A stretch of DNA of 36,219 bases, taken from contig PWSY01000047.1 of assembly GCA_003563055.1 (NCBI GenBank), positions 1 through 36,219 of the forward strand. Reading direction: 5' to 3'. This DNA is from Anaerolineaceae bacterium (GTDB lineage: Bacteria; Chloroflexota; Anaerolineae; Anaerolineales; Anaerolineaceae). The number at the start of each line of letters is the position of its first letter. Positions within the stretch are counted from its first letter, which is position 1. Of the stretch, positions 1 through 36,219 are shown one piece after another. Both the position numbers and the translations under genes were made by a program. The notes under the pieces were generated by a model that ran no database searches, was not told where the DNA came from, and worked only from the letters and a program-made list of their open reading frames with translations.

Positions 1-774
1 CCTGCGCTAGAAGCCGGTATACTGGACGGCGACCTGCTGCTATCCGTAGACGGTCAGCCAATCCATTCAGACATGGATGAGGTAACGATCATCACGATGA
101 TTCGTGGGCCGGAAGGTGAGGAAATTGACGTCAAAATCCAGCGATTGAATGAAAGATTCACCTATACCATCGCAAGACGATCCATCCCTTTGCCGTCTGT
201 CACCTGGAACCTGATTCCGGAAACCCCACAATGGGGGATCATTAACATCAACCGGATCGCAGGTACAACAGTAGAAGAAATTACAACGGGCATACAGAAT
301 CTGCAGGGACAAGGCGCACAGGGGTTTATCCTTGATCTTCGAGATAATGGGGGTGGTCTGATAGAAATGGGCGTTGAGGTTACCCGCTTGTTCCTCACAG
401 AAGGCGAGATCATCCATCGACAATATAAAGGAGAGGAGGTGACGATTTTTACTATCGATCAACCCGGCCCATTTATCAATTTCCCCCTGGTTGTGTTAAT
501 TAATCATCAAACAGCCAGTACAGCTGAAATCATTGCAGGGGTACTCCAAAGCCACCAACGGGCATGGTTGATTGGCGCAGACACCTTTGGAAAGACAAGC
601 ATTCAGTACATCTTTGAACTTCGGGACGGCTCCAGCGTACATGCCACCAGCGGGAAATGGTGGATACCGGGTCAAATATTTCCTCTGCACCCAGATTATC
701 CCATTCCAGGTGATGCAACCGAAGCAGTAATAATCCAGGCAGCAACGGCTTATTTGGAAGAGAAGGTCCAATAA
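1..774 (+). CDS. S41-family C-terminal processing peptidase, 5' truncated by window edge
   Basis: The reading frame is open from base 1, so the N-terminus lies outside the window. The first residues read as the end of a PDZ domain (AGILDGDLLLSVDGQPI), followed by the tail-protease core. The S41 catalytic Ser-Lys dyad is visible: the serine in NHQTASTAEIIAG and the lysine in GADTFGKTSIQ, with the family's usual 25-residue spacing. LDLRDNGGG is the conserved strand before the active site. Family knowledge: these periplasmic or extracytoplasmic serine proteases recognise protein C-termini through the PDZ domain. GKTSIQ replaces the common GKGxVQ, a mild variant. The substrate cannot be told. The gene stands alone, convergent with the GNAT gene downstream. 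Confidence 0.9.
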   Translation, partial: PALEAGILDGDLLLSVDGQPIHSDMDEVTIITMIRGPEGEEIDVKIQRLNERFTYTIARRSIPLPSVTWNLIPETPQWGIININRIAGTTVEEITTGIQNLQGQGAQGFILDLRDNGGGLIEMGVEVTRLFLTEGEIIHRQYKGEEVTIFTIDQPGPFINFPLVVLINHQTASTAEIIAGVLQSHQRAWLIGADTFGKTSIQYIFELRDGSSVHATSGKWWIPGQIFPLHPDYPIPGDATEAVIIQAATAYLEEKVQ

Positions 775-920
775 CCGGCACATTTCCTGTTGTCAGTCAG
801 CACAGGGAAGCTTCCTTACCCTAACACAGCCATCAAAATGGCTAAGCCAGCACTCACCTTCATTCAAAAGCTACCAGACAATCCAGTATACAGGGGACAA
901 ATAATTGATCTAAACTTTGA
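775..920. other. Intergenic region between convergent genes
   Basis: No coding signal seen. It contains a small hairpin (AGCCAT/ATGGCT, 828-843) and a short palindrome (GGAAGCTTCC, near 807-816). Neither is followed by a T-tract on either strand, so I do not call an intrinsic terminator. Confidence 0.4.
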
Positions 921-1382
921 TTAAATCCGAATATATTTCTTAATCCTGATCTCTTCTGGGCACCCCGGATTATCTGTTTGAGAGCGTTGGTATATTTGAA
1001 ATCCATGTTTAAAATAAAATGCTCGAGTAGCTTGATAAGGCGCATAATCTACTGAGTCACCTAGGGTATAGGTTGCCAACTCATTGATGCCATTTTCCCG
1101 ACAGAATAATTCTGCGGCTGCAATCAAGTCGCCACCGATCCCTTTTCTGTGATACGCTGGATGGACACCTATCCAGCCAATATTTACCCGCCCCTCAGCA
1201 ACATAAAGTGTAATAAACCCGACAATACAACACTCGTCTTTAGCCACATAGCCCTCTTGAAAACAAAGGTCAATGGGAATAGCTCTTTTTCGAGCATCAA
1301 TATCAAACCATTCCGTCAATGCACCAGCCACATCAAGAATACCGTGGGAATCATCACGACGCATCTGACTGATTGTAATCAA
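921..1382 (-). CDS. GNAT-family N-acetyltransferase
   Basis: A 153-residue protein with the GNAT fold. The acetyl-CoA binding loop is IGVHPAYHRKGIGGDLI (the R/Q-x-x-G-x-G/A motif), and the C-terminal ATRAFYFKHGFQIY is the typical strand 6-7 region. I chose a TTG start at 1382 because AGAGGAGG lies four bases upstream and the domain then begins normally (ITISQMRRDD). A longer TTG start at 1415 exists but would put this Shine-Dalgarno inside the gene. It is the last gene of the long minus-strand cluster, 85 bases after the YqeC-MocA fusion, with two competing hairpins in the gap. The substrate is unknown; its place behind the hydroxylase genes may be incidental. Confidence 0.8.
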   Translation of the reverse strand: MITISQMRRDDSHGILDVAGALTEWFDIDARKRAIPIDLCFQEGYVAKDECCIVGFITLYVAEGRVNIGWIGVHPAYHRKGIGGDLIAAAELFCRENGINELATYTLGDSVDYAPYQATRAFYFKHGFQIYQRSQTDNPGCPEEIRIKKYIRI

Positions 1383-1404
1383 GTTGCCTCCTCTAGCAAT
1401 TTGG

Positions 1405-1440
1405 TTGATCGTCAACGATCAATCCAACAATGGATTGATC
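1405..1440. repeat. Two overlapping, mutually exclusive hairpins before the GNAT gene
   Basis: Hairpin A: TTGATCGT (1405-1412) pairs with ACGATCAA (1415-1422). Hairpin B: GATCAATCCA (1417-1426) pairs perfectly with TGGATTGATC (1431-1440) around a four-base loop. They share 1417-1422, so only one can form at a time. No T-tract follows on the minus strand. The pair sits between the YqeC-MocA stop and the GNAT start. Confidence 0.6.
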
Positions 1441-1467
1441 CTAATGAATGATCCGGAAAAACTATTC

Positions 1468-2805
1468 TTATTCGTAAAAAGCACTATTGAGTTTGGGTAA
1501 GTCGCCCATCACATCCACATCCAATAACATACGTTCATCTATCCAAGGGAGCCAATCCACCTTAAACTGATTGAAAATGGTTCTGCCTCCCCGATCACCA
1601 CGAACCTTTCTCAAGGCATCGAATGTCTCTTTACCAAAAAGGACCGGATTACCTCGCTGACCATTCACCAATGGGGCTGTTACCGGAGCGCGTTTTTGGG
1701 CATAACACTCAATCAATTGACGAATCAAGATTGGCGTTACTTGAGGCTGATCGCTGAGAAGAAAAATGACATTGTCACAGCCTTCAGGTATAGCCGCCAA
1801 ACCGACTAACATTGAACTGGATTGACCGGCTTCCCAATCAGGGTTATAAACCAGATTCACAGGCAGTCCTTCAACGGCATTTATAACAGCTTCATGCGCA
1901 CTTCCGGTAACGACATATATTGGTGAAACTTCAGCCATAAGCGCATTCAAGACCACCTGGCGAATAAAGGGCTTCCCATCCCAAGTCAGGAGCTGTTTTG
2001 ATCGTCCCAAACGTTGACTTCCACCAGCAGCCAGAATGATACCGGCTGTTTGTGTAATCACGCTCAAGACCACCCCATCCGGACTCGGATTTTTTATCGA
2101 TCCAATTATGACCCGATCATAGGAATCCAACACCGCACGAGCAATTCTGGCGCCTTTGGCAATAGTAGGAAAACCTTCTGCCTGGTTTAAAAACAAGATT
2201 TTCTGACACCCTTGTGGAATATTTTTGAGTCCGCCCTGATGGGATCTGAGCAGCGATACCAAATCATCAACACCGATAGGATCGCCTTGTGGTAATCCAG
2301 TCAATTGAGAGAATATTTGTGGCCGGTGAACCGAATTTTCATTCAGCGGTTGGCCCAACCCTCCTAGACCAGCCACAATAACAACATGGCTGGCCCATTC
2401 AGGAATCACCGGTTCATGTTCTGCAGGTGCCTTTAAATTACATTGCTTGGCACCATCAGCTTCGACTAAAAGGATAAATCCAAGTTGATCAATACTTCTA
2501 CGGAGTACCTGTATCATCTCCCGGTTCAAACCGCCAAGACGATCTTGTGAGATTTGCGGTCCGGTTAATAATAATTTTTGTATATCTTTTAGATTCAGGT
2601 TTATGATATCTTGAGGGGTATCAACGACCTGATGAAGACGGACCATGTCTGATTGCCAGGTACCGAGATGGGTGGTGGTACTCAGAATAACGGGTGCCAA
2701 AAGCTCATTCGCCAGGAGGGACATGAGACCAGACTTGCCGCCCGCACCAACAATCGCAACCGAATCCCCCGCTGCTAACCCGAGTGCCTGGGAAATTCTC
2801 ATCAC
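1468..2805 (-). CDS. YqeC-MocA fusion: selenium cofactor protein plus molybdopterin nucleotidyltransferase
   Basis: A 445-residue protein with two domains. Residues 1 to about 245 match YqeC, the putative selenium-dependent hydroxylase accessory protein: a P-loop-like GAGGKSGLM (20-28), TTTH (43-46) and EADGAK with KAPAEHEPVIP (115-135). Residues from about 254 are a MobA/MocA-like nucleotidyltransferase: LAAGGSQRLGRSKQLL, then LLSDQP and NGQRGNPVLF, as in the MocA/YgfJ enzymes that attach CMP to molybdopterin. In E. coli yqeC and ygfJ are separate neighbouring genes; here they form one chain. The start is GTG at 2805 or ATG at 2802. It follows yqeB by three bases. Inference: it makes the MCD-type Mo cofactor and helps load selenium for the hydroxylases upstream in this operon. 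Confidence 0.88.
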   Translation of the reverse strand: MMRISQALGLAAGDSVAIVGAGGKSGLMSLLANELLAPVILSTTTHLGTWQSDMVRLHQVVDTPQDIINLNLKDIQKLLLTGPQISQDRLGGLNREMIQVLRRSIDQLGFILLVEADGAKQCNLKAPAEHEPVIPEWASHVVIVAGLGGLGQPLNENSVHRPQIFSQLTGLPQGDPIGVDDLVSLLRSHQGGLKNIPQGCQKILFLNQAEGFPTIAKGARIARAVLDSYDRVIIGSIKNPSPDGVVLSVITQTAGIILAAGGSQRLGRSKQLLTWDGKPFIRQVVLNALMAEVSPIYVVTGSAHEAVINAVEGLPVNLVYNPDWEAGQSSSMLVGLAAIPEGCDNVIFLLSDQPQVTPILIRQLIECYAQKRAPVTAPLVNGQRGNPVLFGKETFDALRKVRGDRGGRTIFNQFKVDWLPWIDERMLLDVDVMGDLPKLNSAFYE

Positions 2806-2808
2806 TTT

Positions 2809-3621
2809 CTAAGCTTGATACAGTCGCTGTCGGATATTTTTATGGGTCAGGGTTGCTTCCAACACACCGCCACCGATGGCAAGTGATTTATCAGAAACCA
2901 ACCAGCACCGATAGGGTTCTGGCCTGGGGTCCACATCACCCACTTTGACGCCCTTTTCAACCATCAAACCATTTTGGATCAAACCTCGCACAATCCCGGG
3001 AAAAGGTGCCGTTAGAACCAGCCCGTTGATTGATAAAATCCGATCGCCAGTTTTGACTGCTGTTCCAATTTCCAAATGTGTCTCAACAAGCCCACTCGTT
3101 GGCGCGTGAAACACACGCTCATTCTTAAAACCCTTTACGTTACCAGGGATTCCCGTGTCCGGTTGCGTGCTTCCTTCCCAATAGACCCGGCCCAAGTTAT
3201 GTCCTCGGTTGGTCTCCACAGCAGCGTGGCAGTTTTCACCCGCTTTAAAACCCGGACCCAACCCAATAATGAGTTCGGCCAAATCCAGAGACAAAGCTTT
3301 TTGGGTCTTTTGCATCCTGGCATCAACGAGCACCAACGGATTAAAGCGATCAATCTTTCTCAATGCTGGGTCTATGATCACCGGAACAGCATCATCCCGC
3401 CAAACCTGCTCAATTTCATCCGGGGTGTTGACCAGGCAGCCTGACACATCTTCTATTTGCACCTGGCCATCATAAACAGCTTGTGCAAAGGCAACGGATC
3501 GGCGCACCGCCAGAGGTTTGGCTGTTTCAATCACCAAAACGGAGATTCCCGCCCGTTTCAGCCTGATCGCAGCGCCACTGGCCAGGTCTCCGCCACCCCA
3601 CATAAGCACGAATGGTTTCAT
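2809..3621 (-). CDS. yqeB: YqeB/EF2563-family selenium-dependent molybdenum hydroxylase accessory protein
   Basis: A 270-residue protein of the EF2563/YqeB family, which comparative genomics uses as a marker for hydroxylases with a labile selenium in the Mo centre. Visible features are the N-terminal Rossmann-like GGGDLASGAAIRLKRAG, the LIIGLGPGFKAGENCHAAVETNRGH block and the C-terminal SLAIGGGVLEA. The length is normal for the family. The ATG overlaps the stop of the preceding molybdopterin subunit (ATGA), so translation is probably coupled. The molecular role of YqeB is not settled in the literature I know. The pairing with YqeC-MocA and two hydroxylases makes the family assignment strong and the biochemical role an inference. 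Confidence 0.9.
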   Translation of the reverse strand: MKPFVLMWGGGDLASGAAIRLKRAGISVLVIETAKPLAVRRSVAFAQAVYDGQVQIEDVSGCLVNTPDEIEQVWRDDAVPVIIDPALRKIDRFNPLVLVDARMQKTQKALSLDLAELIIGLGPGFKAGENCHAAVETNRGHNLGRVYWEGSTQPDTGIPGNVKGFKNERVFHAPTSGLVETHLEIGTAVKTGDRILSINGLVLTAPFPGIVRGLIQNGLMVEKGVKVGDVDPRPEPYRCWLVSDKSLAIGGGVLEATLTHKNIRQRLYQA

Positions 3622-5837
3622 TTTATCTTTCCCAAACCCCTTAACACACGCTCGGGGGTCAGCGGGAATTCATGGAACCAAACACCTGTTGCCCGGTAAA
3701 CTGCGTCCATTATCGCCGGGGCCAGGGGCATATAGGGCATCTCTGCCATTCCCCGAGCGCCGTAAGGGCCGATGGGATCAGTATATTCCAGGATAATCGA
3801 TTCAACCGCATCAGGCACATCCAGCACGGTTGGGATAAGATAATTCGAAAGCATATTGGTCATGACCAGGCCATCTTTTTGGATAAAGTTTTCTAATAAA
3901 ACATAACCGGCTGCCTGGACAACAGCACCTTCAATCTGACCCTGTACCTGTTGAGGATTAACTGCTTTACCCACATCATCAGCACAAAACACTTTAAGAA
4001 CACGGATCTCACCGGTTTCGGTATCCACCTCAAGATCAACGGCTTCAGCCACATAACCATAAGAAAAGTTCGGCTCAGATTTGCCCGTCTTGGGGTCAAA
4101 GGGGGTCGTAGCAGGGGGACGATAGACATGCTTTGCTATCGCTGGGCGTTCCTCCTGCCGCCATTTTTTGAGAGCTTCTTTAGCGGCACCCCGAATGGAA
4201 TTGCCGGCCATAAAGGTCATTCGCGAGGCGGATGCGCTGCCCGAATCGCCTGTGAAAGCCGTATCCGAAACAACCAGTTCGATCTTTTCAATGGGAAGAC
4301 CCAGGGCTTCAGCAGCAAACTGCTTGAAGACCGTATGAGCCCCCTGTCCGACATCTGCCCCGGCGTGGCAGAGCACAGCCTTTTCAATTTCTACTTGACC
4401 GTGCAGCTCAATGATCGCCGTACAGGATTCCGGTGCGCCAAAAGAAAACCCAACATTCTTATAGGCAACTGCCACACCCAAACCGCGTTTGACAACACCC
4501 TGACCTTGTGGCGTTTGTGGGGGCGCTTGCCAACCCTCCCCGCCATCCTGCCAACCGGCACTCTCGGCAAGTTTCTTTAATACCGGTTTTATTGTCACAC
4601 CCTTTGGTGGTTTGGTACCCACCGAAAGGGTAGAACCATCTTCGATTAAATTGCGTAAACGAAACGCCACTCGATCTATTCCTAAAGCATCTGCCAATCG
4701 ATTGACCTGCATCTCAGCTTCAAAAGCACCTTGCGGGCCGCCAAAACCACGGAATGCGCCCCCAGGGATATTATTCGTATACAGTGCATGAGCGTTCACC
4801 CGTACATTGGGGATATCATAAGGGCCGGTACACATCAAAGTGGCATTGCCCATGACCTTGGTCGAAGTATAAGCATAGGCCCCCCCATCGGCGAAGACAT
4901 CCACTTCTGCTGCCTGGATAATGCCATCTTTAGTTGCCCCCCACTTCGTCACAAACTTGTATTCGTGGCGTTTGTGATGACCAACGATCGATTCTTCACG
5001 GCTCCAAATCGTCTTGATCGGCCGGTCTATACCTCTCTCATGCAACCTCATTGCAGCCAAGCCCAAAACAATCTGAATGGACATATCCTCACGCCCACCA
5101 AACGCGCCCCCAATCGCCGGATAGATCACCCGCACCTTGTCAAGAGGTAAATCCAGGGCATGGGCAATTTGTTCCTGATCTTCATGAGTCCACTGTCCGG
5201 CAACCACAACAGTCACACGACCTTCTTCGTCAATGTAGCTTACACCGGCTTCTGGCTGTAGATAGGCATGTTCTTGTTGTGGCGTACGGTACTCGCTCTC
5301 AATGATCACGTCACAGGCTTCAAAGACCGCATCAACATCGCCTTTTCGAATTCGATAGGAACAAAAGATGTTCGATTCCTTATCAGGGTGAAGCCGAACC
5401 GCATCATCAGCCAATGCTTCCTCGATTGAACCAATCACTGGAAGATCTTCGTAAACCACATCAATAAGCGTCAATGCCTGTGCTGCAATTTGATCTGTTT
5501 CAGCAACCACAACGGCAACCTGGTCGCCGATAAAGCGAACCCGATCCGCATGGGGTTTACTGGAACCTGGTCCGCATAAAACCGGCTGATCAGGCATAAT
5601 CAAGCCGTATTCATTAACCGGGACATCCTTCGCCGTAAAGACAGCTACCACACCCTGAAAAGCCTCGGCTTTAGTGGTGTCTATCGATTTTATGATTGCG
5701 TGCGGTCGTTTGGCAAATAATATTTTCATATAGAGCTGCCCAGGCAGGTTGAAATCACCTGGATAGCGCGTTTCACCAGTTACCTTCCCATGAGCATCAA
5801 TTCTGGTTGTGGATTCGCCTATATATGCCATTTTCAC
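3618..5837 (-). CDS. Molybdopterin-binding subunit of a xanthine dehydrogenase-family hydroxylase
   Basis: A 739-residue large subunit of the molybdenum hydroxylase family, without Fe-S domains. Motifs: the N-terminal a/b hammerhead (KVTGETRYPGDFNLPG), AIGGAFGGRED (Mo-cofactor loop), GGAFRGFGGPQG (conserved arginine loop), GADVGQGAHTV, and GPYGARGMAEMP, whose Glu699 aligns with the catalytic glutamate of the family. A GTG start at 5837 overlaps the previous stop (GTGA); ATG at 5831 is the alternative. Partner electron-transfer domains are on the adjacent FAD/2Fe-2S fusion. Substrate is not determinable: purines, nicotinate or other N-heterocycles are the usual choices, and 4-hydroxybenzoyl-CoA reductase-like activity is a less likely alternative. 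Together with YqeB/YqeC a selenium-containing cofactor is plausible. Confidence 0.9.
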   Translation of the reverse strand: MKMAYIGESTTRIDAHGKVTGETRYPGDFNLPGQLYMKILFAKRPHAIIKSIDTTKAEAFQGVVAVFTAKDVPVNEYGLIMPDQPVLCGPGSSKPHADRVRFIGDQVAVVVAETDQIAAQALTLIDVVYEDLPVIGSIEEALADDAVRLHPDKESNIFCSYRIRKGDVDAVFEACDVIIESEYRTPQQEHAYLQPEAGVSYIDEEGRVTVVVAGQWTHEDQEQIAHALDLPLDKVRVIYPAIGGAFGGREDMSIQIVLGLAAMRLHERGIDRPIKTIWSREESIVGHHKRHEYKFVTKWGATKDGIIQAAEVDVFADGGAYAYTSTKVMGNATLMCTGPYDIPNVRVNAHALYTNNIPGGAFRGFGGPQGAFEAEMQVNRLADALGIDRVAFRLRNLIEDGSTLSVGTKPPKGVTIKPVLKKLAESAGWQDGGEGWQAPPQTPQGQGVVKRGLGVAVAYKNVGFSFGAPESCTAIIELHGQVEIEKAVLCHAGADVGQGAHTVFKQFAAEALGLPIEKIELVVSDTAFTGDSGSASASRMTFMAGNSIRGAAKEALKKWRQEERPAIAKHVYRPPATTPFDPKTGKSEPNFSYGYVAEAVDLEVDTETGEIRVLKVFCADDVGKAVNPQQVQGQIEGAVVQAAGYVLLENFIQKDGLVMTNMLSNYLIPTVLDVPDAVESIILEYTDPIGPYGARGMAEMPYMPLAPAIMDAVYRATGVWFHEFPLTPERVLRGLGKIK

Positions 5838-7273
5838 TCCTGTTTGTAATGCTTCTGGTGAGCCAATTTTTCAGGTTGACTGGCTGCTTCAATAGCCTCA
5901 ACAATCTTGTAATACCCCGTACAACGACACAGATTTCCAGTTATGGATTGTTTTATCTCTGCTTGTGTGGGTGTCTCCCTTTCCTCAAATAATTTGGCAG
6001 CTGACATCAAGAAGCCAGGGGTACAGAATCCACATTGCACAGCACCATGCTTGATGAAAGCCTGTTGGACTGGGTGTAATTGATCACCATCAGCCAATCC
6101 TTCAATGGTGACGATTTCTGCCCCATGTGCCCTGGGTGCAGGTACCAGGCAGCTCATCACAGCACGACCATCCAGAAAAACTGTACAGGCCCCACATTCC
6201 CCTTCAGCGCAACCTTCTTTTGTACCAATTAAAGCAGCTTCGTCACGAATCAAATTTAACAAAGTCTTGTCAAATCCAGTTTTAAAGTGATATTCTTTAC
6301 CGTTAATCCAGGTATGTATTTCATCGCCATGCCATTTGTCTTTCACTGGCTGGGCCTGCAACCCAGAACCCATCAAAAGTATTGGGTTTTCTGGAATGGC
6401 TCCTTTGTTCACACCGGCCTGAATGGCTGTCAGCGCTCGTTTGGCGATCACACCAACCATATAACTGCGATAATCTGCAGAACCGCGAACATCAGAAATG
6501 GGCCTGGACGCCTTTGCAGTCAGGGCAGCAGCTTCAGTAATCACATCATCCTTTAACCTTTTCCCTACAAGATAATCTTCCGCTTCTTCTGCATGAATAA
6601 TTGTTGGGGCAACGGCGCCTAGTGTTATGGATGGCTTTTGAACCATGCCCTGGTTCATCTGGATCATAACACTGATATTGATCACTGAGATTGCCTGTGC
6701 TTTTCTCAACGCGGTTTTAATGAAAAACGAATGCTGATCTGGTGAGGGTGCATTAAAAAAGATATCTGTAATGATTTCATCCGCTTCCATGACGGTTTTG
6801 CGAACACCAGTATAAAAGTCTGCCAGTGCCACCACGCGTTCACCACGCTTTGATAACAGCGCCAATTTGGCATCAAAGGCAACCAAAGGACTGATCGTGT
6901 CATTAGCAGGGGATGCTGTCACAAGATTTCCGGCGATAGTGCCCCGATTTCGAATTTGCGGAGAGCCAACCTCCCAGCAGGATTGCAACAGCGCATAGGC
7001 TTTTTCACGTATCAGAGGGGAGGCAACCACGTGATTATGTGTGACCAGCGGTCCCATATGGATAACACCGGCTTCATCTTCCCAGATCTGTTCAAGGCCC
7101 GGGATACGGGTAATATCAATAATAGTCGTGATCCCTTTCCGCACCCCTCGTTCAATTTCCAGAATAAGATCAGTACCGCCAGCAATAATTCGAGCGGAAT
7201 CACCGTTGGTATATAATGCTTGAACTGCTCCTTCAATCGTTTCTGCCAGGATATATTTTTGCCACATACTCAT
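5834..7273 (-). CDS. FAD-binding and 2Fe-2S fusion subunit of a molybdenum hydroxylase
   Basis: A 479-residue fusion in the order FAD then 2Fe-2S, the reverse of eukaryotic xanthine dehydrogenase. The FAD domain (about 1-290) shows AGGTDLI (31-37) and GTIAGNLVTASPANDTISP (111-129). The C-terminal part (about 320-470) holds the plant-type 2Fe-2S cluster (Cys355, 360, 363, 375 in CAEGECGACTVF...SC) and the helical 2Fe-2S domain (CGFC 414-417 and CRCTGY, Cys449 and 451), all eight ligands present. It passes electrons from the Mo site to FAD and on to an acceptor, possibly NAD+ or F420 (inference). It is coupled to the Mo subunit through a GTGA overlap and follows xdhC by 12 bases. Confidence 0.9.
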   Translation of the reverse strand: MSMWQKYILAETIEGAVQALYTNGDSARIIAGGTDLILEIERGVRKGITTIIDITRIPGLEQIWEDEAGVIHMGPLVTHNHVVASPLIREKAYALLQSCWEVGSPQIRNRGTIAGNLVTASPANDTISPLVAFDAKLALLSKRGERVVALADFYTGVRKTVMEADEIITDIFFNAPSPDQHSFFIKTALRKAQAISVINISVMIQMNQGMVQKPSITLGAVAPTIIHAEEAEDYLVGKRLKDDVITEAAALTAKASRPISDVRGSADYRSYMVGVIAKRALTAIQAGVNKGAIPENPILLMGSGLQAQPVKDKWHGDEIHTWINGKEYHFKTGFDKTLLNLIRDEAALIGTKEGCAEGECGACTVFLDGRAVMSCLVPAPRAHGAEIVTIEGLADGDQLHPVQQAFIKHGAVQCGFCTPGFLMSAAKLFEERETPTQAEIKQSITGNLCRCTGYYKIVEAIEAASQPEKLAHQKHYKQE

Positions 7274-7285
7274 TTGTCTCCACTT

Positions 7286-8074
7286 TTATGCTCTTTGAAA
7301 ATGTTTTTTAGTTTGGTTATAATGGTCGATCACTTCAGCTATAATGCTAACCGCAATTTCTCTGGGGGTTTCCGCATGGATGAAAATACCTATGGGGGAT
7401 TTAATGCGTTCTAATGCCTCTTTGGAAATTCCTCGTTCCATTAATTTTTCCTGGGTATGGTCCCAGCGCCTTTTTGATCCTATCAATCCGATATAGGGCA
7501 CATCCGTAGCCAATAATGCTGGGAGGCCTTCAATATCAACTTCAGCGCCACGGGTCACCAATACCAGATATGTCCGGGAGTCTAATGTCATTTCATCAGG
7601 AATTTGGCTCATGGGCACAGGTAAATATCTGTCCGCGCCAGGTGTTTCTTCTGGCGTGCACAGTGCTTCACGGTCATCACTGACCACAACGTTGAAACCA
7701 ATCCACTTGGCCAGGTGAACGATAGGTTTACCAACATGGCCCGCCCCTACCACAACCAAGGTTGGCAGTGATAGAAATGGCTCCACAAACACAGTCACCA
7801 CACCACCACATATACCTGCATCACCCCGTTCAGGATCGATCATATCATAGGTTAAAAAACGGGTTTTCCCATCCTTAAACGAGTTCAATGCTTCAGATAA
7901 AACCCTGTTTTCAACTTCGCCTCCACCTACTGTCCCATCAAAACGTCCATCTGCGTAAACCAGCATCTTTGAACCTGCATGACGGGGCACCGAACCCTTT
8001 GTGTTCACAATGGTGCATAAAACGACGGGCTTTCCTTCCGAGACAGCATTGTTCAACATTTTTATAATATCCAT
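7286..8074 (-). CDS. xdhC: XdhC-family molybdenum cofactor insertion/maturation protein
   Basis: A 262-residue XdhC/CoxI-family protein. The N-terminal XdhC domain has TIVNTKGSVPRHAGSKMLV and the GTVGGGEVE loop, followed by AGICGGVV. The C-terminal Rossmann half has VVVGAGHVGKPIV and ends with ETPREIAVSIIAEVI. Family knowledge: XdhC binds Mo cofactor, helps replace the oxo ligand by sulfur (selenium in some systems) and delivers it to the apo-hydroxylase. The start has a clear GAGGA ribosome binding site. It lies between the two hydroxylase gene sets and could serve both. The 140-base gap upstream is the largest within the cluster, so it may have its own promoter. Confidence 0.93.
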   Translation of the reverse strand: MDIIKMLNNAVSEGKPVVLCTIVNTKGSVPRHAGSKMLVYADGRFDGTVGGGEVENRVLSEALNSFKDGKTRFLTYDMIDPERGDAGICGGVVTVFVEPFLSLPTLVVVGAGHVGKPIVHLAKWIGFNVVVSDDREALCTPEETPGADRYLPVPMSQIPDEMTLDSRTYLVLVTRGAEVDIEGLPALLATDVPYIGLIGSKRRWDHTQEKLMERGISKEALERIKSPIGIFIHAETPREIAVSIIAEVIDHYNQTKKHFQRA

Positions 8075-8214
8075 CGGTTTTCCTCAAAGATTGTATTTTT
8101 TAATACGCTGTATCCCTTTCGATCGACAAGATACTCTTAATCAGTTACGCTTTCTTATATTGAGCAATCACCCGACATAGTCATACCGTACACCAGTTCA
8201 AATTTAACTGTCCA
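8075..8214. other. Gap inside the hydroxylase cluster; possible weak internal promoter
   Basis: No coding potential recognised. On the minus strand a weak sigma70-like pair can be read (TTGTCG, 18 bases, TATTAA) ahead of xdhC. No clear terminator hairpin is visible behind the XdhD-like gene. Confidence 0.25.
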
Positions 8215-11208
8215 TCACTTGGCGTTGAGTGAACGCCAGATTTTTTCAGGCAATGCGGGGATACTGTTAAGGGATACGCCGCAGGCGTCAAAAATCGCAT
8301 TCCCTACTGCCGGGGCGACACCATCCAAAGGAATCTCAGCCACTGCTTTAGCCCCGTAGGGGTGCGAGGGTTCATAGGTTTCAACAAAAATTGTGGTCAA
8401 CTCAGGCATCTCATCAGCGCGGAAAATGTGATAGTCCACAAAATCTTTTTCTCTTGGCTGACCCAGTTCATCGTAGACCATTTCCTCACTAACAGCATAA
8501 CCCAGCGATTGAGTCATCCCACCCTCAATTTGACCAGAGGCTGTCACCGGGTTGATGATCACACCTGAATCCACAGCCATTACAAGTTTATCGACCATCA
8601 CCATCCCCGAATCAGTATCCACAGTAACCTCAGCAAACTGGGCTGCAAAGGGTGGCGGTGCAACAGGTGACACATGAGAAGCGACTGCCATAATTTGTTC
8701 CTGGTTTTCCTGGTGAAGCGAGTTGAGTGCAATTTCACTAAACGAGATCTCTTCTCCGGAAGGAGCACAAGCTTTGCGATCCTCAAGGACGATAGCTATC
8801 GGGTCGGCTTCTATTCCGCTGTCCGCAAACATCTTGGCCGCGCGGGCTCGAATTCGCTCAGCGACTTTTTCAGCAGCTTTGACGACTGCAGCCCCGGAAA
8901 TATAAGTCGTACTGGACGCATAAGCACCTTTGTCAAAAGGCGTAAAATCGGTATCAGATGAATAAACCAGGATGTCTTCAACCGGGATTCCCAGGGTTTC
9001 AGCCGCCATCTGGGCCAATACGGTATCTGAACCTGTCCCCAAATCCGTAGCCCCGACCAGCAAATTAAAAGAACCATCATCATTCATTTTGATACTGGCA
9101 CCGCCCATGTCAAGGTACGGAATCGCCGTACCCTGCATAACCATCGCCACCCCAATGCCTTTACGCAGGTGTGGTTTGCCCGGGACGGTGTGCCATTCCT
9201 CGTTTTTAAACTTCTGGTCCCATCCAATCGCCATACGGCCTTGCTCAACACAATCTTCCAGTCCAATAGTGTAAATCGTCTCAGGTTGCGGCTCACGACC
9301 TTCACTCCAGGATGTGCTGAAGGGATGCAACTCTCCAGAGCGTAAAGCATTTTTCAACCGAAAGGCAATAGGGTCCAACCCAAGTTCATGGCTGATCGTC
9401 TCCATATGTCTTTCAACGGGCCAGAAGCCCTGCGGAACACCATATCCCCGATAAGCACCAGAGGGAACGGTGTTGGTGTAGACAACATCAGCATAAAATC
9501 GAATATTAGGTTTTTCACGGTAGGCACCATCACCCACATACAAGGCCATCGCCTTATGTCCGGTATTACCAGTCACCGTAAGGGCGTGGCAGCCATAAGC
9601 CCCGGTATCACTCAGACAATACATCTCATTAGCTGTAATTGTGCCATCCGCTTTCACACCAGTCTTCAGACTTATCCGCATCGGGTGTCTTGTTCTCGAG
9701 CCTATGAACTCCTCTTCCCGGGTCATCTCGTAGATGACCGGTTTACCTGTGGCGATCGTCAAATGCGCGGCCACATCCTCGATCAGGACCTCTTGTTTAC
9801 CACCAAAGCCGCCCCCAATCCGGGGTTTAATAACACGGATCCGCTTGATGGGCAACCCTAACACTGGTGCAATTTGCCTTCTGACATGAAAAGGCACCTG
9901 TGTACTGGTTCGGATTACCAGCCGGTCGTCTTCATCCCAATAGGTCACCACAACATGGGGTTCAATATGCGCTTGTTGTACTTTTGGTACGTCATAATCA
10001 GCCGTGAAAATATGATCTGCTTCTTCAAAGCCCTGCGCCACATTACCGATATCAATCCTTATTTCTGCAGCGAGGTTTCGAGATGGATCTGAGTCTGCAA
10101 AATTTACATAGTCTTCCTGGTCATGAATGATCGGTGCGCCGTCTTCCATCGCCTTGGCGGGGTCTAATAGGTGGGGCAGCACGTCATAATCCACCTCTAT
10201 TAATGCCAGGGCTGCTTCTGCAGTTTCAGGCGTTTCTGCAGCCACAAAGGCAACCCGGTCTCCTACAAAGCGCACTTTTTTGTCCAAAGAAAAAGAATCC
10301 AGTGGACCGGGTATTGGATGTGATTGACCTGCGGTTGAATAAACCACCCGTGGAATATCCTGCCAGGTCAGTACCGCAGCAACACCCGGTAAAGCCTTTG
10401 CCTTAGAGGTATCTATGTTTTTTATCTCAGCGTGGGCATGCGGGCTCCGCAAAACTTTCGCAAAAAGCAGGTCACGTTTCTCAAAATCTGCGGCAAAAGC
10501 TGGTTTTCCCTGTACAAGCTTGACCGCATCAACCTTTGGTTCTGCATGTCCCACGGTTTTCATTGGTGAAAAAGAATCTACAACTTTCAACTTAGGGAAG
10601 ACCCGTGTTTCTGTTACCGTTCCACCCCCTGATTTCAGGGGTGTTCCTTCACCACCCGGATCCAGGTTAATCTCGAATGCTTCACCAATTTCAATCGGCT
10701 CGTCAATGGGTGGCACTTGTTCGCCTCTTAAAATAGCTGCCGCCCTCAAAACAGCCTGAACAGGTTTCAGATAACCGGTACAACGGCACAATACGCCAGA
10801 AAGAGCTTCTCTGACTTGCTCTCCTGTGGGAGAAGGGTTCCTCTCTAATAAGGCTTTGGACACCAACACCATGGCTGGTGTACAATAACCGCATTGAATG
10901 GCACCTGTATCCACAAACGACTGTTGAATGATGTGCAAACCGGTGGATTTTTTCCAACCTTGTTCAGGGTGTTGCCCCAAAGATTCTACCGTCTCAATTT
11001 GATGACCTTCGGCCTGGGCGGTCAACATCGTACAACTATTTACCGGCCGTCCATCAAATAATACCGAGCAAGCGCCGCATTCCCCCTTCTCACAACCGCC
11101 ACTTTTGACGCTGAATAAACCCAGTTTTCGGAGGGTGTCTAATAAACGTTCTCTCTCTGGCACATTCAGGGGATATTCCTGGTGATTAATATTCAAGACA
11201 ATTTTCAC
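8215..11208 (-). CDS. XdhD-like 2Fe-2S/molybdopterin fusion hydroxylase (probable selenium-dependent)
   Basis: A 997-residue protein: N-terminal 2Fe-2S domains fused directly to a molybdopterin domain, the architecture of E. coli XdhD (putative selenium-dependent hypoxanthine hydroxylase). Fe-S ligands from the chosen start are Cys39, 44, 47, 59 and Cys106, 109, 141, 143, all present. The Mo part shows RSPHAHAEIKNIDTSKAKA, RIGGGFGGKQE, SGAYRGYGVPQG, FDKGAYASST and a C-terminal KAVAEIP with Glu958 as the family catalytic glutamate. I chose GTG at 11208 because GAGG lies six bases upstream and the 2Fe-2S domain then begins normally (MKIVLNINHQ); GTG at 11220 is the alternative. The FAD partner is the gene just upstream. 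A purine-type substrate is likely by family only. Confidence 0.9.
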   Translation of the reverse strand: MKIVLNINHQEYPLNVPERERLLDTLRKLGLFSVKSGGCEKGECGACSVLFDGRPVNSCTMLTAQAEGHQIETVESLGQHPEQGWKKSTGLHIIQQSFVDTGAIQCGYCTPAMVLVSKALLERNPSPTGEQVREALSGVLCRCTGYLKPVQAVLRAAAILRGEQVPPIDEPIEIGEAFEINLDPGGEGTPLKSGGGTVTETRVFPKLKVVDSFSPMKTVGHAEPKVDAVKLVQGKPAFAADFEKRDLLFAKVLRSPHAHAEIKNIDTSKAKALPGVAAVLTWQDIPRVVYSTAGQSHPIPGPLDSFSLDKKVRFVGDRVAFVAAETPETAEAALALIEVDYDVLPHLLDPAKAMEDGAPIIHDQEDYVNFADSDPSRNLAAEIRIDIGNVAQGFEEADHIFTADYDVPKVQQAHIEPHVVVTYWDEDDRLVIRTSTQVPFHVRRQIAPVLGLPIKRIRVIKPRIGGGFGGKQEVLIEDVAAHLTIATGKPVIYEMTREEEFIGSRTRHPMRISLKTGVKADGTITANEMYCLSDTGAYGCHALTVTGNTGHKAMALYVGDGAYREKPNIRFYADVVYTNTVPSGAYRGYGVPQGFWPVERHMETISHELGLDPIAFRLKNALRSGELHPFSTSWSEGREPQPETIYTIGLEDCVEQGRMAIGWDQKFKNEEWHTVPGKPHLRKGIGVAMVMQGTAIPYLDMGGASIKMNDDGSFNLLVGATDLGTGSDTVLAQMAAETLGIPVEDILVYSSDTDFTPFDKGAYASSTTYISGAAVVKAAEKVAERIRARAAKMFADSGIEADPIAIVLEDRKACAPSGEEISFSEIALNSLHQENQEQIMAVASHVSPVAPPPFAAQFAEVTVDTDSGMVMVDKLVMAVDSGVIINPVTASGQIEGGMTQSLGYAVSEEMVYDELGQPREKDFVDYHIFRADEMPELTTIFVETYEPSHPYGAKAVAEIPLDGVAPAVGNAIFDACGVSLNSIPALPEKIWRSLNAK

Positions 11209-11209
11209 C

Positions 11210-11986
11210 CTAAACCTCACTTTCCATGATCTGATCGATACGGGTCAGACAACGCATGGCTAATTTAGATGCAACATCACGACGGTAAGCTGCAGTTGCC
11301 CATTGGTCTCCAGCCTCGTAAAATGCATCCTGGCTGGCAACATCCGCCCCGAAACTCTGCGGCCCATCCATTGCGATGACTGGTGCATCCCCAAATCCTC
11401 CCAGGGCAATTCTTGTCCTCCCAGAACCCCACTTTGCCACCGCAACAATCAAGATTGGCCTGTCTTTTGGAGATCTGGCAACATACTCAAACACAAACTG
11501 CGGCCCGATCTGCCATTCGACCTCAGTCATCAGCACCCCGGGCATTCCTTGATCACGGATAGGGTACCAGTCACCAATGCTAACCTGTTCACCTCCTGGT
11601 TTCCATGTTATCTTGCAATCCAGGGCCAGTAGTAAGGTGGACAAAATTGAACGGGCATCGCTGGTAATCAACCAGCCCCCTAAAGTTGCCATATTACGGA
11701 TATTTTCACTGGTGTCAATTTGAACCGCTCGCTTAATTTCTGGATGGATACCAGAATGAGCCAAGAGTGAATCAAAGCGAACCATAGCCCCAACGCTGAC
11801 ATCTCGTTCATGGTGCTCAATTTTATCTATGCCGATATCTTGTAAATCAACAACTGAGAATCGTTCCCCTTTCATTCGGCTGATATTTGTCCCACCTCCA
11901 AGGGGTCTGAGATTCTTTTTCGCATCTGTCAATAATGTGACAGCTTCTTCAAGAGAAGCCGGTCGATAATATTCACCAATCATCAT
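11210..11986 (-). CDS. YgfM-like FAD-binding subunit of the molybdenum hydroxylase
   Basis: A 258-residue FAD-binding subunit (CO dehydrogenase medium-chain type). PLGGGTNISR (30s) and NMATLGGWLITSDARSILS match the two flavin-binding loops, with the second loop diverged from the usual GNLxxASPxxD. Length and pairing with the XdhD-like protein copy E. coli ygfM-xdhD. The first ATG overlaps the stop of the thioesterase gene (ATGA), and the hydroxylase start follows this stop immediately, so the three are probably translated in series. The electron acceptor is unknown. Since this operon also encodes F420 synthesis and an NADPH:F420 reductase, the acceptor deserves testing. Confidence 0.85.
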   Translation of the reverse strand: MMIGEYYRPASLEEAVTLLTDAKKNLRPLGGGTNISRMKGERFSVVDLQDIGIDKIEHHERDVSVGAMVRFDSLLAHSGIHPEIKRAVQIDTSENIRNMATLGGWLITSDARSILSTLLLALDCKITWKPGGEQVSIGDWYPIRDQGMPGVLMTEVEWQIGPQFVFEYVARSPKDRPILIVAVAKWGSGRTRIALGGFGDAPVIAMDGPQSFGADVASQDAFYEAGDQWATAAYRRDVASKLAMRCLTRIDQIMESEV

Positions 11987-12453
11987 GTCTCCTTATCAGG
12001 ATAAACACGCCAACCTAACGCATCCGGATCCACATCTGCGAATAGAGACTCAGGAATGTCTACCAATACCAATTCGGCATCCGCCAAAACAACACCCTGT
12101 TCGTTTTTAATGCTGGCCCGAGCATGAGATACCCGCCCACGCCGATCGGCTGCCTGGCCCAAAACAATCAAGGGAGTCTTAGATGGCACGGGTTTCCGAT
12201 AACGCACATTGAGTTGGGCTGTCACCATAAAGCGTGATAGTTTGTCCATCTGTGCTCTACCGCCAATTTCATCCAGGATGGCGGCAATGATCCCGCCATG
12301 GATAACACCCGGGTAGCCCTCATACTGGGACGGAATGCTGATGTCAGCGCGGGTTTGACCTGACCCAGTTGAATAAAAATCCATTTTTAACCCAACCAGG
12401 TTATCTCGACCGCACACAAAACAATTCTTTGAGCCAGGCTGTTTTTGATCCAT
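11983..12453 (-). CDS. PaaI/THEM4-like hotdog-fold thioesterase
   Basis: A 156-residue hotdog-fold protein. It starts with CFVCGRDNLVGLKMDF (Cys11 and Cys14), as in many THEM4-like thioesterases, and has the core motif GVIHGGIIAAILDEIGG (His52, Asp61) and a long C-terminal strand region. Family members hydrolyse acyl-CoA thioesters or act without known substrate. It is packed between the LLM oxidoreductase (one base away) and the FAD subunit (four-base overlap), so it belongs to the operon. That hints at a CoA-bound or otherwise activated substrate or product somewhere in the pathway, but this is inference. Confidence 0.82.
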   Translation of the reverse strand: MDQKQPGSKNCFVCGRDNLVGLKMDFYSTGSGQTRADISIPSQYEGYPGVIHGGIIAAILDEIGGRAQMDKLSRFMVTAQLNVRYRKPVPSKTPLIVLGQAADRRGRVSHARASIKNEQGVVLADAELVLVDIPESLFADVDPDALGWRVYPDKET

Positions 12454-12454
12454 T

Positions 12455-13453
12455 TTATTTTATGGCAAATGTGTCAATCAAAACCTTTACATTTCCACCA
12501 ACGGGATACAGAATAGGACAGGTTGCCCCGTTGTTAATGTACTCCTGCACTTTCTTCCGTGCTTCATCCGGTGTGCCACTGGCAGTGATCTTATGAACAA
12601 GGTCATCCGGAACCAGGTGCTTGGCCTGGCTGATCTGTTCATGGGTTGCGGGCCATCCAAGAATAGATTGAATTTCCTCGACGATATCCATCGATACACC
12701 GGACGCTTTGGCAATATGGGGTTGCTGGGCCAGGTACTGGGTTAATAATTCTCGACTGGTTTCAATAGCTTTTTCACCATCCTCGTCCACTGAACAAACC
12801 ACCAACTGGGGTCGATCAAGGTCATCAAGAGTCCGTCCTGATTCTTTCAAGCCCTTCTTGAGCTGATCAATGGCATGTTCATTGTATTGGGGAGGAACGC
12901 AGTAATTTAACACCACGCCATCTGCAATTTTTCCGGTCAGTTCCATCATCTTGGGTCCGGTCGCACCAATATAAATGGGCACGTTGCGTGGTTCACGTCT
13001 TCCATGGACAACATCAAGCTCAATATTATTAACTTGAATAAACTCGCTTTCGAAAGTCACATTTTCCATATTGAGGAGACGCCGCAATACCACCACTGTA
13101 TCTTCCATAGCCTGCAAGGGCCGCTTTCGGTCAATGCCGACATTTTTAGCCAGGGGATCCCACCACGCACCGATACCACAGATAATCCTGTCGGGGGCCA
13201 GGTCATCCAGGGTTAAGAAGGTGGATGCCAGCAAACCGATATTCCGGGTCCAGTTATTGATCACACCCGAACCAACGATGATTTTTTCGGTCACAGCAGC
13301 ATAGGCTGCCATGGGCACAACAGCATCACGCACCAGGCGGCTCTCTGCTTGCCACACAGCCTCAAACCCGTGTTCTTCAGCATACTGCACATAATCCAGA
13401 CCATCTCGTAAATCATGCGCGTCCTGTAAATATAAAGCTACTCTCTCAATCAT
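12455..13453 (-). CDS. LLM-class flavin/F420-dependent oxidoreductase (Mer-like)
   Basis: A 332-residue bacterial luciferase-like TIM-barrel protein. It resembles the methylenetetrahydromethanopterin reductase (Mer) group, which uses F420: [15 protein letters not shown], the ITSGV-like strand [24 protein letters not shown] and [22 protein letters not shown]. Family knowledge: members bind either F420 or FMN, and sequence alone often cannot decide. Its position directly behind cofC, cofD and cofE makes F420 the likely cofactor. Possible roles are reduction of an unsaturated ring or aldehyde in the same pathway as the Mo hydroxylases. No signal peptide is seen, so it acts in the cytoplasm. Confidence 0.85.
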
Positions 13454-13458
13454 TTTGT

Positions 13459-14103
13459 TTATTCCTTTTCAACTAGAGGTACAAATAAATCAACAAAAGC
13501 TTTCAATTTAGTTTGTGAACTGAGGAGATCAAAATCCTCAGGAACATCTAAATCCAATCCAACATGGTCATTATCATAAACAATCACCTCAGCGCCTTTT
13601 AATCTTGCCAGCCGACAGTGCCTATCAAATGAGGCACCGCCAAAGGAGAAGGTGATTAAATCTGCAGGATCAATAAGCAGCATATTGGTGCCCTCTCGCC
13701 TGCGATCCGGAGAAATTACAATCATCGGCGGCTGAGTCCGTTGCTCAAGAAAGTGCCCAACATCTTGCGGTGTCAAAAGGGGGAGGTCAGCCGGCACAAT
13801 TAAAACGCCCTCGGTAGAAAAGGCCTTGGAGAACAAGGATGCTCGTCGTAAGGCATTGTTCAATTCTGGGGTACCATTTTCTGTAACAGTTCGGACCTGT
13901 TTATCTCTTGCCGCGGTCAAAACATCAGAATCCCGGCTTACAACCAGAATGTCAGTAATTTTTGGCACCTGTTTTAATATGTTTATTGTTTGTGTAAATA
14001 GCTGATAATTTAATTGGTATCGTTCTTCGTCTGATAATATTTTTGACAATCGGGACTTGCCGCGACGTAAAGGTTTAACTGGAACAATGGCCCACAGACT
14101 CAT
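13459..14103 (-). CDS. cofC: CofC/FbiD guanylyltransferase of F420 biosynthesis
   Basis: A 214-residue nucleotidyltransferase that activates a three-carbon phospho-acid (2-phospholactate, phosphoenolpyruvate or 3-phosphoglycerate, depending on lineage) with GTP. Motifs: [16 protein letters not shown] at the N-terminus, [13 protein letters not shown] (metal site), [26 protein letters not shown] and [16 protein letters not shown] chose the ATG at 14103 rather than 14139: an AGGAG lies 11 bases upstream and the longer form would overlap cofD by 32 bases and add an unrelated 12-residue leader. It follows cofD by four bases. Which phospho-acid is used cannot be read from the motifs alone. Confidence 0.92.
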
Positions 14104-14107
14104 ACGA

Positions 14108-15052
14108 TTAAAATCTCCTGGAAAGGATCGATTCGCCAAAGACTAATACTTCTTTTGCCAGACGAACTCGGTCCACTTTATTATTCATTAGTATATCTGT
14201 AACATAAGACATTATACGCCAACCTTCGATTTTTTCCAATTCTTTCCGATCCACATGATCAAAAATAAAGCCGCTTAGCAGATCGCGATAATGTTCAGCA
14301 ACAGCCGACGCCGAGGGCTGGACGCCCAATTCACGGTACATTTTTGCCGCCGGCCCTTTGACCGCCTTGCCACCAATCAGGGGGGAAACAGCCAGGACGG
14401 GCTTTTGGGCAATTAGCTTGCGATAGCCTGGAACCGCCAAAATGGGGTCAATACTGACCCAGGGATTGGAAGGTGCCAGTATCACCAGATCAGATTCTTC
14501 AATCCTCCTGAGCGCGTGAGGTACTGGTTTTGAGTCTTCAATGCCAGTAAACCGAAAGAATTTGACCTCAGGTTGACACCTGAGAAGCACAAAGTACTCC
14601 TGGAATCCCAATGATTTACCGTCCGCTGTATGCACAATGGTCCTCACTGGCTCATCACACATGGGAAAGACAGCATGGCGTACCCCCCAATGAGTACATA
14701 AGTCTCGGGTGATTTCTGAGAGAGGCTTGCCCTGACCCAACTGATGAGTGCGGATGAGATGCGTCGCTAGATCCTTATCACCCAGTCTGAACCAATCTGG
14801 CCCACCCAACTCAGCAATGTGTTTAAAAACGACCCAGGTTTCATCCTCTAACCCCCAACCTGTTTTGGGGTTATCACGGTTGCCCAATGTATAACAAATG
14901 GTATCCAGGTCTGGACTTATTTTGAGCGAAAGGTGCTCAAAATCATCGCCTGTGTTGACAATGACACAAAAATCTTCAGGTGGTAACAACCTCGATAAGC
15001 CATCAACCAATTTGGCCCCCCCCACACCACCCGCCAGGGCAACAATTTTCAT
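14108..15052 (-). CDS. cofD: CofD/FbiA 2-phospho-L-lactate (or PEP/3PG) transferase
   Basis: A 314-residue enzyme that joins the activated phospho-acid to the deazaflavin FO, giving F420-0 or its dehydro form. Diagnostic motifs: KIVALAGGVGGAKLVDGL at the N-terminus, NTGDDFEHLSLKISPDLDT, LGNRDNPKTGWG, HQLGQGKPLSEITRDLC and LAPSNPWVSIDPIL. Length is normal for the family (about 310-330). It sits between the 2H phosphoesterase gene (12 bases) and cofC, in the order expected for an F420 operon. FO synthase (CofG/CofH) is not in this window. Confidence 0.96.
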   Translation of the reverse strand: MKIVALAGGVGGAKLVDGLSRLLPPEDFCVIVNTGDDFEHLSLKISPDLDTICYTLGNRDNPKTGWGLEDETWVVFKHIAELGGPDWFRLGDKDLATHLIRTHQLGQGKPLSEITRDLCTHWGVRHAVFPMCDEPVRTIVHTADGKSLGFQEYFVLLRCQPEVKFFRFTGIEDSKPVPHALRRIEESDLVILAPSNPWVSIDPILAVPGYRKLIAQKPVLAVSPLIGGKAVKGPAAKMYRELGVQPSASAVAEHYRDLLSGFIFDHVDRKELEKIEGWRIMSYVTDILMNNKVDRVRLAKEVLVFGESILSRRF

Positions 15053-15064
15053 ATCACATGCTCC

Positions 15065-15604
15065 TTAATCCATGAAATTAAAAATGTGCAGCATTTTTCC
15101 TGGTGGATGACCATCATATTGTGCAATGACCAGGTTAACGACATTGATATCTATGGCAAGCGGCTGAAAAGCTAATTGATTTACTGCACAAATCAGGTTT
15201 TCCTGGTTCAGATCATCTAAAGCAAGTGTGACATGTGGCAACCACATCTTAGGTGAGTAATAATCATTCGGACAATCACTCATAGGAACGGCCTGCTCCC
15301 AAATCTCCTCGTGCAGTGTAAACATTTCTGCCGATTTGACAATTGGTGAATATAGGACCGGTTTTTCTCCAGTGAACACACCCAGACCGAAGGTATGCGT
15401 GGAAAATTTGGCTACTTTTTTCACCAACTGAGCCATAAAAGCCGCCATCTCATCAAGGCTGATATCTTCTGATACAAACCATGAGAAATGAGGTGTGGGA
15501 ATATTATAAATCGCGCTTAACCCACATGCGCGGCATAGGGTTTGCCAGAGTTCACTGATAATGGGTGCAGACTGTTTATCTAATTTACTGATAATGGCAT
15601 ACAC
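15065..15604 (-). CDS. 2H phosphoesterase (2'-5' RNA ligase-like) protein in the F420 cluster
   Basis: A 179-residue protein with the two histidine motifs of the 2H phosphoesterase superfamily: PTPHFSWF (His39-x-Ser41) and WLPHVTLAL (His124-x-Thr126), spaced as in 2'-5' RNA ligase/LigT-like proteins. Family knowledge: members hydrolyse or form 2'-phosphodiester and cyclic phosphate bonds in RNA or nucleotides. It lies between cofE and cofD, 48 bases after cofE and 12 before cofD, so it is probably cotranscribed. It is not a standard F420 biosynthesis gene. Whether it acts on an F420 intermediate, on a cyclic nucleotide or on RNA is open. Confidence 0.8.
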   Translation of the reverse strand: MYAIISKLDKQSAPIISELWQTLCRACGLSAIYNIPTPHFSWFVSEDISLDEMAAFMAQLVKKVAKFSTHTFGLGVFTGEKPVLYSPIVKSAEMFTLHEEIWEQAVPMSDCPNDYYSPKMWLPHVTLALDDLNQENLICAVNQLAFQPLAIDINVVNLVIAQYDGHPPGKMLHIFNFMD

Positions 15605-15652
15605 GGGTACCTAAACCAAAATAAATATGCTGTCCAGCGATATAAATGGGCT

Positions 15653-16420
15653 TTACCTGAATAAATCCAGGTGTTTTGGCCGATTTAATTCCGTCAAGCC
15701 GCTTTCGCGCAATGGATAAGGGAAACCCCTGGCAAGCACAGCCGGTGTCCCCTCCCTGGCCTGACCCATCATTAAAGACGCCCCGGCAGCCAGCTCATCT
15801 GCTGCTGCCACCTGTGTGACCCTTAACCGGTAATCAAATAAATCCGATTCCCCCCGCAGGTCAACAACACCGGGCAAGCCGGACAGGCCAATGGTAACGC
15901 CCACTGTTCCAAGGCGCCAGGCGCGCCCATGTGAATCGATGATGAGCACCCCCACCTGGCAGCCATATTTTTCCTGCAGCGCCTTTCGAATTCTCGCCGC
16001 TGATTCGTCGGGGTGTTCAGGCAAAAGGAGAACCCAATCTTCTGGCTCTCCCCAAGAGCCAGACACATTAGAATGATCTATCCCAGCATTGGCGCTGACA
16101 AAACCCAATCGGTGTTCAACGATAATCAGGTTTTTACGCGTTCTGAGAACCTCCCGGCTTTCTGAAAGAATCAATTCCAGTAACCGGGGGTCTTTACCGG
16201 TTATTTCAGCGTAATGACACGCGCGTGCTGATGGGGTCACCGTCGTCAGGTTGACAAAGCGGCCTTCGGCTTTGGAGATGATCTTTTGCGCCACCACCAG
16301 AACATCACCCGCTTCCAATGACAGGTCATTGGCATCCAGCGTATGGGCCAGGATGGCAGAAAGGTCATCACCCGATTTAACCAGTGGGAGACCCTTCAAA
16401 GGATACAAGGTCAGGGCCAT
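15653..16420 (-). CDS. cofE: CofE coenzyme F420-0:L-glutamate ligase
   Basis: A 255-residue ligase that adds the glutamate tail to F420-0 using GTP. Motifs: GDVLVVAQKIISKAEGR, GFVSANAGIDHSNVSG, DSHGRAWRLGTVGVTIGLSG and RGESDLFDY. Length matches stand-alone CofE (about 250). The C-terminal nitroreductase-like domain of mycobacterial FbiB, which reduces dehydro-F420-0, is absent. If this organism starts from phosphoenolpyruvate, a separate reductase must exist elsewhere. The gene starts directly behind the F420 reductase gene with one base between them. Confidence 0.96.
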   Translation of the reverse strand: MALTLYPLKGLPLVKSGDDLSAILAHTLDANDLSLEAGDVLVVAQKIISKAEGRFVNLTTVTPSARACHYAEITGKDPRLLELILSESREVLRTRKNLIIVEHRLGFVSANAGIDHSNVSGSWGEPEDWVLLLPEHPDESAARIRKALQEKYGCQVGVLIIDSHGRAWRLGTVGVTIGLSGLPGVVDLRGESDLFDYRLRVTQVAAADELAAGASLMMGQAREGTPAVLARGFPYPLRESGLTELNRPKHLDLFR

Positions 16421-16421
16421 G

Positions 16422-17114
16422 CTAATCCTGGTCTGGAATACCCGTTATGCGAATACCGGAAGCATGCACCTTGTGTTGGATATTCAAACCGATCAGAATA
16501 GAGGTCAACCCTTCAACAACCATGGCATTTTCTATTGGGCCGGCATCCCAGCCTTTTAGACCCGTATCTTCAACCAACCCAATCACCACCTGACGGGCTG
16601 CTTTGCCTTTACCGCACACCAGCACATCACAATCAACCTCGCCAACGCTTTCGCCCATTAAACGTTCATGAGAGATGTTTTGAAAAGCATCTACGACGTT
16701 GCAATTATCACCGAGAATTTCCTGTGCTTCCTGAGCAGCAGAGCCCGCTGAAGGCATCTGTGCTTTGGTCACCTTGGGTGGCACCAACGGCACAACCACA
16801 TCGATCACAATCTTTCCGTCCAGAACGTCCTTCAGATCTTCCAGGGTGGCGCTGTGGGCCGAATAGGGCACGGTAATCACAGCAATCTCACAGGCTTCCA
16901 CAGCCGCCCTGTTTTCCATGCCATGTAAGCGATCCATTTTTCCTTCAAGCAACTCCGAGAGCGCATCCACTGCGGCTTGCGCCTTGGCGGATTGTCTTGA
17001 CCCGATGATCACCTCATGCCCAGCCAGTACCCAGCGGTATGCCAGCCCCTTCCCTTCATTGCCAGTCCCACCAACAATCCCAATTTTATAGGTCTTTTTT
17101 ACTTCGTTTTCCAT
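16422..17114 (-). CDS. npdG: NADPH-dependent F420 reductase
   Basis: A 230-residue Fno/NpdG-type enzyme that exchanges hydride between NADP(H) and F420. The N-terminal Rossmann motif is GIVGGTGNEGKGLAYRW, followed by EVIIGSRQSAKA (a basic/serine end of strand 2, typical of NADP binding). Family-typical blocks are VVVPLVPPKVTK, SAAQEAQE and NVVDAFQNISHERL. The substrate-side helix AMVVEGLTSILIGLN near the C-terminus is conserved in the family. It links the cell's NADPH pool to F420 for the LLM oxidoreductase in the same operon. It lies between ssnA-like and cofE with gaps of 11 bases and 1 base. Confidence 0.93.
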   Translation of the reverse strand: MENEVKKTYKIGIVGGTGNEGKGLAYRWVLAGHEVIIGSRQSAKAQAAVDALSELLEGKMDRLHGMENRAAVEACEIAVITVPYSAHSATLEDLKDVLDGKIVIDVVVPLVPPKVTKAQMPSAGSAAQEAQEILGDNCNVVDAFQNISHERLMGESVGEVDCDVLVCGKGKAARQVVIGLVEDTGLKGWDAGPIENAMVVEGLTSILIGLNIQHKVHASGIRITGIPDQD

Positions 17115-17125
17115 GATGTTTTCCT

Positions 17126-18484
17126 TTACTTCTGGTTGGCAATCGTCTCGTAACGTTGCCAGGTCTGTTTTGAAACAGCCATAGCTTGAGCTGCAATCTC
17201 GGCTTCATCGAGCGTCAACAACGCACGCTGATACATCAGCGGCTTTCCAGCGACAATGGTCGCGGTGACCATGCTTTCCTGGAAGCCAAACAGGATATGC
17301 CAGGGCAAATTGCCGGCACTCAATTCTGTAAAGGGGTGATAATCCACAAAAATCAGATCAGCTGCTGCGCCTTCGGATATCTCACCAACGCGCAATCCAT
17401 CGAATAATTCCGTCACCAGGGCCGAATTATTGATCACAGCCATTTGGGTCACCAGGTACCCACCCATCCGCCGGGGATCTCTGAGAGCTGATTTGTGCAG
17501 CAAGTAGGCGTCCTTCCATTCCTGCCACATCGTGTTCGAAAAGCCATCATTGCCCATCCCCAGGCGTACACCAGCCTCGAGCATTTGCTCAACTGGCGCC
17601 ACGCCCACGGCATTATTCATGTTCGACCTTGGTTGGTGGGTGAGCCAGGTCGTCGATTCTGCCAGTCGTTTTATCTCCCCTTCATCCAGGTGCACCCCAT
17701 GCACAAAGATTGACTCCGGCCTTAAAATCTCAAACTGATCGAGCCGATGAACCACACGCTGCCCCGATTTTTCAAGACAGTAGATCTGGTCAGCAATCCC
17801 CTCGGCCACATGGATATGGAACCCAACCCCATCAGGGTTCATTTCTCGTGCCCGTTCCAGGGTTTCATCCGTCAGTGTCAGGCTGGCATGCAGCCCAAAA
17901 TGCGCTCGAAGATTAGCATCCCCGGGGTCTCTTTTCTGGATACGCTGGATAAAGCGCAGATTCTCCTGCAAACCCCTGGTAGATTTATCAGCCCCATCCC
18001 GATCTGTAACCTCATAACACAGTGACGCCCGCACGCCTGATTTGTTTACCGCGTCTGCAATCACATCCAGTGAATCATCAATTGTGTTTGGTGAGGCATG
18101 ATGGTCAATCAGCGTGGTTGTCCCATGTTTGATGGCATCAACCAGGCACACCAGGGCTGAATAACGTACCCCTTCTTCATCCAGAGCCTTATCCAACTGC
18201 CACCACAGCTTTTCAAGAATTTCAGTGAAATTTTTGGGCGCATCACCAGGTATGGCCATACCCCTTGAAAACGCGCCATAGAAGTGCGTATGGGCACAGA
18301 TATTACCTGGCATAACATACTGCCCTTCGGCGTCCAGGCGCTCTTCATCAGGGAATTCACGCAGCAGATCTGCCTGTTGCCCTATCCGCTCAATCACACC
18401 CTCACGGATAAGCAGCGCCTTCCCCTCGGGCATGATCTGGTTGTCAGCCCCCCAGGTGATTATTTTGCCATTGGTTATAAGCAT
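17126..18484 (-). CDS. SsnA-like amidohydrolase/aminohydrolase
   Basis: A 452-residue metal-dependent amidohydrolase of the TrzN/AtzA/SsnA group. Metal and catalytic residues are visible: HTH (His65, His67), HIHVAE (His225, Glu228), VHGVHLD (His265) and GNDGFSNTM (Asp313). The overall sequence best fits SsnA, the aminohydrolase encoded in the E. coli xdhD-ygfM-ygfJ-yqeBC region. Family knowledge: related enzymes deaminate guanine and other N-heterocycles, but SsnA's own substrate is unsettled. It is the first gene behind the cluster promoter, with GAGAGGA just upstream of the ATG. Inference: it deaminates or opens a heterocycle that the Mo hydroxylases then oxidise or produce. Confidence 0.88.
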   Translation of the reverse strand: MLITNGKIITWGADNQIMPEGKALLIREGVIERIGQQADLLREFPDEERLDAEGQYVMPGNICAHTHFYGAFSRGMAIPGDAPKNFTEILEKLWWQLDKALDEEGVRYSALVCLVDAIKHGTTTLIDHHASPNTIDDSLDVIADAVNKSGVRASLCYEVTDRDGADKSTRGLQENLRFIQRIQKRDPGDANLRAHFGLHASLTLTDETLERAREMNPDGVGFHIHVAEGIADQIYCLEKSGQRVVHRLDQFEILRPESIFVHGVHLDEGEIKRLAESTTWLTHQPRSNMNNAVGVAPVEQMLEAGVRLGMGNDGFSNTMWQEWKDAYLLHKSALRDPRRMGGYLVTQMAVINNSALVTELFDGLRVGEISEGAAADLIFVDYHPFTELSAGNLPWHILFGFQESMVTATIVAGKPLMYQRALLTLDEAEIAAQAMAVSKQTWQRYETIANQK

Positions 18485-18533
18485 TGAATCCTCTCAATAG
18501 TTAATGGTGATAAAAATCAGTTAAACTAGCAAA

Positions 18534-18542
18534 ATTATAGCA
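18534..18542 (-). promoter_or_regulatory. Extended -10 promoter for the 16-gene cluster
   Basis: On the minus strand TGC-TATAAT (-10 at 18534-18539) is a full extended -10 element. The -35 region is weak. The predicted start near 18527 leaves a leader of about 43 bases before the SsnA-like gene, whose ATG has GAGAGGA at 18489-18495. No other comparably good promoter was found in the cluster. Confidence 0.6.
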
Positions 18543-18643
18543 CAAGGTGTCGCTTGATTCCTACCTAAAATCAAATACCTTCACACTTTACACATGGAAA
18601 AACGCTCATTAATCGCACTCAGCAAACAGGAGCAAGTGACCAG

Positions 18644-18652
18644 TGCTATAAT
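18644..18652 (+). promoter_or_regulatory. Extended -10 promoter for the DUF309 gene
   Basis: TGC-TATAAT on the plus strand, the same nine bases as the divergent promoter. The predicted start near 18659 lies about 21 bases before the ATG at 18680, with GAGGAG at 18667-18672. The -35 match is poor. Confidence 0.55.
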
Positions 18653-18679
18653 CTATTTGATCATACGAGGAGCAGAACA

Positions 18680-19048
18680 ATGAGCAGTTTCTCTACAAAA
18701 GCCCGTCAGGGCATAAGCTTATTCAACCAACGCCAATTTTTTACAGCCCACGAATATTTTGAAGACGCCTGGCGTGAGACAACGGATGAGTCACGGGAAT
18801 TCTATCGGGCCTTATTGCACATCAGCGGTGGTTTTTTTCGCCTGAGCCAGGACCGCCCATCTGCCGCCAGGAAATTTTTTTCACGTGCACTGGATTGGCT
18901 CACCCGATTTGAGAACCCAACCTTTGGGTTCAATACGGCAAAGCTCCGAAGATATATAGAAATTTTGATTCAGGCAATAGACCAGGAAGAGGACAGCGCC
19001 GCAATCCTCAAGGCTCATTTTCAACCCATTCAACCCAGCGATGAGTAA
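18680..19048 (+). CDS. DUF309-family protein
   Basis: A 122-residue helical protein with the DUF309 signature: GISLFNQRQFFTAHEYFEDAW (broken here as LFNQRQFF and AHEYFEDAW), then FYRALLHISGGFFRLSQDRPSAARKF. The His-Glu of AHE and the aromatic GGFFRL block are the conserved core. Family function is not established; the fold is a small all-alpha bundle. It has its own promoter and a strong GAGGAG site. The next gene on the strand starts 102 bases later. No link to the hydroxylase cluster other than the shared divergent promoter region. Confidence 0.85.
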   Translation: MSSFSTKARQGISLFNQRQFFTAHEYFEDAWRETTDESREFYRALLHISGGFFRLSQDRPSAARKFFSRALDWLTRFENPTFGFNTAKLRRYIEILIQAIDQEEDSAAILKAHFQPIQPSDE

Positions 19049-19150
19049 AAGCTACCAAAATGCCCTGCCACGCTAGGCATCAACAATCATACATCCGCAG
19101 CACTGCACAGCGAGCAAACAATGAAATCCACGCATGACAATAGGAGAAAA

Positions 19151-20341
19151 ATGAACCAGATCGTCATTGAAAAAACCAGCCAGATCGCAGCCATTCTCAG
19201 GGAAAAAAAAGTAGACCTGTGGCTGACCTTTGTTCGTGAGACCAGCGCCGGGGGTGACCCGGTACTGCCCTTGATTTACGGCACCACCGGCTTGACCTGG
19301 CAAAGCGCCTTAATCTTCACTGCTGAGGGCGACAAAATTGCCATCATAGGCCGCTATGAGGTTGAGACAGCCCGCGCCATTGGCGCGTTTGATACGGTGC
19401 TCCCCTATGATGAGAGTATTCAACCGCTGCTACTCGAAACATTTAACCGACTCAACCCACAAACCATCGCCGTGAACAGCTCACAAAATGATGTATTGGC
19501 AGATGGCCTAGCGCACGGCATGTACCTCAACCTGATGGGCTTCCTGGAAGGCACACCCTTTGCTGAACGGATCGTTTCTGCCGAGGTGGTCATTAGTGCC
19601 TTGCGGGGCAGGAAAACAAAAACCGAACTGGAACGAATCCAGGCGGCCGTGGACAGTACCCTGCACATCTATGCCCACACCTTTCCACAGATAAAAACGG
19701 GCATGCGTGAAACCGATGTGGCAGCCCTGATGCAGGCCGAGGTCGAAAAGCAAGGGCTGGGTTATGCCTGGCCTAAAAACAATAACCCGGCGGTCAATTC
19801 TGGGCCGAATTCGCCCGTTGGTCATAACGCGCCCACAGATATCCGCCTGGAACCGGGTCACCTGGTCCATTTCGATTTTGGTGTCAAACAGGCGGATTAT
19901 TGCGCAGACATCCAGCGCATGGTTTACATCCTCAGGGAAGGCGAAACGCAACCCCCACAGGCCGTGCTGGATGGATTTAATACTGTCGTCGAGGCCATCC
20001 AGGCTGCGTTTAAAGCCATCCAACCCGGTCTGCCGGGCATCGAGGTCGACCAGGCGGCCCGATCGGTTGTTACGGTGGCAGGCTACCCGGAATATAAATA
20101 CGCCACAGGCCACCAGGTGGGACGGCTGGCGCACGATGGCGGCGGGTTACTCGGCCCGGCCTGGGACCGCTATGCCAACACACCCTTTATACCCATCGAA
20201 GTGGACCAAGTGTATACCCTCGAGCCCGGTTTGATGGTGCCGGGGCACGGGTATGTGGGCATCGAAGAAAATATCATCGTGACCGACAACGGGGCAGTTT
20301 TCCTGCACCCGCCCCAAACCGAGTTGGTCGTGGTCAAATAG
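19151..20341 (+). CDS. M24-family metallopeptidase (Xaa-Pro aminopeptidase-like)
   Basis: A 396-residue protein with an N-terminal creatinase-like domain (about 1-150) and a pita-bread catalytic domain. All five metal ligands are visible: Asp242 (HFDFGV), Asp253 (DYCADIQRM), His321 (TGHQVG), Glu358 (TLEPGL) and Glu372 (GIEENI), with the catalytic histidine in SPVGHN (His225). I chose the ATG at 19151 because AGGAGAAAA precedes it; an in-frame ATG at 19121 lacks such a site. Family knowledge: Xaa-Pro aminopeptidases or dipeptidases; some members are creatinases or lyases, so the peptide substrate is probable, not certain. Confidence 0.9.
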   Translation: MNQIVIEKTSQIAAILREKKVDLWLTFVRETSAGGDPVLPLIYGTTGLTWQSALIFTAEGDKIAIIGRYEVETARAIGAFDTVLPYDESIQPLLLETFNRLNPQTIAVNSSQNDVLADGLAHGMYLNLMGFLEGTPFAERIVSAEVVISALRGRKTKTELERIQAAVDSTLHIYAHTFPQIKTGMRETDVAALMQAEVEKQGLGYAWPKNNNPAVNSGPNSPVGHNAPTDIRLEPGHLVHFDFGVKQADYCADIQRMVYILREGETQPPQAVLDGFNTVVEAIQAAFKAIQPGLPGIEVDQAARSVVTVAGYPEYKYATGHQVGRLAHDGGGLLGPAWDRYANTPFIPIEVDQVYTLEPGLMVPGHGYVGIEENIIVTDNGAVFLHPPQTELVVVK

Positions 20342-20361
20342 GTAAAAAGAGGTTTTATCTC

Positions 20362-20396
20362 AGTGAATTGTGATTAGTGAATGGTGAATGGTGAGT
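20362..20396 (+). repeat. Five tandem heptamers, consensus RGTGAAT
   Basis: Read in sevens from 20362: AGTGAAT, TGTGATT, AGTGAAT, GGTGAAT, GGTGAGT. An inverted set of the same unit lies 60 bases downstream. It sits in the gap between two convergent genes. Confidence 0.65.
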
Positions 20397-20456
20397 AGGA
20401 AAACACACTGATTCATCTAACCTAATCGATAGTCCACTATCATATTGTTTTGACCC

Positions 20457-20483
20457 TTCACCATTCACAAAATACTACTCACC
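20457..20483 (-). repeat. Inverted copy of the heptamer array
   Basis: TTCACCATTCAC (20457-20468) is the exact reverse complement of 20377-20388, and CTACTCACC (20475-20483) of 20390-20398. The arrays can pair as a long stem between the M24 peptidase and cyclophilin genes, possibly ending transcription from both sides. Confidence 0.6.
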
Positions 20484-20502
20484 ATCATACCTGATACCTT
20501 AA

Positions 20503-21021
20503 TTATTCTTCAATGATCTCCACGGAGGTAATGGCGATGCCGGCGTATTCAGGTGCAGACGGGTCACGCGGTGGGATGGTAAATAAAACATCCATACCAT
20601 CTTCTACTTCACCGAAGACAGCATGCTTGCCATCCAGCCAGGGGGTTGGGACGTGGGTGATAAAAAATTGCGAACCGTTGGTATCCGGGCCGGCATTGGC
20701 CATCGAGACAATGCCAGGCTTGTGATGTTTCAGGTCTTTATGAATCTCGTCCGCAAAACGATAGCCGGGGCCCCCAGAGCCGGTTCCGGTCGGGTCACCA
20801 CCCTGGACCATGAAGTTCATGATCACCCGGTGAAAAATGGTGCCGTCATAAAAACCCGCTTTGGATAGAAACACGAAATTATTGACCGTCTTTGGGGTCT
20901 TATCGGCGAATAAGCGGATCAAGATATCCCCATTTTCTGTATGTAGGATTGCTTTGTAATCCCCTTTAGGATCAATGGTCAGGTCAGGTGGGCTAGCCCA
21001 TTGCTGGATCTTTTTTGGCAT
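20503..21021 (-). CDS. Cyclophilin-type peptidyl-prolyl cis-trans isomerase
   Basis: A 172-residue single-domain cyclophilin. Active-site residues are visible: [14 protein letters not shown] (Arg65, Phe70, Gln73), GSQFFIT (Phe119/120) and [10 protein letters not shown] (Trp128 region, His133). There is no signal peptide, so it acts in the cytoplasm as a folding helper. It is last in a minus-strand unit behind methylmalonyl-CoA epimerase, 25 bases away; no functional link to that pathway is known. Confidence 0.95.
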
Positions 21022-21046
21022 AAAAACCTCTCTTTATTAATAATGA

Positions 21047-21463
21047 TTAAACCGGTTCGTCAATGATTTCATATAACTCAACCAACACGCCATTGGCCGA
21101 TTTGGGATGGATAAAGGCCATGCGGCGGCCGGGCAGGTCAATTGGTTCCTGGTTGATCAATTGCACGCCCTTTTCTTTCATCTCTTGAAGCTTACCGACG
21201 ATATCCGTCACTTCCAAACACAAATGATGCATGCCCTCACCGCGTTTTTCAAGATATTTTGTCAACCCTGAATCCGCCTGAGTCGGTTGCACCAATTCAA
21301 CCTCACCCTCACCCACAGGCATAAAGGCAACTTTAGAGGCCTGGGAAGGCACATCCTCCACATGATCAAGTTCAAGCCCCAGTGAATCACGCCAAAACTT
21401 CAGGGCATCCTCGATATTCTCCACCAGGATAGCAACATGGTTGATCTTTTTTATCTTTGACAT
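21047..21463 (-). CDS. mce: Methylmalonyl-CoA epimerase
   Basis: A 138-residue glyoxalase-fold (VOC) protein that interconverts (R)- and (S)-methylmalonyl-CoA. Metal-site residues typical of the family are visible: His9 (INHVAILV), Gln59 (ELVQP), the HH pair in GMHHLCLEV and Glu128 (VLVELYE). GRRMAFIHPKSANGVLVEL is the usual C-terminal signature. It lies 13 bases behind the mutase gene, confirming the pathway: propionyl-CoA to succinyl-CoA, or the reverse. Confidence 0.94.
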   Translation of the reverse strand: MSKIKKINHVAILVENIEDALKFWRDSLGLELDHVEDVPSQASKVAFMPVGEGEVELVQPTQADSGLTKYLEKRGEGMHHLCLEVTDIVGKLQEMKEKGVQLINQEPIDLPGRRMAFIHPKSANGVLVELYEIIDEPV

Positions 21464-21476
21464 TTATTTCTCCACT

Positions 21477-23129
21477 TCAGATAAAGGATGGCGGATGATA
21501 CTGGCCCCAAACATCTCGCAGAATACCGCACATTTCGCCCAGGGTAACCTGATTTTCTGCACAGTCAATCAACACCGGCATCAGGTTTACATCTCCTCGC
21601 GCAGCTTCTTTCAAATCATAAAGCAAAGATTGGGCTTTTTTATTATCACGGTTTTTTCTTAATGAACCCAGTTGTTGGATTTGATTCTCCTCAACTTTAG
21701 GGTCCACCTGCAGCGCTTCCAGTTCAATGTTTTCTTCTACCTGGAAATCATTAACACCCACCACGATCTCATCACCCTTTTCAACCGCCCGCTGGGATTG
21801 GTATGCGGCTTCAAGGATCTCACGCTGCATGAAACCATTTTGGATGGCCTTCAAAGCACCCCCCATCCCATCGATTTTTTCAATATACTCCCGGGCCAAT
21901 GCCTCGATTTGATCCGTCAGAGATTCGACCACATAGGCCCCGCCCAATGGGTCCACCGTATCTGCCACACCTGATTCATGCGCGATAATCTGCTGGGTAC
22001 GCAGGGCCACCCGCACGGACTTCTCCGTTGGTAGCCACAATGCCTCATCCATGCTATTGGTATGAAGCGATTGTGTGCCACCTAATACCGCTGCCAGTGC
22101 CTGGAGCGTCACCCGGACAATTTTGTTTTCAGGCTGCTGCGCTGTCAATGTGGAGCCTGCGGTCTGGGTATGGAAACGAAGCCGGCAGGATTTTTCGTCT
22201 TGTGCGCCAAAACGCTCTTTCATCAGGCGCGCATATAAACGCCTGGCCGCCCTGAATTTCGCGACCTCCTCCAGAAAATTATTATGCGCATTGAAGAAAA
22301 ATGAGAGCTGGTTGGCAAAGTCATCCACCGCCAAACCGGTATCAATCGCTGCCTGGATATAGGCGATGGCATTTGCCAATGTGAAGGCCACTTCCTGCAC
22401 CGCAGTCGAACCTGCTTCCCGGATATGATAACCCGATATGCTGATCGTATTCCAGCGCGGGATTTCTGTTTTGCAGAAATCAAATACATCGGTGATGAGC
22501 CGCATGGATGGCTCAGGCGGGAAGATATAGGTGCCGCGGGCTACGTATTCCTTTAAGATATCATTTTGGATTGTGCCACGCAATTTATTGATCGGAACGC
22601 CTTGTTTTTTGGCAACAGCGACATAAAAGGCCAGCAGTATCGCCGCAGGTGCATTGATGGTCATGCTGGTTGAAACTTTATCCAAAGGAATGCCCTTAAA
22701 AAGCGCTTCCATATCCGCCATCGAAGAGATCGAAACCCCCACTTTGCCAACTTCTCCTTGAGCCAGGGGATCATCTGCATCATAACCGATTTGGGTGGGC
22801 AAATCAAAGGCAACTGAAAGCCCGGTCTGGCCCTGCTCGAGTAAATAACGATAGCGTTTATTAGATTCTTCAGCAGTGGCATAACCCGCGTATTGGCGCA
22901 TTGTCCACAGTCTTCCCCGGTACATATTCGGCTGGACCCCACGTGTAAAAGGGTACTCACCAGGAAAGCCTGACGAGTCGAGATAATCCTCATGTTCCGA
23001 TGGGGTCATTACCGGGGGCAGGTTTATACCCGAAGATGTAGAAAACGTCTCTCTCCGCTCTGGGAATCGGTTGATCAGTGGTCGATAAGTTTCATTTTCC
23101 CAACGTTTTTTTTCATCGTGTAATTTCAT
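21477..23129 (-). CDS. Methylmalonyl-CoA mutase, large (substrate-binding) chain
   Basis: A 550-residue TIM-barrel subunit of an adenosylcobalamin-dependent mutase. It lacks the C-terminal B12-binding domain, so this is the two-chain (archaeal/actinobacterial) type with a separate small subunit not in this window. Motifs: [68 protein letters not shown] and [14 protein letters not shown] chose the ATG at 23129, preceded by GAGGTG; the longer GTG start at 23162 has no ribosome site. The neighbouring epimerase favours methylmalonyl-CoA over isobutyryl-CoA as substrate. Confidence 0.93.
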
Positions 23130-23246
23130 CTGCACCTCAAACAAGGCAAATTGACTTTTCACTAGTATACCCGAAATCCAGACCTGCCTGTTCTAACATA
23201 ACTTGCAAGAAAAAACCATCACAATCAGATTTGGGTCAACAGATCA

Positions 23247-23275
23247 TTGCCGTTCATCTTGGTTTCTGGTAGAAT
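23247..23275 (+). promoter_or_regulatory. Promoter of rplI
   Basis: TTGCCG (23247-23252), a 17-base spacer, and TAGAAT (23270-23275) with a TGG extension just before it. The predicted start near 23282 gives a leader of about 56 bases. Confidence 0.65.
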
Positions 23276-23282
23276 CTTTTAG

Positions 23283-23329
23283 CTTGCTCGTTGTACCCTT
23301 CGGGCAAGACTAAACTATAACCGAAAGGG
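23283..23329 (+). promoter_or_regulatory. Structured rplI leader with competing hairpins
   Basis: Hairpin 1 pairs CTTGCTCG (23283-23290) with CGGGCAAG (23301-23308), eight pairs with one G-U. Hairpin 2 pairs CCCTTCGG (23296-23303) with CCGAAAGGG (23321-23329), eight pairs with one bulged A, and takes in the AAAGGG ribosome binding site. They share 23301-23303 and exclude each other, so hairpin 2 could shut the start and hairpin 1 could free it. Confidence 0.45.
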
Positions 23330-23337
23330 CTTGATAA

Positions 23338-23958
23338 ATGAAAGTATTGTTAATAAAAGATGTCTATAAATTGGGGCGTGCGGGTGAAATTAAAAAGGTT
23401 GCGGCTGGATATGGGCGCAACTACCTGATTCCCCAGGGTTTTGCCATCCCGGCCACTGCTGGGTCATCCCAACAAGCTGAACGCATCAAGGTTAAAGCAA
23501 CTGAAAGACGGGCAAAACTCAACGAGGAATTAAGCGATATCGCAGAAGTGTTGAATGGTAAAACCCTCACTTTCGCTGTTAAAGCTGGTGAGACAGGACG
23601 CCTGTATGGTTCTGTCAACGATGACCATATCCTTGAAGCAATCCAGGCTAATTTTGAAATCGAATTGGAAAAGCGACAGGTTGAGACAGAGCCCATCCGT
23701 ATGTTAGGCACCCATACAGTGCCGATCCACCTGACCATGGACCTGATGCCAGAAATCACCGTTATCGTCCATCGGGAAGGAGAACCGGCTATTTTGGAGC
23801 AGGAAGCCGACGAGGATGTAATCGAAGTTGAGACAGAATCAGAAACCGAAACAGTGGATGACTATGCTGAGTATCTGCCCGAGTCCAGCGAAACAGAAGA
23901 CTTTCAAGATGAAGAATCAACTCCAGCAGAAGAAACTGGCATCGAAACTACAGCCTAA
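23338..23958 (+). CDS. rplI: 50S ribosomal protein L9 with an acidic C-terminal extension
   Basis: A 206-residue protein. The N-terminal 23S rRNA-binding domain is clear (KVLLIKDVYKLGRAGEIKKV, GYGRNYLIPQGFA), followed by the connecting helix and the C-terminal domain ending near residue 150 (TVPIHLTMDLMPEITVIVHREG). Ordinary L9 has about 150 residues. The remaining 50 or so residues are a strongly acidic low-complexity tail rich in E, D, T and S. L9 binds near the L1 stalk base and helps frame maintenance. The gene has its own promoter, a structured leader and an intrinsic terminator, so it is probably monocistronic. Confidence 0.95.
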   Translation: MKVLLIKDVYKLGRAGEIKKVAAGYGRNYLIPQGFAIPATAGSSQQAERIKVKATERRAKLNEELSDIAEVLNGKTLTFAVKAGETGRLYGSVNDDHILEAIQANFEIELEKRQVETEPIRMLGTHTVPIHLTMDLMPEITVIVHREGEPAILEQEADEDVIEVETESETETVDDYAEYLPESSETEDFQDEESTPAEETGIETTA

Positions 23959-23985
23959 TTTTCCACATCTTTAAAACAAAGAAGC

Positions 23986-24025
23986 CCGGCCTGTGAACCA
24001 AGATATCATCAGGCCGGTTTCTATA
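23986..24025 (+). terminator. Intrinsic terminator of rplI
   Basis: Stem CCGGCCTG (23986-23993) with CAGGCCGG (24010-24017), a perfect eight-base GC-rich stem around a 16-base loop, followed by TTTCTATAT. The T-run is short, but the place directly behind rplI supports it. Confidence 0.7.
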
Positions 24026-24042
24026 TATCATAATAATCAATT

Positions 24043-25425
24043 ATGACACAAACGATCGGTCAGCAATTAAAGCAAATTCGTGAAAACCTGGATATCACTT
24101 TAGATGAGATATCTCAAAGAACACGTATCCGGATGGCATATCTTGAAGCCATTGAATCGAATGACATTGAATCGCTACCTTCAAAGACCCATATGCGCGG
24201 CTTTTTACGCTTGTATGCAAGCGAATTGGGGGTGAAGCTTGAAGATCTTAAAATTACAGGTGAGCGATCGTCTAAAGAACCTGAGGATGACGGGGTAACT
24301 AGGATTCGTCAGGAGGTGAATTCTCCCTCGGAGGAGACACTTGAATCTGATATGCCCAATGATGCGTTTGAAGAAAAAACCAAACCACCCACTGAGGTTG
24401 ACCTGTCACCTGCAGAAGGGATGAAAACCTCTCATGAGGAGCTACCAGCACAGGGCACATCGAAACAAAAGCAGTCAGATGAGATTTTCAAAGCCATAGG
24501 TGAAAAACTAAGAAGCCGCCGTGAAAAACTCAGCCTATCAATTGACGATATTCATAAAAATATACACGTGCCCAAAAAACACCTCACATTATTAGAAACC
24601 GGCCAATTTGGGGGGCTTCACTCACCTGTACAGGCAAAAGGCATGCTCCAAAACTATGCATCTTTCCTAAATTTAGATGTCGATTCGCTTTTGCTCGATT
24701 TTTCTGATGGCCTGCAATTACAACGCCGAGAAAAGCAAATCTCCCATGGCAAAAATAGGCGCTCAGCCAAAGAGGTGTCTCCAACGACACTTCAAATAAG
24801 AAATATCTTTTCGCTGGATCTTTTGGTTATCCTCGCATTGTTCATTGTTTTTGCAACATTTTTGATCTGGGGGATCAACCGTATCCTGGCCGCGGACTCT
24901 CCGGTTAGGTCAGAGGCAGACATCCCGGGGGTTTCAGATGTGTTATTAGCGCCAGTCACGCCAACAATTGATCTTTTACTGACGACCAACGACCTTGATT
25001 CAGAGGAGGTCATCGAAGACCTTATCCAGGAAGATGAACCACCCTTTGTCGACCCGATCACCTCCACCGACCCCATCAACATCATCATAATCCCCCGTCA
25101 GCGGGTTTGGGTGCAGATAATATCGGATTTAAATCTGGTGTTTGAAGGCCGTTTATTACCAGGTAATGTTTATGATTATTCAGGACAGGAAACCGTTGAT
25201 ATCCTGGTGGCCAATGCGGGCGCTGTGCAGATCTTCTTCAACGATCAGGATCTGGGCACGCCTGGATTGCACGGTCAATTGGCCAGCCTGACCTTCACAA
25301 CCACCGGGTTAGTTCAACCAACACCCACCATCACACCCACCATGACCGCAACACCTGAAACAACACCAACGCCTTCCGCAACGCCAACACCAACACCATT
25401 GGAAGAAAATGACCAAACGGACTAA
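24043..25425 (+). CDS. RodZ-like membrane protein with two HTH domains
   Basis: A 460-residue protein. The first RodZ-type helix-turn-helix covers about residues 4-72 (IGQQLKQIRENLDITLDEIS ... THMRGFLRLYASELG). A second one covers about 148-215 (IGEKLRSRREKLSLSIDDI ... QAKGMLQNYASFLNLD). One membrane helix follows (about 258-282), then a DUF4115-like beta domain (about 350-415, RVWVQIISDLNLVFEGRLLPG) and a TPTP-rich tail. RodZ anchors the MreB cytoskeleton through its HTH; doubling it is unusual. No Shine-Dalgarno is visible before the ATG. The end overlaps rimO by 17 bases. The role in cell shape is inferred from RodZ. Confidence 0.85.
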   Translation: MTQTIGQQLKQIRENLDITLDEISQRTRIRMAYLEAIESNDIESLPSKTHMRGFLRLYASELGVKLEDLKITGERSSKEPEDDGVTRIRQEVNSPSEETLESDMPNDAFEEKTKPPTEVDLSPAEGMKTSHEELPAQGTSKQKQSDEIFKAIGEKLRSRREKLSLSIDDIHKNIHVPKKHLTLLETGQFGGLHSPVQAKGMLQNYASFLNLDVDSLLLDFSDGLQLQRREKQISHGKNRRSAKEVSPTTLQIRNIFSLDLLVILALFIVFATFLIWGINRILAADSPVRSEADIPGVSDVLLAPVTPTIDLLLTTNDLDSEEVIEDLIQEDEPPFVDPITSTDPINIIIIPRQRVWVQIISDLNLVFEGRLLPGNVYDYSGQETVDILVANAGAVQIFFNDQDLGTPGLHGQLASLTFTTTGLVQPTPTITPTMTATPETTPTPSATPTPTPLEENDQTD

Positions 25426-26758
25426 AAATACTTTTCACTTAATCTCACTGGGATGTGCCAAAAACCTTGTCGATTCAGAATCAATGGCGCAGTTGCTCGA
25501 TCGCCAGGGTTTAGTATCTGCACCTGTACCTGATGAAGCAGAATACCTGATTGTAAACACTTGCGGCTTCCTCAAAGCAGCTCGCGAAGAAGCCATTATG
25601 GTGTTAACGGACCTCGCCAGTGAAAAACTCCCCTGGCAAAAGTTGGTCGTGGCTGGCTGCATGACAGAGCTACATCGTAAAGATATCCTTGAATCTGTAC
25701 CCGGTATCGACGGGTTGCTGGGGACCCGGCGCTGGATGGATATTATGGATGTGATTCGGGGGACGAATCAAAAACGCAAAGAGCTTCCCTATGCCCACTT
25801 TCCACCCTCGGCCAGCATTGAACAGGATGAAAAAGGCACCCTGCGTGCTGCCATTCAGGGTGGCAGCGCTTATATTAAAATTGCAGACGGTTGCCGACGT
25901 GCCTGTGCCTATTGTATGATTCCGTTGATTAAGGGTAGCCACATCAGCAGGCCGATCAAGGATATTATTGAAGACGCAAAAGCATTGCAGGATCAGGGGA
26001 TAAAGGAAATCATCCTGATCTCGCAAGATACAACTGACTATGGCCATGATCTTGACATCCAAGATGGGTTGCTAACACTATTGGAATCAATACTTGAGGC
26101 TGTCCCCCATATCCCCTGGATCCGGTTGATGTACACCTTTCCTGGGTACGTCAGAGAACCGCTGATTAACCTGATGGAGTCTGAACCTCAAATCCTGCCC
26201 TACCTTGACTTGCCACTGCAACACGCTGACCCTCAAATCCTCAAATCGATGCGTCGACCATCGAATATTCTAGGTGTCCGAAAAACCTTATCAAAAATCC
26301 GCGCAAAAATACCGGATGTTGCTTTAAGAACCACATTTATTGTCGGTTATCCTGGCGAAGATGAGACTTCATTTCAAAAACTGATCAACTTCGTCCAGGC
26401 TGTTCGTTTTGACCACCTGGGCGCATTCAGTTATTCTTTTGAACCGAACACACCAGCAGAAGCATTAGGCGACCCAATCTCAGAACACAAAAAAATTGAA
26501 AGGCTGGAAAAACTGATGCAGGTTCAGGCTGAGATCTCACTGGAGCGCAACCAGAAATTTATTGGGAAACAGTTGGACGTTCTGGTTGAAGGCGTGGATG
26601 AAGACAATCAAATATCAATCGGCCGTTCCTACCGGGATGCGCCAGAAATTGATGGCCTGGTGATGATTGAAGGCCTTGCGCCCCTTGGTGAACTGGTACA
26701 GGTACAAATACACAGTGCCATCACCCATGACCTGGTTGGCACCTTGGCCTCACCTTAA
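25409..26758 (+). CDS. rimO: Ribosomal protein uS12 (S12) methylthiotransferase RimO
   Basis: A 449-residue radical SAM methylthiotransferase that modifies the conserved aspartate of S12 near the decoding site. The N-terminal MTTase domain has its three cluster cysteines (LGCAKNLVDSE, NTCGFL, AGCMTE). The radical SAM motif is CRRACAYC, and a C-terminal TRAM domain is present from about residue 385. LISLGCAKNLVDSE and the length identify RimO rather than MiaB. Its start lies inside the end of the RodZ-like gene, so the two are probably coupled. A terminator follows. Confidence 0.95.
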   Translation: MTKRTKNTFHLISLGCAKNLVDSESMAQLLDRQGLVSAPVPDEAEYLIVNTCGFLKAAREEAIMVLTDLASEKLPWQKLVVAGCMTELHRKDILESVPGIDGLLGTRRWMDIMDVIRGTNQKRKELPYAHFPPSASIEQDEKGTLRAAIQGGSAYIKIADGCRRACAYCMIPLIKGSHISRPIKDIIEDAKALQDQGIKEIILISQDTTDYGHDLDIQDGLLTLLESILEAVPHIPWIRLMYTFPGYVREPLINLMESEPQILPYLDLPLQHADPQILKSMRRPSNILGVRKTLSKIRAKIPDVALRTTFIVGYPGEDETSFQKLINFVQAVRFDHLGAFSYSFEPNTPAEALGDPISEHKKIERLEKLMQVQAEISLERNQKFIGKQLDVLVEGVDEDNQISIGRSYRDAPEIDGLVMIEGLAPLGELVQVQIHSAITHDLVGTLASP

Positions 26759-26765
26759 AATAAAA

Positions 26766-26798
26766 ACCACCCGGTCTCTCAACGGATGGTCTTTTTTT
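26766..26798 (+). terminator. Intrinsic terminator of the RodZ-like/rimO unit
   Basis: ACCACCCG (26766-26773) pairs with CGGATGGT (26783-26790), seven of eight bases, followed by C and seven Ts (26792-26798). Confidence 0.8.
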
Positions 26799-26830
26799 GA
26801 TGATAGAAATAATGAGCGGTATAAGAAGGC

Positions 26831-27976
26831 TCACTCTTCCGGCTCTTCTGTGGGTTCCCCGGTGGGTTCCTCGGTCGGTTCCTCTGTTGGTTCCTCAGTG
26901 GGGGTCTCAATAGGTTCGTCTGGCTCTTCTCCCGGCGTCGGGGTCGGTGTAGGTTCACCTGGGGGAGGCGGTGGCGGCTCCAATGATTCTAAGCATGCCT
27001 CAGCGATCAATCGCGCATTCTCCACCACCTCTGGCCCCGAACCCATTTCTACAGCTCTTTCGATATACTCCTGTGCTTCACAATACAGGCCTGCGCCGGC
27101 GAGTTCATAAGCGTATTCAATCGCGCCAATCCGGTAACGCTCGGTGGCTGTCATAAAGGTGCCATCCCGCAAATTGGGCAGGTGGGGGTAAACCTGTCCA
27201 AAATAAAGGACAACTTGAGACCAATCAATTTCCCAATAACTGGCCCCGGTGAGATAGAGCCGTGTCCAGGTGCGTAATCCCTCTGCAGTGTTATCCAGAG
27301 GTGCAAAGCGTTCAGCGAGACTCAGGTCATAAATTCCCGGTTCAAGACTTCCTTCTACCAGGATCTTTTGAACACCCCGATTGCGTAAAGCAATATAGAG
27401 CATACCGTCCACCTGAACTGGACGGAAATCTAAATTCTTAAGGCGTAAAGCCTCTATGGTTTGAATCGCTTCATCCCACAGCTGCTCTGCAATGTGTTGT
27501 TTGGCCAGGTCATAAAGATCCTCTGCACCCCGCAAATCTGGTGTGGGTGTATACACTGGTTCAGTCGGTGTCGGTGATGGCTGCGGCGTGGGTGTTTTGA
27601 AGGTTGTCTGCATAAGTAAAGCTTGACTGTAAAGCTCACCAACCTCAGCCAGTTCTTCATCGCTCATTTGTTCCGACATCTCATCTAATAGCCAATCAAG
27701 ACGCCCCAATGCGACTTCAAAACGGCCTTCTTCCAGATCCAACTTCGCGCTGGTTATTTGTGATCGAATTTTCGGCGCAGCCTGTGCATCAGCCAACCGT
27801 ATCCGGTCTGTAATGCCACGAGAGACACCTAACAAAACGCCTAGTGCAACCACCAGGAAGAACAATACAAGTCCCAAAATATACCATGACGAACGCTTTT
27901 GAAAAAATTTCTTTTTTACACGTTCAGGTTTATCATTTTTTAAGTCTTTGTTCATGCCACTTACTGTTTCATTCAT
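26831..27976 (-). CDS. Membrane-anchored TPR-like protein with EEPT repeats
   Basis: A 381-residue protein that I cannot name. A basic N-terminus is followed by one membrane helix (about residues 31-52, WYILGLVLFFLVVALGVLLG), so the rest is probably outside the cytoplasm. Two helical segments look TPR-like (about 60-125 and 150-335, with KLDLEEGRFEVALGRLDWLL and AKQHIAEQLWDEAIQTIEAL), separated by a TPTP linker (about 128-147). The tail (from about 338) is proline-, threonine- and glutamate-rich with EEPT repeated at a 12-base period in the DNA. Such tails are common in Anaerolineae surface proteins. It lies 22 bases behind murJ, which suggests an envelope role. Confidence 0.75.
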   Translation of the reverse strand: MNETVSGMNKDLKNDKPERVKKKFFQKRSSWYILGLVLFFLVVALGVLLGVSRGITDRIRLADAQAAPKIRSQITSAKLDLEEGRFEVALGRLDWLLDEMSEQMSDEELAEVGELYSQALLMQTTFKTPTPQPSPTPTEPVYTPTPDLRGAEDLYDLAKQHIAEQLWDEAIQTIEALRLKNLDFRPVQVDGMLYIALRNRGVQKILVEGSLEPGIYDLSLAERFAPLDNTAEGLRTWTRLYLTGASYWEIDWSQVVLYFGQVYPHLPNLRDGTFMTATERYRIGAIEYAYELAGAGLYCEAQEYIERAVEMGSGPEVVENARLIAEACLESLEPPPPPPGEPTPTPTPGEEPDEPIETPTEEPTEEPTEEPTGEPTEEPEE

Positions 27977-27998
27977 GTGCAGGATTATACCTTATTCC

Positions 27999-29540
27999 CT
28001 AAAGTTGAAAAAGCAACCGAATTTCCTGGCGAATGGGTATAACCGCCACCAGCGTGCTAACGGCAATAGCCATCAAAGATAGGAATATCGCGGGAATCGA
28101 AGTTGGGATTAGAAATAGAATCAGCCCCACCCCCACAGCCGCGCCTAAGGCACTGATCCCACCTCGTAAAAATGACCCGCCCAACTGAAACCGTTCAGGC
28201 AGGCCACGGTTTAATAACAATACCAATAGCGCAGCTTGAAGGCTATAAGAAATGGAATTGGCAATGGCTATCCCACTGGAGGCCAAAGTCCCCATCAATG
28301 GAATCGCCAAGGCAATAAAGACTGCAAAACCCAAACCGGACACCATCATCGGCACATGTGGCTTTTGATTGGCAAAGAAAGAGCGAACACCTAATTCAAC
28401 GATGGCGTGCCCTAACAAACCAAGTAAAAAGCCCTGCGCGGCCCAAAGCACCAATTGGGATTCTTCTAAACCGAACCCAAAAGCAAACTGGATTAACGGC
28501 ATGCTGGTCAATGAAAGGATCACTGCAACAGGCAAAGACAGCGCGATCATCACCTTCAGGCTTCGTTCAATGGTTTTTTTAAAGGCCAGGTACTCTCCCT
28601 CTGCCAGGTGATCGGAGAGGGTTGGCAGTAAAGCCGTGGCAATGGCAGTACCAATCATTGTTTCTGGCACTTGCTGAATCCACCATCCAAAACTTAACGC
28701 AGTCACTGACCCAACCGGCAATCGTGAGGCGAGGTTGTCCTGCGCGAGAAAAATCAATTGAATAAAGACCATGCTGACGAGCCTCGGTCCCATTAACCTT
28801 AACACCCTGTGAACTCCCGAATCTTTTAAGTCGATTTTTGGAAACCATTTGAACTTAAATTTTACCAACCCCGGGATTTGAACCAGCAAATGCAAACCGG
28901 CGCCAATGATCACGCCATACACCAAACCATGGATGCCCATACCAAAGCCTGGCAGTTGGATACCACCAATTCGGTAACCCACCTGAGGTGCGAGGATCAC
29001 AGCCCCAAAAATTTTTCCACCATCATAGACCAAAGGGGCTACAGCTGGCAAAAGAAAATGTTGATTGGCCTGTAATCCTGCCATTACCAGGCCGCTGATT
29101 GAGAAAATCAGCGTTGCAATCAGGTTCAATCGCATCAGTTGAACAGCCAGGGCTTGCTGTGACGGCGTAAAACCGGGGGCAATACCTAGCTCACCACGCA
29201 CCAATGGCCCCGCTAGCAGTCCCACAATCAATGCCAGTACAGCGGTCACAACAAAGGCCAGGTTAGCCACCTGAGAAAACAACAACCACGAGGATTCCCG
29301 TCCCTCTTTTGTTCTTTTCTCTGAAAGGACAGGAATAAAGGCAATTGCCAGGGCACCGCCAGAAATCAATGCAAACAACAGGTCGGGCAGGTTATTGGCC
29401 GCATTGAAAACATCCAGCTCTGCAGACAAACCAAATTGTCGCCCAATGATAATTGTCCGAAAAACCGCCAGTAGTTTGTCAAGTCCAAAAAACACAAATA
29501 ACATCATCGACACGCGGCTCAAACGGCTGAATTTTTTCAT
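27999..29540 (-). CDS. murJ: MurJ/MviN-family lipid II flippase
   Basis: A 513-residue polytopic membrane protein of the MOP superfamily with about 14 hydrophobic helices. The N-terminus (FGLDKLLAVFRTIIIGRQFG) and the NAANNLPDLLFALISGGALAIAFIPVLSE block are diagnostic of MurJ, as are the paired-half repeats (VPETMIGTAIATALLPTLSDH). It carries lipid II across the cytoplasmic membrane for peptidoglycan assembly. The presence of MurJ with a RodZ-like protein nearby argues for a peptidoglycan-containing cell. It is the first gene of a two-gene minus-strand unit and diverges from the RNA-modification operon. Confidence 0.92.
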   Translation of the reverse strand: MKKFSRLSRVSMMLFVFFGLDKLLAVFRTIIIGRQFGLSAELDVFNAANNLPDLLFALISGGALAIAFIPVLSEKRTKEGRESSWLLFSQVANLAFVVTAVLALIVGLLAGPLVRGELGIAPGFTPSQQALAVQLMRLNLIATLIFSISGLVMAGLQANQHFLLPAVAPLVYDGGKIFGAVILAPQVGYRIGGIQLPGFGMGIHGLVYGVIIGAGLHLLVQIPGLVKFKFKWFPKIDLKDSGVHRVLRLMGPRLVSMVFIQLIFLAQDNLASRLPVGSVTALSFGWWIQQVPETMIGTAIATALLPTLSDHLAEGEYLAFKKTIERSLKVMIALSLPVAVILSLTSMPLIQFAFGFGLEESQLVLWAAQGFLLGLLGHAIVELGVRSFFANQKPHVPMMVSGLGFAVFIALAIPLMGTLASSGIAIANSISYSLQAALLVLLLNRGLPERFQLGGSFLRGGISALGAAVGVGLILFLIPTSIPAIFLSLMAIAVSTLVAVIPIRQEIRLLFQL

Positions 29541-29576
29541 GGTGTTCCAATCCTGCAGTAGTGGTGCATTTTCCTG

Positions 29577-29605
29577 ATTATGCCATAAACCGCATAGACT
29601 GACCA
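29577..29605 (-). promoter_or_regulatory. Promoter of murJ
   Basis: On the minus strand TGGTCA (29600-29605), 17 bases, then CATAAT (29577-29582) with a TGG extension. The predicted start lies about 30 bases before the murJ ATG. Confidence 0.5.
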
Positions 29606-29643
29606 GTGAAAGATAGCGTCACTTTCCCATAGAGGGTCAGGGA

Positions 29644-29652
29644 TGTTACAAT
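29644..29652 (+). promoter_or_regulatory. Extended -10 promoter of the RNA-modification operon; start at or next to the ATG
   Basis: TGT-TACAAT, -10 hexamer at 29647-29652, with a poor -35. Only seven bases separate it from the ATG at 29660, so the transcription start should fall on or beside that A. No Shine-Dalgarno is present in the usual window, consistent with a leaderless message. Confidence 0.55.
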
Positions 29653-29659
29653 TAAACCA

Positions 29660-30361
29660 ATGCAGAAACAAACACCAGCTGGAAAACTCTACATTGTTGC
29701 CACCCCCATCGGCAACCCAAAGGACATCACACTGCGCGCACTGGATATCCTGAAAAATGTCGACGGAGTCATCTGCGAGGAATACCGCCAGGGCAACCGG
29801 CTGTTAAACAAGCTGGGCCTTGAAAAAGAGCTGATTCCCCTCAACGAACACAACGAAGACCAGGAAGCACATCATATCATCACACGTATGGCTGATGGAG
29901 AAACCCTGGCGTTGATCTCCGATGCCGGCACACCCGTTTTTGCTGACCCAGGACAGCGCCTATTAGAACTGGCCTACCAGATGAATATCCCTGTCTCCCC
30001 GATACCTGGGCCAGCTTCCTTAATGGCAGCTTTATCCTTATGCGATTTCTCGATCGACCGTTTTCTATTCGCTGGCTTTCCACCCAGGAAGACCGAACAT
30101 AGGTTGGGTTTCTTACGTAAGTTATCCCACGAATCAGTCCCTGTCGTCCTAATGGATACACCCTATCGGCTGACCAAATTACTGACTGAAGCAGAGTCCG
30201 TATTTGGCAAAAACCAGGACATCCTGCTGGCCTGTGATTTAACTCAAAAAAAAGAAGCGGTCTTCAGAGGCAAAGTGCGAGACATCCTACCCGCCATTTC
30301 CGGTCAAAAACGCGAGTTCATTCTAATCGTTAACCTGAACAAACATCGACAGGAGCGTTGA
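29660..30361 (+). CDS. RsmI-like 16S rRNA (cytidine-2'-O)-methyltransferase, divergent and short
   Basis: A 233-residue SAM-dependent enzyme of the tetrapyrrole-methylase fold. RsmI adds the 2'-O-methyl group at C1402 of 16S rRNA. Motifs seen: IVATPIGNPKDITLRALDIL (12-31), ALISDAGTPVFADPGQ (84-99), PIPGPASLMAAL (115-125) and FAGFPPRK (137-144). Deviations: the usual EDTR is EEYR (40-43), the ESPHR motif is DTPYR (166-170), and the C-terminal extension of typical 280-residue RsmI is missing. It could be the cell's only RsmI or a paralogue with changed target. First gene of a five-gene operon; SD-less start; TGT-like gene follows after one base. Confidence 0.82.
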   Translation: MQKQTPAGKLYIVATPIGNPKDITLRALDILKNVDGVICEEYRQGNRLLNKLGLEKELIPLNEHNEDQEAHHIITRMADGETLALISDAGTPVFADPGQRLLELAYQMNIPVSPIPGPASLMAALSLCDFSIDRFLFAGFPPRKTEHRLGFLRKLSHESVPVVLMDTPYRLTKLLTEAESVFGKNQDILLACDLTQKKEAVFRGKVRDILPAISGQKREFILIVNLNKHRQER

Positions 30362-30362
30362 C

Positions 30363-31457
30363 ATGGTAATGGGCCAGTTATTCATTCGCGACAGAACACT
30401 CCATCTGCCGACCTTTTTGCCAGATGCGACATCCGGTTATGTTCGGGCAGTTGATTCCCGAGACCTGGAAGGGGTCGGTATTCAAGCTGTCGTGATGAAC
30501 ACCTTCCACCTGATGCAAAAACCAGGCTCTAGCACCATACAGGCATTCAAAGGTTTGCACCGCTTTGCTGGTTGGCCCAACCTAATTATTACGGATTCGG
30601 GTGGCTTTCAGGCCTATTCACTCATCCACCAGTCAGAGAAATTTGGCACAATCACCGACAGAGGAATTATCTTCCGACCAGAAGGTAGAGATCGGAAGGT
30701 TATCCTTACGCCGGAAAAGAGCATCCAGTTACAAATCAGCTTTGACAGTGATGTGGTTATTTGCCTGGATGACTGCACACACATCGATGCACCCAGGGCA
30801 ATTCAAGAACAATCTGTGAAACGCACTATCGACTGGGCTCAGCGTTGTAAAACCGAATACCTGCATCAAATTGAACAACGCCAGATTGAAGAGAGTGCCC
30901 GCCCATTAATATTTGCTGTGATACAGGGCGGCGGCATTCATGATTTCCGAAAAAAATGTGCTGAGGCTTTGCTCGAGATCGGCTTTGATGGGTTTGGCTA
31001 TGGCGGTTGGCCCCTGGATGGAGACGGTAATTTGTTGGAGGATATGATAACCCTGACGAGGGCATTGGTGCCTGATAAATACCCCATGCATGCCCTGGGA
31101 ATTGGCCACCCGATCAATCTGATGAAAACTTATCGTCGTGGTTATGACATTTTTGATTGTGCACTCCCGACTCGGGATGCCCGCCATGGCCGATTGATGC
31201 GATTTACTTGTCCAACCAACACGCGACTGACGGGCAGTGATTGGATGGAGTATGTTTACATCCAGGATAAGAAATACATCAAAGATCAACGGGGAATATC
31301 GGAATTTTGTGATTGCCCTGTTTGCGATCATTACAGCATTGGCTATTTACATCATCTTTTTAAGACTGGTGACTGGCTCTACAAACGGCTGGCAACCTTA
31401 CATAACCTCCGCTTTATGACCCAACTGACAGAACGGTTACCCAATAATGACGTATGA
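30363..31457 (+). CDS. tRNA-guanine transglycosylase-like protein, divergent substrate loop
   Basis: A 364-residue TIM-barrel transglycosylase of the TGT family, which swaps guanine for a 7-deazaguanine in RNA. Conserved: MNTFHLMQKPG, ITDSGGFQ (Asp78), FDCALPTR (Asp265, aligning with the catalytic nucleophile) and the zinc site Cys316, Cys318, Cys321 with His347, spaced exactly as in Zymomonas TGT. Changed: the GGLAVGE loop that reads the incoming base is GGWPLDG (214-220). So catalysis looks intact while base choice may differ. The start has AGGAG seven bases upstream. Its end overlaps the first Arm-like gene by 11 bases. It may be the ordinary Q enzyme of this lineage or act on another RNA; its neighbours are rRNA enzymes. 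Confidence 0.85.
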   Translation: MVMGQLFIRDRTLHLPTFLPDATSGYVRAVDSRDLEGVGIQAVVMNTFHLMQKPGSSTIQAFKGLHRFAGWPNLIITDSGGFQAYSLIHQSEKFGTITDRGIIFRPEGRDRKVILTPEKSIQLQISFDSDVVICLDDCTHIDAPRAIQEQSVKRTIDWAQRCKTEYLHQIEQRQIEESARPLIFAVIQGGGIHDFRKKCAEALLEIGFDGFGYGGWPLDGDGNLLEDMITLTRALVPDKYPMHALGIGHPINLMKTYRRGYDIFDCALPTRDARHGRLMRFTCPTNTRLTGSDWMEYVYIQDKKYIKDQRGISEFCDCPVCDHYSIGYLHHLFKTGDWLYKRLATLHNLRFMTQLTERLPNNDV

Positions 31458-32256
31458 AACCCAACTGGCGGCACTTGTCAGAAAGGTTAGCGCCAACAAG
31501 AAATACCACGCCATTTCCCCTGACCTGGTTACAAGACTCAGCAAAGAAGCACTCAGTCAGGGCCTATCGGGGAAGTTGGCGCTAAAGACAGTACGCAAGA
31601 AATTGCACCAGGTGGGCGGTGCTTATTTTCGGCGCCAAATCAATTACCAGAGTGCCACCAACCAACTGGAGATGCTGCCAGCAGACATTAAATCCAGTGC
31701 CATAAAAGCATTTTGCATCAAACACATGCAGACCCATGCATCGACAGCGGAACGCCTGCCGATCCTGGAAACTTTTTATCACACCTGCCTTGAAGCAATC
31801 GCACCCATCACCAGCGTTCTCGACCTGGCCTGCGGACTAAACCCCCTGGCAATACCCTGGATGCCGCTGTCAGACATCATGACTTATCAATCCTGTGACA
31901 TTTACCGCGACATGATGTCATTCATCCAATCCTTTTTCCAGCATGTCAACGTCGACGGGCATGCGCAGACCTGTGATGTGATTGGAGACCTTCCAAAGAG
32001 CAAAGCACAAATCGCCTTTCTGCTCAAATCAATTCCCTGTCTCGAACAAATTCAAGCTGCCATTGGTCCCCAGCTGCTGACAGAAATAGAAGCAGATCAT
32101 ATCCTGGTCTCATTCCCGGTGCGGAGCTTAGGCGGCCGCCAAAAAGGGATGTTGGATTTCTACAGGGATCATTTCTGCCAATTGACCTCTGGCACCCCAT
32201 GGACTATCCAGGAGTTCATTTTCGACACTGAACTGGCATTCTTGGTAAGCAAATGA
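31447..32256 (+). CDS. Arm/FmrO-family 16S rRNA (guanine1405-N7)-methyltransferase homologue
   Basis: A 269-residue protein that carries the full set of Arm-family signatures: an N-terminal helical domain (about 1-95, KTVRKKLHQVGGAYF), HASTAERL (97-104), the SAM-binding DLACGLNPLAIPWM (126-139), LLKSIPCLEQ (192-201) and SFPVRSLGGRQKGM (222-235). Known members (RmtB, Sgm, FmrO) methylate N7 of G1405 in helix 44 and protect ribosomes against 4,6-disubstituted aminoglycosides. Here the gene lies in a housekeeping-looking RNA-modification operon, with no antibiotic-production or mobile genes in view. It overlaps the TGT-like gene by 11 bases and the second Arm-like gene by four. Target G1405 is inferred, not shown. 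Confidence 0.88.
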   Translation: MTYETQLAALVRKVSANKKYHAISPDLVTRLSKEALSQGLSGKLALKTVRKKLHQVGGAYFRRQINYQSATNQLEMLPADIKSSAIKAFCIKHMQTHASTAERLPILETFYHTCLEAIAPITSVLDLACGLNPLAIPWMPLSDIMTYQSCDIYRDMMSFIQSFFQHVNVDGHAQTCDVIGDLPKSKAQIAFLLKSIPCLEQIQAAIGPQLLTEIEADHILVSFPVRSLGGRQKGMLDFYRDHFCQLTSGTPWTIQEFIFDTELAFLVSK

Positions 32257-33071
32257 GTAAAAAACCGATCGACACCAAGGAATTTGCTACCAAAATACTC
32301 AATTCGAAGAAATACCGTCACCTGGGTCTGAATCGGTCTACAATTAACGATCTTGTCCACCGTGAAGCACAAATCCAATCATCAGACAAAGCCATATTTA
32401 AAACTGTCCGGCGGAAACTGCACAATATCGTGGCACCATATCTGGGTGAACCAAATTACGCAAGTCTTCTTGAAAGACTATCTGAAATCCCGGAAACATC
32501 GCCCCAGTCAGAACAAATCCTGTCTTTTTGTCTTGATGTTCTTTCAGAACATGCCTCAACAGCAGAGCGAATCCCTCATATGAGCGCATTCTATGAACAA
32601 CTCTTTCAAAGAACCGGTAAGCCTGAGAGGCTGATGGACCTTGCTTGTGGTCTCCACCCACTTTCCTTCCCCTGGATGGGTCTGCCGATTACTGTAAAAT
32701 ATCATGCTTACGATATCATCCAGGTACGCATCGATTTCATCAACCATTTCTTCCAGAAATTGGGCCTGGCACCTTACGCAGAAAATCGGGATATCCTCGT
32801 AGATCCACCTGATTACCATGCCGACCTGGGCATTTTTTTTAAAGAAGCCCATCGCTTCGAAAAGAGGCAGCCAGGTTGTAACCGATCCTTTTGGGAGCGC
32901 TTAAATGTTGACACACTGGCTGTTTCACTCCCTGCTCACGATCTGTCAAACACTCACAGCCTCATAGAGCCCCACCGCAGGTTGATAGAGAATAATCTGC
33001 CTGGTCATAGCACGGTCACAGAGCTGTTAATTGAGAATGAAATTGTCTTTTTGATTGATCACCCGGGTTAA
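32253..33071 (+). CDS. Second, diverged Arm-family rRNA methyltransferase homologue
   Basis: A 272-residue tandem paralogue of the preceding gene. The N-terminal half aligns well: KTVRRKLHNIVAPYL, HASTAERIP (100-108) and the SAM motif DLACGLHPLSFPWM (129-142, Asn to His in the loop). The C-terminal half has lost the family's catalytic-side motifs: LLKSIPCLEQ becomes FFKEAHRFEKRQ (195-206) and SFPVRSLGGRQKGM becomes SLPAHDLSNTHSLI (225-238). The frame is intact and codon use looks normal, so it is not a fresh pseudogene. It may have a different target base, be an inactive partner of the first protein, or bind without methylating. ATGA overlap with the first gene suggests equal expression. Confidence 0.8.
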   Translation: MSKKPIDTKEFATKILNSKKYRHLGLNRSTINDLVHREAQIQSSDKAIFKTVRRKLHNIVAPYLGEPNYASLLERLSEIPETSPQSEQILSFCLDVLSEHASTAERIPHMSAFYEQLFQRTGKPERLMDLACGLHPLSFPWMGLPITVKYHAYDIIQVRIDFINHFFQKLGLAPYAENRDILVDPPDYHADLGIFFKEAHRFEKRQPGCNRSFWERLNVDTLAVSLPAHDLSNTHSLIEPHRRLIENNLPGHSTVTELLIENEIVFLIDHPG

Positions 33072-33077
33072 ATATCT

Positions 33078-34541
33078 ATGAGTAAAAATACTGAATCCAG
33101 GCTACACGAAAGCATTATGCGATTCTCCGAAATCCTGTCACCTCAAGAGATCAGGGAAATTATTGCCATCCAGGATCAGCCTTTGCCCACTGGCATACGC
33201 ATTAACCCCCTGAAATCGGATCCACACCTGAAGATCAAAGATTTGGCGTCTCGCTACGGCTGGTGTGTCCAATCTCTACCCTACTGTGAGAATGGCTGGA
33301 CAATTCAACAATCAATCGTCTCCCCCGGGTTAACCATAGAGCACCGCATGGGTCAGTATTATATCCAGGATGCGGCCTCGATGGTTCCGGTAAGCTTATT
33401 TAATTTAGAAACGCCACAACCACTGGTTTTAGATTTAGCAGCATCCCCTGGGGGTAAAACCACACATCTGATCGACAGGACAAATGACCGGGGATTTATC
33501 CTAGCCAATGATGCCAGCAAAGGGCGTATCCCGGCTTTGCGGTCTGTGCTCGTCAACTGGGGAGCAGCAAACACTATTGTGACCAATTTTCCCGGCGAAA
33601 AGTTCGGTGCCTGGTACCCTGAGACCTTCGACCTGGTCTTGCTGGATGCACCCTGCAGCATGGAAAACCTGCGGCCAGCCCCCAATCACCCTTTGCGAGA
33701 GACAACACAAACTGAGCGATCAAGATTGCAGGAACGCCAGATAAACCTTCTCATCAGTGGGTTACAAGCGCTAAAAATCGGTGGGCAAATCGTCTATGCC
33801 ACCTGCTCTCTGGCGCCAGAAGAAGATGAGGCAGTAATCGACACCACTATTCAAAAATTCCCCGATGCATTAAAAATACTGGATGTGTCCGAAAAAGTTC
33901 CCAATGGGATACCCGGGTTGGCAGAATTTAATCATCAGACCTTCCATAAAGACCTGGCTGGCAGCTTACGGCTGTGGCCCCACCTGACAGGTATGTCCGG
34001 GTTCTTTTGCGCCCTGATGCAAAAAACAGCTCCTGTAAAGGTCCATACGGAACCCGCACCCAGCCGGGACTTTTCCAGGACAGATTTGGGAAAGGTCTCT
34101 GAAGAACTTCAAAATGAAATCTTTGAGTTTATTCTATTGACCTATGGTTTTGAGTTGTTAAAGATAACCACAGACCAAAACCTCGCATTATTCCAAAGAC
34201 ACGATCAGCTCTTTTTAATTCCAAAACGGTACCTGGAACATTTCATCAACCTGCCATATACATGGATTGGTTTGTCAATCGGTCATTGGAACGATCAGAT
34301 CTTGACCCCCTCCCATGAGTTTATCAGTCGTTTCGGGCACCTGTTCACAAGAGGAATAATCCAGATCGACCACGACCTGATTGCACAATGGTGCAGTGGA
34401 CGGGATATTCGCCACCCTGAAACAGACCTGCAACCTGTTGGTCAATATTTGCTGGTCACGGATAAATCGAGGCGAAATCTCGGTTTAGGGAAACTACTAT
34501 CAAAACGGCTCAGGAATATGCTCCCCCGGCAATCAATTTAA
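33078..34541 (+). CDS. RsmF/YebU-like NOL1/NOP2/Sun-family rRNA m5C methyltransferase
   Basis: A 487-residue RNA m5C methyltransferase. Motifs: GQYYIQDAASMVP (92-104), SAM-binding LDLAASPGGKTTHL (118-131), motif IV DAPCSMENL (190-198, Cys193) and motif VI YATCSLAPEEDE (240-251, catalytic Cys243). A C-terminal region of about 150 residues ends in GLGKLLSKRLRNMLPR, like the PUA-type end of RsmF. There is no NusB-like N-terminal domain, which argues against RsmB. E. coli RsmF makes m5C1407 in helix 44. The usual CSGEG after motif IV is CSMEN. Last gene of the operon, six bases behind the second Arm-like gene, tail-overlapping the acyltransferase gene by nine bases. Confidence 0.87.
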   Translation: MSKNTESRLHESIMRFSEILSPQEIREIIAIQDQPLPTGIRINPLKSDPHLKIKDLASRYGWCVQSLPYCENGWTIQQSIVSPGLTIEHRMGQYYIQDAASMVPVSLFNLETPQPLVLDLAASPGGKTTHLIDRTNDRGFILANDASKGRIPALRSVLVNWGAANTIVTNFPGEKFGAWYPETFDLVLLDAPCSMENLRPAPNHPLRETTQTERSRLQERQINLLISGLQALKIGGQIVYATCSLAPEEDEAVIDTTIQKFPDALKILDVSEKVPNGIPGLAEFNHQTFHKDLAGSLRLWPHLTGMSGFFCALMQKTAPVKVHTEPAPSRDFSRTDLGKVSEELQNEIFEFILLTYGFELLKITTDQNLALFQRHDQLFLIPKRYLEHFINLPYTWIGLSIGHWNDQILTPSHEFISRFGHLFTRGIIQIDHDLIAQWCSGRDIRHPETDLQPVGQYLLVTDKSRRNLGLGKLLSKRLRNMLPRQSI

Positions 34542-35210
34542 ATATTCGATATAATCACCTTGCTCAAAATTTCCTTGGGCATAGACGCCATGATACGCAT
34601 CGGGCAACAACTTGGTAACTTCCAGCATAATGGCATCCGTTACTGCCTGTATAACCGCCTTGTCCTTCTTCTGACCGTTGAAATCAATGCGAAAGAGGTC
34701 TCCCACCCGAATTTTCATGGGCGTTCGCTTCAATCGCTTGAAATTTTCGTTAAAATCTTCATGACCATAAAAAGCCATTGGCATGATCGGCACATCATAC
34801 ATGCTAACCAGTAAAGCAATTCCTGGTTTGCCCCGAATCATGCGACCGTCCTCAGACCGGGTGCCCTCCGGGGCCACGGCCAAAATCATACCTTCCTTGA
34901 GTGCTTTTTTAGCTTTCTGAAAGGCTGAAAAATCAGCAGTATCACGATCGAGGGGGATGCCGCCCCATAAATTGAATAAAAACCGATGAAACAGGTTATC
35001 CCAGGCCTCTTTTTTAGCCAGGCCAGTTGTAGGACGGGGGTCCAGGTGTGTGATAATAACCGCTGGTTCAAGAAAATTGATATGGTTAGCCACCGCCAGC
35101 AAGGGCCCTTTTTGAGGGACCTTTTCCAGTTCTGTTGAATCAATATCCAATAAAATGTGCGTGATGATTTTTAGAATTTTGTTAACCACAAACCTCAGAA
35201 CGTTTTTCAT
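34533..35210 (-). CDS. PlsC-type 1-acylglycerol-3-phosphate acyltransferase family protein
   Basis: A 225-residue lysophospholipid acyltransferase. The block I motif reads NHINFLE, that is HX4E instead of the nearly universal HX4D. Block III is APEGTRS (EGTR normal), and GKPGIALLVSMYDVPIMPMAF is the usual block IV region. The N-terminus has a hydrophobic stretch for membrane association. I chose the ATG at 35210, which overlaps the lipid kinase stop (ATGA); ATG at 35216 is also possible. Together with the kinase it points to phospholipid or glycolipid synthesis. The stop region overlaps that of the RsmF-like gene on the other strand. Confidence 0.87.
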   Translation of the reverse strand: MKNVLRFVVNKILKIITHILLDIDSTELEKVPQKGPLLAVANHINFLEPAVIITHLDPRPTTGLAKKEAWDNLFHRFLFNLWGGIPLDRDTADFSAFQKAKKALKEGMILAVAPEGTRSEDGRMIRGKPGIALLVSMYDVPIMPMAFYGHEDFNENFKRLKRTPMKIRVGDLFRIDFNGQKKDKAVIQAVTDAIMLEVTKLLPDAYHGVYAQGNFEQGDYIEYLN

Positions 35211-36130
35211 GCACACACCATTTCCAGCTTTTGCCTGAGCACTTCAACATCCAGCGCGTCCCCAGCTTCACAAATTGTTTCTCCATCAGCATGAACTGGC
35301 AGGGTGCCTTTGAGGGCTTTCACCTTGATGACCCGCCCGGATGGCATTTTTATAGCAGGGTGGTTTTCCTGGGTGCCGCTCATTACCTTGGGAAAAAGAC
35401 CCAGCACCTGAAGCCGGGTGACCTGATGCGCAATACATAAACTAAGCAACCCATCTTCGGATGAGGAATGGGGCGCGAACATAAAAGAGCCGCCCATTCG
35501 CTGACCATTCATGATTGACACCAGCAAACAGGGCTGTTCGATCGTCTCACCATCAATATCAATCTCGACAATAGGCGCATCAAAATAAAGAAATATCGTT
35601 TTAAGCGCGGCAATCAGATACGCTGGCACACCACTGATAAATGGCGGTAATTTAGCGGCTTCAAATCCCACCACGGTATCAAATCCAATCCCCACACCAT
35701 TCCCAAAATAGCGCCCCTCAGGGAAGTTTCCGCCCTTAAGGAAGCCGATGTCAATTTTTCTGGTTACCCCATTGACCAGGATTTTACAGGCCGATTCAAG
35801 ATCTTGAGGTACCCCCATCCCGAATGAAAAATCATTGCCTCTGCCAACTGGCAGCACAGCCAGTTTGGCGGTCAATTGAGAGCCATTACAGGCCTTCATC
35901 AACCCATTGATAACCTCATTAGCTGTCCCATCACCTCCCACGGCCACCACCGTCTCATACCCATTCGACCCTGCTTCTTCAGCCAGGCCAATAGCATGTC
36001 CTGGAAAGGTTGTCATGATCAAATCATAATCTATTCCCAATGATGCCAGATAACCTTCAATCTCCGGAATGGCCTTTTTTGCTGCACCTTTACCTGCAAC
36101 CGGGTTGACAATAATACAATGTCTGTTCAA
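35207..36130 (-). CDS. Diacylglycerol/lipid kinase (DagK/YegS family)
   Basis: A 307-residue lipid kinase. The catalytic signature VVAVGGDGTANEVINGLM and the loop VLPVGRGNDFSFGMG are clear, as is the N-terminal IIVNPVAGKGAAKKA and the C-terminal VHADGE, typical of the DAGKc family. The start is TTG at 36130, supported by CAGGAG seven bases upstream. It phosphorylates diacylglycerol or a related lipid (sphingosine and undecaprenol are alternatives within the superfamily). It is coupled to the acyltransferase gene through an ATGA overlap. The 89 bases upstream to the window edge hold its ribosome site; I see no confident promoter. Confidence 0.9.
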   Translation of the reverse strand: MNRHCIIVNPVAGKGAAKKAIPEIEGYLASLGIDYDLIMTTFPGHAIGLAEEAGSNGYETVVAVGGDGTANEVINGLMKACNGSQLTAKLAVLPVGRGNDFSFGMGVPQDLESACKILVNGVTRKIDIGFLKGGNFPEGRYFGNGVGIGFDTVVGFEAAKLPPFISGVPAYLIAALKTIFLYFDAPIVEIDIDGETIEQPCLLVSIMNGQRMGGSFMFAPHSSSEDGLLSLCIAHQVTRLQVLGLFPKVMSGTQENHPAIKMPSGRVIKVKALKGTLPVHADGETICEAGDALDVEVLRQKLEMVCA

Positions 36131-36219
36131 GTGAATCTCCTGTCTGTATACCTGTAAGCATTAACCCAGAATGATCTTTGAAGTTACAAAATAATAACAT
36201 AATCTCTTAAATCCACAAC

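Follow-up and report, generated by a model that had tools for sequence, protein, structure and literature searches.

The housekeeping modifications of the ribosomal decoding centre are introduced by RsmI (Cm1402), RsmH (m4C1402), RsmF (m5C1407) and RsmE (m3U1498). Canonical bacterial Tgt, an enzyme of the queuosine pathway, inserts preQ1 at G34 of tRNA, and its paralogue DpdA, which places 7-deazaguanines into DNA, constitutes a precedent for the departure of a TGT from tRNA. As far as we know, all the RNA-acting TGTs characterised to date use tRNA as substrate, and base exchange in rRNA has not been known before. The Arm/Rmt family (Sgm, RmtB, RmtC) comprises m7G1405 methyltransferases. RsmF, RsmI, RsmH and RsmE are presented as the housekeeping enzymes acting around G1405/A1408, and Arm enzymes are described as interfering with RsmF and RsmI (PMC12406665). 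No description of a module combining a TGT with Arm was found in the open-licence literature, as judged from titles and the beginnings of abstracts.

The operon and its methyltransferases

The window analysed here, a stretch of 36,219 nucleotides from an Anaerolineaceae bacterium (contig PWSY01000047.1), contains five abutting plus-strand ORFs encoding an RsmI-like, a TGT-like (TGTL), two Arm-like and an RsmF-like protein, with intergenic spacings of +1, -11, -4 and +6 bases. An earlier note, made from the letters alone, had described a plus-strand cluster of five genes spaced by -11 to +6 bases, and both the ORF coordinates and the Pfam/NCBIfam matches bear this out. A MurJ-family gene lies divergently upstream (27999-29540, minus strand), and the 119-base gap between it and the operon (29541..29659) is, by its position, the probable promoter region.

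The first gene (29660..30361) encodes a 233-aa RsmI-like 2'-O-methyltransferase, with a TP_methylase domain (Pfam), a TIGR00096 RsmI score above the cut-off (176.6 bits against 167.9) and a match to the RsmI structure 5hw4 (E 7e-42). The operon copy is the second, lower-scoring one both in the window's genome, where the other copy (C173:969-1625) reaches 220.5 bits, and in one congener searched. Of 24 genomes searched, however, 15 have their sole RsmI match next to TGTL and/or Arm (13 TGTL, 2 Arm alone), and thus the module is linked there to the real C1402 enzyme. At the other end of the operon, the 487-aa RsmF-like m5C methyltransferase (33078..34541) exceeds the cut-offs of the RsmB/F family PF01189 (121.9 bits) and of the N-terminal domain PF17125 (45.6 bits), with the C-terminal PUA-like domain PF13636 below its cut-off; it does not reach the equivalog NF008898 (271.5 bits, cut-off 588) and matches the YebU structure (E 2.6e-58). 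This is the only strong RsmB/F match in the window's genome; such a match was obtained in six of ten genomes searched, adjoining Arm in all six.

The two central methyltransferases belong to the FmrO family. The ArmA-type protein (31447..32256, 269 aa), predicted to act on N7 of 16S G1405, scores 165.1 bits with FmrO (Pfam) and matches the Sgm structure (E 8.6e-38). It retains K194, the SAM motif and the sequence SLGGRQKGM, and equivalents of Sgm K199 and R236, which we take to have functional roles, are present. The FmrO domain, the SAM motif, the K-loop and SLGGRxxGM are common to this protein and Sgm, RmtB and RmtC, from which it differs in falling below the generic Rmt cut-off of NCBIfam (NF000466, 215.7 bits against 250) and in being encoded together with TGTL and with proteins related to the housekeeping helix 44 enzymes in one operon. 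Its paralogue, ArmB-type (32253..33071, 272 aa; FmrO 111.2 bits), keeps the SAM motif and the K-loop and, according to the alignment, lacks the SLGGRxxGM motif. In two sets of loci, a motif of this kind was scored in 57/72 and 80/92 ArmA-type ORFs and in 0/18 and 0/25 ArmB-type ORFs. Thus, the earlier description of two Arm-like proteins holds as regards their family, but their equivalence does not, since among the ORFs scored this motif is found in the ArmA-type only.

TGTL compared with canonical Tgt

TGTL (30363..31457, plus strand like its four neighbours; 364 aa) is a tRNA-guanine-transglycosylase paralogue that matches PF01702 with 299.8 bits. It does not reach the cut-off of the canonical Tgt model TIGR00430 (293.6 bits against 306.75), which is passed by the TGTL of Anaerobacterium chartisolvens (340.6 bits). 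Its AlphaFold model (pLDDT 86, from a 20-row alignment) is closest, among the PDB matches, to Tgt in the structure 6fmn, with a TM of 0.85. In common with bacterial Tgt are the fold, the two catalytic aspartates (E. coli D89/D264, here Asp78/Asp265), the D136/Q188/G215 pocket residues and the zinc site (E. coli C302, C304, C307 and H333, here C316, C318, C321 and H347), and R270 and R273 of the E. coli enzyme likewise have counterparts here. In contrast, TGTL is linked to Arm and to helix 44 methyltransferases, stands apart in a tree of 68 rows, where a 100/100 branch divides 24 canonical TGTs from the TGTL rows, and has the base-specificity loop GGL(S/A)VGE replaced by GGWPLD(G). The aromatic-proline pair at this base-reading site was found in all 38 readable sequences of 40 Arm-linked TGTLs; the canonical proteins show GG(L/F)(S/A)xGE in 21 of 24, the other three being unread.

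Besides TGTL, 22 of 30 genomes tested encode a strong canonical TGT, and one further genome carries it split into two pieces. Given that the window's genome has its canonical copy on contig C170, the idea that TGTL is its ordinary Tgt was rejected. Unlike a DpdA context, the annotated neighbour clusters (a subset of the clusters) contain no DNA-modification genes. A viral origin was likewise discarded, taking into account that a pattern search for TGTL in viral contigs gave no matches.

With regard to a putative incoming 7-deazaguanine, a Chloroflexus sp. MAG carries TGTL and Arm with no match for canonical TGT, QueA or QueC; more generally, 6 of 43 genomes have TGTL without a QueA match, and strong QueC matches were obtained in 13 of 43, with none in the window's own genome (75% complete), so a requirement for de novo preQ0 supply was rejected. 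Genes for queuosine-precursor transporters lie near the module at 10 loci among the matches listed, two of which are the same place. Such a transporter is present in 26 of 50 genomes searched and absent in 24, including the window's own, at the completeness just given, and the Chloroflexus MAG, and import of a precursor is hence not supported as a general rule.

Recurrence of the module and its neighbours

The complete RsmI-TGTL-ArmA-ArmB-RsmF run occurs at five further places (L033, L034, L037 = L135, L201, L226), and partial versions at many more loci. A gene order confined to this genome, which the earlier note had named as contrary to its proposal, is thus not what was observed, and the conservation search, advised there for Anaerolineae genomes, recovered the TGTL-Arm core across the class and, beyond it, in eleven other phyla (phyla by record title). 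In the class, a TGTL match of 438 bits or more was obtained in 48 of 298 genomes, and all 48 also carry Arm (FmrO); none was found among the matches listed for the 223 Arm-less genomes (Fisher p 2e-36, kinship ignored). Among the 75 genomes with FmrO, 27 have no TGTL among the matches listed. Arm-linked TGTLs served to build the profile, no more than six candidates were scored per genome and the listed matches start at about 249 bits, so that fragmentary or divergent TGTLs could escape this count.

A pattern search across many phyla found at least 117 TGTL loci, of which 90 have Arm alongside (less than 400 bases apart, same strand), 18 are cut off and 9 are without it. The pair is also present in named isolates, namely Bellilinea caldifistulae (L136) and members of Thermogemmatispora (L142, L200, L227) and Dictyobacter (L160, L203). 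Four Patescibacteria genomes (G323-G326) encode a TGTL-clade protein with no FmrO match, and there this protein must do something without Arm. Cross-phylum recurrence, together with co-occurrence in the class, led to the rejection of a chance or lineage-only gene order.

Among the matches listed, RsmH lies within 2 kb on the same strand at 21 loci, and RsmE is a neighbour at 20 (6 on the same strand, 14 on the opposite); RsmH (fused to TrpS) and RsmE are the representatives of the top two recurrent neighbour clusters outside the module. The recurrent neighbours of the TGTL-Arm core therefore include RsmI, RsmH, RsmF and RsmE, the four housekeeping decoding-site methyltransferases, whose families are matched here and grouped round this core. 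Coordinated action on helix 44, as the earlier note had proposed, is supported by these neighbours and by the spread of the core. A MiaB-type protein, near the module at 7 loci among the matches listed, is the exception among RNA-modification neighbours that, where identified, are mostly 16S helix 44 enzymes. In Anaerobacterium chartisolvens, TGTL and Arm are found amid genes resembling an aminoglycoside cluster.

A 16S match was obtained in 18 of 40 genomes, 17 of them readable (that of G322 being partial), and 10 of the readable ones have TGTL. Positions 1401-1408 read GCCCGUCA, with AAGUCGUAACAAGG on the opposite strand, in 17/17 readable genomes; a sequence change at the target was thus rejected, and the target sequence itself hints at nothing.

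Proposed function and its alternatives

On balance, we lean towards reading the operon as a version of a conserved module for the helix 44 decoding centre, in which TGTL would probably swap a guanine of 16S rRNA. The recurrence of this gene team beside decoding-site enzymes suggests that TGTL may act on ribosomal RNA. By family, m7G1405 would be the product of the ArmA-type enzyme and m5C1407 that of the RsmF-like one, and the RsmI-like enzyme would methylate C1402 at its 2'-OH. TGTL, departed from the tRNA-queuosine pathway and dependent on Arm, would probably exchange guanine within the same patch, its likeliest targets being G1405 itself, whose base would leave more readily once methylated at N7, or one of the guanines nearby, for instance G1401, G1494 or G1497. 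ArmB could methylate this patch as a second enzyme or be a partner with no catalytic role, and if these enzymes are produced jointly, the known conflict of Arm with RsmF and RsmI could be resolved. Decoding would be retuned as a result, probably with an intrinsic insensitivity to aminoglycosides. A more specific, two-step version, which we regard as tentative and rather doubtful, is that N7 of G1405 is first methylated by Arm, which makes the base a good leaving group, and that TGTL, with its aromatic-proline pair at the 7-edge, installs another base; equally doubtful is its corollary, a hypermodification of the decoding centre across many phyla, independent of queuosine synthesis.

A possible, less probable explanation is that the methyltransferases act on helix 44 and TGTL still acts on tRNA, at another position, on another tRNA or with another incoming base, as part of a translation-fidelity set travelling together. 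The substrate of the characterised RNA-acting TGTs, the retained aspartates, zinc site and arginine equivalents, and the nearby precursor transporters agree with it, whereas the additional canonical TGT in most genomes tested, the lack of an Arm-less TGTL among the matches listed for the class and the predominance of helix 44 enzymes among the identified RNA-modification neighbours argue against it. It is unlikely that the operon is a producer-derived resistance cassette for aminoglycoside self-protection, with TGTL and ArmB extending the protection to drugs not covered by m7G1405: Arm family membership and the Anaerobacterium context would fit, but that context was observed at one locus, many loci adjoin housekeeping RsmH, RsmI or RsmE, and the linked RsmI is frequently the sole copy of its genome. 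Moreover, self-protection overlaps with a helix 44 module instead of excluding it.

It has also been considered, as very improbable, that TGTL is an eraser swapping the Arm-made m7G back to guanine, which would make the mark reversible. Its dependence on Arm in the class, the aromatic residue at the 7-edge of the base and the existence of TGTL genomes without queuosine genes are compatible with this; nevertheless, constitutive expression of both writer and eraser from a single operon would achieve nothing unless regulated. Finally, that all five genes come from known families might indicate ordinary housekeeping genes that are co-located and functionally unlinked, something that we find scarcely credible, as it is contradicted by cross-phylum recurrence and the strict co-occurrence of TGTL with Arm.

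Few RNA sites are as conserved as the decoding centre, and it is there that aminoglycosides bind. If the helix 44 module is as proposed, base exchange in rRNA would constitute a novel type of modification, and the chemistry of m7G1405 would also belong to native ribosome biology. In sum, the widespread gene team around this site, which includes a clade of uncharacterised transglycosylases, predicts a hitherto unknown modification of 16S rRNA, directly testable in cultured organisms.

The operon and its gene order in other genomes

The operon consists of five plus-strand genes, separated along the run by +1, -11, -4 and +6 bases, which encode RsmI (29660-30361; TIGR00096 above cut-off, closest solved structure RsmI), a TGT paralogue, TGTL (30363-31457; closest solved structure Tgt), two FmrO-family (Arm) methyltransferases (31447-32256 and 32253-33071; closest solved structure Sgm) and RsmF (33078-34541; closest solved structure YebU), all five being assigned by family search. 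This agrees exactly with the earlier note. The genes on either side are encoded on the minus strand: upstream of the operon lies MurJ, and downstream follow genes for an acyltransferase and for a protein of the diacylglycerol-kinase type.

Outside the window, the full RsmI-TGTL-ArmA-ArmB-RsmF run was located five times (at L033, at L034, at L037, also listed as L135, at L201 and at L226), and the proposed role of the operon at the helix 44 decoding centre of 16S rRNA is backed by conservation across genomes. In a set of 80 Arm-containing loci, taken from 73 of the 75 FmrO genomes (the window's own genome and G225 left out), TGTL is found in one run with an Arm gene in 38 and RsmI in 23. Scanning the genome collection by sequence pattern retrieved at least 117 TGTL loci. 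In 90 of the 117 listed, an Arm ORF on the same strand is no more than 400 bases away, in 9 there is none, and 18 could not be called, the stretch ending too close; in 50, a same-strand RsmI is found at a distance of up to 2.5 kb. Since some genomes are common to both sets, these counts are not independent. Four of the nine Arm-less loci belong to candidate-phyla or Patescibacteria records (L165, L182, L193, L222), at L134 an Arm ORF is some 1 kb off, and the genome of L214 carries FmrO elsewhere; for two of the uncalled loci (L150, L173), no FmrO match was found anywhere in their genomes.

Going by record titles, the listed loci in which an Arm gene adjoins TGTL come from Chloroflexota, Bacillota, Armatimonadota, Eisenbacteria, Latescibacterota, Zixibacteria, Hydrogenedentes, Pseudomonadota, Aminicenantes, Acidobacteriota, Chlorobiota and WWE3, single phylum cases being possibly misassigned because most of these loci come from metagenome bins. 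The Aminicenantes and Acidobacteriota TGTL proteins are almost identical.

Some variants of the arrangement were also observed. In L154 (Bacteroidia), RsmI adjoins TGTL and the Arm genes are non-adjacent, within a few kb. In Bellilinea caldifistulae (L035, 9205-10963, plus strand), a histidine kinase and a LuxR-type response regulator, possibly regulators of the operon, are placed between ArmA and ArmB. One Aminicenantes and one Acidobacteriota genome, both also containing the ordinary module, have a third TGT-like gene that diverges far more (about 167 bits), with a weak FmrO-like gene of 44-48 bits immediately after it (L333, 6506-8512, plus strand; L334, 4280-6280, minus strand).

TGTL and the canonical TGT

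TGTL is not the ordinary Tgt of the genome, an identity ruled out by the canonical copy on another contig (520 versus 299 bits). In a 68-row tree, which covers a selection of the available TGTLs, a branch of length 1.37 with support 100/100 separates the 24 canonical TGTs from all other rows, 39 of them TGTLs and 5 taken from Patescibacteria genomes. The best matches of the TGTL AlphaFold model (pLDDT 86) are Tgt structures (TM about 0.85), and both catalytic aspartates, the zinc ligands, D136, Q188 and G215 are retained.

The GGLAVGE loop of TGT faces the 7-edge of the base. One study places this loop of Hyphomicrobiales TGTs near the base (PMC11570991). Where most canonical enzymes have GGL(S/A)VGE, the TGTL of the window has GGWPLDG; among 40 Arm-linked TGTLs, selected independently of this motif, the loop was readable in 38, with Trp-Pro in 36, Tyr-Pro in one and Phe-Pro in one.

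With regard to queuosine, the canonical TGT is strong in 22 of 30 pattern-selected genomes, in two pieces in one, and TGTL stands alone in seven. Six of 43 genomes gave no QueA match; these are a Chloroflexus MAG and five Patescibacteria, and none of them showed a canonical TGT either. QueC is strong in 13 of 43 genomes, and the queuosine-precursor transporter was detected in 26 of 50 and not found in the Chloroflexus MAG; many of the genomes in all these counts are incomplete bins.

Separately, TGTL is in two pieces in L065 (5854-7015, plus strand), by a broken gene or a sequencing error, in a genome retaining ArmA and RsmI. In class families f35, f41 and f45, the canonical TGT search gave at least two weaker matches per genome in most members listed (best E about 1e-92 to 1e-101), which would fit a gene that is split or contains an insertion.

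Association with Arm and other rRNA methyltransferases

FmrO was detected in 75 of the 298 genomes of the window's class and in none of 14 control genomes. Searching the 298 genomes with a TGTL alignment, TGTL was found, among the matches listed, in 48 genomes (438-693 bits; next-best match 294 bits), all of them within the 75 with FmrO (Fisher p 2e-36, kinship not corrected), and in none of the 223 FmrO-less genomes. Since the profile derives from TGTLs linked to Arm, up to six candidates were scored per genome and the listing reaches down to about 249 bits, fragments or divergent TGTLs may escape it. Thus, as far as the matches listed go, the dependence within the class is of TGTL on Arm; the reverse does not hold, because 27 of the 75 Arm genomes have no TGTL among these matches.

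When the remaining ORFs up to 4.5 kb from TGTL were clustered without supervision at the 117 loci listed, the two most recurrent clusters covered 16 and 10 loci. According to Pfam, the representative of the first combines TrpS and RsmH domains, and that of the second is RsmE. In the subset of clusters annotated, further recurrent ones include a MiaB-type protein, the queuosine-precursor transporter and a sensor kinase. One more recurrent cluster resembles, judged by eye, the MurJ gene of the window. A direct search of both locus sets (197 loci) found RsmH in 21, never more than 2 kb away and always on the same strand, RsmE in 20, within about 4 kb (6 same strand, 14 opposite), and the queuosine-precursor transporter (PF02592) in 10, L037 and L135 being one place. 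RsmE directly adjoins the ArmB-type gene in L092, L102 and L105, in a stretch without TGTL. Of 24 genomes, 15 have their only TIGR00096 match next to TGTL and/or Arm (13 with TGTL; G068 and G115 with Arm alone), three (G236, G306 and G308) have it elsewhere, and six have two matches; a strong RsmB/F match was obtained in 6 of 10 genomes, beside Arm in all six. In PMC12406665, RsmH, RsmI, RsmF and RsmE are named as housekeeping enzymes around G1405 and A1408, RsmF being hindered by Sgm and RmtC, and RsmI by ArmA.

Two single loci can be added: in L180 (459-2516, plus strand), a single 685-residue frame upstream of TGTL joins a tryptophanyl-tRNA synthetase to an RsmH (MraW) domain, and in a congener of the window (L033, 12757-14954), RsmE, a queuosine-precursor transporter and the higher-scoring RsmI are grouped downstream of the operon, at a distance of a few kb.

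Contrary evidence and meaning of the association

Two results count against action at the decoding site: no FmrO match was found in four Patescibacteria with TGTL-clade proteins, and none of the 17 genomes whose helix 44 was read, including 10 with TGTL, has a sequence change at 1401-1408.

A special context is found in Anaerobacterium chartisolvens DSM 27016, where TGTL and Arm are flanked by a D-Ala ligase-like gene on one side and two DegT-type aminotransferases on the other (L336-L338). The contig also encodes a DHQ-synthase-family protein (aroB 260.6 bits, cut-off 305 not reached), glycosyltransferases, and proteins of the radical SAM and SPASM types. Relatives of LuxC and LuxE are also found near the cluster of this clostridium. 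Its Arm scores highest with the ArmB profile, yet reaches 227 bits with a generic Rmt model. The region resembles a 2-deoxystreptamine aminoglycoside cluster, of which it is a putative example; here the pair would serve in self-protection.

Taking into account the sequence comparisons as a whole, TGTL probably acts on 16S rRNA and depends on Arm. It is the most interesting element of the operon, and an exchange of bases in rRNA would, if proven, be categorically new.
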